This document shows positions 1-64,000 of a stretch of DNA of 64,000 nt, one piece after another (position 1 is the stretch's first letter; every line of letters begins with the position of its first letter). The stretch is taken from contig VGXS01000002.1 in assembly GCA_016873225.1 (NCBI GenBank), positions 62,001 to 126,000 on the forward strand, read 5' to 3'. The position numbers and the translations under genes were made by a program. The notes under the pieces were generated by a model, which saw only the letters and a program-made list of their open reading frames with translations, ran no database searches and was not told the origin of the DNA. This DNA is from Planctomycetota bacterium (GTDB taxonomy: Bacteria > Planctomycetota > Planctomycetia > Gemmatales > Gemmataceae).

Positions 1-1
1 T

Positions 2-484
2 GGCCCAAGGGACAGGACCGTTCTTCCCAAACTGGTGGACAACTTGAAGGCGCGGAGGTTGAAGTACCTTGGATCGAGCCGTCAGGCAATGAATTGCGTC
101 TTCGTGCGCAACCTCGTCGATGCCAGCCTGCTGGCGCTCGAAAATCCCTCAGCGGTGGGTGAGGCGTTCAACATCACCGATGGTGAATCCATCAGCAAGA
201 AGCGCTTCATCGAAGCTGTCGCGGATGGCTTCGGCGTTCCCAGGCCGGGGTGGATCAAGGTTCCCCTTTGGCTGGCCAAGCCTTTGGCCGCATGGATGGA
301 GTCGGGGGCGCGCGCCCGGGGAGCCAAGGAACCCCCGTTGCTGACACAGGCGCGAGTGAAGTTCCTCGGCCTGAATCTGGACTTCAGCATCGCCAAGGCC
401 CGACGCATTTTGGGCTATTCCCCCAAGTACCCTTTTAATGACGCCATTCGGGAAACGGTGGCCTGGTACCATTCTTCCAAGTAA
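2..484 (+). CDS. NAD-dependent epimerase/dehydratase, C-terminal part (cut by window edge)
   Basis: The reading frame is open from base 2, so the gene begins outside the window; the GTG at 35 is internal. The first visible residues, GPRDRTVLPKLVDNLK, match the substrate-side segment of extended short-chain dehydrogenases (3-beta-HSD/epimerase type). FVRNLVDASLLAL and GEAFNITDGE are the typical segments further along, and the C-terminus (KARRILGYSPKYPF) is the usual family ending. The NAD-binding GxxGxxG and YxxxK motifs would lie upstream. Substrate is not predictable: nucleotide sugars, sterols and dihydroflavonol-like compounds are all used by relatives. The next gene starts 44 bases downstream. 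Confidence 0.8.
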   Translation, partial: GPRDRTVLPKLVDNLKARRLKYLGSSRQAMNCVFVRNLVDASLLALENPSAVGEAFNITDGESISKKRFIEAVADGFGVPRPGWIKVPLWLAKPLAAWMESGARARGAKEPPLLTQARVKFLGLNLDFSIAKARRILGYSPKYPFNDAIRETVAWYHSSK

Positions 485-528
485 TAAAGCCCGTAATTGT
501 TTTCCCAACTGACTCCGAGGAACCAGGC

Positions 529-1059
529 ATGGACCTGCGCGGCAAAAAAGTGGCCATCCTGGTGGAACAGCAGTATCAGGAAATGGAAGTTTGGTATCCG
601 CACTACAGGCTCAAGGAAGCGGGCGCCTCATCCATTCTCGTCGGCCCCGAGGCCGGCAAGTCCTATCCCAGCAAGCTCGGATATCCCGCGGTCGCCGAAA
701 AGGGAATCAGCCAGGTGAGCGCGGACGAATTCGACGGTGCCGTGCTACCTGGTGGCTTCGCTCCCGACTTCCTCCGCCGGTCACCCGCGATTGTCTCCTT
801 CGTGCAAAAACTGCACGACCAAGGCAAGGTCTTGGCGGCGATCTGCCACGGGCCATGGATGCTTTGCTCAACCAACGCCCTTCGTGGCGGCCGCAAGGCC
901 ACCTGCTTCTTCGCCATCAAGGATGATGTGGTAAACGCCGGGGCCAGCTATTCCGACGCCGAGGTCATCCGGGATGGAAACATCATCACCAGCCGCAAGC
1001 CCGATGACCTTCCCGCCTTCATGCGTGAAATGATGGCAGCCTTGGCCGAGCGCAAATAA
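529..1059 (+). CDS. DJ-1/PfpI family type 1 glutamine amidotransferase-like protein
   Basis: A protein of 176 residues, the usual length for the PfpI branch of the DJ-1 superfamily. The nucleophile elbow AAICHGPWML places the catalytic cysteine at about residue 106, followed by His107. An acidic stretch near residues 18-20 (YQEMEVWYP) provides the Glu that normally pairs with that cysteine. GAVLPGGFAPD and the ending RDGNIITSRKPDDLPAF are typical. Relatives have been described as proteases, chaperones or methylglyoxal/glycated-product deglycases, so the exact reaction is open. GAGGAA upstream supports the ATG at 529. The protein has no signal peptide and is probably cytoplasmic. Confidence 0.85.
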   Translation: MDLRGKKVAILVEQQYQEMEVWYPHYRLKEAGASSILVGPEAGKSYPSKLGYPAVAEKGISQVSADEFDGAVLPGGFAPDFLRRSPAIVSFVQKLHDQGKVLAAICHGPWMLCSTNALRGGRKATCFFAIKDDVVNAGASYSDAEVIRDGNIITSRKPDDLPAFMREMMAALAERK

Positions 1060-1106
1060 CGAGTCCCGACCTTTTTCCTTTCCCGCGATTCCCAGGAGAA
1101 TTCCCG

Positions 1107-2273
1107 ATGCCCTCCCACGACTACGCCCCCACCCGCGACGACCGCTTCGCCTTCGGGGTCTGGTGCCTCCAGAACCGCGGCCGCGACCCGTTCGGCGATG
1201 TGACCCGGCGGGAGTTCCCGGCCCTTGAATGCATCAAGGGTTTGGCGCAACGCAACTGCTACGGGTTCGAATTCCACGACAACGACATCATTCCGTTCGG
1301 CGCGAGCGCGACCTTGCGCGACCAGATCGTCTCCGACATCAAGAAATTGATGGCCGACACCGGCATCAAGGCGACAATGGCCACCACCAACACCTTTTAC
1401 CACCCGGTGTTCAAGGATGGCGCCTTCACCAGCAGCGACCCGGCCGTGCGGTTGTTCGCCACGCAAAAAGTGATGCGTTGCATCGACCTCGCCGCGGAAT
1501 TCGGCACCGAGATCTTTGTTTTCTGGGGCGGCCGCGAAGGGGTCGAAGTGGACGCCAGCAAGGATCCCATCAGCGCCGCCGGCTGGTTCAGGGACAGCCT
1601 CAACTTCCTTTGCGAATATGTCCGATCCCAAGGCTACAAGATCAAGTTTTCCATCGAACCCAAGCCCAATGAGCCCCGGGGCGACCTGTTCCTGCCCACC
1701 GTCGGAAGCGTTCTCGCCTTCATCCAGACCCTGGCGCACCCCGGGATGGTCGGCATCAATCCCGAGACGGCTCACATCAAGATGGCGGGCCTCAATCCTT
1801 ACCACGAGTTCGCCCAGGCCCTCGACGCCGGAAAACTGCTCGATGTCCACCTCAACGGACAAAAGCCCCTTCGATTCGACCAGGACCTTACCTTCGGTTC
1901 CGATGACATCAAGGAGGCCTTCTACACGGTCAAGCTCCTCCTCGACCACAAGTACCAGGGCACCATCGGCTTCGACGCCCATCCCTACCGCACCGAATCC
2001 GACCCTTGGGACTTCGTCGACCGCAGCATGCGCACCTACCTGATTCTCAGGGATAAGGCCCGCCGCTTCGCCGAATGCAAGGAGATCCAGGACATCCTCA
2101 AGGAACTCCACGGCGCCCACGCGGAACTGGCCGGCTACACGAAATCGTTCAGCAAGGAAGCCGCCGCCAAGCTCAAGTCGATGGACCTGAACCCCGAGGC
2201 GCTCGTGGGCCGCAAGCTGCCTTATGAAAGGCTCGACCAGCTTGTGACCGAGATCCTTCTTGGCGTGATCTGA
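1107..2273 (+). CDS. xylA: Xylose isomerase
   Basis: Interconverts D-xylose and D-xylulose (and glucose/fructose) using two divalent metals in a TIM barrel. The 388-residue length fits the short class I enzymes. Visible signatures are GFEFHDNDIIPFG with the active-site histidine near residue 57, FVFWGGREG, FSIEPKPNEP with the catalytic lysine and metal ligands, GINPETAHIKMAGLN, and GFDAHPYRTE. AGGAG precedes the ATG. The gene lies between the amidotransferase and a rhodanese with no xylulokinase nearby, so the window gives no pathway context. A 510-residue open frame on the opposite strand is an antiphase artefact of this gene's codon use. Confidence 0.95.
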   Translation: MPSHDYAPTRDDRFAFGVWCLQNRGRDPFGDVTRREFPALECIKGLAQRNCYGFEFHDNDIIPFGASATLRDQIVSDIKKLMADTGIKATMATTNTFYHPVFKDGAFTSSDPAVRLFATQKVMRCIDLAAEFGTEIFVFWGGREGVEVDASKDPISAAGWFRDSLNFLCEYVRSQGYKIKFSIEPKPNEPRGDLFLPTVGSVLAFIQTLAHPGMVGINPETAHIKMAGLNPYHEFAQALDAGKLLDVHLNGQKPLRFDQDLTFGSDDIKEAFYTVKLLLDHKYQGTIGFDAHPYRTESDPWDFVDRSMRTYLILRDKARRFAECKEIQDILKELHGAHAELAGYTKSFSKEAAAKLKSMDLNPEALVGRKLPYERLDQLVTEILLGVI

Positions 2274-2303
2274 CACCGGGAAAACCCGAAAGGGCCCACC
2301 AAC

Positions 2304-2681
2304 ATGGCACCCAACCACTCCCCCCGGTTCCTGCGCATCGTCGAGGAAGCCCGTTCCCGCGTGCGGGAATGTACCGTGGATGATGTGAGGGCCCGGCTGG
2401 GGCGCGGGGAAACGCTCAACCTCGTTGATGTTCGCGAGGAGAGCGAGTTCGCCCGCGATCACATTCCCGGCGCCGTTCACCTCGGCAAGGGCGTCATCGA
2501 GCGGGACATCGAGCAGCGATTTCCCGACCCCGGCACCGAACTGGTGCTTTACTGCGGAGGCGGCTACCGCTCGGCCCTGGCGGCCGAAAACCTCGGACGA
2601 ATGGGATACACCAAGGTGATCTCAATGGACGGCGGTTATCGCTCCTGGAAGGAAAAGGGATTTCCCCTTTCCTCCGCCTGA
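2304..2681 (+). CDS. Single-domain rhodanese-like sulfurtransferase
   Basis: A protein of 125 residues with one rhodanese domain. NLVDVREESEFARDHIPGA is the CH2A-type segment, and the active-site loop CGGGYRS puts the persulfide-carrying cysteine at about residue 84. The ending SMDGGYRSWKEKGFPL is standard for the family. It probably transfers sulfur or reduces thiosulfate in the cytoplasm; the partner is unknown. The stop is followed four bases later by the start of the acyltransferase gene, so the two are likely co-transcribed. Confidence 0.9.
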   Translation: MAPNHSPRFLRIVEEARSRVRECTVDDVRARLGRGETLNLVDVREESEFARDHIPGAVHLGKGVIERDIEQRFPDPGTELVLYCGGGYRSALAAENLGRMGYTKVISMDGGYRSWKEKGFPLSSA

Positions 2682-2685
2682 GCGC

Positions 2686-4434
2686 ATGAAGCCGCGTGCG
2701 GCAGCGCTTGCCCACATGGCCGGCGCCATGTCGAGGCGCCTGGCAATGCTCGCCGCATTGTCCGCCCACGGCATGCCCCACGGTTGGGGAACCCTGTTGG
2801 CGATGGGGTCCGGATTGGTCGCCGGCAGGGCCGCCCCCCTCGTCTCCCGCCCCTGGCTGCCGGACTTGTCGGCCATACCGGGCTTCGTTGGGATTCTTTT
2901 CTCCCTCGTCGCATCCCTTCCGGCATGGCCCATCTCGCCGCCTGTCCACCTTTTTCTTCTCGCGCTTGGCTGCGAAATGGCCACCGCCGGGTTCGATCCC
3001 CGCCGCAAGGCGATCACTTGCGAGGCCGGCATGGCTTTCGGGCCGGTCGCGGCGCGCTCCTTCGTGATTGAGTTGTTTTTTGGCATCGTCATGGTGATGG
3101 CGGGCGCCGAACTCGCGCCCGGCCAAGCCTGGCGCGATTGGTGGCCTCTTTGCCTGACGGTGTTGTCTTTGGCATGCGACGCCCTCGCCTGCCAGGTCCC
3201 GGCACCGCCGCGGGGCGAATCTCCCGAGGCCCTGCCATGGCCCGATGCCGATGAAAGCCGTCCTGTCGTTTGGGCCGCGATGGCCGGGGGCATGGCCATC
3301 GCGTCACGGGCGGCCCTGGGACATGCCGACCCTTCATGCTGGACATGGCCATCGGCATGGCCGCTGGCATCGGGTCTGGTTTGCGGCGCCCTGCTGCCCG
3401 CCACTTTCTCATCTCCGCCAAGGCAGGACGGCTGGTTTCCCATCGCCGGCATCATCGGCCTGGCAGGGTTCGCGATCATGGGGACCGTCGGCCACCTTTG
3501 CTGGGGTTCTCTTTTGGTTTTCAGCATGGCGGTGGGAATGGCGACGGGCGCGGCACGGTCGACAGCGATGCCTCGCCTCAAGGTCCTGGCCGCGCCGCGC
3601 CTGTTGAGGCTGGGCGGCCCATTTGTGATCGCCGCCGCCATCATCGGCCTGGTGGAACCCCTGCCAAGTCCATGGCCGATGGTCATCGCGTCGGCATCCC
3701 TGGCCGTGGCCACCCTGGGAGCGGCTTGGTTCCTGAGGCGCTCATTCATCGAGTTGGTGATCGAGGTGGGCCTCACCCCCGTTTACCGGATCAGCACGGC
3801 CGGACCCGGGCAATCCCGACTTCCGGAGGGCGAACCCGTTCTCCTGATCGCCAACCACACCGCGTATGCCGATCCGTTTTGGCTGGGGGCCGTTCTCAGG
3901 CGGCGCTTCTATCCCATGATGACCAGCACCTTCTACGACCTGCCGGTCATCTCGTTCCTCATGCGCGATGTGGTGGGCGCCATCAGGGTGCCAGCGGTCG
4001 CCCGCCGCAAGGAGGCGCCCGAACTGATGGAGGCGGCCCGCTTGCTCGAACAGTCGAAATGCGTGCTTGTCTTCCCCGAAGGCACCCTGCGAAAGTGCCC
4101 TGAGCCGGTGATGCGCCGCTTCGGAAGGGGCATCGTGAAATTGCTCGCGGAACATCCGCGCACTTGGGTGGTGCCGGTATGGATCGAGGGTGCCTGGGGG
4201 AGTTACTTCTCCGAGGCGGGCGGCCGCCCGATGACAGGCAAGCCCATGGACTTCTGGAGGCCGATCCGCATCGGCATCGGGGAACCTCGAAGGATCAACC
4301 CGGCGCTTTTGGAGAACCAACTGAAGGCTCGCGCGGCCTTGCAGCAGGCCGTCTATGATTGCCGCGGCATCCTGGGACTGGATGTGCCCCTTGCCCCGGC
4401 GGTTTTCGAGAATCAGGCCGATGACCCCGCCTGA
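2686..4434 (+). CDS. Polytopic membrane protein with C-terminal PlsC-type acyltransferase domain
   Basis: A protein of 582 residues in two parts. The first roughly 350 residues are strongly hydrophobic and should form many membrane helices. The C-terminal part is a 1-acylglycerol-phosphate acyltransferase domain: block I is NHTAYAD (the HX4D catalytic motif), and block III is VFPEGTLRK. It probably acylates a lysophospholipid or related acceptor at the membrane. PlsC is normally about 240 residues, so the long hydrophobic N-terminus is unusual; some multidomain transporters (LplT-Aas, MFS-PlsC fusions) have a comparable layout, but I see no clear MFS motif. The 3' end overlaps the convergent PfkB gene by 22 bases. 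Confidence 0.8.
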   Translation: MKPRAAALAHMAGAMSRRLAMLAALSAHGMPHGWGTLLAMGSGLVAGRAAPLVSRPWLPDLSAIPGFVGILFSLVASLPAWPISPPVHLFLLALGCEMATAGFDPRRKAITCEAGMAFGPVAARSFVIELFFGIVMVMAGAELAPGQAWRDWWPLCLTVLSLACDALACQVPAPPRGESPEALPWPDADESRPVVWAAMAGGMAIASRAALGHADPSCWTWPSAWPLASGLVCGALLPATFSSPPRQDGWFPIAGIIGLAGFAIMGTVGHLCWGSLLVFSMAVGMATGAARSTAMPRLKVLAAPRLLRLGGPFVIAAAIIGLVEPLPSPWPMVIASASLAVATLGAAWFLRRSFIELVIEVGLTPVYRISTAGPGQSRLPEGEPVLLIANHTAYADPFWLGAVLRRRFYPMMTSTFYDLPVISFLMRDVVGAIRVPAVARRKEAPELMEAARLLEQSKCVLVFPEGTLRKCPEPVMRRFGRGIVKLLAEHPRTWVVPVWIEGAWGSYFSEAGGRPMTGKPMDFWRPIRIGIGEPRRINPALLENQLKARAALQQAVYDCRGILGLDVPLAPAVFENQADDPA

Positions 4435-5453
4435 CGATTCCACTGTTCCTTCACCTGCCCGGGCGTTGCTGTTCCGGTGACGCCGACCTGCCTCACCGTG
4501 ATCGACGCGACAAGGCATCCGAAAGCCGCTGCCTCGGCGGGTCCCGCCCCGGCCGCCCGGGCCAGCAGCACGCCGGCCGAGGTGCTGTCCCCGGCGCCCA
4601 CCGGGTCTATTGGTCCTTCCACACGGAAAGCGGGCACGGCCACCGGGGCCGACCCGGGTTCGGCCACGACCATGCCATCCTCGCCAACCGTCAAATACAC
4701 CGTTCGCCCCATGACCCCGGCCAAGGCCATGGCCATCGGTCCCGCATCCTCCGGCACCCCATGGCCCAAGCGGCCAAGGGCGGCGCGGCACTCGGCCCTG
4801 TTGGGCTTCAGCGACGGCCCCCGCATGAGGTGTGCCGATTCCCTGCTGTCGGCAAGGATGAACTTTCCGGGCAACGCCGCCGCCCATCGGAAAACATGAG
4901 ACCTCATCGCCGCCGTTATCACGCCGCAATCCGACTCGCTCACCTGGTCGAGCACAAGGAGAGCGTCAAGCCCGTTCAAGGCCGCCTCGACTTTTCCCGC
5001 GATCGCCTCGATAACCGCCATGGGAGTCGGCACGCGATTCTTGATGTCGAGTCGATGGTCCTCCACGCAACGGCCGTCCCGATGATCGTGCATCGGCTTG
5101 GTGTAAGTCGGTGTTCGCCGGGAGGGGCAAGTCATCAGTCCCGACATGTCTACGCCTGGCGTGGAGCGAAGCGCTTGCCCCAACTCATACCCCTCCCCGT
5201 CGTCTCCCGTGAAGGCAAAAGGAATGATTCTGCCCACCCCGAGGGCGCTCAGGTTGGCCACCACTGTTCCGGCGGCGCCCGGATGGGAGCGGACCCTGGT
5301 GACTTGGTAGGCCGTCAGGCCAGTCTCGACGGAAGGCTCATCCAGCGAACGATCCACCTCGAGGTAGCGATCCAGAAACATGTCCCCGAGGATGCCGATG
5401 GAAACCCGGGGAGCCGATTCGAGAATCCGATTCACAAGGCCATCCGAAAGCAT
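4413..5453 (-). CDS. PfkB family carbohydrate kinase (RfaE domain I-like)
   Basis: A protein of 346 residues in the ribokinase fold. The N-terminal strand GILGDMFLDRYLEVD resembles the start of heptose-7-phosphate kinase (HldE/RfaE domain I). RSHPGAAGTVVANLSALG is the sugar-binding glycine-rich segment, and DPVGAGDSTSAGVLLAR is the PfkB signature 2 with the catalytic Asp in GAGD. It phosphorylates a sugar or sugar phosphate; the exact substrate cannot be read. It lies five bases downstream of the deoxyhypusine-synthase-like gene on the same strand, which suggests a two-gene operon. Confidence 0.85.
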   Translation of the reverse strand: MLSDGLVNRILESAPRVSIGILGDMFLDRYLEVDRSLDEPSVETGLTAYQVTRVRSHPGAAGTVVANLSALGVGRIIPFAFTGDDGEGYELGQALRSTPGVDMSGLMTCPSRRTPTYTKPMHDHRDGRCVEDHRLDIKNRVPTPMAVIEAIAGKVEAALNGLDALLVLDQVSESDCGVITAAMRSHVFRWAAALPGKFILADSRESAHLMRGPSLKPNRAECRAALGRLGHGVPEDAGPMAMALAGVMGRTVYLTVGEDGMVVAEPGSAPVAVPAFRVEGPIDPVGAGDSTSAGVLLARAAGAGPAEAAAFGCLVASITVRQVGVTGTATPGQVKEQWNRQAGSSA

Positions 5454-5458
5454 GGTGG

Positions 5459-6427
5459 TCAGCCTTTCGCGGCGGCTTCGAAGGCATGGCGCAGATGGGG
5501 CACGGTATCCCGGTGGTCGCCCTGCACATAATGGCTCTCACCGCCATCGGCAACAGTCCGAACCAGGATGGTCTTCCATGGCCTGTAGTAATACCTCGGA
5601 TCGGATTTGGGCGCCTGGGCCTTCCAGTCTCCCCCCAGGGCGAGCAGGTCGAAGACTCCCGTCGTGAAACGGCTGATCGACTTTCCTTCCTGATGTGCCA
5701 CATTCCTGGCCATGGCAAGGGCCTTGAGATAAACCTCGGGGCCCATGACCGCGCTGCCAAGGCTCATCAAGACCCCGCCCTCGAGGGATCGCGCTTGCTC
5801 GGCAAAGACAAGGAAATCGCGATGGCTCGCCCCGCCTATCGAAGCCCCGTCGCAATTGGGATGTTCGTGGATGATGTCATACCCGATGCCGGCATGCACG
5901 GTGACGGGGATCCGCCTCCTGTAGGCCTGCGCCAACAAAGAAATGTCCTTGTGGGGAAAATCACCCTCGTGGATCGCCTTTCCAAGCGATTCACCGATAC
6001 CCATGCCTTGACGCCATCCGCGCGCGATCTCGTCGTTGATACGCCCCGTCTCCCTCCAAAGCCCGAATTCGCCCGTGGAGATGTATCGCGCCACGCTTTC
6101 GGTGCTCGCCCCGATCAAGGCGAATTCCCAGTCGTGGATCGGCCCGGCGCCATTGAGGGCGATGAGCGAGACCGCTCCCATGTCCATGAGGCGGATCAGG
6201 TGACGGACAACCCCGGCGCGCAGGACATGCGCGCCCATCATCCAGATACGGGCCGCGCCGGCATCCCGCGCCGAAACCAACCGGCCGGCAAGCCTGCCAA
6301 TCGCCGGGTCCGGGGCCGTGTCGGGAATGTGTTCGGCGGGAAGCAGGCAGGTCAGGTCGAGATCATGGGCACGATCGGCCAGCGGCTTGATTCTCAGCCT
6401 CGATCGGTCGAATTCCGGATATGGCAT
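5459..6427 (-). CDS. Protein resembling deoxyhypusine synthase (function unknown)
   Basis: A protein of 322 residues. I chose the ATG at 6427 because AAGGAT lies just upstream; the frame is open to 6472. The succession VVRHLIRLMDMGAVSLIALN, GPIHDWEFALIG, STGEFGLWRETG, IPVTVHAGIGYDIIHEHP and LEGGVLMSLGSAVMGPEVY follows the order of elements in the deoxyhypusine synthase fold, where the corresponding parts bind NAD and substrate. The usual C-terminal lysine motif is not obvious, and bacteria generally lack eIF5A, so a true hypusine role is unlikely. Pairing with a PfkB kinase suggests sugar or nucleotide chemistry. The family assignment is by eye. Confidence 0.5.
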   Translation of the reverse strand: MPYPEFDRSRLRIKPLADRAHDLDLTCLLPAEHIPDTAPDPAIGRLAGRLVSARDAGAARIWMMGAHVLRAGVVRHLIRLMDMGAVSLIALNGAGPIHDWEFALIGASTESVARYISTGEFGLWRETGRINDEIARGWRQGMGIGESLGKAIHEGDFPHKDISLLAQAYRRRIPVTVHAGIGYDIIHEHPNCDGASIGGASHRDFLVFAEQARSLEGGVLMSLGSAVMGPEVYLKALAMARNVAHQEGKSISRFTTGVFDLLALGGDWKAQAPKSDPRYYYRPWKTILVRTVADGGESHYVQGDHRDTVPHLRHAFEAAAKG

Positions 6428-6569
6428 GCGAGATCCTTGCGCGTAGCTGGCCGCCATGCTAATTAATTTCAATGCTCATTCCACACGATTTTGGAACAAT
6501 GATTCTTCAGTTCGCGTCCAAACTGACGGTGTCCGACACCGAACGACCAGCAACCCACGGATTCCAACC
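6428..6569. promoter_or_regulatory. Divergent intergenic promoter region upstream of moxR
   Basis: This 142-base gap separates the minus-strand deoxyhypusine-synthase-like gene from the plus-strand MoxR operon. It is AT-richer than its surroundings around 6455-6510 (GCTAATTAATTTCAATGCTC and nearby). Both promoters should lie here, but I cannot assign exact -35/-10 boxes. Confidence 0.4.
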
Positions 6570-7589
6570 ATGACCCAACCCAGCAATCCGGTCGAGGCCC
6601 TGGCGGCACTCGGAGCCAAGTGCAAGCGCCTCAGGGAAGAAATCGGCAAGGTTGTCATCGGGCAGGACTTCGTCATCGAGCAACTGCTCTGGGCGCTGCT
6701 TTCGCGGGGTCACGCCCTGCTTGTAGGGGTGCCTGGCCTGGCCAAGACCCTGATGGTTTCAACGCTTTCCAAGGCTTTGCACCTCTCTTACAAGCGCATC
6801 CAGTTCACCCCCGACCTCATGCCGACCGATATCACCGGCAGCGAGGTCATCCAGGACGACCCCATCACCCGGCAGCGGGCCTTCAAGTTCTCCCCGGGCC
6901 CGATCTTCGCCAACATGCTGCTCGCCGATGAAATCAACAGGACCCCGCCTAAAACCCAGGCGGCCCTGCTTGAAGCCATGCAGGAGCGCAAGGTGACCAT
7001 CGGAGGCATGGACCACACTCTTCCCAATCCGTTCTTCGTGCTGGCCACCCAGAACCCGATCGAGCAGGAAGGCACCTATCCCCTTCCCGAGGCGCAGCTC
7101 GACCGCTTCCTCGTCTATGTCAAGGTCGACTACCCCTCCGAGCAGGAGGAAAACGAGATCATGGTCCGTTCGGGCCGCAAGCCCCCCGAAATCCAGGCGA
7201 CCCTCGACGGCGCCGACCTTGAGAGCCTGCAGGAACTCACCCGCGAGGTGACGGTCGCTCCCGCCGTGACGGAACTGGCCCGACGCCTCGTGCGCATGTC
7301 CCGCCCCAACACGCCGGAAGCCGCGCCCTTCGCGTCGCGATTGATCCAGTGGGGCGCCGGCCCCAGGGCCGGTGCCGGCCTTTTGGCCGCGGCGCGCGCC
7401 CGCGCCGCCCTCTCGGGCCGCTTCCATGTCACGCCCAAGGACATCGAGGCGGTCGCCGCCCCCGTTTTGCGGCACAGGGTCATCCCCAGCTACATCGCGC
7501 AGGGTGACGGGATCGATTCCGACAAGATCGTCGCCCAACTGCTGGCGGCGGCCAAGCAGGCCACCCCCGCCGCAGCCAACGCGAACTGA
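6570..7589 (+). CDS. MoxR family AAA+ ATPase
   Basis: A protein of 339 residues. The ATG at 6570 gives the normal MoxR length; the longer open frame from 6456 would overlap the divergent gene. Walker A is GVPGLAKT (about 53-60), Walker B is LLADEINR (about 117-124), followed by TPPKTQAALLEAMQE and ATQNPIEQEGTYPLPEAQLD, which are diagnostic for MoxR. MoxR ATPases are chaperone-like and work with vWA/MIDAS proteins to load metals or mature large complexes. It is the first gene of a seven-gene operon and is followed eight bases later by the DUF58 gene. Confidence 0.95.
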   Translation: MTQPSNPVEALAALGAKCKRLREEIGKVVIGQDFVIEQLLWALLSRGHALLVGVPGLAKTLMVSTLSKALHLSYKRIQFTPDLMPTDITGSEVIQDDPITRQRAFKFSPGPIFANMLLADEINRTPPKTQAALLEAMQERKVTIGGMDHTLPNPFFVLATQNPIEQEGTYPLPEAQLDRFLVYVKVDYPSEQEENEIMVRSGRKPPEIQATLDGADLESLQELTREVTVAPAVTELARRLVRMSRPNTPEAAPFASRLIQWGAGPRAGAGLLAAARARAALSGRFHVTPKDIEAVAAPVLRHRVIPSYIAQGDGIDSDKIVAQLLAAAKQATPAAANAN

Positions 7590-7597
7590 GCCCGCCC

Positions 7598-8509
7598 ATG
7601 CTCGACCCGGAACTGCTCGCGCGCGTCCGCGCCTTGGGAATCAAGGCCCGCACCATCGTCGACGGCCCCCGGGTTGGCGAACTCGCCAGTCCGCGAAAGG
7701 GATCTTCCGTCGAGTTCGCCCAGCACAGGGAGTATGTGCCGGGCGACGACATCCGCCACATCGACTGGCGCGCCTATGCCCGCACCGAGCGTTACACGGT
7801 CAAGGAATACCAGCAGGAAACCAACTTCATCGCCTACCTGCTTGTCGATGCCTCGGCCTCGATGGGCTTCGGCGCGCAGGGGGCCACCAAGTTCGACAGG
7901 GCGTTGTTGCTGGCGGGCGTCGCCGCGACCGTCCTCGCCCTGCAGGCCGACGCGCCGACCGTCGTTCCCCTCACCTTGGGGACCACGATGGAGGCCCCGG
8001 CGCCCAGTTCGCGCCGCGACCGGCTTGAACGCATGCTCGAGAACCTCTCCGCCGCCCGGCCCTCCCCGCTTCAAGACGAGGAAACCCGCCGTCCTGTAGT
8101 CGCCACCGCGCTCAACGACCTGGCCTCCCGCTCGGCCCGCCGCGGCATGGTCCTCGTCATCAGTGACCTCCTGGAACCGTTGCCCGAACTGATGGAAGGC
8201 TTCCGCAGGCTCAAGGTGAGGGGCCATGACATTGTCGTGGCCCATGTCCTTCATGGTGATGAGCTTGAGTTGCCCGGCGATGACCTGGTCCGCTTCGACG
8301 ACCTCGAGTCGGCCGAAAGGCTCGTGGCGCAACCCGCCGTCATTCGCGACCGATACCGCCGCGAGGTGAAGGCCTGGCTCGCCGAGTTCGCGCACGGCTG
8401 CTCGGGGCTCCGGGTCGACCAGTTCCTGGACCGCGCCGACCTTGCCCCCGGCGATGCCTTCCCCGCCTTCCTGGCGCGGAGAAGGCAAGCCTCAAGGAGG
8501 CGCGGATGA
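7598..8509 (+). CDS. DUF58 domain protein (MoxR partner)
   Basis: A protein of 303 residues. The diagnostic DUF58 segment is GDDIRHIDWRAYARTERY, preceded by REYVPGDD. The C-terminal half has a vWA-like core: LLVDASASMGFG supplies the DxSxS of a MIDAS site. DUF58 proteins are nearly always encoded directly after MoxR and are thought to be its substrate or adaptor. The stop overlaps the next start by four bases (ATGA), which implies coupled translation. Confidence 0.93.
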   Translation: MLDPELLARVRALGIKARTIVDGPRVGELASPRKGSSVEFAQHREYVPGDDIRHIDWRAYARTERYTVKEYQQETNFIAYLLVDASASMGFGAQGATKFDRALLLAGVAATVLALQADAPTVVPLTLGTTMEAPAPSSRRDRLERMLENLSAARPSPLQDEETRRPVVATALNDLASRSARRGMVLVISDLLEPLPELMEGFRRLKVRGHDIVVAHVLHGDELELPGDDLVRFDDLESAERLVAQPAVIRDRYRREVKAWLAEFAHGCSGLRVDQFLDRADLAPGDAFPAFLARRRQASRRRG

Positions 8510-10578
8510 CATTCCTGGCCCCATGGATGCTGGCGGGAGGATTGGCCGCGGGCGTGCCCATCGCCCTGCACCTCCTTCACCGCGGACACCCCAAGGCCCG
8601 CCACTGGGCCGCCATGGAGTTTCTCCGAAAGAGCCTCAAGGACACTAGCAGGAGGGTGAAATTCAGGAACCTGCTGCTCCTGATCGCCAGGGTCATGGCT
8701 TGCCTGCTGGCCGCGTTGGCCCTCGCGAGGCCGACCGCCGCGTGGCTTCCGTCATGGTCAGCCACCGAGGCCGTGATCGTGGTGGACACCTCCGCCAGCA
8801 TGGCGGCCCGCGAGCGCGGCGCGACGCGCATGGAACTTGCCCGCCGCGAGGCCAGGACCTTCCTCGAATCGCTGCCCGCCGGTTCGCGCGCGCGGATCAT
8901 CGCGACGAGCGACGGCATCGACAACCCGGCCGATGCCAGCAAACCTCCGGCGCGGGCCGCCGCCGACCTCGAGTCGATCCCGGCGACCGACCGCCCGGGC
9001 GACATCGCGACGGGAATCTCCGAGGCTGTGGATCACCTCAAGGGCTCATCGCTGCCGGCCAAGGCGCTGCTGGTCGTTTCCGACATGCAGCCATCGGGTT
9101 GGGAGCGTGGCGCCGGCAGGATCCGCCAGGAACTGGACAGGCTGCCCTCCGGCACCTCGGTTCGCGTCCGCAGGGTCGGTGAACCGGGAGGGTCCAACCT
9201 CCAGCTTGTTGACGCCTCGCCGGCGGCCGGATTCGTCGTGTCGGGTCCAAGGCAGCTTTGGCTTGTCAGGGTCCGCAACGGCGGAACCGAACGGGCCACC
9301 GATGTCGTCGTCAGGATCGGCTATGCCCTGGAGGACGGATCACTGGAGGAGGTGGAGGCCGTGCCCCTGGGCAATCTCGGGCCCGGCGAGGAAAGAGTGG
9401 CCGAAACCGGCTTGCCAGCTCCGGAAACCCCATGGAAACGCGTCGTCGCCCGCGTGGCCGCCTCCTCCGACAGGCTGGAAAGGGACGACGCCTTCTTCCG
9501 CGCGACCCGCATCCGGCCAAGGCTCAACACGATCGTCGTGGGTTCCACCTCCCCGCGCGACCCGGCGGTGAACCTCGGCATCTACTGGAAGCAGGCCGTG
9601 GATGCCATCAACCCTATCCCGGGCGCGGCCAATGTCGCCTCGACGCTGCTCACCCCCGAGGCCGCCAACCGCGCCGAACTCGACAAGGCTGACATGATCA
9701 TTCTTTCCGGCCTGCCCACCGACGGCGGCGGATCCGCGTGGGAAGCGCTGGTCAACCGGCTGGAACCTTGGGTGAGGGCCGGGGGAACGGTCATCGCCGT
9801 TCCCAGATCCTCGGGACAGTCCAAGCCCTCGACCTGGCTCGCGCCCTTGCTGTCCTCCGGACCGGAAACCGGGGCGGTTGACCTGGCCAGCCTCGCGGGT
9901 AATTCATTGGCGCCGTTCGCATCGCCTCCCCTCGACGCGCTCGGCCGGCTGGCGATCATTAAGCCGAGCCTTGCCGAGGCCTTGCCGGGCGGAAGGGTTC
10001 TTGCCCGTCTCACCGGGGGCGCGGGCGCCATTTCGATATCTCCGCTCGGAGACGGCGCGGTGGCGGTGATGGGACTGGGCAGTTCGCCGGAAGAAGGCGA
10101 ACTCGTTCTTCATCCCCTTTTTGTTCCGCTGGCCCAGACGATTGTCGCGGAGTCCTTGTGCCGCCCCGAGTGGACCAGGCGTCCCCCGTGGATCGCCAAG
10201 GCTGAAGGCGAGGTAGCAGACCATGGATTCACCGGCCCCCAGGGCGCCGTGCTTGCCGCCAAGGAGGCCGGGACGGGACTTGTTGCCCCCGAATCCGAGC
10301 CTCGAATCGCCGGGTTCTGGAAGTTGTCGAAAAAACAGGGAGAACCTGAAATCAGCCAGGACTTCGTCCTGAACACCGATCCGCAGGAGGGCACGGGCTG
10401 GACTCCCCTCGCCGCGGCAAGGGCGGAAGACATCACTGGCAAGGCGGGAATCCTCGACGAGTCGGCCTCACCCATGCGCGCCGGCGGACCGGAAGCCCTT
10501 GGATGGGTATTGACGGCCCTGCTGCTGGTGCTTGTATCCGAGAGCCTGCTGGCATGGTGGACGGGGAGGCCGGCATGA
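8506..10578 (+). CDS. BatA-type membrane protein with vWA domain
   Basis: A protein of 690 residues. The N-terminus (FLAPWMLAGG, then GVPIALHLLHRG) is the BatA/TIGR02226 membrane segment, with a second hydrophobic helix at about 55-75. A vWA domain follows with MIDAS residues DTSAS at 94-98. The middle region has CARDB/Ig-like strands and then a class I glutamine-amidotransferase-like part (INPIPGAANVAS to GGTVIAVP). A C-terminal helix (GWVLTALLLVLVSESLLAWW) completes the BatA layout. It probably presents vWA and periplasmic domains as client or partner of the upstream MoxR. It overlaps both neighbours by four bases. Confidence 0.88.
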   Translation: MTFLAPWMLAGGLAAGVPIALHLLHRGHPKARHWAAMEFLRKSLKDTSRRVKFRNLLLLIARVMACLLAALALARPTAAWLPSWSATEAVIVVDTSASMAARERGATRMELARREARTFLESLPAGSRARIIATSDGIDNPADASKPPARAAADLESIPATDRPGDIATGISEAVDHLKGSSLPAKALLVVSDMQPSGWERGAGRIRQELDRLPSGTSVRVRRVGEPGGSNLQLVDASPAAGFVVSGPRQLWLVRVRNGGTERATDVVVRIGYALEDGSLEEVEAVPLGNLGPGEERVAETGLPAPETPWKRVVARVAASSDRLERDDAFFRATRIRPRLNTIVVGSTSPRDPAVNLGIYWKQAVDAINPIPGAANVASTLLTPEAANRAELDKADMIILSGLPTDGGGSAWEALVNRLEPWVRAGGTVIAVPRSSGQSKPSTWLAPLLSSGPETGAVDLASLAGNSLAPFASPPLDALGRLAIIKPSLAEALPGGRVLARLTGGAGAISISPLGDGAVAVMGLGSSPEEGELVLHPLFVPLAQTIVAESLCRPEWTRRPPWIAKAEGEVADHGFTGPQGAVLAAKEAGTGLVAPESEPRIAGFWKLSKKQGEPEISQDFVLNTDPQEGTGWTPLAAARAEDITGKAGILDESASPMRAGGPEALGWVLTALLLVLVSESLLAWWTGRPA

Positions 10579-12959
10579 CGAATCTCCCCACGGCATCTCT
10601 TTCGGGATGGTGGCTCGGCCTTGAGGCTCCCGCCGACGCCGCCGTCTCCAGCTTCAGGATGTTGCCCGACTCAACGGGCATCGCGTTGTCAGCGGTGGTG
10701 TTGGCCGCTTGCGCCGGCGGGGCCATCTGGGCCTACCGTTCCGAGCTTTCAGCGGCACGGGGCGCCCTGCGGGCGGGCTTGGCCACGCTTCGCATCCTGG
10801 CCATAGCCATCCTCTGCACCTGGTTGTTCCATCCGGTCTCATGCTCCGGCACCATGTCGGGAAAGCAGGATCGCCCCATCGCGATCATCCTCGACGACAG
10901 CCAAAGCATGAAGCAGGCGGACCTTCGGTCCGACGAGGCATCCCGTCAGGTCGCGCGCGATGCCGGTGTGTCCGAAAAATGCAGCCGAGTGGAGTTGGGA
11001 AAAGCCCTGCTGGAAAAGAATCTCGAGGAAATCTCAAAGGACCTTGATGAAAAGGGAGGCAGCAGGTGGTACCTCGCCGGACCCGACCTCGAGCGCTTTC
11101 CCGACGCCCGGGCCGCGATGGAGCGGTGGACCGCCAGCCGCGAGGGCAGCGACTTGGCGGGCGCGATCGACCGCGCCATCGACGCGACTCCCCCACCTGG
11201 AAGCATCGTCATTTGGACCGACGCCCGCGCCGGCGGACCTCCCGCGCGGCTTGACGCGGCCCTTGACCGCGCCCGGCAGGCCGGCACATCCGTCATTGTC
11301 GTGGGAGCCGGCCTTGAACAACCGGCGCGCCTGGAACTGCGGGACCTGCAAGCGCCCGTGGTCGCCCAGGCGGGCGAGCGGGCGCGCGCCTTGGCCCGCT
11401 TGAGGGTTTCCGGCATCGATCCCGCCCGCAAGCCGCGCGCCGAGGTTCGCCTCCTGCTTGAGGGCGAGGAAGTGGCCCGCGATGAAATCTCGTTGGAAAA
11501 AGATGGTGAATTGCAGCATGGCCTCGTTTTTCTCCCTCCCGCGAGGCTGGCCCGCCCTGAGGGTTCCAGGCTCGAGGCACGCGTCCGGGTCATCGACACC
11601 GAGGCGGATCCGGGAGACCGGCTTGAAAGAAGGCTGACCATCCTCGACAGGCCATGGCGCGTCCTCATCGTTGACCAGGCGCCAAGGTGGGATGTCCGCT
11701 TCCTGTTGATGCACCTTTCGCGGGAAACGGGCGAGGGTGTCCAGCAGCAGGGGCGAAGGACGGCGGCGGTCGAGGCCTCGATCGCCCTTTTGGACGGAGA
11801 CCAGGAGCTGACTGCGCGTCCCCCGTTCCTGCCGGGATTTCCAACGCGCCGGCAGGATCTATTCGCGTTCGACGCCGTTTTTCTCGGCGACGCCGAAAAG
11901 GACAAGCTCGGTGAAAAGTCGATGGAAATGCTCCGCGATTTCGTCGAGGAGGGCGGCGGCCTCATCATCCAGGCGAGCCCCGCCCAGAGGTCGTTGGCAT
12001 GGACAGGCACACCGCTCGCCGATCTTCTTCCCGTCGAACTCATGCAAGCCGCCACCGATGTCCCTCCCGAAGGTTACAAGCCCGAGCAAACCTCATGGGG
12101 GGAAAACCACGAGGCGCTCATGCTCGAGGACGACAGGGCATCAGCTTCCAAGGCCTGGAAGGAACTTCCCGCCTGGCATTGGCGCGCCGGTGTCAAAAGG
12201 CTCAAGCCCGGCGCCCGCGCCCTGCTGGCGGCCCCCGGCAAGCCGGGAGACGCCTCCACGGTGATGGCCACCCAGGCCTTCGGGCGCGGACAGGTCGCCT
12301 GGCTGGGCGACGACGAAACCTGGCGCTGGCGCCTCAACACCGGTGATGCCGTCTTCGGCCGTTTCTGGAACCAATGGGTTCAATGGGCTGTCGCGTCGCG
12401 GGCGGGCGGACCCCGCCCCGTCAGGCTGGCCATTGACAAGCCGGATCCCGCTCCCGGCCAATCCATTTCCATCAGGGCCAGGATCCTCGACAACGCGGCC
12501 AAACCGCTCGAAGCCGCCTCGGTGCCGGCCCGTTTCATGTGGCTCGACGCCCCCGCAGACACTCCCAGGGACCAGGTTGAAACGACTGTGTCCCTGCGCG
12601 CAATCCCCGGGCAACCCGGCGAATTCGCCATGACTCGCATTGCCGACAAGCCCGGCCGCTACCAGTTGGTCCTCACCGACCGGGACGGCCCCGCATTGGC
12701 CTGGAGGGTCTTCCCAAGGGATGACATCGAGCCCAAGGGCGGCTTGGCGGCCGCCACCGCCAGGGAAATGGCGACCCGCACAGGCGGGGAATTCCTCAGG
12801 GAAACCGAGGCCCGCAACATCGGCAAGCTCGTCAAGGCTTCCAAGGCAGACTGGGTCGCCCCAGCCTCGATTCCGTCGCTCAATCCTCTCGCTTATTTCA
12901 TCTTCATCACGGCGCTTTGTGCGGAATGGACCATCCGCAGGCGCCAAAACCTCAGCTAG
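10575..12959 (+). CDS. Membrane protein with vWA-like and glutamine-amidotransferase-like domains
   Basis: A protein of 794 residues. I chose the ATG at 10575 because it forms an ATGA overlap with the previous stop; the frame extends upstream to 10503. Two N-terminal helices (about 36-53 and 70-86) are followed by a vWA-like domain with DDSQS at 107-111, a near-MIDAS motif. Around the middle WRVLIVDQAPRWDVRFL begins a GATase-1-like fold ending in FVEEGGGLIIQASP, as in many planctomycete and Bacteroidetes BatA-locus proteins. A last membrane helix lies near the C-terminus (LAYFIFITALCAEWTIRRR). No catalytic Cys-His-Glu triad is visible, so the GATase-like part is likely structural. Confidence 0.8.
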   Translation: MTNLPTASLSGWWLGLEAPADAAVSSFRMLPDSTGIALSAVVLAACAGGAIWAYRSELSAARGALRAGLATLRILAIAILCTWLFHPVSCSGTMSGKQDRPIAIILDDSQSMKQADLRSDEASRQVARDAGVSEKCSRVELGKALLEKNLEEISKDLDEKGGSRWYLAGPDLERFPDARAAMERWTASREGSDLAGAIDRAIDATPPPGSIVIWTDARAGGPPARLDAALDRARQAGTSVIVVGAGLEQPARLELRDLQAPVVAQAGERARALARLRVSGIDPARKPRAEVRLLLEGEEVARDEISLEKDGELQHGLVFLPPARLARPEGSRLEARVRVIDTEADPGDRLERRLTILDRPWRVLIVDQAPRWDVRFLLMHLSRETGEGVQQQGRRTAAVEASIALLDGDQELTARPPFLPGFPTRRQDLFAFDAVFLGDAEKDKLGEKSMEMLRDFVEEGGGLIIQASPAQRSLAWTGTPLADLLPVELMQAATDVPPEGYKPEQTSWGENHEALMLEDDRASASKAWKELPAWHWRAGVKRLKPGARALLAAPGKPGDASTVMATQAFGRGQVAWLGDDETWRWRLNTGDAVFGRFWNQWVQWAVASRAGGPRPVRLAIDKPDPAPGQSISIRARILDNAAKPLEAASVPARFMWLDAPADTPRDQVETTVSLRAIPGQPGEFAMTRIADKPGRYQLVLTDRDGPALAWRVFPRDDIEPKGGLAAATAREMATRTGGEFLRETEARNIGKLVKASKADWVAPASIPSLNPLAYFIFITALCAEWTIRRRQNLS

Positions 12960-12969
12960 GGATCTGCCG

Positions 12970-14751
12970 ATGTCCGCGCCCCAAGACCGCTCCATGCTGC
13001 TGGGCAGGCTTGCGGCCGTCGGGGCATCGCTGCGCGCACTCGCCCTGGCCACGGGAACCGCCCGCCTGCTGGCATGCTGGCTTCCGGCCTTGGCGCTGCT
13101 GGCCGGCATCGACTGGGCATGGGACCTGGCCCGTGAAGTGCCGGTGCCGGTGAGGCTACTGCTCACCACCGCCGCATACGCCGCCTTGGCGGCCCTGTTC
13201 CTGCGGTTGGTCTATCCCTCGATGCGGTCACCCGATCCGGTCGATGTCGCCACCATGGTCGAAAAGCGCTGGCCGGCCCTCGACTTCCGGCTAGTGACCT
13301 CGGCGCAGGTGGAATGCGGAACCCCTTTCGCCGACCGGGTCGTGCAGGAGGCCGCGCGAATCACCGAGGGGCAGGCTTGGGGCGATGTCGTCGATCGCAA
13401 GCCGCTCAAGGCGTCGTTTCTTTCGCTCACTCCCATTGTCCTGGCCATGGCGCTGTTCTGGGTCGTGTTTCCCAAGACAGCCTCCGTCCTCGCCGGAAGG
13501 CTGGCATGGCTTTCCCCCGAACCGATCCCCCGCTGGACCAACATCCAAAGGCCGCACGAGTTCCACGCCCCCCAGGGTGAACCCGTCGAATTGGTCCTCG
13601 CCTATGGCGGACGCTCTCCCGGCGACGGACTGTTGCGCTGGTCAGGCAACGACGGCCAGACTCTCGATATCCAACTGGCAATCGCCGAGGGCCAACTAAC
13701 GGCCGTTCTTCCCCCCGTTGCGGGAGAAGGCGCCATCACGGCTTGGGCGGGAGACGGTCGCTCCGGCCCGATTCCGTTCCACAGGCAAGCGAGGCCCGTT
13801 CCGGTTCTCGCCTCCGCGAAGGCCATCCTTCCCGCCTGGAGGGGCACCACCCCATCCGGTTCAAGGTATTTCACCGAACTTGTTGACGGCGAGGCCGAGG
13901 CTTTGCCGGGAAGCGACATCGAGGTCGCATTCGACGGGGGCACGCCGCTCTCCAGCTGCCAAGTCACGGTGATCCCCCAAGGCTCCGCCGGAACCCCGCG
14001 CACGCTGGCCGGCAAGGTTGATGGCGCATCGGGAACGATTCGATTCCCGCTCTTTGCCGGTGACAGCCGATATGAGATTCAAGCGGTTTCCCAGCAAGGT
14101 CTCACGGCCAATCCTCCCCTGATGCGCCGCTGCCGTCCCGCGCCCGAAGATCCACCGCAGGTTTCCTGGCTTCCCGAACATATTCCCGAGGTGGGCCCGC
14201 AGGAGGATGGGGAAGACCTGGATGGCTTGCCCGTGGTGATCGGGACCCAGTTCCGCGTGGCGTACCGCGTTTCCAGCGTTGCCGGCCTCGGCAAGGCTGA
14301 GTTTCATTATCGGGTCCTCAACAAGACCGACTGGCGTGTGTACAAGATTCCTGAAACGAAGTCACAGGCTGATTGGGGCCTCTTCGACAAGAAAACCGGC
14401 CAGTTTGGCAAGCAAAAGGGAAGGAATTTCGAGTTTTTCACCCCGCCGTCCTCCGATCCTGAAAAAATCCCCGGGCGCGGCGAGGCTTGGGGCCGATTCG
14501 ACTTCCAGATTGGCGAATTGAAGGAACTGAGAATTGCCGATCGCATCGAATACAAGGTGGTGGTGCATGATTTGCGGCCCACGCCCCTTACCGGGGAGTC
14601 GGAAACCCGGGTGAAGGAAGTGGTGGGAATCGATGAGTTGCTGGCTTGGTTGAGGCGGCGGGAAAGGGAGCAGGAAAAGCTCCGCCAACTGCGACTTGAC
14701 CAATTGGGAGTTTTTCCGGATAGACCGGCGACGAAAATTGGGTCATGGTAA
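12970..14751 (+). CDS. DUF4175-like membrane protein of the MoxR operon
   Basis: A protein of 593 residues from the ATG at 12970, ten bases after the previous stop; the frame is open upstream but that part is a shadow of the previous gene. Three hydrophobic helices lie at about 32-50, 60-82 and 155-175, an arrangement seen in the N-terminal part of DUF4175 proteins, with VVEKRW-like and DFRLVTSAQVE segments between. The remainder looks like Ig-type beta domains (FHAPQGEPVELVLAYGG, FRVAYRVSSVAG) outside the membrane, ending in a charged tail. The coiled-coil half that DUF4175 proteins usually carry seems to be the next gene. The assignment to DUF4175 is by layout only. Confidence 0.6.
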   Translation: MSAPQDRSMLLGRLAAVGASLRALALATGTARLLACWLPALALLAGIDWAWDLAREVPVPVRLLLTTAAYAALAALFLRLVYPSMRSPDPVDVATMVEKRWPALDFRLVTSAQVECGTPFADRVVQEAARITEGQAWGDVVDRKPLKASFLSLTPIVLAMALFWVVFPKTASVLAGRLAWLSPEPIPRWTNIQRPHEFHAPQGEPVELVLAYGGRSPGDGLLRWSGNDGQTLDIQLAIAEGQLTAVLPPVAGEGAITAWAGDGRSGPIPFHRQARPVPVLASAKAILPAWRGTTPSGSRYFTELVDGEAEALPGSDIEVAFDGGTPLSSCQVTVIPQGSAGTPRTLAGKVDGASGTIRFPLFAGDSRYEIQAVSQQGLTANPPLMRRCRPAPEDPPQVSWLPEHIPEVGPQEDGEDLDGLPVVIGTQFRVAYRVSSVAGLGKAEFHYRVLNKTDWRVYKIPETKSQADWGLFDKKTGQFGKQKGRNFEFFTPPSSDPEKIPGRGEAWGRFDFQIGELKELRIADRIEYKVVVHDLRPTPLTGESETRVKEVVGIDELLAWLRRREREQEKLRQLRLDQLGVFPDRPATKIGSW

Positions 14752-14781
14752 TTGCGAAACCTTTAATCGGAGGACTTGGCC

Positions 14782-17664
14782 ATGCGACGGTGGATGACGG
14801 CTTCCCTGCTCATGTCACTTCCCATGGGCCATCTGATGGCCCAGGAATCCCCCGAGTCCCGGGCCAGGGCCCAAGCCTCGGTTCGCGGTGAAACCGACCA
14901 GGTGACACGCAGGCTCGAGGTGATGGCCGGGATCCTACGCTACTACAAGCTGGGATCCAGCGAGGACCACGCCCTGATGCGCGACGCCGCCGGGGCGCTT
15001 TCAAAGCTGAGCGCCACCGAGATGCGCGCCGTCCTCGACCACCTGGAAAAAGCCGCCAAGGTGTCGGCCGAGACGGCCGACCAAACCGACAGGGCCTACT
15101 CGCGCCACCTCGAGGTGGTTCGCAAGCTCAGGGAAATATCCACCCGATACGATGCCATCCGCTCATTGGAAATGGCCGCTGACAGGCTGGAGAAGTCCTC
15201 GCGTGAGCAGGGTCGCATCCAAGCCGCCATCGCCGGCGAGGCGGCCCGCGCCGAATCCGCCAAGGCCAGCCTCAAGGACACCGTGGCCCGCATCAGCGGC
15301 CGAATCGACCAGCAACGCGACCTGAATGTCGATGTCGCCATGCTCCTCAACATGGCCTCCGACCTGGAATCAAGGCTCGACCCCGACAGGAAGGAAAGGC
15401 TCCGCAAAGGACTGAACGAGGCTAACAATCGTAATTTGACGGGCACGATGGCCCAGTTGCCCGAGCGCTTCGGCGCCGTTGGCAACCCCGGCGAACGCGA
15501 GGGACGCCTCCGCCCGGTTCTCGATCAGTCGGCCCAGGTCCGCAAGCTCATGGCCGACATTGTCCGCGCCTGGCGCGGCGACCAACCTCCGGCCGACCGC
15601 ACGGCGGAACTGAAGGCGCGGGTTGAGGAGGCCCTTGAGAAAACCAGGGAAGAACGACAAGAGCTCAAGAAACCGGCCGACGAAGCCAAGAAAGCTGAGA
15701 TCGCCAAGGAAACGGCGGAATTGGCGGCGGAGGTGAAAAACCTCGAGCAACTCGCGGACAAGGCCAATCCGGAAGCTGAGCAGGCCCTCAAGCAGGCAGC
15801 CAATGAGTTGAACGAGGCGGCCGCCAAGGCCATTCAGCCTGATGCGGCCCAGGCCGAGGCTCCCTTGGCCCGCGCCGAGGAGGCCCTCAAGAAGGCGGAG
15901 AAAGCCTTGGCCAAGGCCGAAGAAAAGGCCAACAACCCGAACCAGGCTCCCGTGAAAAGGGCCGAGGAAAAGCTGAAGACCGCGCAAAAGCTGGCCCAGA
16001 AGCAAAAGGAGGTCGAGGCCGCCACCCGCGCGGTCAACGACAAGTCGGCCCCCGAAACCAACCAGGCCTTGGCCAACAAGGAGGAATCCCTCGCCAAGCA
16101 AGCGATGGACGAGGCCGGAACGAACCCCGAATCCGGGGCGGACAAGGCACTCGCCGAGGCCGCCAACGAGTTGCAGAAGGCCGCCAACGAACTGAACAAG
16201 GACACCGCCAAGCAGGCCGACGCCGCCAAGGCGGCGCTCCCCAAGGAGGCAAAGGCCAGTCAGTCCCTTGAAAAGGCCGTCGCCGAGGCTCGCAAGGAAC
16301 TCGAAAAGGCCCGTCAGGAAGCCGCGAAGGCGGACAAGGCCGACATGGCCACGCAGGCCCTTGAACGCGCCGCCAAGATGCAGGACGAAGTGGCGAAGCA
16401 GATCGAGAAGGCCGCTGAGGAAGGCCGCAAGGATCCCCAGGGTGAGCTTTCCCGGGCCGAGGCCCAGGTTCAAAATGAGTTGGCCAAGGCCGCCGCGCAA
16501 GGCGACCCTGAAGCCGCCAAGGCGGCCGCCGAGGCCATGAAGCAGATTCAGGAGACTCAGAAGGACTTGGCCAAGCAGGACATTCAGGAAGCCGCCAAGG
16601 ACGCCCGCGAAGCCGCCAAGGCCCTCGCGGAAGAGGTCGCCCGCCGCAACGATGAAAAGCAGGAGCGGGAAATGAAGGAACTGGCGCGTCGCGCCAAGGA
16701 GGAGAAAGCCCAACCCGCGCTTGCCGAGGCGGCTAACCGCCTCGAGCAGGCGGCCAAGGCAGCCAAGGAAGCCCAAGCTGATTTGGCCGATGCGGCCGAA
16801 AAGGCCGGCAAGCCCGAACAAGGCTCGGAGGCCCTGCCTGCCCGACAGGAAGCCCTCGCCGAAGCCCTCAAGGAAACCAATCCCGAGGCGGCCAAGGCCG
16901 CCGAGGAAGCGGCGATGGCTCTCGCCCGTGGCGAGAATGACGAAGCCGCCAAGGCTCAGGAAAAAGCCTTGGAAGCCCTGGCGGAGATGGCCAAGGCCGG
17001 AGACGGTGAAGCCGCCGCCATGGCCAAGGAGCAGGGAAAACTGCTGGAAGCCAACAAGGCTCTCGCCAAGGGACGGGAAGAGAACGCCCAGGCTCTCGAG
17101 GCCGCGAAGCAGGCCGCCGGGGTTCTGCCCGGTTTCATGAAGGCCGAGGTTCAGAAGGCCGAAAAGCTTTTGGAGCGCGCCGAGGCGGCCGCCTTGCAGG
17201 GCCTGCCAATGGAAGCCGCGCAACTGGAAAAGCAGGCTGCCGAACAGCTCCAAAAGGCGGCCGACCAGCTCGAAGCCGTGGCCAAGGAAGCCGGCCCCGC
17301 CGAGTCGCCGGCCGAACCGATGCTGGCCAAGGAGCAAGGCAACCCGGGTGAGCAACCCATGCCGGGCGAACAGCCCATGCCCGGTGAGAAGCCGATGCCC
17401 GGCCAGCAGCCGATGAGCGCCAAGCAGCCCCCCAAGGGCCCCTCGGAAAGCAGCCCGATGCCAACGCCCCCCGGCCAGGAGTTGCCCAAGGGAACACTCA
17501 ATCCGAATGCCGAGGAAATCGGCCGGTTCCTTCGCCTGCCCGCCCGCGAACGCGAGGCTCTGATCCAGGCATGGTCGGAAGGCTTGCCTCCCGCCCACGC
17601 CGTGATGATCCAGCGTTACTACCGTGAGCTGGCGCGCTCGGCCCCCGGACGGGCGACTCCGTGA
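14782..17664 (+). CDS. Large exported Ala/Lys/Glu-rich coiled-coil protein
   Basis: A protein of 960 residues. GGAGGA at 14769-14774 sits seven bases before the ATG at 14782, which decides against the in-frame TTG at 14776. A signal peptide (MRRWMTASLLMSLPMGHLMA) is followed by an ordinary helical region to about 260. Then come some 570 residues built almost only of A, K, E, Q and L, with irregular AAKA/AEEALKKAEKA repeats, predicted to be a very long helix or coiled coil. A short P-G-E-Q-P-M repeat follows, then a conserved-looking end (RFLRLPAREREALIQAWSEG, then AHAVMIQRYYRELARS). That last segment resembles the ends of DUF4175-type proteins. It is probably a periplasmic spacer or scaffold of the MoxR system. 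Confidence 0.7.
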   Translation: MRRWMTASLLMSLPMGHLMAQESPESRARAQASVRGETDQVTRRLEVMAGILRYYKLGSSEDHALMRDAAGALSKLSATEMRAVLDHLEKAAKVSAETADQTDRAYSRHLEVVRKLREISTRYDAIRSLEMAADRLEKSSREQGRIQAAIAGEAARAESAKASLKDTVARISGRIDQQRDLNVDVAMLLNMASDLESRLDPDRKERLRKGLNEANNRNLTGTMAQLPERFGAVGNPGEREGRLRPVLDQSAQVRKLMADIVRAWRGDQPPADRTAELKARVEEALEKTREERQELKKPADEAKKAEIAKETAELAAEVKNLEQLADKANPEAEQALKQAANELNEAAAKAIQPDAAQAEAPLARAEEALKKAEKALAKAEEKANNPNQAPVKRAEEKLKTAQKLAQKQKEVEAATRAVNDKSAPETNQALANKEESLAKQAMDEAGTNPESGADKALAEAANELQKAANELNKDTAKQADAAKAALPKEAKASQSLEKAVAEARKELEKARQEAAKADKADMATQALERAAKMQDEVAKQIEKAAEEGRKDPQGELSRAEAQVQNELAKAAAQGDPEAAKAAAEAMKQIQETQKDLAKQDIQEAAKDAREAAKALAEEVARRNDEKQEREMKELARRAKEEKAQPALAEAANRLEQAAKAAKEAQADLADAAEKAGKPEQGSEALPARQEALAEALKETNPEAAKAAEEAAMALARGENDEAAKAQEKALEALAEMAKAGDGEAAAMAKEQGKLLEANKALAKGREENAQALEAAKQAAGVLPGFMKAEVQKAEKLLERAEAAALQGLPMEAAQLEKQAAEQLQKAADQLEAVAKEAGPAESPAEPMLAKEQGNPGEQPMPGEQPMPGEKPMPGQQPMSAKQPPKGPSESSPMPTPPGQELPKGTLNPNAEEIGRFLRLPAREREALIQAWSEGLPPAHAVMIQRYYRELARSAPGRATP
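17344..17415 (+). repeat. 18-bp coding tandem repeat (P-G-E-Q-P-M x4)
   Basis: Four consecutive six-codon units encode PGEQPM, PGEQPM, PGEKPM and PGQQPM (residues 855-878 of the exported coiled-coil protein). The DNA units have diverged at third positions, so this is an old repeat under protein-level selection. Confidence 0.85.
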
Positions 17665-18653
17665 TCGCGCTGCTTCCGCTGCTTTTCCTCCAAGCCCCCC
17701 CGGCGCCTGCCGCGAAGCTCGATGAGCCCACCCGGCAGGCCCTGGAAAAGGCCCTCGGCTGGCTTGCATCCAAGCAAAACACCGATGGTTCATGGAGCGA
17801 CGGCGGTTACGCCCACAACACCGCCATCACATCGTTCGCCGTGCTGGCCTACCTCAGCCAAGGGCACCTTCCCGGACAGGGAAAGTTCGGCGAGGTTGTC
17901 TCCCGCGCCTCGCGTTTCCTCGTGGCGTCGTCAAGGGAAAGCGACGGATGTCTTGTCGGCGCGCGGGGTGGCGGCGGTAGGGACATGTACTGCCATGGCA
18001 TGGCCACGCTGGCGCTCGCCCAGTTGTGGGGCACAACGGCGGATCAGGGCATCAGGCCCGTCCTCAAGCGGGCCGTCGACCTGATCGTCCGCTGCCAGAA
18101 TCCCGCCGGCGGATGGCGCTACGCCCCTTCCCCCAGCGATGCCGACATATCCGTGACGGTGATGCAGGTGATGGCCCTGCGCGCCGCCCGCAATGCCGGA
18201 CTGCATGTTCCTGACCGGACGCTTGACAAGGCGATCGAGTACATCAACAAGTGCCGGGATGAGAAGTCAGGCGGCTACCAGTACCAACCGGGTTCGCGGG
18301 AACCCGAGTTCGCCCGCACCGCCGCCGGTGTGTGTGTGCTTCACCTCACTGGGAAGCACGACGCCGCCGAGGTTCCCAAGGCCATCGACTATCTCAAGAA
18401 AAAGTTCGACAGCAAGAACCACTTTTACTACGGCCACTACTACGCCAGCCATGCCATGCACCAAGTAGGCGGCAAGGAATGGGATGAATGGTATGCCCGG
18501 CTCAAGGCGACGCTGATGCCCAAGCAATCGGCCGACGGTTCATGGAGCAACCGCGACCTCGATGGCGCCACCGCCGGCCCCGTTTACCAGACATCGATCG
18601 CGGTCATCGCCTTGGCCGTGCCCGCCCAATTCGTGCCGATCTACCAGCGTTAG
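17661..18653 (+). CDS. Exported prenyltransferase/squalene-oxidase repeat protein
   Basis: A protein of 330 residues starting at a GTG that overlaps the previous stop (GTGA). A short hydrophobic leader (IALLPLLFLQAPPAPA) is followed by four QW-type repeats: QNTDGSWSDGGYAHNTAITS, QNPAGGWRY with DADISVTVMQVMALRAA, EKSGGYQYQPGSREPEFART, and QSADGSWSNRD. This is the alpha/alpha-toroid of squalene cyclases and protein prenyltransferases, but the catalytic DxDD and DxDxxTA motifs are absent. Proteins of this kind are common at the end of planctomycete MoxR loci and their role is unknown. It is the last gene of the operon; the next gene is convergent, eight bases away. Confidence 0.85.
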   Translation: MIALLPLLFLQAPPAPAAKLDEPTRQALEKALGWLASKQNTDGSWSDGGYAHNTAITSFAVLAYLSQGHLPGQGKFGEVVSRASRFLVASSRESDGCLVGARGGGGRDMYCHGMATLALAQLWGTTADQGIRPVLKRAVDLIVRCQNPAGGWRYAPSPSDADISVTVMQVMALRAARNAGLHVPDRTLDKAIEYINKCRDEKSGGYQYQPGSREPEFARTAAGVCVLHLTGKHDAAEVPKAIDYLKKKFDSKNHFYYGHYYASHAMHQVGGKEWDEWYARLKATLMPKQSADGSWSNRDLDGATAGPVYQTSIAVIALAVPAQFVPIYQR

Positions 18654-18661
18654 TCCTGGCC

Positions 18662-18868
18662 TCAATCGTCCTCATCCTCATCGGGCGGATTTTCAATCTC
18701 CTCCTTCACCGAATCGAGCATTTCCGTCAGGCTGCCGATCTGGTCCTTGGAAATGACGATTTTCTGAAGCTGTTGCCCCTGGTTTTGCTGGAGGATTTCG
18801 ATCGTGGTTCCCTCCCCGGCCTGAACGCTGAAACCGTAAGCCGTGAGGGTTTTCCTCTTTCTGGCCAT
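18662..18868 (-). CDS. Small acidic-tailed protein of unknown function
   Basis: A protein of 68 residues beginning MARKRKTLTAYGFSVQ. The start is fixed by a near-perfect Shine-Dalgarno AAGGAGG, eight bases before the ATG. It has a basic N-terminus, a central QQNQGQQLQKIVISKDQIGS segment and a strongly acidic end (NPPDEDEDD). I do not recognise the family. The excellent ribosome site and compact composition argue that it is real and well translated. It is convergent with the MoxR operon and divergent from the molybdopterin oxidoreductase. Confidence 0.7.
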   Translation of the reverse strand: MARKRKTLTAYGFSVQAGEGTTIEILQQNQGQQLQKIVISKDQIGSLTEMLDSVKEEIENPPDEDEDD

Positions 18869-18938
18869 AAGACACCTCCTTGTGGCATTCACCACGCGAT
18901 GTATTCGTCACTCATTTACCGACATTCAGGAAAATGGA

Positions 18939-18959
18939 TCGGTTTGTTGAAGAAACCGA
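18939..18959. promoter_or_regulatory. Seven-bp inverted repeat in divergent promoter region
   Basis: TCGGTTT and AAACCGA are separated by seven bases (GTTGAAG). It lies in the 163-base gap between the small minus-strand gene and the molybdopterin oxidoreductase gene. It could be an operator dyad or a leader hairpin; no function is shown. Confidence 0.35.
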
Positions 18960-19031
18960 CTTCACTTATAGATGCGCGCCCATGTGTGGGACGCCCTTGC
19001 GGTTTTCGGTCGCTTTTGTTGCTGTGATGGC

Positions 19032-21146
19032 ATGACATCGCTGCCCGTCACGGACACGCGCACAGTCCGGTGCGTTTGTCCGCATGATTGCCCGGACACC
19101 TGTGGCATGCTCGTCACCGTCAAGGGAGGGGTCGCCACCCAACTGCGCGGCGATCCGGAGCATCCCTTCACCCGCGGATTTCTCTGCGCGAAGGTCAGCC
19201 GCTATCTTGACCGCACCTACCATCCCGAACGGCTGAAAACCCCGCTCTTGCGGGACGGCCCCAAGGGTTCGGGAAAATTCAAGCCCATCGAATGGGATGA
19301 GGCGATTGCACGGGTCGCCGCCGCCATCAACGCCGCCCGCCACGGCACCGAAGGCCCGCAATCGATCCTGCCCTACAGTTACGCGGGCACCATGGGCAAG
19401 CTGCAAGGATCAAGCCTGGACCGGCGGTTGTTCCATGCCATAGGGGCCTCGCTTCTCGACCGCACCATCTGCGCGACCGCCGGGGCCGCGGGATGCGGCA
19501 TCACGCTGGGCACCCGCGCCGTGGTCGACACCGAGGCCGTCGGCGGCAACCGCCTCTTCATCAACTGGGGTTCCAACACCGCCGTCACCAACAGCCATCT
19601 CTGGGTTCGCATGGTCGAGGCGCGTCGCCGTGGGGCCAGGATCATCACGATCGATCCATTTGAAAGCCGCACCGCCGAACGGTCGGACCAATGGCTGGCC
19701 ATCCGTCCGGCCACCGATGCCGCGCTGGCCATGTCGATCGCCCATGTTCTCCTGCGCGACAACCTTGTCGACCACGATTACCTCGCGGCGCACGCGAGCG
19801 GCCTGCGGGAATTCTCGGCGCGCGCCCTGGCGGACTACGCGCCCCGGACCGTCGCCGCCGTGTGCGGACTCGACGAGGCCGTCATCGAGGAACTGGCGCG
19901 CCTGTACGGAACCACGAGGCCGTCGCTGATACGGCTGAATTACGGACTTCAGCGCCACGGCGGAGGGGGAATGGCGGTTCGTGTCATCACCTGCCTTCCC
20001 GCCCTCACCGGCGACTGGCGCCACCCCGGCTCGGGCGCCCTGCTTTCCACAAGCCAGTCCTACCCCACCCGGTCCGACTCCGAATTCCAGAGGATGGACC
20101 TGATCCCTCCCGGCACGCGGACCATCAACATGACGCGATTGGCCGAGGCGCTCGAGGGGCGCGAACCCGGCCCGCCCGTGAAGGTTTTGGTTGTCTACAA
20201 CGCCAATCCGGCGGCGGTTTGTCCCGATCAGGGCCGTGTGACGGCGGGCCTGCGCCGCGACGACCTGTTCACCGTGGTCCTCGAGCACTTCCTCACCGAC
20301 ACGGCGCGCCACGCCGACATCGTTCTGCCGGCAACCACCCAACTGGAGCACTGGGACATCCACACCAGCTACGGACACCTGCATGTCCAGGTGAATGAGC
20401 CGGCGATTCCACCCTTGGGGCAGTCGCTCCCCAACACGGAAATCTTTCGAAGGCTGGGCCGCGCCCTCGGGCTTCCCCCCGAGCTTTTCTCGGCCAGCGA
20501 CGAGGAACTGATCGACGAGGTGCTTTCGGAATCCACGCGCGGCACGCCGTTTCCGCCGCCGGGAGCCTTGAAAGGAATCAGCCGCGACCTGCTAGTGGCC
20601 AAGGGTGCGATCCGCCTGAACCTGCCCTCCCCCTACGCGCCGTTCTCCCACGGGGGCTTTGGCACTCCCGACGGCAAATGCAACCTCTGGGGGAATCCCG
20701 GGCAACAACCCAGGCATGTGCCACCCCATGAGGACCCGCGTGAACGACCCGACCTTGCCTCGCGGTATCCGCTGCAATTGCTCAGCCCGCCCGAGCCCTC
20801 GTTCCTGAACTCGAGCTTTGCCAACATTCCGTCACTCAAGGCGAACGCCGGCGAACCCCGCCTCCTGATCCACCCCGATGATGCCTCGCCCCGGGGAGTC
20901 GTCAGCGGTTCCATGGTGCGCGTGTTCAATGGCAGGGGCGCCTTCCAGGCTCGCGCGGAGGTCGCGGCGAAGTCACGCGTCGGGGTTGTGGTCGCCCCGG
21001 GAATTTGGTGGGCCGCCGACACGGCCGACGGCGCCAACGCCAATTCCACCACCAGCACGGAACTCACCGACTTTGGCGCCGGGGCGACCTTCTTTGACAA
21101 TCTGGTCCAGGTTGAACCGCTGTCCGAAACGGCCGGTGCGCCATGA
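19032..21146 (+). CDS. Molybdopterin-dependent oxidoreductase (DMSO reductase superfamily)
   Basis: A protein of 704 residues from the ATG at 19032 (an in-frame ATG at 18972 would add 20 atypical residues). The N-terminal 4Fe-4S motif is Cys16-x3-Cys20-x3-Cys24, completed by Cys52 (GFLCAKV). The molybdopterin domain follows (PIEWDEAIARVAAAI, YAGTMGKLQGSSLDRRLFHA, INWGSNTAVTN), and the C-terminal MGD-binding domain is seen in PLQLLSPPEPSFLNSSF. The set resembles cytoplasmic formate dehydrogenase/anaerobic dehydrogenase-like proteins with no Tat signal. The electron donor or acceptor is unknown. The stop overlaps the next start by four bases. Confidence 0.88.
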   Translation: MTSLPVTDTRTVRCVCPHDCPDTCGMLVTVKGGVATQLRGDPEHPFTRGFLCAKVSRYLDRTYHPERLKTPLLRDGPKGSGKFKPIEWDEAIARVAAAINAARHGTEGPQSILPYSYAGTMGKLQGSSLDRRLFHAIGASLLDRTICATAGAAGCGITLGTRAVVDTEAVGGNRLFINWGSNTAVTNSHLWVRMVEARRRGARIITIDPFESRTAERSDQWLAIRPATDAALAMSIAHVLLRDNLVDHDYLAAHASGLREFSARALADYAPRTVAAVCGLDEAVIEELARLYGTTRPSLIRLNYGLQRHGGGGMAVRVITCLPALTGDWRHPGSGALLSTSQSYPTRSDSEFQRMDLIPPGTRTINMTRLAEALEGREPGPPVKVLVVYNANPAAVCPDQGRVTAGLRRDDLFTVVLEHFLTDTARHADIVLPATTQLEHWDIHTSYGHLHVQVNEPAIPPLGQSLPNTEIFRRLGRALGLPPELFSASDEELIDEVLSESTRGTPFPPPGALKGISRDLLVAKGAIRLNLPSPYAPFSHGGFGTPDGKCNLWGNPGQQPRHVPPHEDPRERPDLASRYPLQLLSPPEPSFLNSSFANIPSLKANAGEPRLLIHPDDASPRGVVSGSMVRVFNGRGAFQARAEVAAKSRVGVVVAPGIWWAADTADGANANSTTSTELTDFGAGATFFDNLVQVEPLSETAGAP

Positions 21147-21988
21147 TTCCCGTTTTCGCGCAAGTCACGCTGAGGCCCCAAGGCTTCTCCGAGGATGTCC
21201 AGGCCCTATCCGACGCCGGCGTCAACGCGGTTGAGTTATGGCTCACCAAGGTCGAACAGTTCGTGGAATCTCAATCGCCCGAAACGGCCCGCAAGGTCCT
21301 TGCCGACCGCGGCATCGCGCCCTTGGCCGCTTCCTACCAGGGAGGGTTGATGTCTCCGGTCGCCGAAACGCGCAAGATTCACCGCGACCAATTCCTGCGC
21401 CGCCTCGACCTTTGCCAGGCGCTGGGATGCCCTTTGGTCACGATCCTTCCTGAACTCACGGGGTCGGCGACGGATTTGGCCAACGGATCGGTCGATCATC
21501 TGGCGCAGGCATCCGAGTGGGCCGCCGGGCACGGAATCCAAGTCGCGATCGAGTTTCGGGCATCCTGCCCCTGGGTGAACAACCTGCAAACGGCGATCGC
21601 CCTCGTCAGCGCGGTGGACAGGCCCAACCTTGGCATCGCCCTCGATGCCTGGCATTTCGCCCTGGGTCCAAGCAAGCAGGAAGACCTGGCTTGCCTTGAC
21701 ATCACCCGGCTTTTCCTCGTTCAGTTGAGCGACCTTAGCGGCACCGCCCGGGAACTCGCCACCGATTCCGACCGCATCCTTCCCGGCGAGGGAGAACTCG
21801 CCTTGGGAACGATATTGGCGCATCTGGCAAGCCACGGATACCAAGGCCCCGTCAGCCTCGAGGCTCCCAATCCCAAGTTGTGGCAGATCTCCCCGTCCCA
21901 GGTGGCCGATTTGGGCTGGCAATCACTCAAGCGAACCATGGCTCCCCATGCCTTGGCCACGAAAACTTCGCCCGCCGCAGCCAATTAA
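21143..21988 (+). CDS. Sugar phosphate isomerase/epimerase-like TIM barrel protein
   Basis: A protein of 281 residues of the AP endonuclease 2/xylose isomerase-like superfamily. Visible elements include DAGVNAVELWLTKVEQF (strand 1-2), LGCPLVTILPE, HGIQVAIEFRASCP with the usual metal-ligand Glu, NLGIALDAWHFALGPS with Asp/His ligands, and LFLVQLSDLSG with the following catalytic region. It presumably isomerises or epimerises a sugar or inositol derivative. The ATGA overlap with the molybdopterin enzyme suggests a shared transcript, but I see no known pathway link between them. Confidence 0.8.
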   Translation: MIPVFAQVTLRPQGFSEDVQALSDAGVNAVELWLTKVEQFVESQSPETARKVLADRGIAPLAASYQGGLMSPVAETRKIHRDQFLRRLDLCQALGCPLVTILPELTGSATDLANGSVDHLAQASEWAAGHGIQVAIEFRASCPWVNNLQTAIALVSAVDRPNLGIALDAWHFALGPSKQEDLACLDITRLFLVQLSDLSGTARELATDSDRILPGEGELALGTILAHLASHGYQGPVSLEAPNPKLWQISPSQVADLGWQSLKRTMAPHALATKTSPAAAN

Positions 21989-22432
21989 CGCGAAGTTCAA
22001 ATAACTGACCTGCTCAACACCCCAGCACCCGCCATCATTCTGTTAGCCCTTTCATGTCCATGAAGCGTCGAACGGCGCGAGTGACCTCTGAACTGGCGCC
22101 AGATTGTTGAATGTCCGCGAGGGCCCCTCACTTCGTTCAGGGCTCCTAAGAATCGTCCGCCTTTGTCAGGCCTTCATATTGCGGTCCGTTCATCGCCCTA
22201 GGAGCCCTGAACGAAGTGAGGGGCGAGTCGATCGAGGAACTATTAAAGGAGCCATAGCAGAAACAAAAGAACCCTCAGGGGAGCCGAAGTAAGTGGGGCG
22301 CATTAAAATAGATTCGATTTGCATTTTTTATCGGGATTATCAATCCAACTTATTCATTTGAAGCCCGATCTAACGCCCCTTCCCGATCGTCCCGATTGAT
22401 TCGCCAACGCCGGCCATGGCACCATTGCACCC
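21989..22432. other. Intergenic region, 444 bases, AT-richer, with an inverted repeat
   Basis: No convincing gene. A short open frame at 22104-22292 reads RSPERSEGR across the inverted-repeat arm, which is a common false ORF from such repeats. The stretch 22245-22365 is markedly AT-rich for this genome and may hold the promoter of the glycosyltransferase; a TTGCAT followed by TTATCA is present but not convincing. Confidence 0.6.
22123..22224. repeat. 26-bp perfect inverted repeat with 50-base spacer
   Basis: The arms lie at 22123-22148 and 22199-22224 and are exact reverse complements. The core of one arm is CCCTCACTTCGTTCAGGG. Each arm is itself a loose dyad (CCCT...AGGG), as in REP-like dispersed palindromes. 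No other copy is present in this window. Confidence 0.85.
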
Positions 22433-24031
22433 ATGCTCATGGGGTCGGTTGGAATGGATGCCGCGGAAACGGGAAGGTTCCTGAAATGGTGCCGGGTTCT
22501 GTACCGACGAATCCTGTTTCCGTCGCCATCCTCCCCCGATGAAACACCGACCACCTGGCAATGGCTGTGCGTGATCCTGCTGGCAACGGCCGCCATGGCG
22601 CCCGGCCTGTCCATGCCCCTGTTCGAGCCGGATGAAACCCGCTACGCCCTCATTCCCAAGGAGATGCTGCGTTCGGGCGACTTGGCCATGCCGCGCCTCG
22701 ACGGCGAGCCTTACTTCGACAAGCCTCCCCTTTTGTACTGGATGGTCGCGGGTGTTTATTCAACGCTGGGCGATTCCGTCTCCATGGCGAGGCTGGCTCC
22801 GGCGGCATCGATGCTGGGCGTTTGCCTGCTCACCCTGGGCTTCGGCTCGCGAACCATGGGCGCCGCTGTCGCCTTCCGGGCGGCGCTCGTTCTTGCCGCT
22901 TCTCCCGGCCTGTCCTCGATGGGCCGTTTGCTGCTCATGGACGGACCGCTCACCCTATGGGTTCTTTTGGCGCAGGGAGCCTTGTACCTGGCGCTTCGCG
23001 ACGGGCCGGCGAGAACGGGTTGGTGGCTGTTGTCGGCCACCGGGGCGGCCCTTGGAATCATGACCAAGGGCCCCATTTGCCTAGTCTTGGTCCTGGCGCC
23101 CTGGGCCGCCCACCGCCGCCTATCCGCGATGGATGGGCCCGGATGGCGGGCTTGGGCCGCCTGGTGGCTCATCGTGGTCTCGCTGGCGCTGCCCTGGCAT
23201 GTGCTGGTTGCCATCAGGGACAACCGGTTTCTCACCCATTACATCCTGGAACATCACTTCCTGCGTTTCCTGCAGCCATTCGACCATGTCCGCGGCACCT
23301 TCTTTTATGTGCCCGTGGTGATCCTGGCGCTCTTCCCCATGTCGCTCCTGCTGCCTTGGACGGCCAACTTCCTTGTCTCAGGCCGGGACAGCGTCGCCCG
23401 CGCGCGAACCCCCGAAACGGGCTACTGGTTTTGGTGCGCCTCCGTCTGCCTGGTGTTTTTCAGCCTCAGCGGATGCAAGCTGCCGACATACATCCTGCCG
23501 GCGCTCGCGCCACTGTCGCTGGTGCTGTCGGCCCAGGCGGGCACGCTTCAGGCCCTGGTCGCCAGGTGGGGGCTTGCCATGGGACTTCCAGTCTGCCTGT
23601 TCATCTCCGGCGTTGCCGTTCCCTGGTACTCCCGACACCGGGATCCATTGGCCTGCACAGAGGCATGGAAGTTGATCGATGACGCGCTGGCGCGGGGAGT
23701 CGACAGCGTGGCCTGCTACCCCAGGCCCTGCCACGCCGCGTCGCTCAGGCTGGGCCGGTTCGACATCAAGTCGTTTCGCAGCAAGGAATTCGACGCGTTT
23801 CGCGCCGAATTGATGTCAAGGCCGGCCACGGTGGTCTTGTGCACCCACAGGCACTCGCTGCAAGGTCTCAAGCAACTGCTGCCACCGCAGTGCCGCGTGG
23901 CGCATGAAGCCTCATGCGATTTGCCGGACATCCCATGGTTGCCCAGCGCTTGGCAGGATAAGGCGCGTACTCTCCTGGGAAGCACGGCCCTTGGGTTCTG
24001 CGACGCGGCGGTCATTGAATACAGGCCCTGA
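22433..24031 (+). CDS. ArnT/PMT_2-type membrane glycosyltransferase
   Basis: A protein of up to 532 residues; ATG codons at 22433, 22439 and 22454 are all possible starts. LFEPDETRYALIPKEMLRSG is the first periplasmic loop of ArnT/dolichyl-phosphate-mannose mannosyltransferase-like GT-C enzymes, with the catalytic Asp-Glu pair, and DGEPYFDKPPLLYWM continues the signature. At least eight hydrophobic helices follow, and FFYVPVVILALFPMSLLLPW and SGCKLPTYILPALAPLSLVL are standard later segments. It would transfer a sugar from a polyprenyl phosphate to lipid A, lipid or protein on the outer face of the membrane. It stands alone, flanked by the AT-rich gap and a convergent gene. Confidence 0.85.
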   Translation: MLMGSVGMDAAETGRFLKWCRVLYRRILFPSPSSPDETPTTWQWLCVILLATAAMAPGLSMPLFEPDETRYALIPKEMLRSGDLAMPRLDGEPYFDKPPLLYWMVAGVYSTLGDSVSMARLAPAASMLGVCLLTLGFGSRTMGAAVAFRAALVLAASPGLSSMGRLLLMDGPLTLWVLLAQGALYLALRDGPARTGWWLLSATGAALGIMTKGPICLVLVLAPWAAHRRLSAMDGPGWRAWAAWWLIVVSLALPWHVLVAIRDNRFLTHYILEHHFLRFLQPFDHVRGTFFYVPVVILALFPMSLLLPWTANFLVSGRDSVARARTPETGYWFWCASVCLVFFSLSGCKLPTYILPALAPLSLVLSAQAGTLQALVARWGLAMGLPVCLFISGVAVPWYSRHRDPLACTEAWKLIDDALARGVDSVACYPRPCHAASLRLGRFDIKSFRSKEFDAFRAELMSRPATVVLCTHRHSLQGLKQLLPPQCRVAHEASCDLPDIPWLPSAWQDKARTLLGSTALGFCDAAVIEYRP

Positions 24032-24037
24032 CAAGTC

Positions 24038-25009
24038 TCATATGTTGAGCAGGCTCAGGTAGCCCGCGTACATGCGGAAAACGGTGTAGGCGACTGCCGC
24101 TGCTGAAAGAGCCCAGAAAAGCCCGCCCAAGGCCATGAGCGTGCGGCACACCATGTTGTTTCCATGGTCACGATCGGCGAAGGCCTGCCGGGCCATGGTT
24201 TCGGGCAGTTGACCCGTCGTTTCCCCATGATCCACGGCGGCGAGCAGCTCGGTACCCATTCCCGGCCATCCAGCCAGCACCACCCCGAGGGATTTCCCCC
24301 CCCTGATCTGCCGTTTTCCCTCTGGCAGGCGTTCGCGCCAATCCTGCCTGTCAGCGGCGGAAACGGCGAGTTCCAACGCCTTGCCGGGCGCCAATCCGGA
24401 ATCTAGGGCCAAGCCCAAGGTTCCAGCCAACCTCGCGCGGGACAAGGCCTCCCTTCCATGTGAAACACCGGGCAGGGAACGCCAACCGATGGCCACGCCG
24501 ACACCGATGGCCACCAAAACGACGAACGGCGCGACGCTCCCCATTCCGAATCCCGGAACACGCCCCGCGGTTCCGGTCATGCCTTGCACCACCAGGACGA
24601 TTCCCAGCACCCCCATCGCCAACAATGCCTGAAGGATCGGCCAAGCCAAGGCCCCGACCAACTTCCTTGAGGCCTCCGCTTCCTGCCGAAGATGCTCCTC
24701 AAGCCGCTCGAGTGTTTCCGGAAGCCTGCCCGACTCCTCACCGGCGGCAAGCAACGCGGGAATCTCGGGAGCCAGGCGATCTTTCCAACCTTCAAGGGCA
24801 TCCTTAAGGCTCATTCCGGCGGCGGTTTCGCGCGCCAATGACGCCACCATCGGAACCAGCGCCGAGGGAACACGGGAGGCAAGACGACGCAGCGCCTCCG
24901 GGAGGTGGATTCCGGCTTCCAGATACAACCGCAAGGGGTGAATGAGAGGCTCGGGATTGAGACGGCCCCGAGTCAGGAAGGTTGCGAATCCGGAAGATGG
25001 GGGGGCCAT
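24038..25009 (-). CDS. Type II secretion/type IV pilus GspF-family membrane protein
   Basis: A protein of 323 residues with two GspF (T2SSF) half-domains. The first has LYLEAGIHLPEALRRLA, LLAAGEESGRLPETLERL and a membrane helix (ALAWPILQALLAMGVLGIVL). The second has ALDSGLAPGKALELAV and AVDHGETTGQLPETMARQA, with a C-terminal helix ending YAGYLSLLNI. It is shorter than canonical GspF/PilC (about 400 residues). GspF sits in the inner membrane and links the assembly ATPase to the pseudopilus. No GspE, GspG or PilM gene is near, so it is an orphan here. It is convergent with the glycosyltransferase and divergent from the Lon-domain gene. Confidence 0.8.
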   Translation of the reverse strand: MAPPSSGFATFLTRGRLNPEPLIHPLRLYLEAGIHLPEALRRLASRVPSALVPMVASLARETAAGMSLKDALEGWKDRLAPEIPALLAAGEESGRLPETLERLEEHLRQEAEASRKLVGALAWPILQALLAMGVLGIVLVVQGMTGTAGRVPGFGMGSVAPFVVLVAIGVGVAIGWRSLPGVSHGREALSRARLAGTLGLALDSGLAPGKALELAVSAADRQDWRERLPEGKRQIRGGKSLGVVLAGWPGMGTELLAAVDHGETTGQLPETMARQAFADRDHGNNMVCRTLMALGGLFWALSAAAVAYTVFRMYAGYLSLLNI

Positions 25010-25071
25010 GTGGCTAGTATATTGGAGGTGGCCAGCAGGATTGTCGGCCCCGGATCGTGAAGGATGTCCGC

Positions 25072-25770
25072 ATGAACCCCGAAAACGCGGGACTCTCCGA
25101 TTTCAGCGGCGAGGTTTCACTGTTCCCCCTTCCCAACCTCGTCCTGTTTCCCCATGTGGTGCAGCCACTGCACATCTTCGAGGCCCGCTACCGGCAAATG
25201 GTTGTCGACAGCCTCGCCAGCGACCGCCTGCTTTCCATGGCATTGCTTTGCCATAATGCTGAAAAACTGCCCGGCACCCTGCCCCGCATCCACCCGGTGA
25301 TTTGCGTCGGCAGGATCTTCCGCGAGGAAAGGCTTCCCGACGGACGCTTCAACCTGTTGCTTCATGGAGTCTCGAGGGCCCGGATCACTCAGGAAATTCC
25401 ATCGAGCGGCAAGCTTTACCGCCGCGCCAATGTTGAACTGCTCGAGGAAGTTCCCGCGGCCAGCAAGGAAGTGGAGGAAACCCTGCGCGGCAGCCTTTTA
25501 CAGCAAATCGATTCATGGTTCGGGGGCCAACCGGAAGCCAGATCCCAGATCCGGAAGCTGTTCAAAAGCGAGTTGCCGCTTGGCAGCTTGTGCGACATCC
25601 TGGCGTTCGCGCTGCCCCTCGACGCCGAACTCAAGCAGGAACTTCTCGAACTGGTTGACATCGAGGAAAGGGGGCAGTTGCTGCTCACCAGCCTTCGCGA
25701 GAACAAGGAGTCGCTCGCGGAATCCGCTTCCTCCAAGCGAAAGTTCCCCCCCGATTTCGGGGCCAATTAG
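25072..25770 (+). CDS. Lon N-terminal (LAN/substrate-binding) domain protein
   Basis: A protein of 232 residues from the ATG at 25072, with AAGGA just upstream; a GTG at 25057 is a weaker choice. FPLPNLVLFPHVVQPLHIFE and EARYRQMVVDSL are the hallmark of the Lon substrate-binding domain (PF02190). Neither the AAA module nor the Ser-Lys protease is present, so this is the common stand-alone form, of unknown role, possibly in binding unfolded protein. A leucine-rich helical tail (LCDILAFALPLDAELKQELL) completes the family. The stop overlaps the convergent thiolase gene by four bases. Confidence 0.9.
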   Translation: MNPENAGLSDFSGEVSLFPLPNLVLFPHVVQPLHIFEARYRQMVVDSLASDRLLSMALLCHNAEKLPGTLPRIHPVICVGRIFREERLPDGRFNLLLHGVSRARITQEIPSSGKLYRRANVELLEEVPAASKEVEETLRGSLLQQIDSWFGGQPEARSQIRKLFKSELPLGSLCDILAFALPLDAELKQELLELVDIEERGQLLLTSLRENKESLAESASSKRKFPPDFGAN

Positions 25771-26915
25771 GCCGATTCAAGCACGGCGGCAACACCCTGG
25801 CCTCCCCCCACGCACAACGCGACAACCCCCCTCCGGCAATCACCGCGCCCTATCGAGCGGGACAAGCTCACCAGCAGCCTCGCCCCGGTCGCTCCCAACG
25901 GGTGCCCAAGGGCGATCGCCCCCCCCCGCGGGTTCACCCTCGACTCGTCGAGTTCCAGTTCGTCGATCACCGCCAAAACCTGCGCCGCGAAGGCCTCGTT
26001 GATTTCCCACCTGTCAATGTCGCCGACAGATAATCCAGCCTTGGCGAGGGCCTTCGTTGCCGCTGGAACCGGCCCCATTCCCATCTCGATCGGCGACACA
26101 CCGGCATCCGCCCAGGAAAGAAGGCGCGCCAACGGCTTCAAGCCCGCGTCGCGGGCGTCCGTTTCCCGCATGAGCAAAACAGCGGCGGCCGCGGCGTTCA
26201 CCTGGCTGGCATTACCGGCCGTGACGGTGCCACCGGCGAGAAAAACGGGGTTCAGGCTGGCGAGCCTGGCCATGTCGCTGTCGCGACGAACGGTGTCATC
26301 CGCCCGCAAGACAAACGGATTGCCGGCCTGGTCGTGGGCCTCGCATGGAATCGTCTCGTCACGATAATCCCCCTCGTCCAGGGCGCGCGCGGCGCGCGCG
26401 TGGCTTTGGTGCGCCCAAGCGTCCTGGCGGACGCGGCTGATCGACCTGGTCCGGGCGAGATGCTCGGCGCACAGCCCCATGCGGATTGCCGCTGGCCCAT
26501 GCCGCTCAAGGAAGCGTTTCCCCGGTTCGTGGATCTCCAACGGGAGATGATCCATGTGCTCCACTCCCCCGGCGATGACGGCATCGTCCTGGCCGGTGGC
26601 CAGTCGGCCCGCCGCGAGAAGAATCGCGTCAAGCCCCGAGGAACAGTTCCGGTTGACGGCCAGGGCGGGAACCGAACAGGGAAGCCCGCCCTCGATCAGG
26701 GATTGCCTGGCGATGTTAAAGCCTTGCTCGGCCTGCTGCCGGGCGCAGCCCAAAACAACCGCGCCGGGCGGATGGCTGCCTCCTCCATGGCGCCGCCAAA
26801 GTTCGGAGATGAGGGCGCCCGCGAGCGTATCGGCCCTAACCTTGCGAAACGCGCCGGATTGGGGATGGGCGCGGGCCACGGGTGTGCGGATCGCGTCAAC
26901 CACCACGATTCGCAT
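25767..26915 (-). CDS. Acetyl-CoA acyltransferase (thiolase)
   Basis: A protein of 382 residues. All three catalytic elements are visible: the acyl-accepting cysteine in NRNCSSGLDAILLAAGR, the NEAFAAQVL and GGAIALGHPLGATGAR segments with the catalytic histidine, and the second cysteine in ALCVGGGQG. It condenses or cleaves beta-ketoacyl-CoA in fatty acid or acetoacetyl-CoA metabolism; chain length cannot be read. No hydroxyacyl-CoA dehydrogenase or crotonase is adjacent. It follows the CMP-kinase-like gene by 16 bases on the same strand. Confidence 0.92.
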   Translation of the reverse strand: MRIVVVDAIRTPVARAHPQSGAFRKVRADTLAGALISELWRRHGGGSHPPGAVVLGCARQQAEQGFNIARQSLIEGGLPCSVPALAVNRNCSSGLDAILLAAGRLATGQDDAVIAGGVEHMDHLPLEIHEPGKRFLERHGPAAIRMGLCAEHLARTRSISRVRQDAWAHQSHARAARALDEGDYRDETIPCEAHDQAGNPFVLRADDTVRRDSDMARLASLNPVFLAGGTVTAGNASQVNAAAAAVLLMRETDARDAGLKPLARLLSWADAGVSPIEMGMGPVPAATKALAKAGLSVGDIDRWEINEAFAAQVLAVIDELELDESRVNPRGGAIALGHPLGATGARLLVSLSRSIGRGDCRRGVVALCVGGGQGVAAVLESA

Positions 26916-26931
26916 GGAAGGATTCCGGTCT

Positions 26932-27636
26932 TCAGGCCGCGAAGGCGTGCGCGGGAAAACGGGAGGCCAGCGCCGAACGGATCAAATTAAGGCAGGTTTC
27001 CTCACCCAGCGACCATGAATTGAGGATGAGGTCGAAGGCGTCCGCTTCGGCAAACCGCCGGCCGCTGATCCCATGCAGGAATTCCTCCCGGCGGCTTTCC
27101 TCGGCGGCCAATTGCTGTTCGGCCATCGCGGGGGTGAGCCGACGGGTTTGCTCCATTTCAGCGAGACGCTCCTCCCGGGGACTGACAATGCCCACATGGA
27201 GAACCGAATTCCGGGGCACAAGGAATCCCGCCCCGCGACCAAGGAACACCGCCCGGCCCGAGCAGGAAATGGCAACGACCAATCGGGCCAACGAAAGGGT
27301 GGCGGCATCATGCTCGCGGCCATCGGCGCGCCAGGCCGCCAAGGCCTCCTCAACCCAGGTGCGCTGGTCGAGATCGAGCCGATCCATCAATTCATCGGCG
27401 CGGCCGGGTTGGCCGATCAAATATCCCAAGGCGTCGGCATCGTAAAGAGGCCATTGCAACCGCCGGGATATGGCCTTGGCCAGCGACTGGCCCCTAGATC
27501 CCGGTTCGGGACTGATGGCCACGATTGGACCGCCGGTGACACGGGGGGATGAGTTTCCGTGGCCTCTGTCACCATGCCGGGGGGTTTGGCGGATGGAGTC
27601 TCTCATGTCAGGGCTTCCAAGCCTGAGACCCGGCAT
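26932..27636 (-). CDS. Cytidylate kinase-like family protein
   Basis: About 234 residues if started at the ATG 27636 (GGGGGAG just upstream, rather close); ATG 27606 would give 224. The frame runs further upstream into the STAS gene, so that part is excluded. GGPIVAISPEPGSRGQSLAKAI resembles the P-loop start of the PF13189 cytidylate kinase-like family, with the glycine-rich loop degenerate (EPGSRGQS). YDADALGYLIGQ follows, as does the later VFLGRGAGFLVPR. Many members are orphan kinases of unknown substrate, distinct from the true Cmk. It lies 47 bases after the STAS gene on the same strand. Confidence 0.75.
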   Translation of the reverse strand: MPGLRLGSPDMRDSIRQTPRHGDRGHGNSSPRVTGGPIVAISPEPGSRGQSLAKAISRRLQWPLYDADALGYLIGQPGRADELMDRLDLDQRTWVEEALAAWRADGREHDAATLSLARLVVAISCSGRAVFLGRGAGFLVPRNSVLHVGIVSPREERLAEMEQTRRLTPAMAEQQLAAEESRREEFLHGISGRRFAEADAFDLILNSWSLGEETCLNLIRSALASRFPAHAFAA

Positions 27637-27683
27637 CCTCTCCCCCAGGGGAACGACCTCCTGGGGCGCCGGGGCAATGTCGA

Positions 27684-28046
27684 CTAATGGGTGAGCGAAC
27701 GGATGGCCGCATCCACGGAGTCGTAAACCGGCCAAATCGTGTCGAGGGCGCAATTGTGAAGGAGGTCGCGGATGAAGGGCGCCGGATCAGCGATCACCAT
27801 CGAGCATCCCTTGGGACGCAGCCGTCCATAAAGCCTCAAAAGCGTGGCGATTCCAAGCGAGTTCATGTAGGTGATGCCGCCCAGGTTGACCACCACGGCC
27901 GTGGGCATGTCAACCTGCAACGGGTCCAACACAAGCTTGCTCGCCGTTTCCATCTCAAAGTCGAGGAGGCGGATCACATCCTGGGACATGGTCACCACGG
28001 CGACCTCTCCACGACGCTCAATCACGATGGGGGCTGGGGTGGTCAT
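27684..28046 (-). CDS. STAS domain anti-sigma factor antagonist-like protein
   Basis: A protein of 120 residues made of one STAS domain. The key helix-start segment is ITYMNSLGIATLLRLYGR, with the phosphorylatable serine at about residue 63. Proteins of this type are phosphorylated by HPK-like anti-sigma kinases and dephosphorylated by SpoIIE/RsbU phosphatases. No anti-sigma kinase gene is adjacent; the only SpoIIE-type phosphatase in the window is about 10 kb away at 37557-38753. The divergent rlmI gene begins 132 bases upstream. Confidence 0.88.
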   Translation of the reverse strand: MTTPAPIVIERRGEVAVVTMSQDVIRLLDFEMETASKLVLDPLQVDMPTAVVVNLGGITYMNSLGIATLLRLYGRLRPKGCSMVIADPAPFIRDLLHNCALDTIWPVYDSVDAAIRSLTH

Positions 28047-28178
28047 TCAACCGTATCCATGAATTCGGTATTAGCAATAAACATAGTTTACCATCGGCCC
28101 GTGGTCGATCAAGCGGATAACTCCACTCGTGGTGTAGAGTGGGGAAGGGCTCAAGACGCCCCGCCCCCGTGAGGTTCC

Positions 28179-29414
28179 ATGAGCCAGGCCACGAACAACG
28201 ACTTGCCGATTGTGAGGCTGAAATCGCCCCGCCGATTCCTTCATCCTTGGATATTTCAGCGGCTGGTGGAAAAACCGCAGGGCCGCGTGTCCAACGGCAG
28301 CCTTGTGAAGGTGGTCGATCCCGATGGCCGTTTCATGGGTCGGGGCATTTTCAACTGGCATTCCCGTATCGCCATCCGGGTGTTGTCCAACAACGAGGAT
28401 GAGCCGCTCGATGACGCGTTTTTCACAAAACGGGTCAACGCCGCGGTATCCCTCAGGCGCGACATGCTGCGTCTCGATGCCACCACCAATGCCTACAGGG
28501 TGATCAATTCGGAAGCCGATGGCCTGAGCGGCCTGATCGTTGACCGTTTCAATGACTTGCTGGTGATGGAGTTCTTTTCCTCGGGAATGTACCGGCTCAA
28601 GGACAGGCTGATACCGCTGCTGCTGGCCCAATTTCCTGACTCGCGCATCTACTGGTTCGCCGAGGAGCATGTCCAGAAGCAGGAATCCTTTGACTGCCAT
28701 CCACCCGCGGTGACCGGCCCGTGCGTCGTCACTGAAAACGGGTTGCGTTTCCGGGTGCAGCCCGGCTTCAAGCACAAAACAGGATTTTTCGCCGACCAAC
28801 GGGACAACCGACGGCGCCTCGCCCAATACTGCGAAGGCAAGCGGGTGCTCGACATCTGCTGCAACACCGGCGGATTCGCCGTCTACGCCGCGGCGCTGGG
28901 CAAGGCACGCGAGGTCGTGGGCCTTGACCTCGACGAAACGGCGCTGGAACTGGCCCGCCAAAACGCCGGACTGAACCAGACTCGCCCCAGGTGGGTCCAA
29001 GCCGACCTTTTTCCGTGGCTGCGCGACGCGATCACCCAGAAAAACCTGTTCGATGTGGTGATCCTCGATCCGGCCAAGCAAACCAGGGACCGCGACGAGG
29101 TCGACATGGCCTTGCGCCGATATTTCGACATGAACCGTCTCGCCTTGCAGGTGGTCCGCGAGGGAGGCATTCTGGTGACATGCTCCTGCACGGGGCTGGT
29201 AGGCGAACCGGACTTCCTGGAGTGCGTTCGCCGCGCCGCGCGGGCGGCGGGCCGAGTCACCCAGGTGCTGGCCATCCACGGCGCCGGGTCCGACCATCCG
29301 TACCAGTTGCAGGTGCCCGAGGGTAGATACCTGAAGGTGGTGTTCCTGCGCGTGCTTGAGGCTGGAGAACCGCTCGCGGCACCGGAACATCGCCGGGAGG
29401 AACCGGAACAATGA
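28179..29414 (+). CDS. rlmI: Class I SAM-dependent rRNA methyltransferase (RlmI-like)
   Basis: A protein of 411 residues. The N-terminal PUA-like domain (VRLKSPRRFLHPWIFQRLVE, then GRFMGRGIFNWHSRIAIRVL) is followed by the characteristic KHKTGFFADQRDNRR. The SAM-binding motif is VLDICCNTGGFAVYAAALG, and the catalytic region includes VVILDPAKQT and GGILVTCSCTGLV. E. coli RlmI makes m5C1962 in 23S rRNA; the overall match to COG1092 is clear but the exact target base here is inferred. GAGG stands just before the ATG. The stop overlaps the next gene by four bases (ATGA). Confidence 0.85.
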   Translation: MSQATNNDLPIVRLKSPRRFLHPWIFQRLVEKPQGRVSNGSLVKVVDPDGRFMGRGIFNWHSRIAIRVLSNNEDEPLDDAFFTKRVNAAVSLRRDMLRLDATTNAYRVINSEADGLSGLIVDRFNDLLVMEFFSSGMYRLKDRLIPLLLAQFPDSRIYWFAEEHVQKQESFDCHPPAVTGPCVVTENGLRFRVQPGFKHKTGFFADQRDNRRRLAQYCEGKRVLDICCNTGGFAVYAAALGKAREVVGLDLDETALELARQNAGLNQTRPRWVQADLFPWLRDAITQKNLFDVVILDPAKQTRDRDEVDMALRRYFDMNRLALQVVREGGILVTCSCTGLVGEPDFLECVRRAARAAGRVTQVLAIHGAGSDHPYQLQVPEGRYLKVVFLRVLEAGEPLAAPEHRREEPEQ

Positions 29415-31204
29415 AAAGCGCCACCTTCGCCATCCTTCTGTCCGTTGGCATCGGATTGGCTTGGTCTTTCATGGTGATGGCGGCGCCATCCACCGGCCAT
29501 GCCGGAAGGGGCTACAAAAGCCCGCTTGATATCGCGACCATTCCCAATTCCACCCGGGCCATCGTCGCCAATCGCGATTCAGGCGGCGTGTCGATCATCG
29601 ATCATGCCTCCGGCAAGGTGATCATCGAACTGCCGACCGGCGCCAAGCCGTTCGCGGTGGCCTGCGCCAAAGACGGCACCCGCGCCGCCGTCAGCAATCT
29701 CTGGGATGGAACCGTCTCGATCATCGACCTTGCCGCGCCGCGGGTTGCCTTCACCACCGCCGTGGGAAGCCAACCCAGGGGCTTGGCTTTTTCAGCCACC
29801 GGCAAGGAACTCTTCGTGGCCCTGGGAGGGGAAAACGCCATCGCGCGCCTCAACGCCGCCGACGGCGGCGTTTCCGCCCGCTGGCCCTGCGAGGGAGAGC
29901 CCCGAACCCTGGTTGTGATTCCCAAGTCCGGCGTCGTGGCCGTGGGAAGCACCCGCTCGGCAAGGGTCCGTGGATTCGATCCCGCCACAGGGAAACAACT
30001 CTGGCAACGATCGCTCCATGACAGCTTCAACCTGCTCGGACTGGCGGCCCATCCCTCGGGCGACGAGGTTGTTTCCACTTTCGTTTTCCACAGGCACCAC
30101 GCGATCGCGCGCAACAACATCGAGCAGGGATGGGCCCTCGACAACCGCGTGGCCCGCATCCGGCCTGAACCGGGTGACGACCTCACCTACGACCAGATCT
30201 CCCTCGACAGCCGGGGCCAGGCCGTGGCTGATCCAACGGGAATCGCCTTCAGCGCCGATGGAGCCCACATGGCCATCACTTCGGCGGGCGCGCAGGAACT
30301 CCTGTTGGTGCCAGCCGCGAAGGTACCCTGGTCGAATGGCGATCCGGGAGACTTTGTCGACAGCGCCTTGGAGTTTCCCGTCAGGCTGCTCCGCAGGATC
30401 GACTTGGGCGGACGCCCCCAGGGTTTGGCGTTCGCGGGAGGCAAGGTCCTCGTGGCCAACGCCATCACCGATCGAGTCCAGGTGATCGATGTGGCCTCCG
30501 GGCAGGTTGAAAAGGCCATCGATCTGGGAGACGGAAAGCCGGCCGACCTAGCCCGTCGCGGAGAGGCGCTCTTCTTCGATGGAAAGCGTTCGCATCATCA
30601 CTGGTTCAGTTGTCACACCTGCCACACCGATGGGCACACATCGGGCCAATTGTTCGACACGCTGGGAGACGATTCGTACGGAAACCCGAAAATCACGCCT
30701 TCCCTTCGCAATGTGACAAACACGGGCCCTTGGAGCTGGCACGGCTGGAAGGACAAGCTCGAGGTTTCCATTGAGGACTCTTTCGTGGAAACCCTGTTTG
30801 GCGAGAAGCCGACGGCTGAAGAGGTCAAGGCCGTGGTGGCCTACCTTGGCACGCTGGAACATCCGCCCGCGACGCGCGCCACCCGGGAAGATGCCGCGGG
30901 TATCGCCAAGGGAAGGTCGCTGTTCGAGGCCAAGGCGGGCTGTTCACGCTGCCACGCCGGCCCCCATTACACGACCCCCAAGACCTACACCCTTGAGATC
31001 GAACATGATGGCAGCCCATTCGAGAAATGGAACCCGCCCTCGCTGCGCGGAGTCCGCGACAGGTCACCGCTCATGCATGCCGCGCAGGCCCCCGACCTCG
31101 ATACGCTTCTCAGGCTTCATCACAAGCCCGAAGACTTGGGAGGCAAGGCGCTCGACCCGTTGGAACGCGCCAACCTGATCCAGTTCCTCAAGTCGCTCGA
31201 TTGA
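29411..31204 (+). CDS. Exported YVTN beta-propeller protein with C-terminal dihaem cytochrome c domain
   Basis: A protein of 597 residues. A signal peptide (KSATFAILLSVGIGLAWSFM) precedes propeller repeats such as SRDSGGVSIIDHASGKVI-type blades (RAIVANRDSGGVSIID, RAAVSNLWDGTVSIID). Two haem-binding motifs follow: Cys401-H-T-Cys404-His405 and Cys511-S-R-Cys514-His515. The part between them (TPSLRNVTNTGPWSWHG) and after resembles the MauG/cytochrome c peroxidase family. It is probably a periplasmic electron-transfer or peroxidase-like protein. The layout recurs in planctomycetes. Its coupling to an rRNA methyltransferase gene by overlap is likely positional only. Confidence 0.85.
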   Translation: MKSATFAILLSVGIGLAWSFMVMAAPSTGHAGRGYKSPLDIATIPNSTRAIVANRDSGGVSIIDHASGKVIIELPTGAKPFAVACAKDGTRAAVSNLWDGTVSIIDLAAPRVAFTTAVGSQPRGLAFSATGKELFVALGGENAIARLNAADGGVSARWPCEGEPRTLVVIPKSGVVAVGSTRSARVRGFDPATGKQLWQRSLHDSFNLLGLAAHPSGDEVVSTFVFHRHHAIARNNIEQGWALDNRVARIRPEPGDDLTYDQISLDSRGQAVADPTGIAFSADGAHMAITSAGAQELLLVPAAKVPWSNGDPGDFVDSALEFPVRLLRRIDLGGRPQGLAFAGGKVLVANAITDRVQVIDVASGQVEKAIDLGDGKPADLARRGEALFFDGKRSHHHWFSCHTCHTDGHTSGQLFDTLGDDSYGNPKITPSLRNVTNTGPWSWHGWKDKLEVSIEDSFVETLFGEKPTAEEVKAVVAYLGTLEHPPATRATREDAAGIAKGRSLFEAKAGCSRCHAGPHYTTPKTYTLEIEHDGSPFEKWNPPSLRGVRDRSPLMHAAQAPDLDTLLRLHHKPEDLGGKALDPLERANLIQFLKSLD

Positions 31205-31223
31205 TGAGTTGAAACAAACCACG

Positions 31224-31253
31224 AAAAAAGGGCGGCGGACAAATCCGACGCCC
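31224..31253 (-). terminator. Intrinsic terminator of galM
   Basis: On the minus strand, GGGCGTCGGA and TCCGCCGCCC pair across a TTTG loop with one internal mismatch and are followed directly by six T residues. It lies 25 bases after the galM stop. Confidence 0.8.
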
Positions 31254-31278
31254 AGGCCATTATTCAAAGCTCGCGCTA

Positions 31279-32370
31279 CTACTTCGCTCCCGTCCGGTAC
31301 ACGGTCGTGTGCTGATAGGTTTCACCCGGTTTGAGAACCACGCTGGGGAAGTTCGGCTGGTTGATCGAATCCGGAAAATGCTGGGGCTCGAGGCAGAAGC
31401 CGCCATATTGCTTGTAAATCACGCCACCTTTGCCCTTGTTGGTGCCATCGAGAAAGTTGCCGCTGTAAAACTGGAGGCCCGGTTCCGTCGTGAGCACCTC
31501 GAGGAACCTTCCGGATTGGGGGTCGCGAACCCGGGCGGCCAATTCAAGGCCGGCGCCCTTGCGGTCGAGCACATAATTGTGGTCGTACCCTTGGGGCTTG
31601 GCGTCGATTTGCTTGATGCGATCGCCCACCGCGCGGGGGGTGGTGAAGTCGAGAGGCGTGCCGGCCACGGGCGCGACCTTGCCGGTGGGGATCAGGTTCT
31701 CGTCCGACGGCGTGTAGCCCTTGGCAAGAAGTTCCACCTCGTGGCCAAGCACATCGCCCGAGGCATGGCCCGCGAGGTTGAAATAGCTGTGATGCGTCAG
31801 GTTCACCGGAGTGGCCTTGTCGGTGGCCGCCTTGAAGTCGATGCGGAGTTCGTTGTCGTTGTTGAGGGAATAGGAAACTTCAACCTTGAGGTTGCCGGGG
31901 TATCCCTCCTCGCCGTCCACGCTCGTGCGGCGAAAGACCACTCCGTGGTGGTTCTTGAGCGGTTCGGCCTGCCACACCACCTTGTCGAATCCCTTGAGGC
32001 CGCCGTGAAGGGCGTTGGCCCCGTTGTTGGCGGCCAGCTTGTAGGTCTTGCCGTCCAGGGTGAAGGCGGCCTTGGCGACGCGATTGGCGACGCGGCCCAC
32101 GGTGGCGCCAAAGTAAGGGTGCCCCGCGAGGTAGCCTTCCAGGTTGTCAAACCCCAGCGCGATGTCGGCCTTCTTGCCAGCCTTGTCGGGAACGATCCAG
32201 TCCGTCACCAGGGCTCCATAGTTGGTGATCTTCACCGTCACACCGTTTTTGTTGGTGAGGATGAATCGTTCGATGGCGGTGCCATCTGGCAACTGGCCGA
32301 ACGGTTCACGGCCGACGGGCTGCGGTTGGCCCGCGGCAAGCAAGGTGGTCACGATCAGGGCTCCGGTCAT
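31279..32370 (-). CDS. galM: Aldose 1-epimerase (mutarotase), probably exported
   Basis: A protein of 363 residues from the ATG at 32370, chosen because it gives a clean signal-peptide-like start (MTGALIVTTLLAAGQPQP); ATG 32397 and 32412 are alternatives. Family motifs: ITNYGALVTDWIVPDK, YFGATVGRVANRVAKA, NNGANALHGGLKGFDKVVW with the first catalytic histidine, and VNLTHHSYFNLAG with the second. The C-terminal Glu lies in GGFCLEPQHFPDS... . It interconverts alpha and beta anomers of aldoses. A periplasmic location would suit polysaccharide degradation products. A terminator follows the gene. Confidence 0.92.
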   Translation of the reverse strand: MTGALIVTTLLAAGQPQPVGREPFGQLPDGTAIERFILTNKNGVTVKITNYGALVTDWIVPDKAGKKADIALGFDNLEGYLAGHPYFGATVGRVANRVAKAAFTLDGKTYKLAANNGANALHGGLKGFDKVVWQAEPLKNHHGVVFRRTSVDGEEGYPGNLKVEVSYSLNNDNELRIDFKAATDKATPVNLTHHSYFNLAGHASGDVLGHEVELLAKGYTPSDENLIPTGKVAPVAGTPLDFTTPRAVGDRIKQIDAKPQGYDHNYVLDRKGAGLELAARVRDPQSGRFLEVLTTEPGLQFYSGNFLDGTNKGKGGVIYKQYGGFCLEPQHFPDSINQPNFPSVVLKPGETYQHTTVYRTGAK

Positions 32371-32444
32371 GTCGGGGGCTCCCGGGAAGAGGTGCATGGG
32401 CGAGAGTTCCAAGCTAACCCATCACCGGGCAAGCGTAAACGCCC

Positions 32445-32900
32445 TCAGAAAGCCCGCTGGCCGGTTTCGGCCTCCAACACCTTGCGGGTGACGGTGAACA
32501 GGCCCGCGATGATGGCGATCTTCACCACGATGCCATTGAGGATGGTGGTGGGTTCCAGAACTCCAAGCCCGACTTGAACCCCGAGGAAAAACAATGCGGC
32601 AATGACCACGAAAGCGGGCGGAGCCAATGGCAGGAGGCCGGCGCAGGCCACCGCCACGACACCGGCACCGATGTTCCATCCGCTGCTCAACCGGGCCAGT
32701 TCACGAAAACGGGCCCGATTGGCCTCGACCTCGTCATCAGTCGGTAGTTCGCCAGTCTTGGCGTCAACGGGCACGGGAAGCGATTCGGCGAGCTTGCCGA
32801 CATTCAGCAGGACCGACCCGTGAAACGCCACCAGGCCGGCGCCGATCAGCACCAGCACCCAGCGCGCCTGCAACACCGCGGAATGGACTTCCTCCCTCAT
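32445..32900 (-). CDS. Small membrane protein of unknown function
   Basis: A protein of 151 residues with three or four hydrophobic helices: VLVLIGAGLVAFHGSVLL, NIGAGVVAVACAGLLPLAPP, AFVVIAALFFLGVQVGLGVL and IVVKIAIIAGLFTVTRKVLE. A charged loop (DDEVEANRARFREL) lies between the first and second. I recognise no family. It lies 74 bases after the glutamine synthetase III stop, separated by a hairpin, and 74 bases before the galM start. Confidence 0.7.
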   Translation of the reverse strand: MREEVHSAVLQARWVLVLIGAGLVAFHGSVLLNVGKLAESLPVPVDAKTGELPTDDEVEANRARFRELARLSSGWNIGAGVVAVACAGLLPLAPPAFVVIAALFFLGVQVGLGVLEPTTILNGIVVKIAIIAGLFTVTRKVLEAETGQRAF

Positions 32901-32923
32901 GCGACAGTGGTCTCCAAGTGAAG

Positions 32924-32951
32924 CCGGGCGCGCCCTTGCGGACGCGCCCGG
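32924..32951 (-). terminator. GC-rich hairpin after glnN, no T-tract
   Basis: CCGGGCGCG and CGCGCCCGG form a nine-bp perfect stem with a ten-base loop, 24 bases past the glnN stop. There is no T-run on either side, so it may be a transcript-end stabiliser or an attenuator rather than a standard intrinsic terminator. Confidence 0.5.
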
Positions 32952-32974
32952 AATTCCAGTTCAAAACCAACCGC

Positions 32975-35152
<2,178 letters not shown>

Positions 35153-35231
35153 GGATTCACACCCCGGGATTTCTGGCTGTCATGCCAACAATAACTCAGA
35201 CAGTCGCGTCTTGCGTCCGCCTTTGAGAGGT

Positions 35232-36644
35232 TTAGACATCATAGTAAAGATTGAACTCAAAGGGATGGGGTCTTACGCGAATCGCGTCAACCTCCCTTTC
35301 GCGCTTGTCACGAATCCATGTCGAGAGGACATCCTCGGTGAAGACATCCCCTCGCATTAGAAATTCATGATCCTTCTCGAGCGCCGACAGGGCGTCATCG
35401 AGCGTGGCGGGCAGGTGGGACAGGTTTTTCATGACCTCGGGTTCAAGGTCGTAGATGTTCCGGTCCAGTGGTTCCCCGGGGTCGATCCGGTTGATGACGC
35501 CGTCGAGCATGGCCATCAGCATCGCTGAAAATGAAAGGTATGGGTTCGCCGAGGCGTCGGGGCAACGGTACTCCAGGCGGCGTGACTGGGCACGGGCGGA
35601 GTATACCGGAATCCTGACCGCGGCCGACCTGTTCCTGCTGGAATAGCTGGCTGTTGTGGGAGCGTCGAAGCCGGGGACAAGCCTCTTGTAACTGTTGGTG
35701 GTGGGGTTGGTGATGGCGCAGAGGGCCCGGGCATGCCTGAGCAGTCCGCCGATGGCGTGCATCCCCAGTTCGGATACGCCCGCATAGGCGGAGCCGGCAA
35801 ACAGGTTCCTGCCGTCACGCCAAAGCGATGTGTTGACATGCATGCCCGAACCGTTGTCCTTGAAGATCGGCTTGGGCATGAAGGTGGCCGTCTTGCCATG
35901 CTTGTTGGCGACGGACTTCACTATGTATTTGTATTTCAGCACGGAATCAGCCATACGCACCAGGCTGTCGTATCGGAGGTCGATTTCACCCTGTCCCCCG
36001 CTGGCCACCTCGTGGTGGTGGCCCTCAACCGTCATGCCCGAATCGATCATGTGCCGCATCATCTCGCTCCGGAGGTCGTGGAGCGAATCCGAGGGAGGAC
36101 AAGGAAAGTAGCCTTCCCGGTGCCTGATCGTGTTGCCAAGGTTCGGGCGGGCGTCGGAACCGCTGTTCCAGCGGCCTTCGGCGCTATCGATATGGTGGAA
36201 TGCCGAGTGCCGGTTCTGGTCGAACCGGACATGATCAAAAACGAAAAACTCGATTTCAGGACCGAAGTAAGCCGCGTCGGCAACCCCCGTCGACCTCATG
36301 TAGACCTCGGCTTTGCGGGCCACATTGCGGGGGTCGCGGGGATAATCCTCGCGTGTGATCGGATCAAGGATGTTGCAGAAAAGAATCAGCGTTTTCTCGA
36401 GGCGGAACGGGTCGATGAAAGCGCTTTCCGCCACGGGAACGACAAGCATGTCAGACTCGTTGATGCATTGCCAGCCGCGAACGCTGGAGGCGTCGAATCC
36501 GAAACCATCCTCAAAAGAGGATTCCTCCAACCGCTCCGAAGGTATTGTGAAATGCTTCCATGAGCCGGGGAAGTCCATGAATCGCAAGTCAACGGCGCGA
36601 ACGGCCTCCTGGCGTATCCAGGCGAGAATTTCCTTCGGACTCAC
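35232..36644 (-). CDS. glnA: Glutamine synthetase type I
   Basis: Started at GTG 36644 the protein is 470 residues, the standard GSI length, and begins VSPKEILAWIRQEAVRAVDL like other GlnA proteins; GAGGGG lies six bases upstream. An ATG at 36686 would add 14 residues. Catalytic segments are YFGPEIEFFVFD, VEGHHHEVASGGQGEIDL, KDNGSGMHVNTSLW and the ATP-loop region KRLVPGFDAPTTASYSSRN. RNIYDLEPE retains the tyrosine that GlnE adenylylates in enterobacterial enzymes, so that control is possible. It stands directly upstream of the type III enzyme. Confidence 0.95.
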   Translation of the reverse strand: MSPKEILAWIRQEAVRAVDLRFMDFPGSWKHFTIPSERLEESSFEDGFGFDASSVRGWQCINESDMLVVPVAESAFIDPFRLEKTLILFCNILDPITREDYPRDPRNVARKAEVYMRSTGVADAAYFGPEIEFFVFDHVRFDQNRHSAFHHIDSAEGRWNSGSDARPNLGNTIRHREGYFPCPPSDSLHDLRSEMMRHMIDSGMTVEGHHHEVASGGQGEIDLRYDSLVRMADSVLKYKYIVKSVANKHGKTATFMPKPIFKDNGSGMHVNTSLWRDGRNLFAGSAYAGVSELGMHAIGGLLRHARALCAITNPTTNSYKRLVPGFDAPTTASYSSRNRSAAVRIPVYSARAQSRRLEYRCPDASANPYLSFSAMLMAMLDGVINRIDPGEPLDRNIYDLEPEVMKNLSHLPATLDDALSALEKDHEFLMRGDVFTEDVLSTWIRDKREREVDAIRVRPHPFEFNLYYDV

Positions 36645-36745
36645 GGCGTCCCCTCTGGCGGCCGACGACGCCGGGGGTTGCGCCATCGTCCCATCATCAT
36701 AGAGGGATTTGGCTTCCGGCTCCAATGCCGCCGTATAATCACGAC
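36645..36745. promoter_or_regulatory. Divergent promoter region glnA / TIGR02996 gene
   Basis: Plus strand: TTGGCT at 36709-36714 and a perfect TATAAT at 36734-36739, spacer 19; transcription would begin at or next to the ATG at 36746, giving a leaderless message. Minus strand: TTGGAG (36725-36720) and TATGAT (36701-36696), spacer 18, which would give glnA a leader of about 45 bases with a ribosome site before GTG 36644. Both assignments are by eye. Confidence 0.5.
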
Positions 36746-37555
36746 ATGGCCACGATGGAGGAGGATCTCCTTCGGAACATCCTTGAAGCGCCGCGGGAGT
36801 CCCTCCCACGGCTGATCTACGCCGACTTCCTGGCGGATTATCTTGGCGCTACCGGCGATTCCCTGGCCCTGGCCAGGAGCGAATTCATCCGGATTGGTTG
36901 CGCGCTTGAACAACACGACCTCTCGCCGCAGGAAAGAAACCAGCTTTCCCGCAGGCACAGGGAAATGCAGTCAAGTTTCGGCCTCCGGTGGGCCGGCACC
37001 GTGGCCGGGCTCGCGGCGAACTGGTCGTTCAACAGGGGCTTCATCCACTCGATCGACATCCGCGCCGACATCTACCTGCGCGGCGCAACGGAGATCCACG
37101 CCCAGCAACCGGTCGAACACATCAACCTGATTTTCATGGAATCGCGCAATCCCGAGGCGGGGCGGGCCATTGCCGCCATTGAGCAGTTTCGCCACATCAG
37201 GTCGCTGGGCCTCAAGGGGGCGGGAATCGGGTCGGAAGGCCTGGTCGACCTGGTTGGCTCGCAGCACCTTGGATGCCTCGAGTGGATCAACCTGTCGGGC
37301 AACAACCTTGGCGAAAAGGGTGTCCGCGCATTGTTGCGAAGCCCGATATTCCCCAACCTTCGCTGGATCGACCTGGGGGCGAACGACCTCGGCCCACCCT
37401 GTTTGAGGGAAATCGCGGCGCACCTCACGGCCGCAACCCAAGCGGGGGAGGTCCTGCTTCTGGAAACACTGGAACTGGGAGGCAACCCGCTCACCAGGGC
37501 GGGAGCCCGCGTTATCCAGGGATGCGGGCCCCTGGCCCGGGCCGCCCGCTGGTGA
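36746..37555 (+). CDS. TIGR02996-domain leucine-rich-repeat protein
   Basis: A protein of 269 residues. The N-terminal segment EEDLLRNILEAPRESLPRLI followed by YADFLADYLG and SEFIRIGCALE is the TIGR02996 repeat-companion domain, known almost only from Gemmata-like planctomycetes. The second half has leucine-rich repeats of the ribonuclease-inhibitor type (IRSLGLKGAGIGSEGLVDLV, LEWINLSGNNLGEKGVRALL, LRWIDLGANDLGPPCLREIA). It probably mediates protein-protein binding in the cytoplasm, as there is no signal peptide. ATG 36746 is preferred because the promoter TATAAT overlaps the other candidate (36725). Confidence 0.88.
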   Translation: MATMEEDLLRNILEAPRESLPRLIYADFLADYLGATGDSLALARSEFIRIGCALEQHDLSPQERNQLSRRHREMQSSFGLRWAGTVAGLAANWSFNRGFIHSIDIRADIYLRGATEIHAQQPVEHINLIFMESRNPEAGRAIAAIEQFRHIRSLGLKGAGIGSEGLVDLVGSQHLGCLEWINLSGNNLGEKGVRALLRSPIFPNLRWIDLGANDLGPPCLREIAAHLTAATQAGEVLLLETLELGGNPLTRAGARVIQGCGPLARAARW

Positions 37556-37556
37556 A

Positions 37557-38753
37557 TCAGGCGACCAACTGTTCCGCCGTCCGCCGCACCACGAGCACGG
37601 TCGTGTCGTCCTCGGAGGCGTTCCCGGCGGCGGCATTGAAATCGGAAACGGCGCTGAACACCCGCTCGACCACGACATCCGCCGACTCGGTGATGGCCTT
37701 CCGCGCGGCCTTGGCGGCCCCTTCAAGCCCAAAAAAGGATGCACCTTGGCGCGAATCCACGACGCCGTCGGTAACCTGCAGCAGAAGGTCGCCAGGCTTT
37801 GAGACTCCTATCTTTTCGGCGTTGTAGTCACTGTCGGAAAAAATGCCCAACGGAAGGCCGGTTGAGAAGAACCTGCCTTTTTCCGCGCCATGTCCGTCGA
37901 GAAGGATCGCCGGCAGGTGGCCGGCTGACGCATAGGACAGGGAACCGTCGGATGTGTCGATTTCCGCGAGAAAAAGCGTGACATTCCAGCGCTCGGCCAG
38001 GTCGCGGCACAGTTCCCTGTTGGTCTGCCGCAGCGTCTCGTCCAGCGGGACCCCCTCGCCACTGAACGCGCGCAGGTAGGCGCGGGTGGTCGCCATGATG
38101 AGGCTCGGGCCCACGCCGTGCCCGGTGGCGTCCCCGATGGCGACACGCCACTTGCCCGGGGAAGTTGGAAACCAGTCAAGCAGGTCGCCGCCGCTATAGC
38201 CCACAGGTATGCTAGCGCCGGCGACATCCCATCCGGCGATGACGGGCCTGTCCCTCGGCAGCAGGTGCCGGGCCACCTGGCTGACCACCAGCTGCTCCTC
38301 CCTCGTGTTCCGCAGGGCCCGCTCGACCCGGCTGAGGCGGGCCTGCCTGCCGACGGCATGGTTGAGCGCCTGCACGAGCCGCCGCTCCGAAACCTGCCCC
38401 TTCACCAGGAATTCCTGGGCTCCCTCGGTGACCGCCTGCATGGCCAGGGTCTCGTCATCCATTCCCGTGAGAAGCAGGACGGGCATGGAAGGATATCCCT
38501 GCCTGACCCGCCGGAAGGTGTCGAGTCCCCGGCTGTCGGGAAGCGCGAGGTCGAGGATGACGGCATGAAACCGCTTGGCCGCCAGCATCTCCAGCCCTTC
38601 GGCAAGCGTTCCCGCCACCGTGGTCTCGAAGGGTATCGACTTGGCATCCTCCAGCATGGCGCAGATGAGGAAGGCATCGGCCTGGTTGTCCTCGATGACC
38701 AGGATCCTGAGGATGCCCTGGGGCTTGTTCACATTGATGGCGGCGCTGCTCAA
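37557..38753 (-). CDS. Response regulator with SpoIIE/PP2C phosphatase output domain
   Basis: A protein of 398 residues if started at TTG 38753, which overlaps the upstream stop as TTGA; GTG 38732 is an alternative, and further upstream the frame is only a shadow. The receiver domain starts ILRILVIEDNQADAF with the phospho-accepting Asp at about 68 (VILDLALPDS) and ends with EFLVKGQ. The PP2C phosphatase has SGGDLLDWF, AIGDATGHGVGPSLIMA and LLLQVTDGVVDSRQ, the metal-binding positions of RsbU/SpoIIE. It would dephosphorylate a STAS-type antagonist in response to the upstream sensor kinase. It is translationally coupled to that kinase. Confidence 0.9.
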   Translation of the reverse strand: MSSAAINVNKPQGILRILVIEDNQADAFLICAMLEDAKSIPFETTVAGTLAEGLEMLAAKRFHAVILDLALPDSRGLDTFRRVRQGYPSMPVLLLTGMDDETLAMQAVTEGAQEFLVKGQVSERRLVQALNHAVGRQARLSRVERALRNTREEQLVVSQVARHLLPRDRPVIAGWDVAGASIPVGYSGGDLLDWFPTSPGKWRVAIGDATGHGVGPSLIMATTRAYLRAFSGEGVPLDETLRQTNRELCRDLAERWNVTLFLAEIDTSDGSLSYASAGHLPAILLDGHGAEKGRFFSTGLPLGIFSDSDYNAEKIGVSKPGDLLLQVTDGVVDSRQGASFFGLEGAAKAARKAITESADVVVERVFSAVSDFNAAAGNASEDDTTVLVVRRTAEQLVA

Positions 38754-40984
38754 GGGTTCGACTCCCGCGGTGCCGTGGCCGGGTTGGCCAGCGGCAAGGT
38801 GAAGTGTAGCGAGGCTCCAGACCCGGGATCCGATTCGGCCCAGATCCGGCCACCCTCCTGTTCGACAATCCTGCGGCACAGGGCCAATCCAAGGCCCGAA
38901 CCCGGAAGGTGGCGGGATCGCTCTCCCCGCTCGTAGATCTCGAAGATCCTCTCCTCCTGGCCCGCCGGGATTCCCGGCCCGTTGTCCCGCACGGAGAAAT
39001 GGGCCATCCGCCCCTCCCTCTTCCAGCCGACACGCACCAGCGGCACCTTGTCGACGGTGAACTTCAAGCCGTTGTGCACGAGGTTCTGGAACAACTGCAT
39101 CACAAGGGTGAACCTGCCAAGGACCTCAGGCAGCGGCCCGAGATAAACCTGCGCCCCGCGCGACTCGAGTTCCCCCCGGAGGTTGGCAAGCGCCTGCGCG
39201 CACGCCATGCGGCTATCGACAACCTCCTGAGGACGCTCGGCGTTTCGCACCCGGGATATGCGAAGCAGGTCGGAAACCATCCGCCTCATCCTGTCGAGGC
39301 TTTCCAGGGCATGGACAAGGGCCTGGCGCGAACCGGCTCCCATGCCTCCCCCCTCCCGCGACATCACCCTGTCAACCAATCCGTGGACGGTGCCGAGGGG
39401 AGCCTGGAGGTCGTGGGAGATCATTCCGGCGAAATGGGCCAGTTCCATGTTGCTCCGGCGGAGCCCGGCGTTGGCCTGCTCGAGCTTCTCGGCGGCAAGC
39501 CGAGAGCGACGCTCGGCCTGCTTGAGCGGAGTCACATTGAAGAACAGTCCCTGGAGGCCGGTGACGACACCCTCGGAATCCCTCAGCGGCGAAAGGAAGC
39601 TTTGGATATATTGGCGATCCTCGTATTCGCGATGATGCTCGCCCTGGAGCCGGCACCTGCACTGGGGAGCGCACGCCGATGTCAGGTGCTCCTCGATGTC
39701 CTCGTGAACCTCCTGGGTCTGGATGACCTGGCGCTCGTGGGAGCGGTAACGGGCCGCCAGGTCGGGCGGGTAAAGCTCTGAATCCGTCGCCCCGACCAGG
39801 CCGGCGCGAGTCCTGCCAAGGGCCTGGCAAAACGCCTCATTGGCATGAAGGTACCGGCCCCTGAGGTCCTTGCGGAAAACGGCGAACGCCAATCCGTCGC
39901 CGAACGGGGCATCCTCCCACCTTTCAGGCGCTCCGAATTCCGCTTTCTCGAACGGTATTCCCGCGCGGCCGAGGCAAGCCTCGAGCGATTCCGCGAAGGC
40001 GCGCGCCGTGGGCGGCCTTAGGCCCGGGGAGATCTCCAGGCTCGAGAGGATGAGTTCCTCGACATCCCCCGGAATACCCTGCCTGAGAAGGGACGGGTGG
40101 GGCACCGGGAGGGCGGCCCTCCGGGAAATCGGCATCGGCTGGCCGTCGGCGGGGGAGCGCGCCGGCCGGGGAGGCCTTCCGGTCAGCAGGTTGTACAAGA
40201 GGGCCCCGAGACCGTGGACATCGGCGGCGGGTCCCAGGTCGGCCTGCGGTTCGGCCTGCTCGGGCGCCATGTGGCCGGGAGTTCCGGCAACCACATCCAC
40301 ACGGGCAAGCCCCCGGGAATCCATCAACCTGGCAAGTCCGAAATCGCCGATCTTCGGGGTGCCGGCCACGGTCAGGAAAATGTTCGAGGGCTTGATGTCG
40401 AGGTGGAGCAAACCCGCGTCATGAATCGCCTGCGCGCCCCGGGCGACCTGCAGCGCGATCCGCATGGCGTACGCGAGGGTCGGTTGCCCGACCCTCAGCC
40501 TGTCGGAGAGGCTTCCCCCCTCGCAGTAGTCGTAGACAAGGTACGCGCTGCCCTCAAGTTGCCCTCCCGAGTGCAGCCTCAGGACCAGGGGATGATCGAC
40601 TTTCGCCGCGGCGCGCGCCTCGCGCTTGAAGGCCTCAAGCCATGGCCTTCGCGCGCCCGGTACGGGCAGGAACACCTTCACGGCGACATTCCGGTCCAGG
40701 TCGAGGTGCCTGCACAGGTAGACGCGGCGTCCCGGCAGCGGGTCGATCAGAGACCTTGGTTCGGAAAAGCCCATGAGCCTGAGACGGTCGCGAAGATCGC
40801 TTTCCCATCCGGCAGGGGAATCTTCGATCGCGGGATCGGGGGGGCGGGAATCACCTTCGGAACGGGTGTGTGTGGGAATATCCTGACCGTCGGACTCCCA
40901 ATCTGACGAGGCCGGATCGAAACTGCGGGTCGACTCGTCCGTTTGTCGGGAAGGCCAATCACCAGGATCATCAATACCCGCCAT
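38750..40984 (-). CDS. Hybrid sensor: Ser/Thr protein kinase, PAS and histidine kinase in one chain
   Basis: A protein of 744 residues from the ATG at 40984 (TTG 41011 is possible). A Hanks-type kinase spans about 80-340: VAVKVFL with Lys103, HLDIKPSN at 194-201 (Arg of HRD replaced by Leu), DFG at 214-216 and AGTPGHMAPEQ. A PAS domain follows at about 373-490 (GRYLHANEAFCQALGRTRAG). The histidine kinase has FAGMISHDLQAPLG with His524, LFQNLVHNGLKF, VRDNGPGIPAG and GSGLGLALCRRIVEQEGG. No transmembrane segment or signal peptide is seen, so it should be cytoplasmic. It is translated together with the receiver/SpoIIE protein, its probable partner. Confidence 0.88.
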   Translation of the reverse strand: MAGIDDPGDWPSRQTDESTRSFDPASSDWESDGQDIPTHTRSEGDSRPPDPAIEDSPAGWESDLRDRLRLMGFSEPRSLIDPLPGRRVYLCRHLDLDRNVAVKVFLPVPGARRPWLEAFKREARAAAKVDHPLVLRLHSGGQLEGSAYLVYDYCEGGSLSDRLRVGQPTLAYAMRIALQVARGAQAIHDAGLLHLDIKPSNIFLTVAGTPKIGDFGLARLMDSRGLARVDVVAGTPGHMAPEQAEPQADLGPAADVHGLGALLYNLLTGRPPRPARSPADGQPMPISRRAALPVPHPSLLRQGIPGDVEELILSSLEISPGLRPPTARAFAESLEACLGRAGIPFEKAEFGAPERWEDAPFGDGLAFAVFRKDLRGRYLHANEAFCQALGRTRAGLVGATDSELYPPDLAARYRSHERQVIQTQEVHEDIEEHLTSACAPQCRCRLQGEHHREYEDRQYIQSFLSPLRDSEGVVTGLQGLFFNVTPLKQAERRSRLAAEKLEQANAGLRRSNMELAHFAGMISHDLQAPLGTVHGLVDRVMSREGGGMGAGSRQALVHALESLDRMRRMVSDLLRISRVRNAERPQEVVDSRMACAQALANLRGELESRGAQVYLGPLPEVLGRFTLVMQLFQNLVHNGLKFTVDKVPLVRVGWKREGRMAHFSVRDNGPGIPAGQEERIFEIYERGERSRHLPGSGLGLALCRRIVEQEGGRIWAESDPGSGASLHFTLPLANPATAPRESNP

Positions 40985-41059
40985 GCGCCGCACCCCGCCG
41001 CAAGATCCCAACGGGACCTTGAGCCATGATTTTAGGGTAGATCCCGGCTGATCGCCAAA

Positions 41060-41590
41060 TCAGGGTGTCGTGTAGCCACGGGGGGTCCGCGGCGCGTCGC
41101 CAAGCCGGCGAGGCCCCCTGGGGTTCTGCGGTTCATGGGTTCGGTAGGAGGGAACAGCGTCGAAGTCGCCGGCGTCGATCTCGTCGTAGCTGCACACATA
41201 TCCGGGAAGCTTGGCCTTTTCCCTTTCAAGCTCGTAGGCCTTGATGATTTCCGACTGTATCGAGTCGCGCGCCAGCCCATGGATGGGATGGGCGATGTCC
41301 GCGTGGAGCTTGATCCTGCCCTCCCCGGCCCTCAAGGCGCGATCCTCGTCGAGCCTCGAGCCGCAGCCATTGCAAAACCTGGCCCGGAGATGGTTCTTGC
41401 ACGAGCAGCGCTGGCACCTGTCGGTGAGCTTGCGGCTCGGCATCGCGACGAAGTGGCCGCGGGGCCCCTCGATGATCTTGAGGTCGCGCACCACGAACCA
41501 GTTGTCGAAGGTGATCGAGCAGAAGGCGTGCAGACGCTCGTTTTCCCCGCGCTCGTCAAGCAGCTTGATGCGGATTTCAGTGATTTCCAA
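41060..41590 (-). CDS. spoVG: SpoVG family protein with inserted four-cysteine zinc ribbon
   Basis: A protein of 176 residues from TTG 41590, fixed by AGGAGA seven bases upstream. [35 protein letters not shown] and [14 protein letters not shown] are SpoVG, as is [20 protein letters not shown]. Between the two SpoVG halves, at about 59-76, sits an insert with Cys59-x2-Cys62 and Cys73-x2-Cys76, a zinc-ribbon pattern absent from Bacillus SpoVG. A C-terminal extension of about 50 basic and proline-rich residues follows. SpoVG binds nucleic acid and acts as a regulator in Firmicutes. Adjacency to ispE repeats the Bacillus neighbourhood, which supports the call. Confidence 0.85.
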
Positions 41591-41624
41591 GATCGTTTCT
41601 CCTAGCCAAGGTAGCCCGCGCGCC

Positions 41625-42518
41625 TCAGGCGGGTGTGGAGACCACGAAGACTCCCACCGGCCCGGCCGGCGTGGAAAGTCCCCGATAGTCCCGCCCCAGC
41701 GCCGCGGCATGCGCGGCACCGTCGGCAAGCGCGACCATCGCGCTGCCGCTCCCCGTCAAGACCACCCCGACGGGCCCGGCCGCGGACATCCGGGCGCGCA
41801 ACGGCGCCAGGCAATCCAAGGCATCGCAGGCCGCCTCCTCCAAGCGGTTGAACAAAGCCCTCCCCAGCCTCCGGACATCGCCGGCAGCCAGGGCCCCCTG
41901 GGCTTCCTCGACCGATTCGCAACCGTATCCCGGACGAAGCCGGGAAAAAATATCCCTCGTGGATAGCCCCTCCCTGGGCTTCACGACGACCATGTGCAAC
42001 CTGGTTCCCGAAGGAACGCCTGTGACCCGTTCGCCGCGCCCCTCGCAGCGCGTGGCCCCTTCCGTGAGGAAACAGGGAACATCGCTTCCAAGCGCCGCGG
42101 CCATTTCCGTGAGCCTGCCGGGGCCGGCCCGCAGCCCCCAAAGGGCTTCCAGGCCAAGCAGGGTTGCCGCGGCGTTTCCCGAACCGCCGCCAAGGCCGGC
42201 CTCGAACGGGATCCTTTTCATGAGCCTGATCCTGGCTCCCCTTCCGGGGGCCAAGGCATCGCGCAGCATCTTGGCCGCGCGGAAAACAAGGTTGTCGGGC
42301 CCCGATGACAACGCCGGTTCGTCGCACTCCAGGCTGATCCCGCCAGCCGGATCGTCCCGCATCTCGAGCGTGTCGTGTAGGCTGACAGGCACAATCAGGG
42401 TTGACAGGTCGTGAAACCCATCCGCCCTCTTGCCAAGAACTTCGAGGTGCAGGTTCACCTTGGCGGGCGACCACACCTGCACTGCTTGCGCCGTCCGCAC
42501 AACCGATGGCGCGGGCAT
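41625..42518 (-). CDS. ispE: 4-diphosphocytidyl-2-C-methyl-D-erythritol kinase
   Basis: A protein of 297 residues from ATG 42518; the open frame runs far upstream but only because it is antisense to the threonine synthase gene. The N-terminal [20 protein letters not shown] has the substrate-binding Lys/Asp neighbourhood of GHMP kinases. The ATP loop is [18 protein letters not shown], and the C-terminal GHMP motif is [14 protein letters not shown]. IspE phosphorylates CDP-methylerythritol in the MEP isoprenoid pathway. It is followed 34 bases later by spoVG and is divergent from thrC (150 bases between starts). Confidence 0.93.
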
Positions 42519-42668
42519 GGGATGAAGGCTTCCTTGCCATGGTTGTGGGGCGTCCTTGCCCGCGGGTCTCCCGAGTCGGGTCGGAGTGTAAACAGCGGCC
42601 GGAAATTGAATCAAGCCGGGGTCTGGGGGATTCGAAGTGGACTTGAAACCATTCAGGGGAGCGCGCCG

Positions 42669-43895
42669 ATGAATGCCGTCAACTGCCATGTGACCCACCT
42701 CGAAAGCCCCGTGGATGGAAGCCGTTTCGCCCCGGGAATCGCGCACGGCACCCATCTGGGCCGGCCGTTGCTGGTGGCCTACGACATCGACGGGATACGC
42801 CGGTCGGTGGATCCGGAAACCTTGAGGCGACGGCCACCGGGAATGTGGAGGTACCGGGAACTCCTCCCGTTGCCCGCCGACCAGGTACCGGTCAGCCTGG
42901 GTGAGGGCCCCACGCCCCTCCTGTCCTGCCAGAGGCTTGGCGGGGCCTTGGGGGTTCCGGGACTCGTCGTGAAGGATGAGTCGCTGCTGCCAACGGGCAG
43001 CTTCAAGGCGCGGGGCATGGCCGTCGCCGTCAGCATGGCATCCTGGCTGGGCCTGAAGCGCCTGGCGGCGCCGACCGCCGGCAACGCCGGGGGCGCCTTG
43101 GCGGCCTACTGCGCCCGGGCCGGCCTCGAGGCCTTTGTCCTCATGCCGGAAGACACGCCCGTCGTGAACCGCCTTGAAGCCATCCTGTATGGAGCCAAGG
43201 TTTTCCTGGTCAACGGATTGATCCATGAGTGCGGGGCGCTGGTTCGCGACAACGCGGAATCCTGCCGGTGGTTCGACATGTCGACTTTGCGAGAACCTTA
43301 CAGGCTGGAAGGCAAGAAGACGATGGGCCTCGAGTTGGCCGACCAGCGCGACTGGACCCTTCCCGACGCGATCCTCTACCCCACCGGAGGCGGCACGGGC
43401 CTCGTCGGCATGGACAAGGCGTTCAGGGAGTTGCGCGCCCTGGGCTGGCTCAAGACCGACCGTTTCCCCAGGTTCTACGCATGCCAGTCGAACGGTTGCG
43501 CGCCGCTGGCGCGCGCATGGCAAGCCGGTTCCCGGCACGCGGAGACATTCAAGGGCGCTCAAACCCGGGCCAGCGGGCTTCGGGTTCCCGCCGCCGTCGG
43601 CGACTTCCTGATCCTCGATGCCGTGAAAGCCTCCGGCGGAAGGGTGGTGGAGGCCGATGAGGAGAGGATCGACTTCCAGATGAGGCGGGCGTGCTCGCTG
43701 GAGGGCATCGCGATCTGCCCGGAAACGGCGGTCTGCCTCGAGGCCCTTGAAAATCTCGTCAAGGATGGATCCATCGGAAAGGACGACGATGTCCTCGTCT
43801 GGAACACCGGGGCCGCCCAGAAGTACATCGAGTGCCTCGAGGCGCCGGCCAGGCGGATCGACAAGAACCTGCCGCTGGCGCCACAGATGGCCTAG
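42669..43895 (+). CDS. thrC: Threonine synthase
   Basis: A protein of 408 residues from ATG 42669, with GGGGAG upstream; the longer open frame to 42411 would run into the divergent ispE gene. It is a fold-type II PLP enzyme: SLGEGPTPLLSC, the PLP lysine in TGSFKARGMAVAV (Lys113), APTAGNAGGALAAYCARAG, LEGKKTMGLELADQ, and the phosphate loop ILYPTGGGTGLVGM. It converts O-phosphohomoserine to threonine. The long N-terminus with the YRELLPL-type segment fits class I bacterial ThrC. The stop overlaps the convergent HTTM gene by four bases. Confidence 0.9.
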   Translation: MNAVNCHVTHLESPVDGSRFAPGIAHGTHLGRPLLVAYDIDGIRRSVDPETLRRRPPGMWRYRELLPLPADQVPVSLGEGPTPLLSCQRLGGALGVPGLVVKDESLLPTGSFKARGMAVAVSMASWLGLKRLAAPTAGNAGGALAAYCARAGLEAFVLMPEDTPVVNRLEAILYGAKVFLVNGLIHECGALVRDNAESCRWFDMSTLREPYRLEGKKTMGLELADQRDWTLPDAILYPTGGGTGLVGMDKAFRELRALGWLKTDRFPRFYACQSNGCAPLARAWQAGSRHAETFKGAQTRASGLRVPAAVGDFLILDAVKASGGRVVEADEERIDFQMRRACSLEGIAICPETAVCLEALENLVKDGSIGKDDDVLVWNTGAAQKYIECLEAPARRIDKNLPLAPQMA

Positions 43896-44974
43896 GCGCG
43901 CGCTCCGCTGAGGTGCCGCCACATGAGCAGGGCCTTCTCGGATGGAACAAACGCGAACAGCAGCACCACCATACTGATTCCGAAAACGGTGAGGCCCATG
44001 ATGTATCCGATTCCGGTGTGGAGCAGGAGCGACCCTGTCATGATCAACCAACGGGCCTTGGGAAACCAAATGATGAACGGCAGGCCGAGTTCGACCACCA
44101 GGGTGAACACCACGAGCGAGGACATGACGACTTCCCAGAGCCACCTGTGCCGGCACAGGAAAGCCAGGCCCTGGTAGTAGGCCTCGAACTCAAGCGGCGC
44201 GAACGACATGTTGGCCATCACCCCCCAGACCGCCGTGCCGCCCCACCACGAGGCGCCCATCAACTTGGAAGTTCCGGCGCCGATGTAGATGATGGCGAAG
44301 TGGACCTGCATCAGCCTCTGCACGAAAGTGGCGGAGGCTGTGGGGATCGGCTCGGGAGCGGGCAAGCCCTCCCGCCGGGCCCGGCGGGCCTTGAGCCACG
44401 AATCGACCGACCAGACGGCGCCGCAAGGCCCCAGGCACATGTAAAAAAGCAATATGGATGTCAGCGTGTCGAGGCCGAACAGGCTGGTTTGGGCCCTCTG
44501 GATGTAGCTGATGGCGCCGACCCAGGTGGCGACCGCGGCGAATCGCGTCTGGTAGCCGGCGATGAGCATCAGGTTGGCGGCCAGGATGGCGGCGTGGATG
44601 GCCCACAGCGACGCCGCGTCGGTTACATGGTAAAAGATCGAGAATGTTGTCATGCCCTTGTAGACAGCGGCCGGATTCGCCGGGTCGTCGACCCAGCCCA
44701 GCGGCAGGCTGGGATAGTCGGTCGCGGCGCTCCGCAGCATGTCGGTGACTGGCTGGGTGATCCATGCCGACGGCCCGACATATTCCCCAAGCCAGATTCC
44801 GAAATTCACATGGATGTACAGGATCATCAGGCCGCCCATGACGCGGATCGCGGCGAGGGAATACGGCACCGACGGGGTGAAGAGGAATTCGTCAGCCGCG
44901 CCGATGAATGAACGGACCTGGGCCAGCGTGGCTTGCAGGGGGCGGCCGACCAAGGCCTGCTGGTCACGCATCAC
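43892..44974 (-). CDS. HTTM domain membrane protein
   Basis: A protein of 360 residues with about eight hydrophobic segments. RVMGGLMILYIHVNFGIWLG and especially QVHFAIIYIGAGTSKLMG with SWWGGTAVWGVMA are the HTTM signature (a domain shared with vitamin K-dependent gamma-carboxylase). No carboxylase catalytic evidence is visible, so its chemistry is unknown. It follows a second membrane protein with an ATGA overlap, an arrangement that recurs in planctomycetes and suggests a two-subunit membrane complex. Confidence 0.85.
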   Translation of the reverse strand: MMRDQQALVGRPLQATLAQVRSFIGAADEFLFTPSVPYSLAAIRVMGGLMILYIHVNFGIWLGEYVGPSAWITQPVTDMLRSAATDYPSLPLGWVDDPANPAAVYKGMTTFSIFYHVTDAASLWAIHAAILAANLMLIAGYQTRFAAVATWVGAISYIQRAQTSLFGLDTLTSILLFYMCLGPCGAVWSVDSWLKARRARREGLPAPEPIPTASATFVQRLMQVHFAIIYIGAGTSKLMGASWWGGTAVWGVMANMSFAPLEFEAYYQGLAFLCRHRWLWEVVMSSLVVFTLVVELGLPFIIWFPKARWLIMTGSLLLHTGIGYIMGLTVFGISMVVLLFAFVPSEKALLMWRHLSGARA

Positions 44975-46419
44975 TTGACCTCCGTGTAAGGGGGTGGAAA
45001 CTTGTCGATCTCCGCCTGGATGGCGAACAGGTCGATCTCCGACGGCTTGCGTCCCGCGAGCCTGTCCTCCAGGTCGCGCCTCAAGCGCCCCAGCGCCTTG
45101 ATCTCCTCCTCGATCACGGCCTGCCTGGCCCCGGTGAACTCGCCGGTGGCCCGAAGGTCGCGAATGCGGATCATCCGAACTTCCTGCTCGGCGGCGCGCT
45201 CACGCATGCGGGCGAGGTCGTCACGGTCGTAGGCGGTCAGCAACCAGAACTTGAGCGGTTCGTCCGGATCGGCCGTCCTTGCGATCCCGGCCTTGTCGTA
45301 AAGGCCCTGATAGCAGGTGACGAAGAATTTCCTGCCGCCGGGGTCCACGCCACGGCCGAGTTGCTCCGGCCCGATGATGCTGTGCACCACGCGCCAGAGC
45401 CTGATCTCGATGATCTCGGCCCCCGTCTTGTCGGACTTCGGAAAACTGTCCGCGACCGAGCGGACATAACTGCCCAGCAGTATCCGGGTGTTCGGCGCGG
45501 GATCACGCCAGGCGACGGGAGTGACGAAGTCGCGTGGCAACTCGGGCATCCGGAGCATCTGGCCGATGCGCTGGTGCGCCTCTTCCACCCTGAGTTGGTC
45601 GGGATCCCGGCCCGAAGGCTGATTGGCGCTTTCCCCGATCGACAAAAGCCTCTGGAAATGCATCCTGACCGGGCTGCGCAAGTCGTCGGGGTATCGCAGC
45701 CAACGGCGCTCGCCATCGGCATAGTCGATCCGGTACCACATGAACGATGGCGGCCCGGGTTCGGGCGAATAAAAGTGGTAGGCGTTGTTCAGGTACGCGA
45801 ACTGCAAATACGGGCGGTAAATGTGCACCCATGCCTGCTGGACAAGCCAAGGGGCGCTTCCATTGGGGGGAGGCACGCTGAACACCGCGGAAAGAATTCC
45901 GCAAAAATGAAACGCGGCGGTGAGCACCAGGCACACCCTCCTGCCAGCTTCGGGAATAAGCAGGAGAAAGGCCCCCGCGAGCGCACACACGGCCCCGCCC
46001 CGGCACAGCAGTCCCATGCTGTCCATCTGGCCGGGCCTGTACCACTGGATGACGGGACCGGGGCCATCGTCGGTCCTGAACTTCTGGATTTCCTCGCCGG
46101 GCTTTCCTCGCAGAGACCGCTCTCCCAGGGCCATCGCCCCGGCCAACACCAGGCAGGCGGCCAGCGCCGGAATCGATCCCGGCCACACGGGCCAATCACC
46201 CCTAGGCCCCGAACCGGCACGGAGCGCGACTCCGCCCAACACCGCCGAGGCCGCGACAAGGATGAGGCGCGACCAGCCTGAAAGCCCCAGGCTGACCGTC
46301 TCGCTGGCCGGAGGCTCCGGGAAAAGACAGGCAACGGCATATGCCGCCAAGGCCGCCAGAACCGAAAAGGCCATCCATGCCGCATTGAGGCGAAGGCCAC
46401 GGCCAACGGATTCATCCAT
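44971..46419 (-). CDS. Membrane protein partner of the HTTM protein
   Basis: A protein of 482 residues; AAGGAG seven bases upstream fixes ATG 46419, although the frame opens at 46470. The first half is hydrophobic with roughly five helices (AAWMAFSVLAALAAYAVACL, LVLAGAMALG, GAVCALAGAFLLLIP). The second half is soluble and charged; FYSPEPGPPSFMWYRIDYAD and AYDRDDLARMRERAAEQEVR are recognisable landmarks, and a coiled segment lies near the C-terminus. I do not recognise a named domain beyond the genomic association with HTTM. It lies 67 bases downstream of recJ with a weak terminator between. Confidence 0.7.
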   Translation of the reverse strand: MDESVGRGLRLNAAWMAFSVLAALAAYAVACLFPEPPASETVSLGLSGWSRLILVAASAVLGGVALRAGSGPRGDWPVWPGSIPALAACLVLAGAMALGERSLRGKPGEEIQKFRTDDGPGPVIQWYRPGQMDSMGLLCRGGAVCALAGAFLLLIPEAGRRVCLVLTAAFHFCGILSAVFSVPPPNGSAPWLVQQAWVHIYRPYLQFAYLNNAYHFYSPEPGPPSFMWYRIDYADGERRWLRYPDDLRSPVRMHFQRLLSIGESANQPSGRDPDQLRVEEAHQRIGQMLRMPELPRDFVTPVAWRDPAPNTRILLGSYVRSVADSFPKSDKTGAEIIEIRLWRVVHSIIGPEQLGRGVDPGGRKFFVTCYQGLYDKAGIARTADPDEPLKFWLLTAYDRDDLARMRERAAEQEVRMIRIRDLRATGEFTGARQAVIEEEIKALGRLRRDLEDRLAGRKPSEIDLFAIQAEIDKFPPPYTEVK

Positions 46420-46468
46420 GAATCGGCTCCTTCCGATTAATGGATGCGAAGGTAGCCTGTTGGCATTC

Positions 46469-46494
46469 AAAAAAGAAAGTCGCCTTTCAGGCGA
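46469..46494 (-). terminator. Weak terminator overlapping the recJ stop codon
   Basis: On the minus strand TCGCCT and AGGCGA pair across GAA, with the recJ stop codon inside the hairpin, followed by CTTTCTTTTTTG. It may partly insulate the membrane-protein genes from recJ. Confidence 0.55.
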
Positions 46495-48313
46495 TCTCGG
46501 CAGCCTCAGCCGCGGAAACGACTTCGATCTCGGGCTTCACCCCCGCCTGGAAGTCGACGACATGCATTTTCACCTTGGTGGCCCCGTTAAAAGTCTCAAC
46601 CTTGGGCTGGAACGCCAAGCTGACGCGACCATCCGCCGACTTGAGTTCCTCGATCCTCTCGGCCAGCTGAAAACCGACGCATCCAACTGGTCGGCCACCT
46701 TGGGTCACGGAAAATTGCAGGGTGGTTCCCTGCGTCCCCACCACCCGGGGCTCTCCGGAAAGCCTGAGGCCCGTCGCCAGGAAAACGGGGGAACGATTTG
46801 TCATGCCGAATGGTTCGAGTCGGTCGATTTGGCGGACCTGTTCAATCGTGAGGCTGTCGATGGACACCTCCGCATCGAGGCAAAGGGTGGCCCTGGGAAC
46901 GGTGCCGCGGAAATGCGCCCGGGCAAATTCCTGGATCCGGTCATTCAACGCCGGGAGATTGTCGGGGTGAAGCTTGAATCCCGCGGCGGCGCGGTGGCCG
47001 CCATGCGATGCCAGCAAGTCGCCGCATGAGGCAAGGGCCTCATGCACGGGCAAGCCGCCGGCGGACCTGGCCGAACCGACCGCCAAAGGCTCATCGGCCG
47101 ATTCCTCATCCCAAGGGGGGATGGCAACCGTGAAAGCCGGGCAGTGAAACTCCTCGACAAGCCTGCTGGCGACGATGCCGACGAGGCCGGGGTGCCAACC
47201 CTGCCTCCCCAGGACCAGGGCCACGGGCGAATCTCCCCCCTTCTCGCGGGCATCCTCCTTCGCCTGTCGGGATTGGTCGGCTTCCATCTTCTTGCGCGTG
47301 CGGTTGTAGCCATCGAGCATTTCGGCGATCCGGCGCGCCTTTCCCGCGTCCGGTTCCGTGAAAAGGTCCACGCAGAACCTGGCGCATTCCAGCCTGCCGG
47401 CAGCGTTCAGGCGAGGCGCCAACTGGAACGCCACATCCTCGCTCCTGAGCGGCTTTTCGCGCCCTTGGAACGACACATCCATGAGGGCCCTGATGCCGGG
47501 AGTGGCGTGCTGGTCGAGATAGGCCAATCCGCAGCGAACCAGCGCGCGGTTCTCGTCGACGAGCGGAACATGGTCGGCCACGGCGCCGAGAGCCGCCAAG
47601 CCAAGCCCTTGGAGAAGGATCCTTTGCCATGGCTGGCTCACCTTTTCCGAACCGCAGGCGCGGATCGCCAGCCCCCAGGCAAGCTTGAAAGCCACCATGG
47701 CGCCGCTGATCCCGGCAAACGGGTAGCCCGAACCCGGCAAAGCGGGATGAACCAGGGCCTCGGCTTCGGGCAGGCTTGAACGCGGCTCATGGTGGTCGGT
47801 GATGATGAGTCTCAGGCCAAGTTCACGGGCCCGCGCGCACGCCTCGAGCGCCGTGATGCCGCAATCCACCGTGATGACGAGGTTTCTTCCCTCGCGGTGA
47901 TGAAGGTCGATCGAAGCGGGAGTGAGGCCGTACCCCTCACGCCTTCGATGGGGTATGTGAAAATCGGGCCGGGCTCCCATTTGCCTGAGCGCGAGAACGA
48001 GGACGGAAGTACCCGTGAGTCCGTCGACATCGTAATCGCCATGGATACCGATGCGCTCCTTGTTGGAAACCGCCTGTTCGATGGCGATGCACGCGGCCTC
48101 GATCCCCGGTAGCTGGAAGGGTGAATGCAGGTCCTTCAGGTTGGGTTCAAGAAAACCCTTGATGGCAACGGGGTCGGCTAGGCCGCGCGTCGCCAGCAGT
48201 GTTGCCAGGATGGGTGAGGACACGCCACCATCGGCCAGAATCCGGGAAATGGATTCCGATTCGGGCCTCACCAAAAACCACTTCCTGGCTCGCCTCGGCA
48301 CCGTTTTCTCCAT
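46487..48313 (-). CDS. recJ: Single-stranded-DNA-specific exonuclease RecJ
   Basis: A protein of 608 residues from ATG 48313; an upstream open frame to 48457 is not supported. The DHH phosphoesterase motifs are clear: GIHGDYDVDGLTGTSVLVLA, VITVDCGITA, ITDHHEPRSSLP, and GISGAMVAFKLAW. The DHHA1 domain carries ASHGGHRAAAGFKL, followed by an OB-fold part (IEQVRQIDRLEPFGMTNRSP). RecJ degrades single-stranded DNA 5' to 3' in recombination and mismatch repair. It is divergent from a small lipoprotein gene, with 221 bases between starts. Confidence 0.95.
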   Translation of the reverse strand: MEKTVPRRARKWFLVRPESESISRILADGGVSSPILATLLATRGLADPVAIKGFLEPNLKDLHSPFQLPGIEAACIAIEQAVSNKERIGIHGDYDVDGLTGTSVLVLALRQMGARPDFHIPHRRREGYGLTPASIDLHHREGRNLVITVDCGITALEACARARELGLRLIITDHHEPRSSLPEAEALVHPALPGSGYPFAGISGAMVAFKLAWGLAIRACGSEKVSQPWQRILLQGLGLAALGAVADHVPLVDENRALVRCGLAYLDQHATPGIRALMDVSFQGREKPLRSEDVAFQLAPRLNAAGRLECARFCVDLFTEPDAGKARRIAEMLDGYNRTRKKMEADQSRQAKEDAREKGGDSPVALVLGRQGWHPGLVGIVASRLVEEFHCPAFTVAIPPWDEESADEPLAVGSARSAGGLPVHEALASCGDLLASHGGHRAAAGFKLHPDNLPALNDRIQEFARAHFRGTVPRATLCLDAEVSIDSLTIEQVRQIDRLEPFGMTNRSPVFLATGLRLSGEPRVVGTQGTTLQFSVTQGGRPVGCVGFQLAERIEELKSADGRVSLAFQPKVETFNGATKVKMHVVDFQAGVKPEIEVVSAAEAAEIA

Positions 48314-48534
48314 CCCAACCGGGGATTCGCCATCCCATGTGAATCTGTGCCGGTTAAGGCTACGATTCGCCCGGCGAACAAAATCCGTGACTCCACACGA
48401 TAACGGACGAGACCAGAACGGGCGACCTTCCAACCGATCAATCGACAATGCCCCCAAGACAGGGGGATGACCGGGCCCACGGTCACCGCCACAGGGGCGG
48501 CATGGCCAAGGCCCAAGCCAGGAAGGCAGGCACC

Positions 48535-48783
48535 ATGAAAAGACTGCTTGTGATCGCCACCCTCGTCCCCGCCATGTTCACGCTCGGAGGATGCCGATCG
48601 TCCATCGGCACTTATAGCCTCTTTGGCGGTTCCGCCGAATGTGGATGCGGCTCATCCATGGCATCGAGTTCATGGAACGGAAAGGTGACCGTGGTGGAGC
48701 CCCCGCTGGCGCCGACCAGCGTCATGACGCCAGTTCCCCAAGCCGCAACCACAACAACACAGACCGACCTCAAGCCCAAATAA
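48535..48783 (+). CDS. Small lipoprotein
   Basis: A protein of 82 residues from ATG 48535. MKRLLVIATLVPAMFTLGGC is a signal peptide with lipobox LGGC, so the cysteine at residue 20 is probably lipidated. The mature part is short, with a Cys-Gly-Cys-Gly-Ser-Ser cluster (SAECGCGSSMAS) and a low-complexity C-terminus rich in Thr, Pro and Val. I do not recognise it. A strong terminator lies 28 bases downstream, so it is transcribed as a single gene. Confidence 0.75.
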   Translation: MKRLLVIATLVPAMFTLGGCRSSIGTYSLFGGSAECGCGSSMASSSWNGKVTVVEPPLAPTSVMTPVPQAATTTTQTDLKPK

Positions 48784-49151
48784 CTGGCAAAAGTTTCCCA
48801 AAGCCAAGCGAAAAGGCCCGCCGTGCAGAAAACGGCGGGCCTTTTTCGTTGAAACAACAAAAATCCTTGTCAAGCGGGGAAAGGCTGGAAACTTGATCCG
48901 TTGGTTCCATTTGGCCGGTCTTGCCGTGCGCGACGCCCCTGTCCCCATCTTTTATCCCCATACCCACTCACAATTTTCTTGCCATGGTGGGCCCATGGTC
49001 GATTGTTCTCCTGACGCCGGACGGATGCTTGTTCCAAACCGCCGTTCTGTCCGGCATGCGGTGGGAAGACTTCGGGATCGGTTTCCGAAGGCTCTCGAAG
49101 GGCCAGGTTCCCATCGACGCTGCTCGCAATAGGCCCCAAGGAGGATGTTCT
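48784..49151. other. Intergenic region, 368 bases, terminator plus leader
   Basis: After the terminator at 48811-48846 the stretch to 49151 holds no convincing gene. It contains a dyad at 49016-49055: GCCGGACGGA pairs with TTCTGTCCGGC (one G-T pair, 20-base loop), about 95 bases before the next start, so it may lie in that gene's leader. The short open frame beginning at 48921 is the upstream extension of the next gene and lacks a ribosome site. Confidence 0.5.
48811..48846. terminator. Strong intrinsic terminator (usable in both directions)
   Basis: GGCCCGCCGT (48815-48824) pairs perfectly with ACGGCGGGCC (48832-48841). The stem is flanked by AAAA on the left and TTTTT on the right, so it can stop transcripts from either side; it closes the lipoprotein gene. 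Confidence 0.92.
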
Positions 49152-49922
49152 GTGAAGTCCGCTTTCCTCGTGATGACCTCGCTGTGGCTCTCAGGCAGCG
49201 TTTCCGCCGCCGAGACGCTCCCCGTCGTTCATGTTGGCCACCGTGCCCAGGCTCCGGCCGGCAAGGGGCAAGACGCTGCCAAGGGCGGAGACGCCAAAGG
49301 CAAGGCCCAAGACCCCGCCAAGGGCAAGGGTCAGGCTCCCCAGGCTCCCTGCCATGGCGGCCTGAATTTCCTCGACAAGCTCAAGGCTCGCCTCGGCGAC
49401 CTGAACCTCGGACGCAAGTGCAGTGCTTGCGACTCGAAGGCCCAGGCTCCGGCCGGCAAGGGTCAGGACGCCGGCAAGGGCGGCGACGCTAAGGGCAAGG
49501 GCCAGGACGCTGCCAAGGGCGGCGACGCCAAGGGCAAGGGCCAGGACGCTGCCAAGGGCGGCGACGCCAAGGGCAAGGGCCAGGACGCTGCCAAGGGTGG
49601 CGACTCCAAGGGCAAGGGCCAAGACGCCGCCAAGGGCAAGGGCCAGGCTCCGCAGGCTCCCTGCCATGAGTGCAAGCTGAACATGTTCGACAAGCTCAAG
49701 GCTCGCCTCGGCAGCATGAGCTTCGGCAAGTGCAACTCCTGCGAAGTCTCCCACAAGGGACAAGCCCCCGCTGGCAAGGGCCAGGACGGCAAGGGCCAGG
49801 ACGCTGGCAAGGGCGGCAAGGGCGACAGCAAGGGCGCGGCTCCGATGCCCGCCAAGGCCGCTCCCGCCAAGCAGGTTTCCACCCCGGTTCCCGCGATCCC
49901 CGACCTGAAGAACCCCTTCTGA
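49152..49922 (+). CDS. Exported low-complexity Gly/Lys/Asp repeat protein with cysteine modules
   Basis: A protein of 256 residues from GTG 49152, with AAGGAGG just upstream (49139-49145); an ATG at 49145 is out of frame. A signal peptide KSAFLVMTSLWLSGSVSA ends in a cleavage-type ASA. The mature chain alternates lysine/glycine/aspartate-rich linker (GKGQDAAKGGDAKGKGQDAA) with two copies of a cysteine module: APCHGGLNFLDKLKARLG with RKCSACD, and APCHECKLNMFDKLKARLG with GKCNSCE. Each has Cys-His then LDKLKARLG or FDKLKARLG then Cys-x2-Cys. It has no recognised family. It sits between two strong terminators. Confidence 0.75.
   Translation: MKSAFLVMTSLWLSGSVSAAETLPVVHVGHRAQAPAGKGQDAAKGGDAKGKAQDPAKGKGQAPQAPCHGGLNFLDKLKARLGDLNLGRKCSACDSKAQAPAGKGQDAGKGGDAKGKGQDAAKGGDAKGKGQDAAKGGDAKGKGQDAAKGGDSKGKGQDAAKGKGQAPQAPCHECKLNMFDKLKARLGSMSFGKCNSCEVSHKGQAPAGKGQDGKGQDAGKGGKGDSKGAAPMPAKAAPAKQVSTPVPAIPDLKNPF
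49479..49634 (+). repeat. Four 39-bp coding tandem repeats
   Basis: Four units of 13 codons (GGDAKGKGQDAAK, the last with Ser for Ala at position 4) run in phase. Nucleotide identity between units is very high, so the array is recent or kept homogenised. Shorter related units lie at 49250-49330 and 49750-49840. Confidence 0.9.
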
Positions 49923-49944
49923 TCTTGGATCCGTCTCACTTCCG

Positions 49945-49979
49945 AAACCCCGCGCGAATCGCGCGGGGTTTCTTTTTTT
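49945..49979 (+). terminator. Strong intrinsic terminator
   Basis: AAACCCCGCGCG (49945-49956) pairs perfectly with CGCGCGGGGTTT (49960-49971) over a three-base AAT loop, followed by C and seven T residues. It ends the repeat-protein gene 22 bases past its stop and faces the lipoate-ligase-like gene. Confidence 0.95.
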
Positions 49980-49987
49980 CATGGTTA

Positions 49988-50725
49988 TTAACGGGATTCA
50001 TTCCACTGGGGATTCCTGTAACGGGTTTCCTCGAGGCGTCGAATCTCTTCCTCCGCCTCGTCATCCCAAGCGCCCGTCACCATTTCGCAGCCTAGCGCCT
50101 TTTCCAAACAACGGCACAATCCATCAAGGGTGATCGCCGAGACGGGAGCGCCCAGTTCGGCCAGCCCGGGCAGCCAAGGAACCCTCGGGCTTGTTCCCAA
50201 CAACAGCCCGCCATGCTGCAAGACCGCGCCGCGACGCTTGCGCTGGGCGCTGCCCATCACCTTGCTTCCCCGGCATACGACATCGCCCGCCGCCGGATGG
50301 AGAAAACACAAAACCCCTGAAGGCGCCCCGGGTCTTTCGATGACGCCCTTGGCCGGTTGGCAAGCGGTTTCGATTCCCAAATCCGAAAGCCACTCGGCAA
50401 CGCTTTTGTGAACCCGGCACGGCAAGTCCCGGATCCCATCGAGCTTTCCCTCGGGAACAGCCACTGAGTAGGTGAGTTCCCGATCATGCACAAGCAAATC
50501 CCCGCCTGTCTGGCGACGGACCCAGGGAAGTCCGTCGAAAGCCGGGGAAGAACGCGCCACGCCCGATGGCTGGAAGTAACCCAATGTCGCGGTGGGTTCC
50601 CGGAACTCATAAACACGCAGCAGGCATTCTCCCGATTCAGCCCTGCCAAGCATCCAGTCATCCGCCGCCATTTGCCATGGGCCTGACTCCTTGCGGTCGG
50701 GCAGGCGGAGGAAATTTGGTGGCAT
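49988..50725 (-). CDS. Lipoate-protein ligase/octanoyltransferase family protein
   Basis: A protein of 245 residues of the BPL_LplA_LipB fold. RRQTGGDLLVHDRELTYSV is the family motif RRxTGG...H..E. VMGSAQRKRRGAVLQHGGLLL is the second conserved block, as in LplA and LipM. It attaches lipoate or octanoate to lipoyl domains; the obvious client here is GcvH three genes upstream, whose Lys62 needs lipoylation. It starts three bases after the gcvPB stop and is the last gene of the glycine-cleavage operon. LplA versus LipM cannot be decided by eye. Confidence 0.85.
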   Translation of the reverse strand: MPPNFLRLPDRKESGPWQMAADDWMLGRAESGECLLRVYEFREPTATLGYFQPSGVARSSPAFDGLPWVRRQTGGDLLVHDRELTYSVAVPEGKLDGIRDLPCRVHKSVAEWLSDLGIETACQPAKGVIERPGAPSGVLCFLHPAAGDVVCRGSKVMGSAQRKRRGAVLQHGGLLLGTSPRVPWLPGLAELGAPVSAITLDGLCRCLEKALGCEMVTGAWDDEAEEEIRRLEETRYRNPQWNESR

Positions 50726-50728
50726 GGT

Positions 50729-52180
50729 TCAATCCGCTTTCCAACGAAGCACGGGTTCCTTGGTCGCCTTCACCTCGTCAGGCCGGGAAATCGGCAAGGA
50801 ATGAGGCGCCTGCCTGAGAATCTCGGGATCCTCGGCGAGAATGGTGCCAAGGGCCTTGGCGAACGCCTCGAGCGTTTCGGGACTTTCGGTTTCAGTCGGT
50901 TCCATCATCAGGGCCTCGGGAACCACAAGGGGAAAATAAATGGTTGGCGAGTGGAATCCGTGGTCAAGCAAACGCTTGGCGATGTCCATGGCGCTCACCC
51001 TCTTCTCGCGGCGAAGGTTCCGCGCGCTCGCGACAAATTCATGAAGGCCATTGTCCGGGCCGGGAATCTCGATCAGCCCTGCAAGCAGTGAACGGAGGTA
51101 GCGGGCGTTGAGCACAGCGTGCCTCGAGACATTGGCCAGTCCCTCGGCGCCCAGCGTGCGGATATAGAAGTAGCCCCGGAGAATCACCCCGATGTTTCCA
51201 TGAAAGGAGCGAACGCGGCCGATGGAGAGGGGGCGGTTCTCGTCAAGCCCGAATGTCCCGTCCGAGCCGGCGAGGATCCGCGGCATCGGCAGGAAAGGCT
51301 CGAGCATGGCCCTGACGGCAATGGGCCCGGACCCGGGTCCGCCAGCGCCATGGGGTCCGGTGAATGTCTTGTGGACATTGAAGTGCATCATGTCGGCGCC
51401 GAAGTCACCCGGGCGGGCGATGCCAAGGATGGCGTTCATGTTGGCGCCGTCGAGGTAAACCAAGCCGCCCCGCGCGTGAACCATGTCGGCTATCCGCCGG
51501 ATGTTCGGCTCGAACAACCCCAGCGTGTTGGGATTCGTGATCATGAACACGGCGACATCGTCATCAAGCTTGGCGGCGAAGTCTTCCATGTCGACCAGGC
51601 CCTCGGCCGTCGACTTGACGCCAACGGCCTGGAATCCGGCAAGCGCCGCGCTGGCCGGATTGGTTCCATGCGCCGAATCGGGAATCAGAACCTTGCTCCT
51701 CGCCACGCCGCGATGCCGGAACCATGCCGCCGCGACGAGGAGTGATGTCAATTCCCCCTGGGCCCCGGCCGAGGGTTGAAGCGAGCAGGCGTCGAGGCCG
51801 GCGATTTCGGCCAGCATGCGTTCCATCTCATGCAAGACGCCGAGCGTTCCCTGGCAGGTGGAATCGGGTTGCAGCGGATGCTGCTCGGCGAAACGGTGGG
51901 ATCCGACCAGCCTTTCGTGCCTCTTCGGGTTGTATTTCATCGTGCAGGAGCCGAGCGGGTAGAAATTGCAGTCAATCGCCATGTTCAGGGTGGATAGATT
52001 CGTGAAGTGCCGGACGATGTCGAGTTCGGAGAGTTCAGGCAGCGGCGGCGGCGATTCAGCGAGAAAACGGCCGGGGATCATGGCGGCGGCATCCACACCG
52101 CTCGCCTCGGCAATGGCGTGGCAACGCCTGCCCGGTTGCCCGATCTCGAAAAGCAGTCCGGCGGACTGGTTCTTGTCCAT
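50729..52180 (-). CDS. gcvPB: Glycine dehydrogenase (aminomethyl-transferring) subunit 2
   Basis: A protein of 483 residues from ATG 52180 (the open frame to 52342 overlaps gcvPA). It is the C-terminal half of P-protein as a separate subunit: FYPLGSCTMKYNPKRHERL, SLQPSAGAQGELTSL, PDSAHGTNPASAALAG, and the PLP lysine in HFNVHKTFTGPHGAGGPG (Lys271). Together with gcvPA it decarboxylates glycine and loads the aminomethyl group on GcvH. It follows gcvPA by 13 bases and precedes the lipoate ligase by three. Confidence 0.95.
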   Translation of the reverse strand: MDKNQSAGLLFEIGQPGRRCHAIAEASGVDAAAMIPGRFLAESPPPLPELSELDIVRHFTNLSTLNMAIDCNFYPLGSCTMKYNPKRHERLVGSHRFAEQHPLQPDSTCQGTLGVLHEMERMLAEIAGLDACSLQPSAGAQGELTSLLVAAAWFRHRGVARSKVLIPDSAHGTNPASAALAGFQAVGVKSTAEGLVDMEDFAAKLDDDVAVFMITNPNTLGLFEPNIRRIADMVHARGGLVYLDGANMNAILGIARPGDFGADMMHFNVHKTFTGPHGAGGPGSGPIAVRAMLEPFLPMPRILAGSDGTFGLDENRPLSIGRVRSFHGNIGVILRGYFYIRTLGAEGLANVSRHAVLNARYLRSLLAGLIEIPGPDNGLHEFVASARNLRREKRVSAMDIAKRLLDHGFHSPTIYFPLVVPEALMMEPTETESPETLEAFAKALGTILAEDPEILRQAPHSLPISRPDEVKATKEPVLRWKAD

Positions 52181-52193
52181 GGCGGATTCCCCG

Positions 52194-53555
52194 TCAGACG
52201 CCCCGCGCCAACCGGCCCAGGCTTTCGGCAAAACTCGCGATTTCAGCACTGGTCCGTTTTTCCGTGACAGCGACCAGCAAGTCGCGTTCACGCCCGGCAT
52301 ACCAGCGGCCCAATGGAAAACCAGCGAGAAATCCCTTCTCAACCATCATTTCCACCACCCGATCCGCCGTCGGTGAAGACGGTGGAAGGCGCAGGACGAA
52401 TTCATGGAACCAGGGATGCTCCACAAGGGGTTCCCCGGCGCCGGCGGCACGCAAATGTTCAACGGTCTCACGGGCCTTCGACATGCAAGCCAAGGCCGTT
52501 TCCCTCAATCCGGCAGGCCCGAGGGCGGCCAGGTGAACCGCCGCGCGCAAGGCATACAAGCCCTGGTTGGTGCAGATGTTGCTCGTTGCCTTTTCCCGGC
52601 GGATATGCTGCTCCCGAGTTTGCAGGGCAAGCACCCAGCATTTCTTTCCGCGCCGATCGACCGTTTGGCCGACAAGCCTTCCGGGAATTTTGCGCATCAA
52701 GGCGGATCGGCATGAAAGAAGCCCCAAGTACGGGCCGCCATAAGCCAATGGACTGCCAAGCCCCTGTCCCTCGGCAACCGCGATGTCAGCGCCATAATCC
52801 CCTGGACGGCCCAGCACCCCGAGGCTCACGGGGTTGTAACAAACAATGAACAGCGCGCCCTTTTCCTTGCAAAGGCGGGAGATCTCGTGAACCTCCTCGA
52901 GGTTTCCGAGGATGTTCGGATGCTGGACAACAACGCACGGCGTGGACTCGGAGACCCTCGATCCGAGACAGGCGAGATCGATCCTGTCCGAGGCGGATGG
53001 GATCGTCTCGATTTTCGTTCCCAGGTTCGCGAGGCAGGTGCGCGCCACTTCGCCGTGGTGGGGATGAAGATACGGCGACATCAGGACCGGGCCATCACGG
53101 TCGCTTCCCGAGAGGGACATCATGATGGCTTCGGCCACGGCGCTTGAACCCTCGTAAAGGCTCGCGTTGGTGACATCCATGCCGGTGAGCTGACAGATGA
53201 GGGTCTGGAATTCAAAGAAAGCCTGCAGGCTCCCCTGGCTCGCCTCCGCCTGATAGGGGGTGTACGCGGTCACGAATTCGGCGCGGCCGGCCAACGCGTC
53301 GACAACCGCGGGAATGAAATGGTCGTAGGCACCCGCGCCAAGAAAACAGGCCAGGTCGCGGGCCGAACGGTTCCTTACAGCCACGGCGTCGGCCAATCCG
53401 GACAAGGCGATCTCGCCCATCGGGCCGGGCAGTTCAAGCGGCCTGTGCAGCCTGTCCCCCCCGGGAATTCCGGCGAACAACGCCTCGAGGCTTGGCGCGC
53501 CAATCGTCCGAAGCATCGAGGCGACCTGTTCTGGCGTGTGCGGCAAGTATGACAT
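52194..53555 (-). CDS. gcvPA: Glycine dehydrogenase (aminomethyl-transferring) subunit 1
   Basis: A protein of 453 residues from ATG 53555, with GGGAGGG upstream. It begins MSYLPHTPEQVASMLRTIG like other GcvPA proteins. FLGAGAYDHFIPAVVDAL, TAYTPYQAEASQGSLQAFFE, TGMDVTNASLYEGSSAVAEA and YGGPYLGLLSCR are all diagnostic. It is the N-terminal half of P-protein and lacks the PLP lysine, which is on subunit 2. It lies 21 bases after gcvH in the operon. Confidence 0.95.
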   Translation of the reverse strand: MSYLPHTPEQVASMLRTIGAPSLEALFAGIPGGDRLHRPLELPGPMGEIALSGLADAVAVRNRSARDLACFLGAGAYDHFIPAVVDALAGRAEFVTAYTPYQAEASQGSLQAFFEFQTLICQLTGMDVTNASLYEGSSAVAEAIMMSLSGSDRDGPVLMSPYLHPHHGEVARTCLANLGTKIETIPSASDRIDLACLGSRVSESTPCVVVQHPNILGNLEEVHEISRLCKEKGALFIVCYNPVSLGVLGRPGDYGADIAVAEGQGLGSPLAYGGPYLGLLSCRSALMRKIPGRLVGQTVDRRGKKCWVLALQTREQHIRREKATSNICTNQGLYALRAAVHLAALGPAGLRETALACMSKARETVEHLRAAGAGEPLVEHPWFHEFVLRLPPSSPTADRVVEMMVEKGFLAGFPLGRWYAGRERDLLVAVTEKRTSAEIASFAESLGRLARGV

Positions 53556-53576
53556 TGGCGCCCTCCCGCGAAACAA

Positions 53577-53963
53577 TCAGTGCGGCGAACCGGAAACCTG
53601 AGCCTCATATTCGGCCGCGCTCATCAGGCCTGACAGGTCGGGGACTCCCGGGACACGGATACGCGCCAGCCATCCGGCACCATAGGGATCGCGGGAGACA
53701 AGGCCCGGGTCCGAGTTGAGCGCCTCATTGACCGAAGCGACCTCGCCCGATACCGGTGCGTAGATGTCGCTGACTGCCTTGACGGACTCAATCTCGCCAA
53801 ACCCCTCGCCAGTCGACACCTTGCGCCCCGCCTTGGGCAACTGGATGTAAGTCACATCCGTCAACTGGTCCACGGCGAAGCGGGTCAGGCCCACCACGCA
53901 TTCGTCGCCTTCCACTCGCACCCATTCGTGGGTCTTGGCGTATCGCAAATCAGACGGACTCAT
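53577..53963 (-). CDS. gcvH: Glycine cleavage system H protein
   Basis: A protein of 128 residues from ATG 53963, with GGGAGGG upstream. YAKTHEWVRVEGDECVVGLT begins the lipoyl-type domain, and the lipoylated lysine is Lys62 in GEIESVKAVSDIYAPVSGEV. It shuttles the methylamine group from P-protein to T-protein and electrons to the L-protein. It follows gcvT by 25 bases. The dihydrolipoyl dehydrogenase (L-protein) gene is not in this window. Confidence 0.96.
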   Translation of the reverse strand: MSPSDLRYAKTHEWVRVEGDECVVGLTRFAVDQLTDVTYIQLPKAGRKVSTGEGFGEIESVKAVSDIYAPVSGEVASVNEALNSDPGLVSRDPYGAGWLARIRVPGVPDLSGLMSAAEYEAQVSGSPH

Positions 53964-53988
53964 GACAAACGCCCTCCCTGCCGTTGGT

Positions 53989-55098
53989 TCATCCTCGCTG
54001 TTCCCTTTTGTAAAAGGGAAGTGGACAAACCGTTCCTTCAAGCATCGATTCCCGAACCGACAGCGAAACATCCTCGCCGGGTCGGGCATGCCGGCGATCG
54101 AGGTAGGCCATGGCAACGGGATGACCAAGCGTGGGCGAAAATGCCCCGCTGGTGACCTTGCCGATTGGTTTTCCAGACTTGTCTAGGACGGCGTCTCCCT
54201 GCCTGGCGGCCCGGCGGCCCTCAAGCTGGATGCCCACCCGCACGGGAAAGGTTGTGTCGCCCATCCGGGAAATCAAGGCCTTCTTGCCCACAAACTCCTT
54301 TTTCATGTCCACCGAACGGCCCAGCCCCGCTTGAAAGGGATCGGTCGCCGAATCGAGTTCGTGCCCGTAAAGCGGCATTCCAGCCTCAAGGCGCAAGGTG
54401 TCGCGGGCGCCCAATCCGCATGGCGCCACACCGGCGGCCAGGAGCGAGTCCGCGAGGGAAGTCGCTGATTGAGCCGGCGCCACGATCTCGATGCCTTCCT
54501 CGCCCGTGTATCCCGTCCGACTCACACGCCAAACCAAACCACCCAGTTCAAGCATTCTGCCCCGATAATTGCCAAGGCCATCAACGATGGATCCGATGAA
54601 GGCCGGGCAGGCCTCCCGCCAATCAGGTCCCTGCACCGCCATCATCGCCGTGGCTTGGGTGATATCTTCGAGGCTTGCGCCGGACGGGCGATGGGCGCCC
54701 AACCAATCCAGCATCGCGGCATGGTTTGAAGCGTTGACAACCAATCCCCAGGCATCAGCCCAGCGGGTCACGAGCACATCGTCGATGACCCCGCCGGCCT
54801 CGGAGCAAACGAGCGAATAACGCGCCTGGCCTTCAGCCATGTCTCGAAGTCGGCAGGTGAGAAGGCGGTCAAGCCAATCGAGGGCCGAATTACCGCGAAA
54901 AAGTAACCGGCCCATGTGACTGACATCGAACATGCCAGCTGATTTTCTAACCGCGTGATGCTCCGTGAGGATGGATGAATACTGGATCGGCATCATGTTG
55001 CCGGCAAAATCGACCATGCGGGCGCCATGGGCCACATGCCAGCCGGTTAGCGGCGTTTGGCGCGGTTTCGCTGATTCGGACGGGCTGAATCCTTCCAT
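53989..55098 (-). CDS. gcvT: Glycine cleavage system T protein (aminomethyltransferase)
   Basis: About 369 residues from ATG 55098; the frame also offers 55167 and 55158, and GGAG lies close before 55098. TPLTGWHVAHGARMVDFAGN and FDVSHMGRLLFRGNSALDWL are the N-terminal folate-binding signature. GYTGEEGIEIVAPAQSA and GLGARDTLRLEAGMPLYGHE follow, and the C-terminal beta-barrel ends HPVAMAYLDRR. It releases ammonia and passes the C1 unit to tetrahydrofolate. First gene of the gcv operon. I looked for a glycine riboswitch upstream and saw none. Confidence 0.94.
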   Translation of the reverse strand: MEGFSPSESAKPRQTPLTGWHVAHGARMVDFAGNMMPIQYSSILTEHHAVRKSAGMFDVSHMGRLLFRGNSALDWLDRLLTCRLRDMAEGQARYSLVCSEAGGVIDDVLVTRWADAWGLVVNASNHAAMLDWLGAHRPSGASLEDITQATAMMAVQGPDWREACPAFIGSIVDGLGNYRGRMLELGGLVWRVSRTGYTGEEGIEIVAPAQSATSLADSLLAAGVAPCGLGARDTLRLEAGMPLYGHELDSATDPFQAGLGRSVDMKKEFVGKKALISRMGDTTFPVRVGIQLEGRRAARQGDAVLDKSGKPIGKVTSGAFSPTLGHPVAMAYLDRRHARPGEDVSLSVRESMLEGTVCPLPFYKREQRG

Positions 55099-55229
55099 AT
55101 CTCCATTGTTAACGCCCGCGGGCGCACGGTCCACCGGTCCGCCCAGAGGCCTAGCCATCTTAATCAAGATTCAGTCCGACTCCTGCCGATACTTCACAGA
55201 GGCCTTGATTGCTTTTCCGGGCCGAGACT

Positions 55230-56888
55230 ATGCCTTTAATGGTCAGTCGCGGCAGGATGCTGCGGTCGCTTCGGCAATGGACGGCCATGGTGGCGTCAGG
55301 TTTTCAAACACTGGTTGTAGTCGCGGGGCGGGCCCATGGCCTTGCCTTGGCAGCGATCATGCTGCTAATGGGTGGCTGGACAGCAGGCAACCTGCATGCC
55401 CAGCAATCGTACTTCTCCGACCAACCATCCTTTCAGATTCCCATCATTCCCGATCCCTCCGACAGGCGGACCTCGGCGATCCTGCTGCATGTTTCCGAGG
55501 ATTACGGCAAGACTTTCCAGTATGTCGCCACGGCTTCTCCCAACCAAAGGGGGATACCTTTCAAGGCACCCCGTGACGGTTGGTACTGGTTCGCGGTGCA
55601 AACCCAGGACAACACCGGGCAGCTCAATCCCCAAACCATGGTCGGTGCCCAACCCGCCCTCAAGGTTTGCGTGGACACCCAGGCGCCCAACATCCTGTTG
55701 AAGCAAGCCACTCCCAACAAGGATGGCACCCAGTCGGTTGAATGGGAGATCCGGGATGACAACCTTGATCTTCCGACCCTGCGGCTTGAATACAGGCCCC
55801 AAGGCGCGCGGGATTGGGTTCCCCTTCCGGCCCAGCAGGTGCAGACCGGATCGCATGTCTTCAACCCGGGGATCACGACACCTGTCGAGGTGCGACTCAC
55901 CGTTCGCGACAAGGCCCGGAATGTGGGGGAACAGATTGTCTCAGGAAACGGCAAGGGGGGCGGCGCGGGTGGTACCGGACAGGTCATCATGGTCCGAAGC
56001 CGAAGATTCCAACTGAACTACAAGATTGACGACATCGGCCCCTCCGATGTTTCCAAGGTTGAAGTCTATTACACCCGCGACAATGGCCGCTCTTGGCGTA
56101 AGTATGAAGCCGACGCACCGAAGGAACCTCCCTGCATATTGGAGGTTCCCGAGGAAGGCCGGTATGGCTTCACCTTGGTGGCTCGCAGCGGAGTCGACCT
56201 CGGTGAGCAGCCTCCCCGTCCGGGAGATGCCCCGCACATCATCGTGGAGGTTGATGAGACCAAGCCGATCGTGAAAATCCTCAACGCCGAGGTCGGTCGC
56301 GGTGCCGACCAGGGCCTGATGACACTCACATGGACAGCTTCCGACAAGTTCCTCGGAAACACCCCCATCAGCATTTCCTTCGCCCGCGATCCAAGCGGCC
56401 CATGGACCCAAGCCCTCAAGGATCTCCCCAACACCGGACGGCATGTATGGAAACTTCCCGCCGAAGGCCTGCCTTTCCAGTTCTTTCTCAGGGTCGAATG
56501 CTCCGATCAGGCTGGAAACATCGGTGTCTCGGCATCGGCCTCCCCCATCAAGGTTGACTTGAACCTGCCCAAGGCGCGCGTCGTGGGTGTGGAGGTGGCT
56601 CCGGTCGCGCCCGGAGGTTCCGTCGCCCCGGCGTCGCCGGTATCGCCGCCCATGGCTCCCGCGGGTGGATTGCCTTCCGCCCCGTTGTCGCCATCACCCG
56701 TTTCCCCCTCGTCGCCCATGTCCCTCCCCGGTTCGGGGATTCCCGCGGCGCCTCCGAGCGGCCTGCCGGCGCCCCCCTCGGGATTGCCCCCGGCGGCGCC
56801 AATAGGCCTGCCTGCCGTGCCACCAGCGATTCCCGCTTCCCCGGCCACCGGTGGACTCCCGCCCTTACCCCCCGCTTCCGCTCCCTGA
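55230..56888 (+). CDS. Exported protein with Ig-like domains and proline-rich tail
   Basis: About 552 residues from ATG 55230; the exact start is uncertain (ATG 55239 and 55260 also possible). A hydrophobic segment (GLALAAIMLLMGGWTAG) acts as signal peptide, ending near HAQQ. Three or so beta-sandwich units follow, with recurring DTQAPNILLKQA, DETKPIVKILNAEVG and CSDQAGNIGVSAS elements. The last 120 residues are proline/alanine/glycine-rich with GLP-PAAP-type repeats, as in cell-surface spacers. It may be an envelope protein of planctomycete type; no enzyme motif is visible. It is divergent from gcvT. Confidence 0.7.
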   Translation: MPLMVSRGRMLRSLRQWTAMVASGFQTLVVVAGRAHGLALAAIMLLMGGWTAGNLHAQQSYFSDQPSFQIPIIPDPSDRRTSAILLHVSEDYGKTFQYVATASPNQRGIPFKAPRDGWYWFAVQTQDNTGQLNPQTMVGAQPALKVCVDTQAPNILLKQATPNKDGTQSVEWEIRDDNLDLPTLRLEYRPQGARDWVPLPAQQVQTGSHVFNPGITTPVEVRLTVRDKARNVGEQIVSGNGKGGGAGGTGQVIMVRSRRFQLNYKIDDIGPSDVSKVEVYYTRDNGRSWRKYEADAPKEPPCILEVPEEGRYGFTLVARSGVDLGEQPPRPGDAPHIIVEVDETKPIVKILNAEVGRGADQGLMTLTWTASDKFLGNTPISISFARDPSGPWTQALKDLPNTGRHVWKLPAEGLPFQFFLRVECSDQAGNIGVSASASPIKVDLNLPKARVVGVEVAPVAPGGSVAPASPVSPPMAPAGGLPSAPLSPSPVSPSSPMSLPGSGIPAAPPSGLPAPPSGLPPAAPIGLPAVPPAIPASPATGGLPPLPPASAP

Positions 56889-56943
56889 CCAGCTTGCCGC
56901 TCTGATGTGATACCCTGCCTAGGTCGCGGAAAAGGATGCGGCC

Positions 56944-57948
56944 ATGCAGATGCTTGATCTTGTCGACAGGCCCCTTCCCAAGCCCTACCGCTCGAATTAT
57001 GCCATCGCAGGCAAGGATTACTTTCTGCGTCTCGCGGCGATGCGGGCATTACAACAAGCCTTCGGGGGCGATGGCGACGGCTTCACCCGCCACGAAGGCC
57101 CCAAGGTTGACTTCGCAACCTTGGCCGATGACTTGGGAACGGGATCCCTGTTTGGGGGAACACGGGTCGCGCTGGTCGATGACGCCGACACCTTCGTCAC
57201 CAAAAACCGGGCCGCCTTGGAGAAACTCGCTTCGAACGCGGAGAGAAGCGGGGTCCTGGTTTTAGTGGTCGATTCTTTGCCGTCGAACACGAAGCTGGCG
57301 AAGATCATCGGGGAGGAGGGCACCCTCCGCTGCGAGGTGGACGCGAAAGGGTTCAACCCGGCCTCATGGTGCCGCGCGCGCTGCCAGCAAGCCCACGGAA
57401 AGAAGCTGATGCCCGAGGCGGCGCAAATCGTCGCCGAACAGCATGGCAAGGACCTTGGCCTTCTCGACATGGAATTGGCCAAGCTGGCGGCCGCGGCCCC
57501 GGGCGACTCGATCGACGCCCCGCTTGCCGAATCGCTTTCCGGAACCACCGCCCAGGCCGTGGTCTGGAAAGTGTTCGACGCCATCGCGGCGGGCCAAGCT
57601 TCAATGGCGCTGCGAATCATGGACGATCAGTTCTCGCATGGCGGCACGCCCATTGAAAACAGCATGAAATTCAATGGCGCCTTGGCATTCCACATGCGCC
57701 GGGTCGCCAAGGCGGGCAGGAAGGTCATGGGTGGGACGCCGATGCGTCAGGCCCTCAATGAATCGGGAATAGCGCCCTTCGCCGCCGGTCCGGCCGAAAA
57801 GATGCTCATGCACCTCGGGCGGAGGCGGATCGCCCGGCTTTCAGAGGACCTTGTGAGGCTCGACATGGCCCTCAAGGGTGGCAGCAGGCTGCCTCACCGC
57901 GCCCTCCTGGAACGGTTCATTATCCGACTCGCAGGGGCCCGTGAATGA
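56944..57948 (+). CDS. holA: DNA polymerase III delta subunit
   Basis: A protein of 334 residues, the usual HolA length, with AAGGA before the ATG. KPYRSNYAIAGKDYFLRLAA-like N-terminus, TGSLFGGTRVALVDDAD, NTKLAKIIGEEG and the helical C-terminal domain (QAVVWKVFDAIAAGQASMAL, LEDLVRLDMALKGGS-like) follow the family order. The P-loop is degenerate, as expected for delta, which opens the sliding clamp in the clamp loader without ATPase activity. The stop overlaps pdxA by four bases. Confidence 0.85.
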   Translation: MQMLDLVDRPLPKPYRSNYAIAGKDYFLRLAAMRALQQAFGGDGDGFTRHEGPKVDFATLADDLGTGSLFGGTRVALVDDADTFVTKNRAALEKLASNAERSGVLVLVVDSLPSNTKLAKIIGEEGTLRCEVDAKGFNPASWCRARCQQAHGKKLMPEAAQIVAEQHGKDLGLLDMELAKLAAAAPGDSIDAPLAESLSGTTAQAVVWKVFDAIAAGQASMALRIMDDQFSHGGTPIENSMKFNGALAFHMRRVAKAGRKVMGGTPMRQALNESGIAPFAAGPAEKMLMHLGRRRIARLSEDLVRLDMALKGGSRLPHRALLERFIIRLAGARE

Positions 57949-58952
57949 ATCAGGCGGCTCAGCCCTTGCTCGCCTACACGATGGGTGACGCCGCGGGCAT
58001 CGGCCCGGAGATCATCGCCCGGGCCTGGCGCGGGCTCTCGGAACGGGCCCGGGCCGTGGTGATTGGCGACCCGGAGGTCATGGGCAGGGCCGCCAAGCTG
58101 GTTGGCATCGCTGAGAAGGTGGCATCAGTCCAGGACCCCGGCGAGGCCCAAACCGGAACAATTCCGGTCATCAGGCCGATGGATTCACCTGATGTGTCGA
58201 AGGTGCCGGATGGCCAGGTCGACGCGCGGGCGGGACTCGCCGCCCATGACTATTTCTGCCACGCCATCGACCTTGCCCTTGCCGGCAAGGTCGATGGCAT
58301 CGTCACGGCGCCGCTTCACAAGGAGAGCCTGCGGCTTGGAGGGATCAGGCATCCCGGCCACACGGAGATCATTGCCGAGCGAACCGGTGTGGCGTCGTTT
58401 GCGATGGTGCTCGCCGTGCCGGGTCTTGCGGTCATCCATCACACGCTTCACATGGGACTTCGCGAGGTTTTCAACCACCTCGATTCCGGTTCCATCGCCG
58501 GCAGGGCCGCCCTCCTTCACAATCTTCTGGAGTCGATGGGCATCGCAAAACCGCGCCTCGGACTCACCGCTCTCAATCCCCACGCCGGTGAGCACGGGCT
58601 TTTTGGCGATGAGGAGGAACGGTTCCTTGAGCCCGCCGTGTCCCAGGCTCGCCGCTCGGGCATCGATCTGGTCGGCCCTTATCCCGCCGACACTCTATTC
58701 TTCAGGGCGCTGGGAGGCGCCTTCGATGGCATCGTGGCCCTGTACCACGATCAGGGGCATATCGCGCTGAAACTGGCGGGCCGCGGACGGGCCGTGAACA
58801 TCTCCGCCGGATTGCCCATCATCCGTACCTCGGTGGCCCATGGCACGGCATTCGACATCGCTTGGAAAGGCCTGGCGGATGCGTCCGGAATAGTGACAGC
58901 GACGGACTACGCCCTCTGCCTGGCCGCCGGTCGAGTGGCAATTCGTGGTTGA
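57945..58952 (+). CDS. pdxA: 4-hydroxythreonine-4-phosphate dehydrogenase
   Basis: A protein of 335 residues. YTMGDAAGIGPEIIARAW opens the family. The metal-binding histidine region is IRHPGHTEIIAE, HHTLHMGLREVF gives another ligand, and VALYHDQGHIALKLAG and ISAGLPIIRTSVAHGTAFDI are the substrate-binding C-terminal signature. It oxidises 4-phosphohydroxythreonine in the DXP-dependent pyridoxal phosphate pathway. It is co-translated with holA (ATGA). The PLP made would serve GcvP, CysK and ThrC encoded nearby, though that is only a pathway remark. Confidence 0.95.
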   Translation: MNQAAQPLLAYTMGDAAGIGPEIIARAWRGLSERARAVVIGDPEVMGRAAKLVGIAEKVASVQDPGEAQTGTIPVIRPMDSPDVSKVPDGQVDARAGLAAHDYFCHAIDLALAGKVDGIVTAPLHKESLRLGGIRHPGHTEIIAERTGVASFAMVLAVPGLAVIHHTLHMGLREVFNHLDSGSIAGRAALLHNLLESMGIAKPRLGLTALNPHAGEHGLFGDEEERFLEPAVSQARRSGIDLVGPYPADTLFFRALGGAFDGIVALYHDQGHIALKLAGRGRAVNISAGLPIIRTSVAHGTAFDIAWKGLADASGIVTATDYALCLAAGRVAIRG

Positions 58953-58999
58953 CCCAACCGCCGGCCGAGGTCAAGATTCCAACTGGCGAGGAGTGAGTC

Positions 59000-59965
59000 A
59001 TGAGCGAATCAACTTTCGGGCGGGGCAAGGTTTACGACAGTATCACTGAATGCGTTGGCAACACGCCCCTCATCCGTTTCCGCCGGGTCACGGATGGCGC
59101 CGGCGCCACCGTCCTAGGAAAGCTTGAAAATTTCAATCCCCTTTGGTCGGTCAAGGACCGCATCGGCGTGGCGATGATCGAGGATGCCGAGCGCGCCGGA
59201 AAGATCAAGCCGGGTACCGTGATTGTCGAGCCGACCTCAGGCAACACCGGGATCGGACTGGCGTTCACTTGCGCCGCGAAGGGTTATCGCCTCATGGTGA
59301 CGATGCCCGAGACGATGAGCCTGGAAAGGCGCCGCCTGCTCAAGGCGTTCGGCGCCGAGATCGTGCTCACCCCTGGCGACCAGGGGATGCGCGGTGCCGT
59401 GTCGAGGGCGGAGGAGTTGGTGAGGGAGATGCCCAACGCCTTCATGCCGATGCAGTTCAACAATCCGTCCAACCCCGAGATCCACAGGCGCACGACCGCC
59501 GAGGAGATCTGGAATGACACCGGCGGCAATGTCGACATCCTGGTGAGCGGCGTCGGCACGGGCGGGACCATCACCGGATGCACCGAGGTGCTCAAGCAAA
59601 GGCGTCCGGGGTTCAAGGCGATCGCCGTTGAACCGGCCACAAGCCCGGTCATCACCCAGAAAATGGGCGGACACGAACTGAAGCCCGGCCGCCACAAGAT
59701 CCAGGGAATCGGTGCCGGGTTCATCCCGGGGATCCTGAACCTGGACATCATCGACGAGGTGGTGCAGGTGAGCGACGACGACTCCTTCGCCATGGCCCGC
59801 CGCATGGCCAAGGAAGAGGGAATGCTCTGCGGCATCAGTTGCGGCGCGGCGGCCCATGTGGCCGTCGAGGTGGCCAAGCGTCCCGAGAACAAGGGCAAGA
59901 CGATCGTGGTCATTTTGCCGGACCTTGGAGAACGCTACCTGAGCACGCCGCTTTATCCCGAATAA
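59000..59965 (+). CDS. cysK: Cysteine synthase A (O-acetylserine sulfhydrylase)
   Basis: A protein of 321 residues, with GAGGAG before the [14 protein letters not shown], the PLP lysine in [16 protein letters not shown] (Lys52), [33 protein letters not shown] and [13 protein letters not shown] are all canonical for the CysK/CysM group. It makes cysteine from O-acetylserine and sulfide. The substitution WSVKDR for the usual GSVKDR is minor. A perfect palindromic terminator-like element follows 90 bases downstream. Confidence 0.95.
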
Positions 59966-60054
59966 CGCCCTCCGTCCGCCTCCTCTGGCGCGCATCGAAC
60001 CCGCCCGAGGCGCCAAAAGTTCTCCGCCACCCTCATTCGGCGCCTTCACGATTT

Positions 60055-60086
60055 TCCCCTTTCATGGCCATGAAAGGGGAATTTTC
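60055..60086 (+). terminator. 28-bp perfect palindrome followed by T residues (cysK terminator)
   Basis: TTCCCCTTTCATGG is followed directly by its exact reverse complement CCATGAAAGGGGAA, then TTTT. It ends the cysK transcript and may stop transcripts only weakly because of the short T-tract. Confidence 0.75.
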
Positions 60087-60462
60087 GTTGAGTGCCGCGC
60101 GGCGCTTATTCAAGGCGGGGCCCGACATTCATGGGGTGCTCCGGGAATTGATGGTCCCGGTGGAACAAACCCCGATCCGCTTTTCCTCCTGATTGCCGAA
60201 CACGGTTGTCCGACTGGGCCGGACGAACCCGCGAACTGAAACCGGGCCAAGGGTTTCGGGGCGCCGCCCCACCCGGGCCTTCGTCGGCCAAGGAAGGCTT
60301 TCCGCCCCGCGCACCGCCGGATGTCTTGGCACCAGGCGCGCGTCCTGGCGGGCCCCTGACATCGATGCCGGCCAGGCAACAACTCCCCCCGCTGAATTGT
60401 CCCGCCCTTGCGGCGAACAAACTGCGTGAGGCGGGGGAGAAGTGAATGGCGCCAGCCGGAAA

Positions 60463-60512
60463 CTTCCCCCCGGGAATGAATCTTCCCCCTATTCGGGCGA
60501 ATATGGGGGAAG
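60463..60512 (+). promoter_or_regulatory. Competing hairpins in the leader of the repeat-bearing ATPase gene
   Basis: CTTCCCCCTATTCG (60482-60495) pairs with CGAATATGGGGGAAG (60498-60512) with one bulged base, ending 11 bases before the AAGGAG ribosome site. A second CTTCCCCC copy (60463-60470) and CCCGGGAAT (60469-60477, versus ATTCGGG at 60491-60497) can form alternative pairings. Confidence 0.5.
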
Positions 60513-60537
60513 GCATATCGCCAAGGAGAAAACGACC

Positions 60538-63303
60538 ATGACGCAACCAACCATCGCCATCAGCACCAACCGCCCCAATCTCATTGTCGGGGTGGCGGCA
60601 TGCCTTGAGGCCAGGGGACTTTCCGTCCGCCTGGCCCGCGGTTCCCGCAAGGATGATTTCCAGGTCACCTACAAGCCCGGCGTGTCTCTGGCCCGAGTGG
60701 CCGAGGTGGTTTCCGCGCTCAGTCCCGCCGAACCTGACACCGTCAGGGAGGAGACCGAGCAGGACCACGACATCGTTGTCAGCATTCCCGTCAACAGCAG
60801 GGGAAGCGAGTCGCATCGACAAACCGGCGTTGAGATCGTCGCCGATTCCGAGGCGCTCGCCATTACGCTCCGTGACTTCTTCCAGTCGTTGGGATACGCC
60901 CAAATCAGCCACTCCGTCAGCGGCGTCACGGCCAACACGCTGTCGATGGCCGATGATGTTCCCACGGGAATCGTCGCGTTGATACGCCTCAAGATGTCGG
61001 AACTGGGTTGCGCCGTCGGGCAGGTCGATACCAGCCGAAGCCGCCCCAGGCACCATGGGAACAAGATCCGCGTCGAGGCGAGGGACCGCTCGCTCGAGTC
61101 GTTGCCGGCCGTTGAACGGTTCCCCGTCCATGTTTCCAGCGACAGCCTCGAGTTCGGCCAGGAACTGGTCGAACTGCTGGACGGCCATGGCTTCAAGGTT
61201 CAACTGGGTGAACCGCTTGATTCCGCCAAGGCGATCGGGAATCCGCCCGCCATCAAGCTTGGCGCGATGGGAGGAACCGCCGGCCTTCCCTCCAGGGGCA
61301 TGCTCTTCCATGTGGTCGAGGAATACCTCAGGTCCAAGAGGGTTGACCTCGACCGCTACCCGTTGTCGATGCCCGTCCCCCCCGGCACCCAGTCGGTTCC
61401 CGTGGAACCCGGAATCAACGCGGTCACGGCGGCCGTGGTGGTTCTTCCGGTGGCCGCCTGCCTTTCCGGCAAGGCGCGCTCCTGCGGCGGGGCCTTCCAC
61501 GACCGATTCAATGTCAAGATCCGAACCGATTGCCCCGAGCATTCCATGGTGGCCGATCTCCGTGAACGGTTGACCAGGGACGGCTTCGCCCACATCGAGG
61601 TCGAACTCTGCGCCGAACGCGAAATCCGCCGACAGCCGCTCAATATCAGCGTCGGGGCGGCCTTCCTTCATCCGTCGGTCATCCAATCCGTGCGTGATGC
61701 CGTGACGCATGCCACCCGTCCGCTCCTGGACTCGGGCATCGCCGCGAGGTTTGATCCCCGCTTCAACTCCGAGGACCCGGACATTTTCATCAACCTGCCG
61801 GTGATCGGCTGGGAAGATGGATCCATCGTGGAGGAGATGGGCAACGCCGAGGGATTCGACCTCAAGATCCACTGCGAGGATCCCGCGGAATGGGATGATG
61901 TCATCGACAAGCTCCGCGCGATGGGTTTCGATGAGTTCGACATCGAGTCGGCATCCGTCTCCCGTCCGGAGATGAAGTTCGGCGGGGCGCCCGCAAGGCT
62001 CCTCGATCGAGTCGCCAAGGTTGTGGGAGATCAATCCGGCGTGGTGCTCGGAAGGACCAAGGCGTGGCCCGACCCCGATGACGATATTTATCTGTTCCTC
62101 CCCCGCCGTCCGTCCCGGGGACCGGGCGGGCGCGGCGATGAATCGGATGATGTGGATCCGTTTTTCACCGACGACGGGGAGGAGCCGGAGTCCTGGAGGC
62201 CTCCCATGGAGGCCGATGGCCCCTTCGTGCAGGCGACGGGCGGCAAGGTCCGTGTCGGTGGCCTCGATTTGCCGAGGCGCTCCGGACGCCGCGATCCGCT
62301 GGCCCCAGCGACCGACCGCTTCGCCCACTTCTGCCTGGACGAGAAGACCGCCGACACCCTTCGCCATGTGGCCGTCTCCGTGCTCATGAACGAGCCATGC
62401 CTGCTCGAGGGTGAAACCTCGACCTCGAAGACCTCCACGATCGAGTACCTGGCGTCATTGCTCGGCCAGCCGATCGTCCGGATCAACCTGAACGGGCAGA
62501 CCGACACCGGCGAACTGCTCGGCCGCTTCGTCCCCAACGAGTTCGCCGGGGAAGGCCAGTCCCTGGCGGGATGGCGCTGGCAGGATGGCCTCGTGATCCA
62601 GGCCCTGCGCAACGGATGGTGGCTGCTGCTCGACGAGATCAACCTCGCCGAGACGCAGATCCTCGAGAGGCTGAATTCCCTGCTGGAGGCCCATCCCTCG
62701 CTTGTCCTGACCGAGCATGGCAACGAGATCTTTGGCGACAATGGAACGCCGATCCATCCTGATTTCCGAATCTTCGGGACCATGAACCCGGCCGAATACG
62801 CCGGCAGGAGCGTGATGAGCCCGGCCTACAAGGACAGGTGGCGGGGCTTCCGCCTCGTGCCGACCCCCGGGGAAACCGAATACCGTTCCATGCTCAGGCT
62901 CATGGTGCTGGGCCAGCAACCCAGCCTGGTGATGGATGGAACCGCTTATCCTGGCGCCCAGGTTGAGCCCAGCCATCCCGGACTGGACGGCCTCGAGGGA
63001 ATCGAGGACGAGTTGGACTCCCTCGCCAGGTTCCACGCAACCGCGGCCAGCGCGGCGGCTGACGGAAATGGTTCGCTGGCGGCGCGCCGCAAGGAGAGGC
63101 CGGTGTTCACCCGCCGAAGCCTGCTGAGCGTTCTGGACTTCGTTTGCCGCGTGGTGCGACCGGCGGCGGGAACCCCGGCGGGCCCGGCGCTTCGCCGGGC
63201 GGCGGTCCGCTACTACGCCGACCGCGTGGGGGGCGATGACGACAGGCAAGTGCTCCTGAGGCTGCTTGAAGCCTCGGGCCTTGGACAGGAGGCCACCCGA
63301 TGA
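60538..63303 (+). CDS. AAA ATPase (CobS/dynein-related subfamily) with five N-terminal repeats
   Basis: A protein of 921 residues from ATG 60538 (AAGGAG nine bases upstream). Residues 5-522 hold five copies of an alpha/beta unit of about 80-110 residues, starting near 5, 97, 196, 324 and 439; each opens with a short strand then a helix ending in Gly-hydrophobic (LEARGLSV, FQSLGYAQ, LDGHGFKV, LTRDGFAH, LRAMGFDE). An acidic linker follows. The ATPase spans about 600-800: P-loop GETSTSKTS (625-633), Walker B WWLLLDEINLAE, TMNPAEYAGRSVMSPAYKDR. It overlaps the next gene by four bases (ATGA). Probably the motor of a CobS/CobT-like pair. Confidence 0.8.
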   Translation: MTQPTIAISTNRPNLIVGVAACLEARGLSVRLARGSRKDDFQVTYKPGVSLARVAEVVSALSPAEPDTVREETEQDHDIVVSIPVNSRGSESHRQTGVEIVADSEALAITLRDFFQSLGYAQISHSVSGVTANTLSMADDVPTGIVALIRLKMSELGCAVGQVDTSRSRPRHHGNKIRVEARDRSLESLPAVERFPVHVSSDSLEFGQELVELLDGHGFKVQLGEPLDSAKAIGNPPAIKLGAMGGTAGLPSRGMLFHVVEEYLRSKRVDLDRYPLSMPVPPGTQSVPVEPGINAVTAAVVVLPVAACLSGKARSCGGAFHDRFNVKIRTDCPEHSMVADLRERLTRDGFAHIEVELCAEREIRRQPLNISVGAAFLHPSVIQSVRDAVTHATRPLLDSGIAARFDPRFNSEDPDIFINLPVIGWEDGSIVEEMGNAEGFDLKIHCEDPAEWDDVIDKLRAMGFDEFDIESASVSRPEMKFGGAPARLLDRVAKVVGDQSGVVLGRTKAWPDPDDDIYLFLPRRPSRGPGGRGDESDDVDPFFTDDGEEPESWRPPMEADGPFVQATGGKVRVGGLDLPRRSGRRDPLAPATDRFAHFCLDEKTADTLRHVAVSVLMNEPCLLEGETSTSKTSTIEYLASLLGQPIVRINLNGQTDTGELLGRFVPNEFAGEGQSLAGWRWQDGLVIQALRNGWWLLLDEINLAETQILERLNSLLEAHPSLVLTEHGNEIFGDNGTPIHPDFRIFGTMNPAEYAGRSVMSPAYKDRWRGFRLVPTPGETEYRSMLRLMVLGQQPSLVMDGTAYPGAQVEPSHPGLDGLEGIEDELDSLARFHATAASAAADGNGSLAARRKERPVFTRRSLLSVLDFVCRVVRPAAGTPAGPALRRAAVRYYADRVGGDDDRQVLLRLLEASGLGQEATR

Positions 63304-64000
63304 GTGCTCTGAAAAACCACATCGGCGCCACGCCGATCGACCTGCTTCGCGGCCTGGCATCGGGGCTTTGCCACGATGCCAGGATCACCGTCGAGGAGTC
63401 GCCCGGCCAAAACTGGGCCTACGACCCCGATAGGAATGTGATCCTCGTCGGAAGTGACGACCTTCGCCGCAAGGGCGTCTTGCCCTGCGCCGCTATCCTG
63501 GCCCACGAGACCGCGCACTTCCACATTTCCCGGTACAACATGTACCGATTCGAGCATCGTTCCGTGCCGATTTTGAGGATCTTCTTCAACGCCCTTGAGG
63601 ATCCCCGCGTGAACAACTGGATCCAGGGCCGATACCCCGGCACCCGCCGGTGGTTCCAGTCGCTCCTGGCGGCGGAAGGCTTCATCCGCTGCGCCTTGCG
63701 CGGACCGGAACACATGGTGTTCGGGCTTCGAAACTGCGCCGAGGCCCTCATGGGCTGGGACACATCACGGATGCCTGTCATTCGCTCGGCGCGCCTCGCC
63801 GGCGCGCTCGAACGCACGGCCAAGGCCCGCAGGGCTTTTAGCGAAATCCTTCCGGGGAATGGAATCGGTGGCGGCGGCCCGGCCGAATCTCCCGGACGCC
63901 CTTTCCTCGCGGAAGTGGCGCCCCGGCTTCTCAATCCCGTTCCCGCCATGATGACGGCCCGGGAGCAGGAGGTACACCTGTTTCAAATGCGCGCCGTCCA
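63300..64000 (+). CDS. HExxH metalloprotease-like/CobT-type partner protein, N-terminal part (cut by window edge)
   Basis: The frame is open from ATG 63300 (ATGA overlap with the ATPase) to the end of the window, at least 233 residues. AAILAHETAHFHISRYNMYR contains HETAH (His69, Glu70, His73), a zincin-type active site, followed by FNALEDPRVNNWIQGRYPG with an acidic third-ligand candidate. The C-terminal part, which in such pairs often carries a vWA domain (CobT-like), lies outside. Adjacency to a CobS-like ATPase supports a MoxR/vWA-style machine, but the vWA domain is not visible and is inferred. Confidence 0.75.
   Translation, partial: MSALKNHIGATPIDLLRGLASGLCHDARITVEESPGQNWAYDPDRNVILVGSDDLRRKGVLPCAAILAHETAHFHISRYNMYRFEHRSVPILRIFFNALEDPRVNNWIQGRYPGTRRWFQSLLAAEGFIRCALRGPEHMVFGLRNCAEALMGWDTSRMPVIRSARLAGALERTAKARRAFSEILPGNGIGGGGPAESPGRPFLAEVAPRLLNPVPAMMTAREQEVHLFQMRAV

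Follow-up and report, generated by a model that had tools for sequence, protein, structure and literature searches.

MoxR-type AAA+/VWA pairs are widespread, and few of their clients are known. In the NorQD system, a finger of the VWA domain enters the pore of the ATPase and ATP turnover twists the partner, while client contacts have been suggested at the MIDAS site and the N-terminal domain (PMC13036017, PMC9976466). Midasin also has a VWA/MIDAS domain, which reaches the pore of its ring (PMC13036017). A further family that bears on the present work is LytR_C, whose known members are envelope proteins that contain the domain alone or together with an LCP domain; Rv2700 and VirR (Rv0431) are named solo LytR_C proteins, and VirR and LCP proteins can bind each other through their LytR_C domains (PMC11832169).

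Here we analyse a two-gene locus in a 64,000-nucleotide stretch of DNA from a Planctomycetota bacterium of the family Gemmataceae (GenBank assembly GCA_016873225.1, contig VGXS01000002.1, positions 62,001 to 126,000), hereafter called the window. The locus pairs an ATPase carrying a large N-terminal arm with a VWA protein containing an HExxH motif, and its features are collected in Table 1.

Results

Table 1. Features of the ATPase gene and its partner, with positions in the window.
Feature	Position	Strand	Basis or remark
ATPase gene, 921 aa (five-unit N-terminal arm, linker, AAA_5 core)	60538..63303	+	
Unit 1, residues 5-87, LytR_C-like	60550..60798	+	DSSP of the model; profile match to unit 5; weak LytR_C match of the consensus
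Unit 2, residues 97-183, the copy that has diverged most	60826..61086	+	Strand/helix order in the model; weak profile matches to units 1, 3 and 5
Unit 3, residues 196-305, LytR_C-like, low-confidence loop 282-295	61123..61452	+	Units 3-4 E 6e-8; sub-threshold LytR_C in L034/L033
Unit 4, residues 324-421, LytR_C-like	61507..61800	+	Units 4-5 E 1e-10 over 88 columns
Unit 5, residues 439-522, LytR_C-like	61852..62103	+	Best structural matches 6q10 and 2m5y
Arm-to-core linker, residues 523-585, acidic/proline-rich	62104..62292	+	Sequence
AAA_5 core, residues 621-767, C-terminal ATPase part	62398..62838	+	Pfam E 8.5e-18
Walker A, variant GETSTSKT	62410..62433	+	Kept as GETST[SA]KTS in relatives
Walker B, WLLLDE	62620..62637	+	Conserved in relatives
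Partner gene, 624 aa in the whole genome (L002:7301-9175)	63300..64000, continues past the window	+	CobT-type VWA, MIDAS DLSGS
HExxH motif (HETAH) of the partner	63504..63518	+	Present in 14/14 partners compared

The ATPase core and its VWA-HExxH partner

The AAA_5 core is the sole Pfam detection on the ATPase, and its membership is borne out by the score together with Walker A, Walker B and sensor 1, motifs that are conserved despite the variant form of Walker A. Specifically, the MNP motif and Walker B are conserved across the ATPase relatives, and Walker A, in which S or A replaces the last glycine before the lysine, is nevertheless conserved alongside Walker B. Cousin ATPases have a Walker A of the form GPTAxAKTT, which also has no glycine preceding the lysine. 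The preliminary description of this DNA had called the ATPase CobS-like, an assignment that gives way on comparison with solved proteins: the closest relative of the core is midasin (88 bits in one AAA domain), followed by CbbQ (38 bits) and CobS (28 bits), and the NCBIfam CobS equivalog yields 21.4 bits against a cut-off of 558.6. Unlike midasin/Rea1, the present system has one AAA domain per chain and places the VWA domain on a separate chain, and no such arm is reported for midasin. Simple hydropathy reveals neither a signal-like N-terminus nor a clear membrane segment in the arm-bearing ATPase. We take an antisense frame at 60106-62367 (753 codons) to be a probable side effect of codon use at high GC.

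The start of the partner gene overlaps the stop of the ATPase gene by 4 bases (63300). The partner bears the HExxH motif near its N-terminus and the CobT-type VWA domain, which scores above the cut-off for CobT_C, towards its C-terminal end. All 14 partners compared keep HExxH, an N-x-x-E-D-x-R motif about 30 residues downstream and the MIDAS, so that the HExxH partner proposed earlier from this locus is real; no Pfam peptidase family matches the partner at E<=0.01. The adjacency of a VWA gene with a D-x-S-x-S MIDAS identifies the two as a MoxR AAA+/VWA pair. NorQ/NorD, CbbQ/CbbO and other such pairs likewise consist of an AAA_5 ATPase gene and an adjacent gene with a C-terminal VWA domain and MIDAS, but they differ from the present pair, which adds a large repeat arm on the ATPase and HExxH in the partner. 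Additionally, VWA proteins encoded on Proteus/Vibrio plasmids or mobile elements (L050 3920-5575 and L051 3920-5575) resemble the partner over its HExxH region; the block that holds their genes also encodes an AAA ATPase and a DUF3150 protein and contains radC.

The arm consists of five copies of one predicted fold

Residues 1-522 of the ATPase are, in the predicted structure, five copies of one fold, and we regard the repeat as real because profiles, model and conservation all support it. For the profile-profile comparison, the units were cut from a seven-sequence family alignment. Units 4 and 5 (E 1e-10, 88 columns), units 3 and 4 (E 6e-8, 102 columns) and units 1 and 5 (E 1e-4, 82 columns) match in register, the strongest pairs aligning end to end, while unit 2 is diverged and gives partial matches only. 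Nine of the ten unit pairs score above all 60 column shuffles, the exception being units 2 and 4 (2/60).

The AlphaFold model has a mean pLDDT of 81 and a pTM of 0.60. As assigned by DSSP, every modelled unit follows the order beta-alpha-beta-beta-alpha-beta-beta, except that in unit 3 a low-confidence loop takes the place of the fourth strand. The five units open with strands at residues 6-10, 97-102, 197-201, 325-330 and 441-446, matching the starts (5, 97, 196, 324 and 439) given in the preliminary description, whose five-fold repeat is upheld by the comparison with shuffled profiles and by one strand/helix order throughout. Its count of three strands per unit has to be raised to the five of the model, and the strand motifs that it listed are right except that unit 2 has neither the G turn nor the LP ending. 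A single-sequence model of units 1 and 2 was poor (pLDDT 51) and was excluded from the fold claims; its strand/helix order largely agrees with that of the first model.

The units are probably LytR_C-like

No unit reaches the gathering cut-off of LytR_C (PF13399, 22.2 bits), and the ATPase of the window itself has no Pfam LytR_C match. The best scores come from unit 3 of two relatives, with 20.6 (L034) and 17.9 bits (L033), and the E value is 8.7e-4 in a relative's unit 3. For the consensus of unit 1, no Pfam family other than LytR_C comes up at E<=10 (E 0.064, 14.6 bits, 63/86 profile positions). We also ranked LytR_C sequences against 105 background fragments from other proteins of the window, a comparison that rests on two solved chains and a hand-typed generic consensus. 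With units 4 and 5 the LytR_C sequences rank first or close behind the first, as two of three do with unit 3; for unit 1 only the LytR_C consensus ranks high, and unit 2 gives no signal.

The two best solved-structure matches of the model, both on unit 5, are 6q10 (Z 6.0, 83 residues, 2.9 Å) and 2m5y (Z 5.8, 82 residues, 3.1 Å), Z values near 6 being middling and such as a common arrangement can produce. Both are LytR_C-type structures, the best hits of a generic LytR_C consensus among solved proteins; 2m5y is the C-terminal domain of VirR, and 6q10 is of the Rv2700 type. They have in common with the units the strand-helix-strand-strand-helix order plus closing strands, the 'GF' ending helix 1 and the G turn that follows strand 3. 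Unlike LytR_C proteins, the units stand five in tandem, are fused to an AAA+ ATPase, score below the Pfam cut-off and belong to a protein in which neither a signal nor a membrane segment is evident. Tandem BamA POTRA arrays gave Z ~4 across several units and were set aside at an rmsd of 10-20 Å.

The arm has no convincing sequence match among solved structures (best E 0.5), whole-arm Foldseek returned nothing at E<=0.001 in the PDB or among viral models, the plasmids, viral contigs and single Rhodococcus megaplasmid searched yielded no further LytR_C sequences, and no classical LytR_C was found in 392 Planctomycetota genomes. None of the tests pointing to LytR_C is strong by itself; in combination they are best read as a LytR_C-like fold, and the unit is probably a divergent member of that fold and not wholly unknown, although it fails the Pfam cut-off for formal membership. 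The preliminary description had considered the domain unrecognised, which holds in that no Pfam family covers the units at its cut-off and fails in that sequence and structure both point to LytR_C.

Distribution and age of the arm and the gene pair

The arm-bearing ATPase occurs in 7 of 95 genomes of the family Gemmataceae, in three genera. The arm was not found in the other genomes of the 392-genome Planctomycetota sample, which added only core relatives devoid of it, or in the viral contigs searched. The nearest named relative lies on a contig of a Planctomycetota bacterium with 94% identity, and contig ends divide the ATPase in two genomes. The order of the five units is identical in all seven relatives, which makes the duplications old. 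For 33 of the 35 units the best cross-lineage match is the same-numbered unit, and the five copies are therefore older than the family. Between lineages the arm retains 24-25% identity versus 49-65% for the core, and thus diverges faster.

The ATPase and VWA-HExxH genes are adjacent in every relative whose contig covers both. The flanking genes differ between genera while the pair is kept: a ribosomal protein S1 gene follows it in the genus of the window, and another genus has a different neighbourhood. The two genes therefore form the module, and no third gene common to all neighbourhoods was found.

Related ATPases carry other N-terminal modules. In one (L040, G463:C98, 2695-6786), HEAT-like repeats and two AAA_5 domains share a single chain encoded next to a VWA-HExxH gene; lineages seem to swap the N-terminal module. 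In others of 424-477 aa (L037, L038 and L039, from G245 and G371), a short N-terminal alpha/beta module replaces the five units; by eye it looks BRCT-like, Pfam detects no BRCT in it, and profiles detect no link between it and the five units.

Discussion

We read the locus as a two-gene remodelling machine of the MoxR/midasin AAA+/VWA type, in which a VWA-zincin protein serves as adaptor and the arm handles the client or localises the complex, and we give this reading a probability of about 0.5. Judging from its family, the ATPase would form a ring, on which the VWA-HExxH partner may dock through its VWA finger, as NorD does on NorQ, with the client presumably held at the partner's MIDAS site. 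The five LytR_C-like domains of each subunit, whose fold is taken from the model, could make up an arm whose task is to capture the client, to position it or to tether the machine. Since LytR_C domains bind one another (PMC11832169), the arm may act through domain-domain contacts, protein-protein contacts being its most likely mode of action, as for LytR_C domains elsewhere. The elongated or repetitive ligand that the preliminary description would have delivered to the HExxH partner is a possibility that gains no support here. ATP turnover would then distort the client, which the zincin-like HExxH site may cleave. Against such a machine with a LytR_C arm count the sub-threshold LytR_C scores, the middling Z and the failure to find classical LytR_C in the 392 genomes, and also that LytR_C is known from envelope proteins, whereas in the ATPase neither a signal nor a membrane segment is evident. 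A bolder version, which we find unlikely, sees a new ATP-dependent metalloprotease or foldase: a midasin-like ring with five cytoplasmic LytR_C-like client-picking modules per subunit and a VWA-zincin protein that cuts or remodels.

The pair might instead be a dedicated activase of a metal centre or enzyme, of the NorQD or CbbQO type, that works without proteolysis; HExxH would then be a remnant with a structural or metal-binding role, while the arm would serve client specificity only. Both remodelling and metal insertion have precedents in the class (PMC13036017, PMC9976466), and variable N-terminal domains of such VWA partners have been suggested to set target specificity (PMC9976466). We hold this possible but not probable, as every partner compared retains HExxH together with the N-x-x-E-D-x-R that follows it and no further gene, for example one for a client enzyme, is common to all neighbourhoods. 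A narrower and somewhat more doubtful alternative concerns the arm itself, which may be a separate alpha/beta fold that resembles LytR_C by convergence and has an unrelated ligand, for example a nucleic acid or a repetitive polymer. The sub-threshold LytR_C sequence scores, the Z of ~4 of the POTRA arrays over several units and the lack of classical LytR_C in the phylum sample speak for it, but several tests, on different units, come back to LytR_C, and the POTRA matches superpose with the large rmsd given above.

That the pair belongs to a defence or conflict system akin to the MoxR-vWA ternary systems appears very unlikely: such systems occur in planctomycetes (PMC7159879) and the core matches phage CobS-like families, but PADLOC hits are marginal only and no third gene is common to all neighbourhoods, where the ternary systems have VMAP, iSTAND, FtsH or a beta-propeller as third component. 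Even less credible is a cobaltochelatase-like CobS/CobT pair, in which ring and VWA protein would drive metal insertion into corrin or porphyrin through CobN. The CobT_C-type VWA domain is shared with CobS/CobT, and CobS matches the core weakly. The present pair differs from CobS/CobT in that CobN/Mg-chelatase H (PF02514) was not found in 6 of the 7 pair-bearing genomes, the window's own included; these genomes are incomplete, three of those devoid of CobN being 91-93% complete. The preference of the core for midasin and its CobS score far under the equivalog cut-off point the same way. In the remaining genome, CobN-like matches fall in several open frames on a contig other than that of the pair (L052, G103:C121).

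All in all, the domain architecture at this locus is real and unusual, the machine that bears it is of a familiar kind, and its repeated domain is less unknown than was thought. An arm on the ATPase itself offers a handle for finding the clients of such a pair. If the units are LytR_C, they occupy an unexpected setting for a domain of envelope proteins and would help to show the role of the fold itself, which would be domain-domain contact rather than binding of envelope polymers. Should the metalloprotease or foldase reading prove true, LytR_C, a fold familiar from the cell envelope, would operate inside the cell as a substrate-handling arm.
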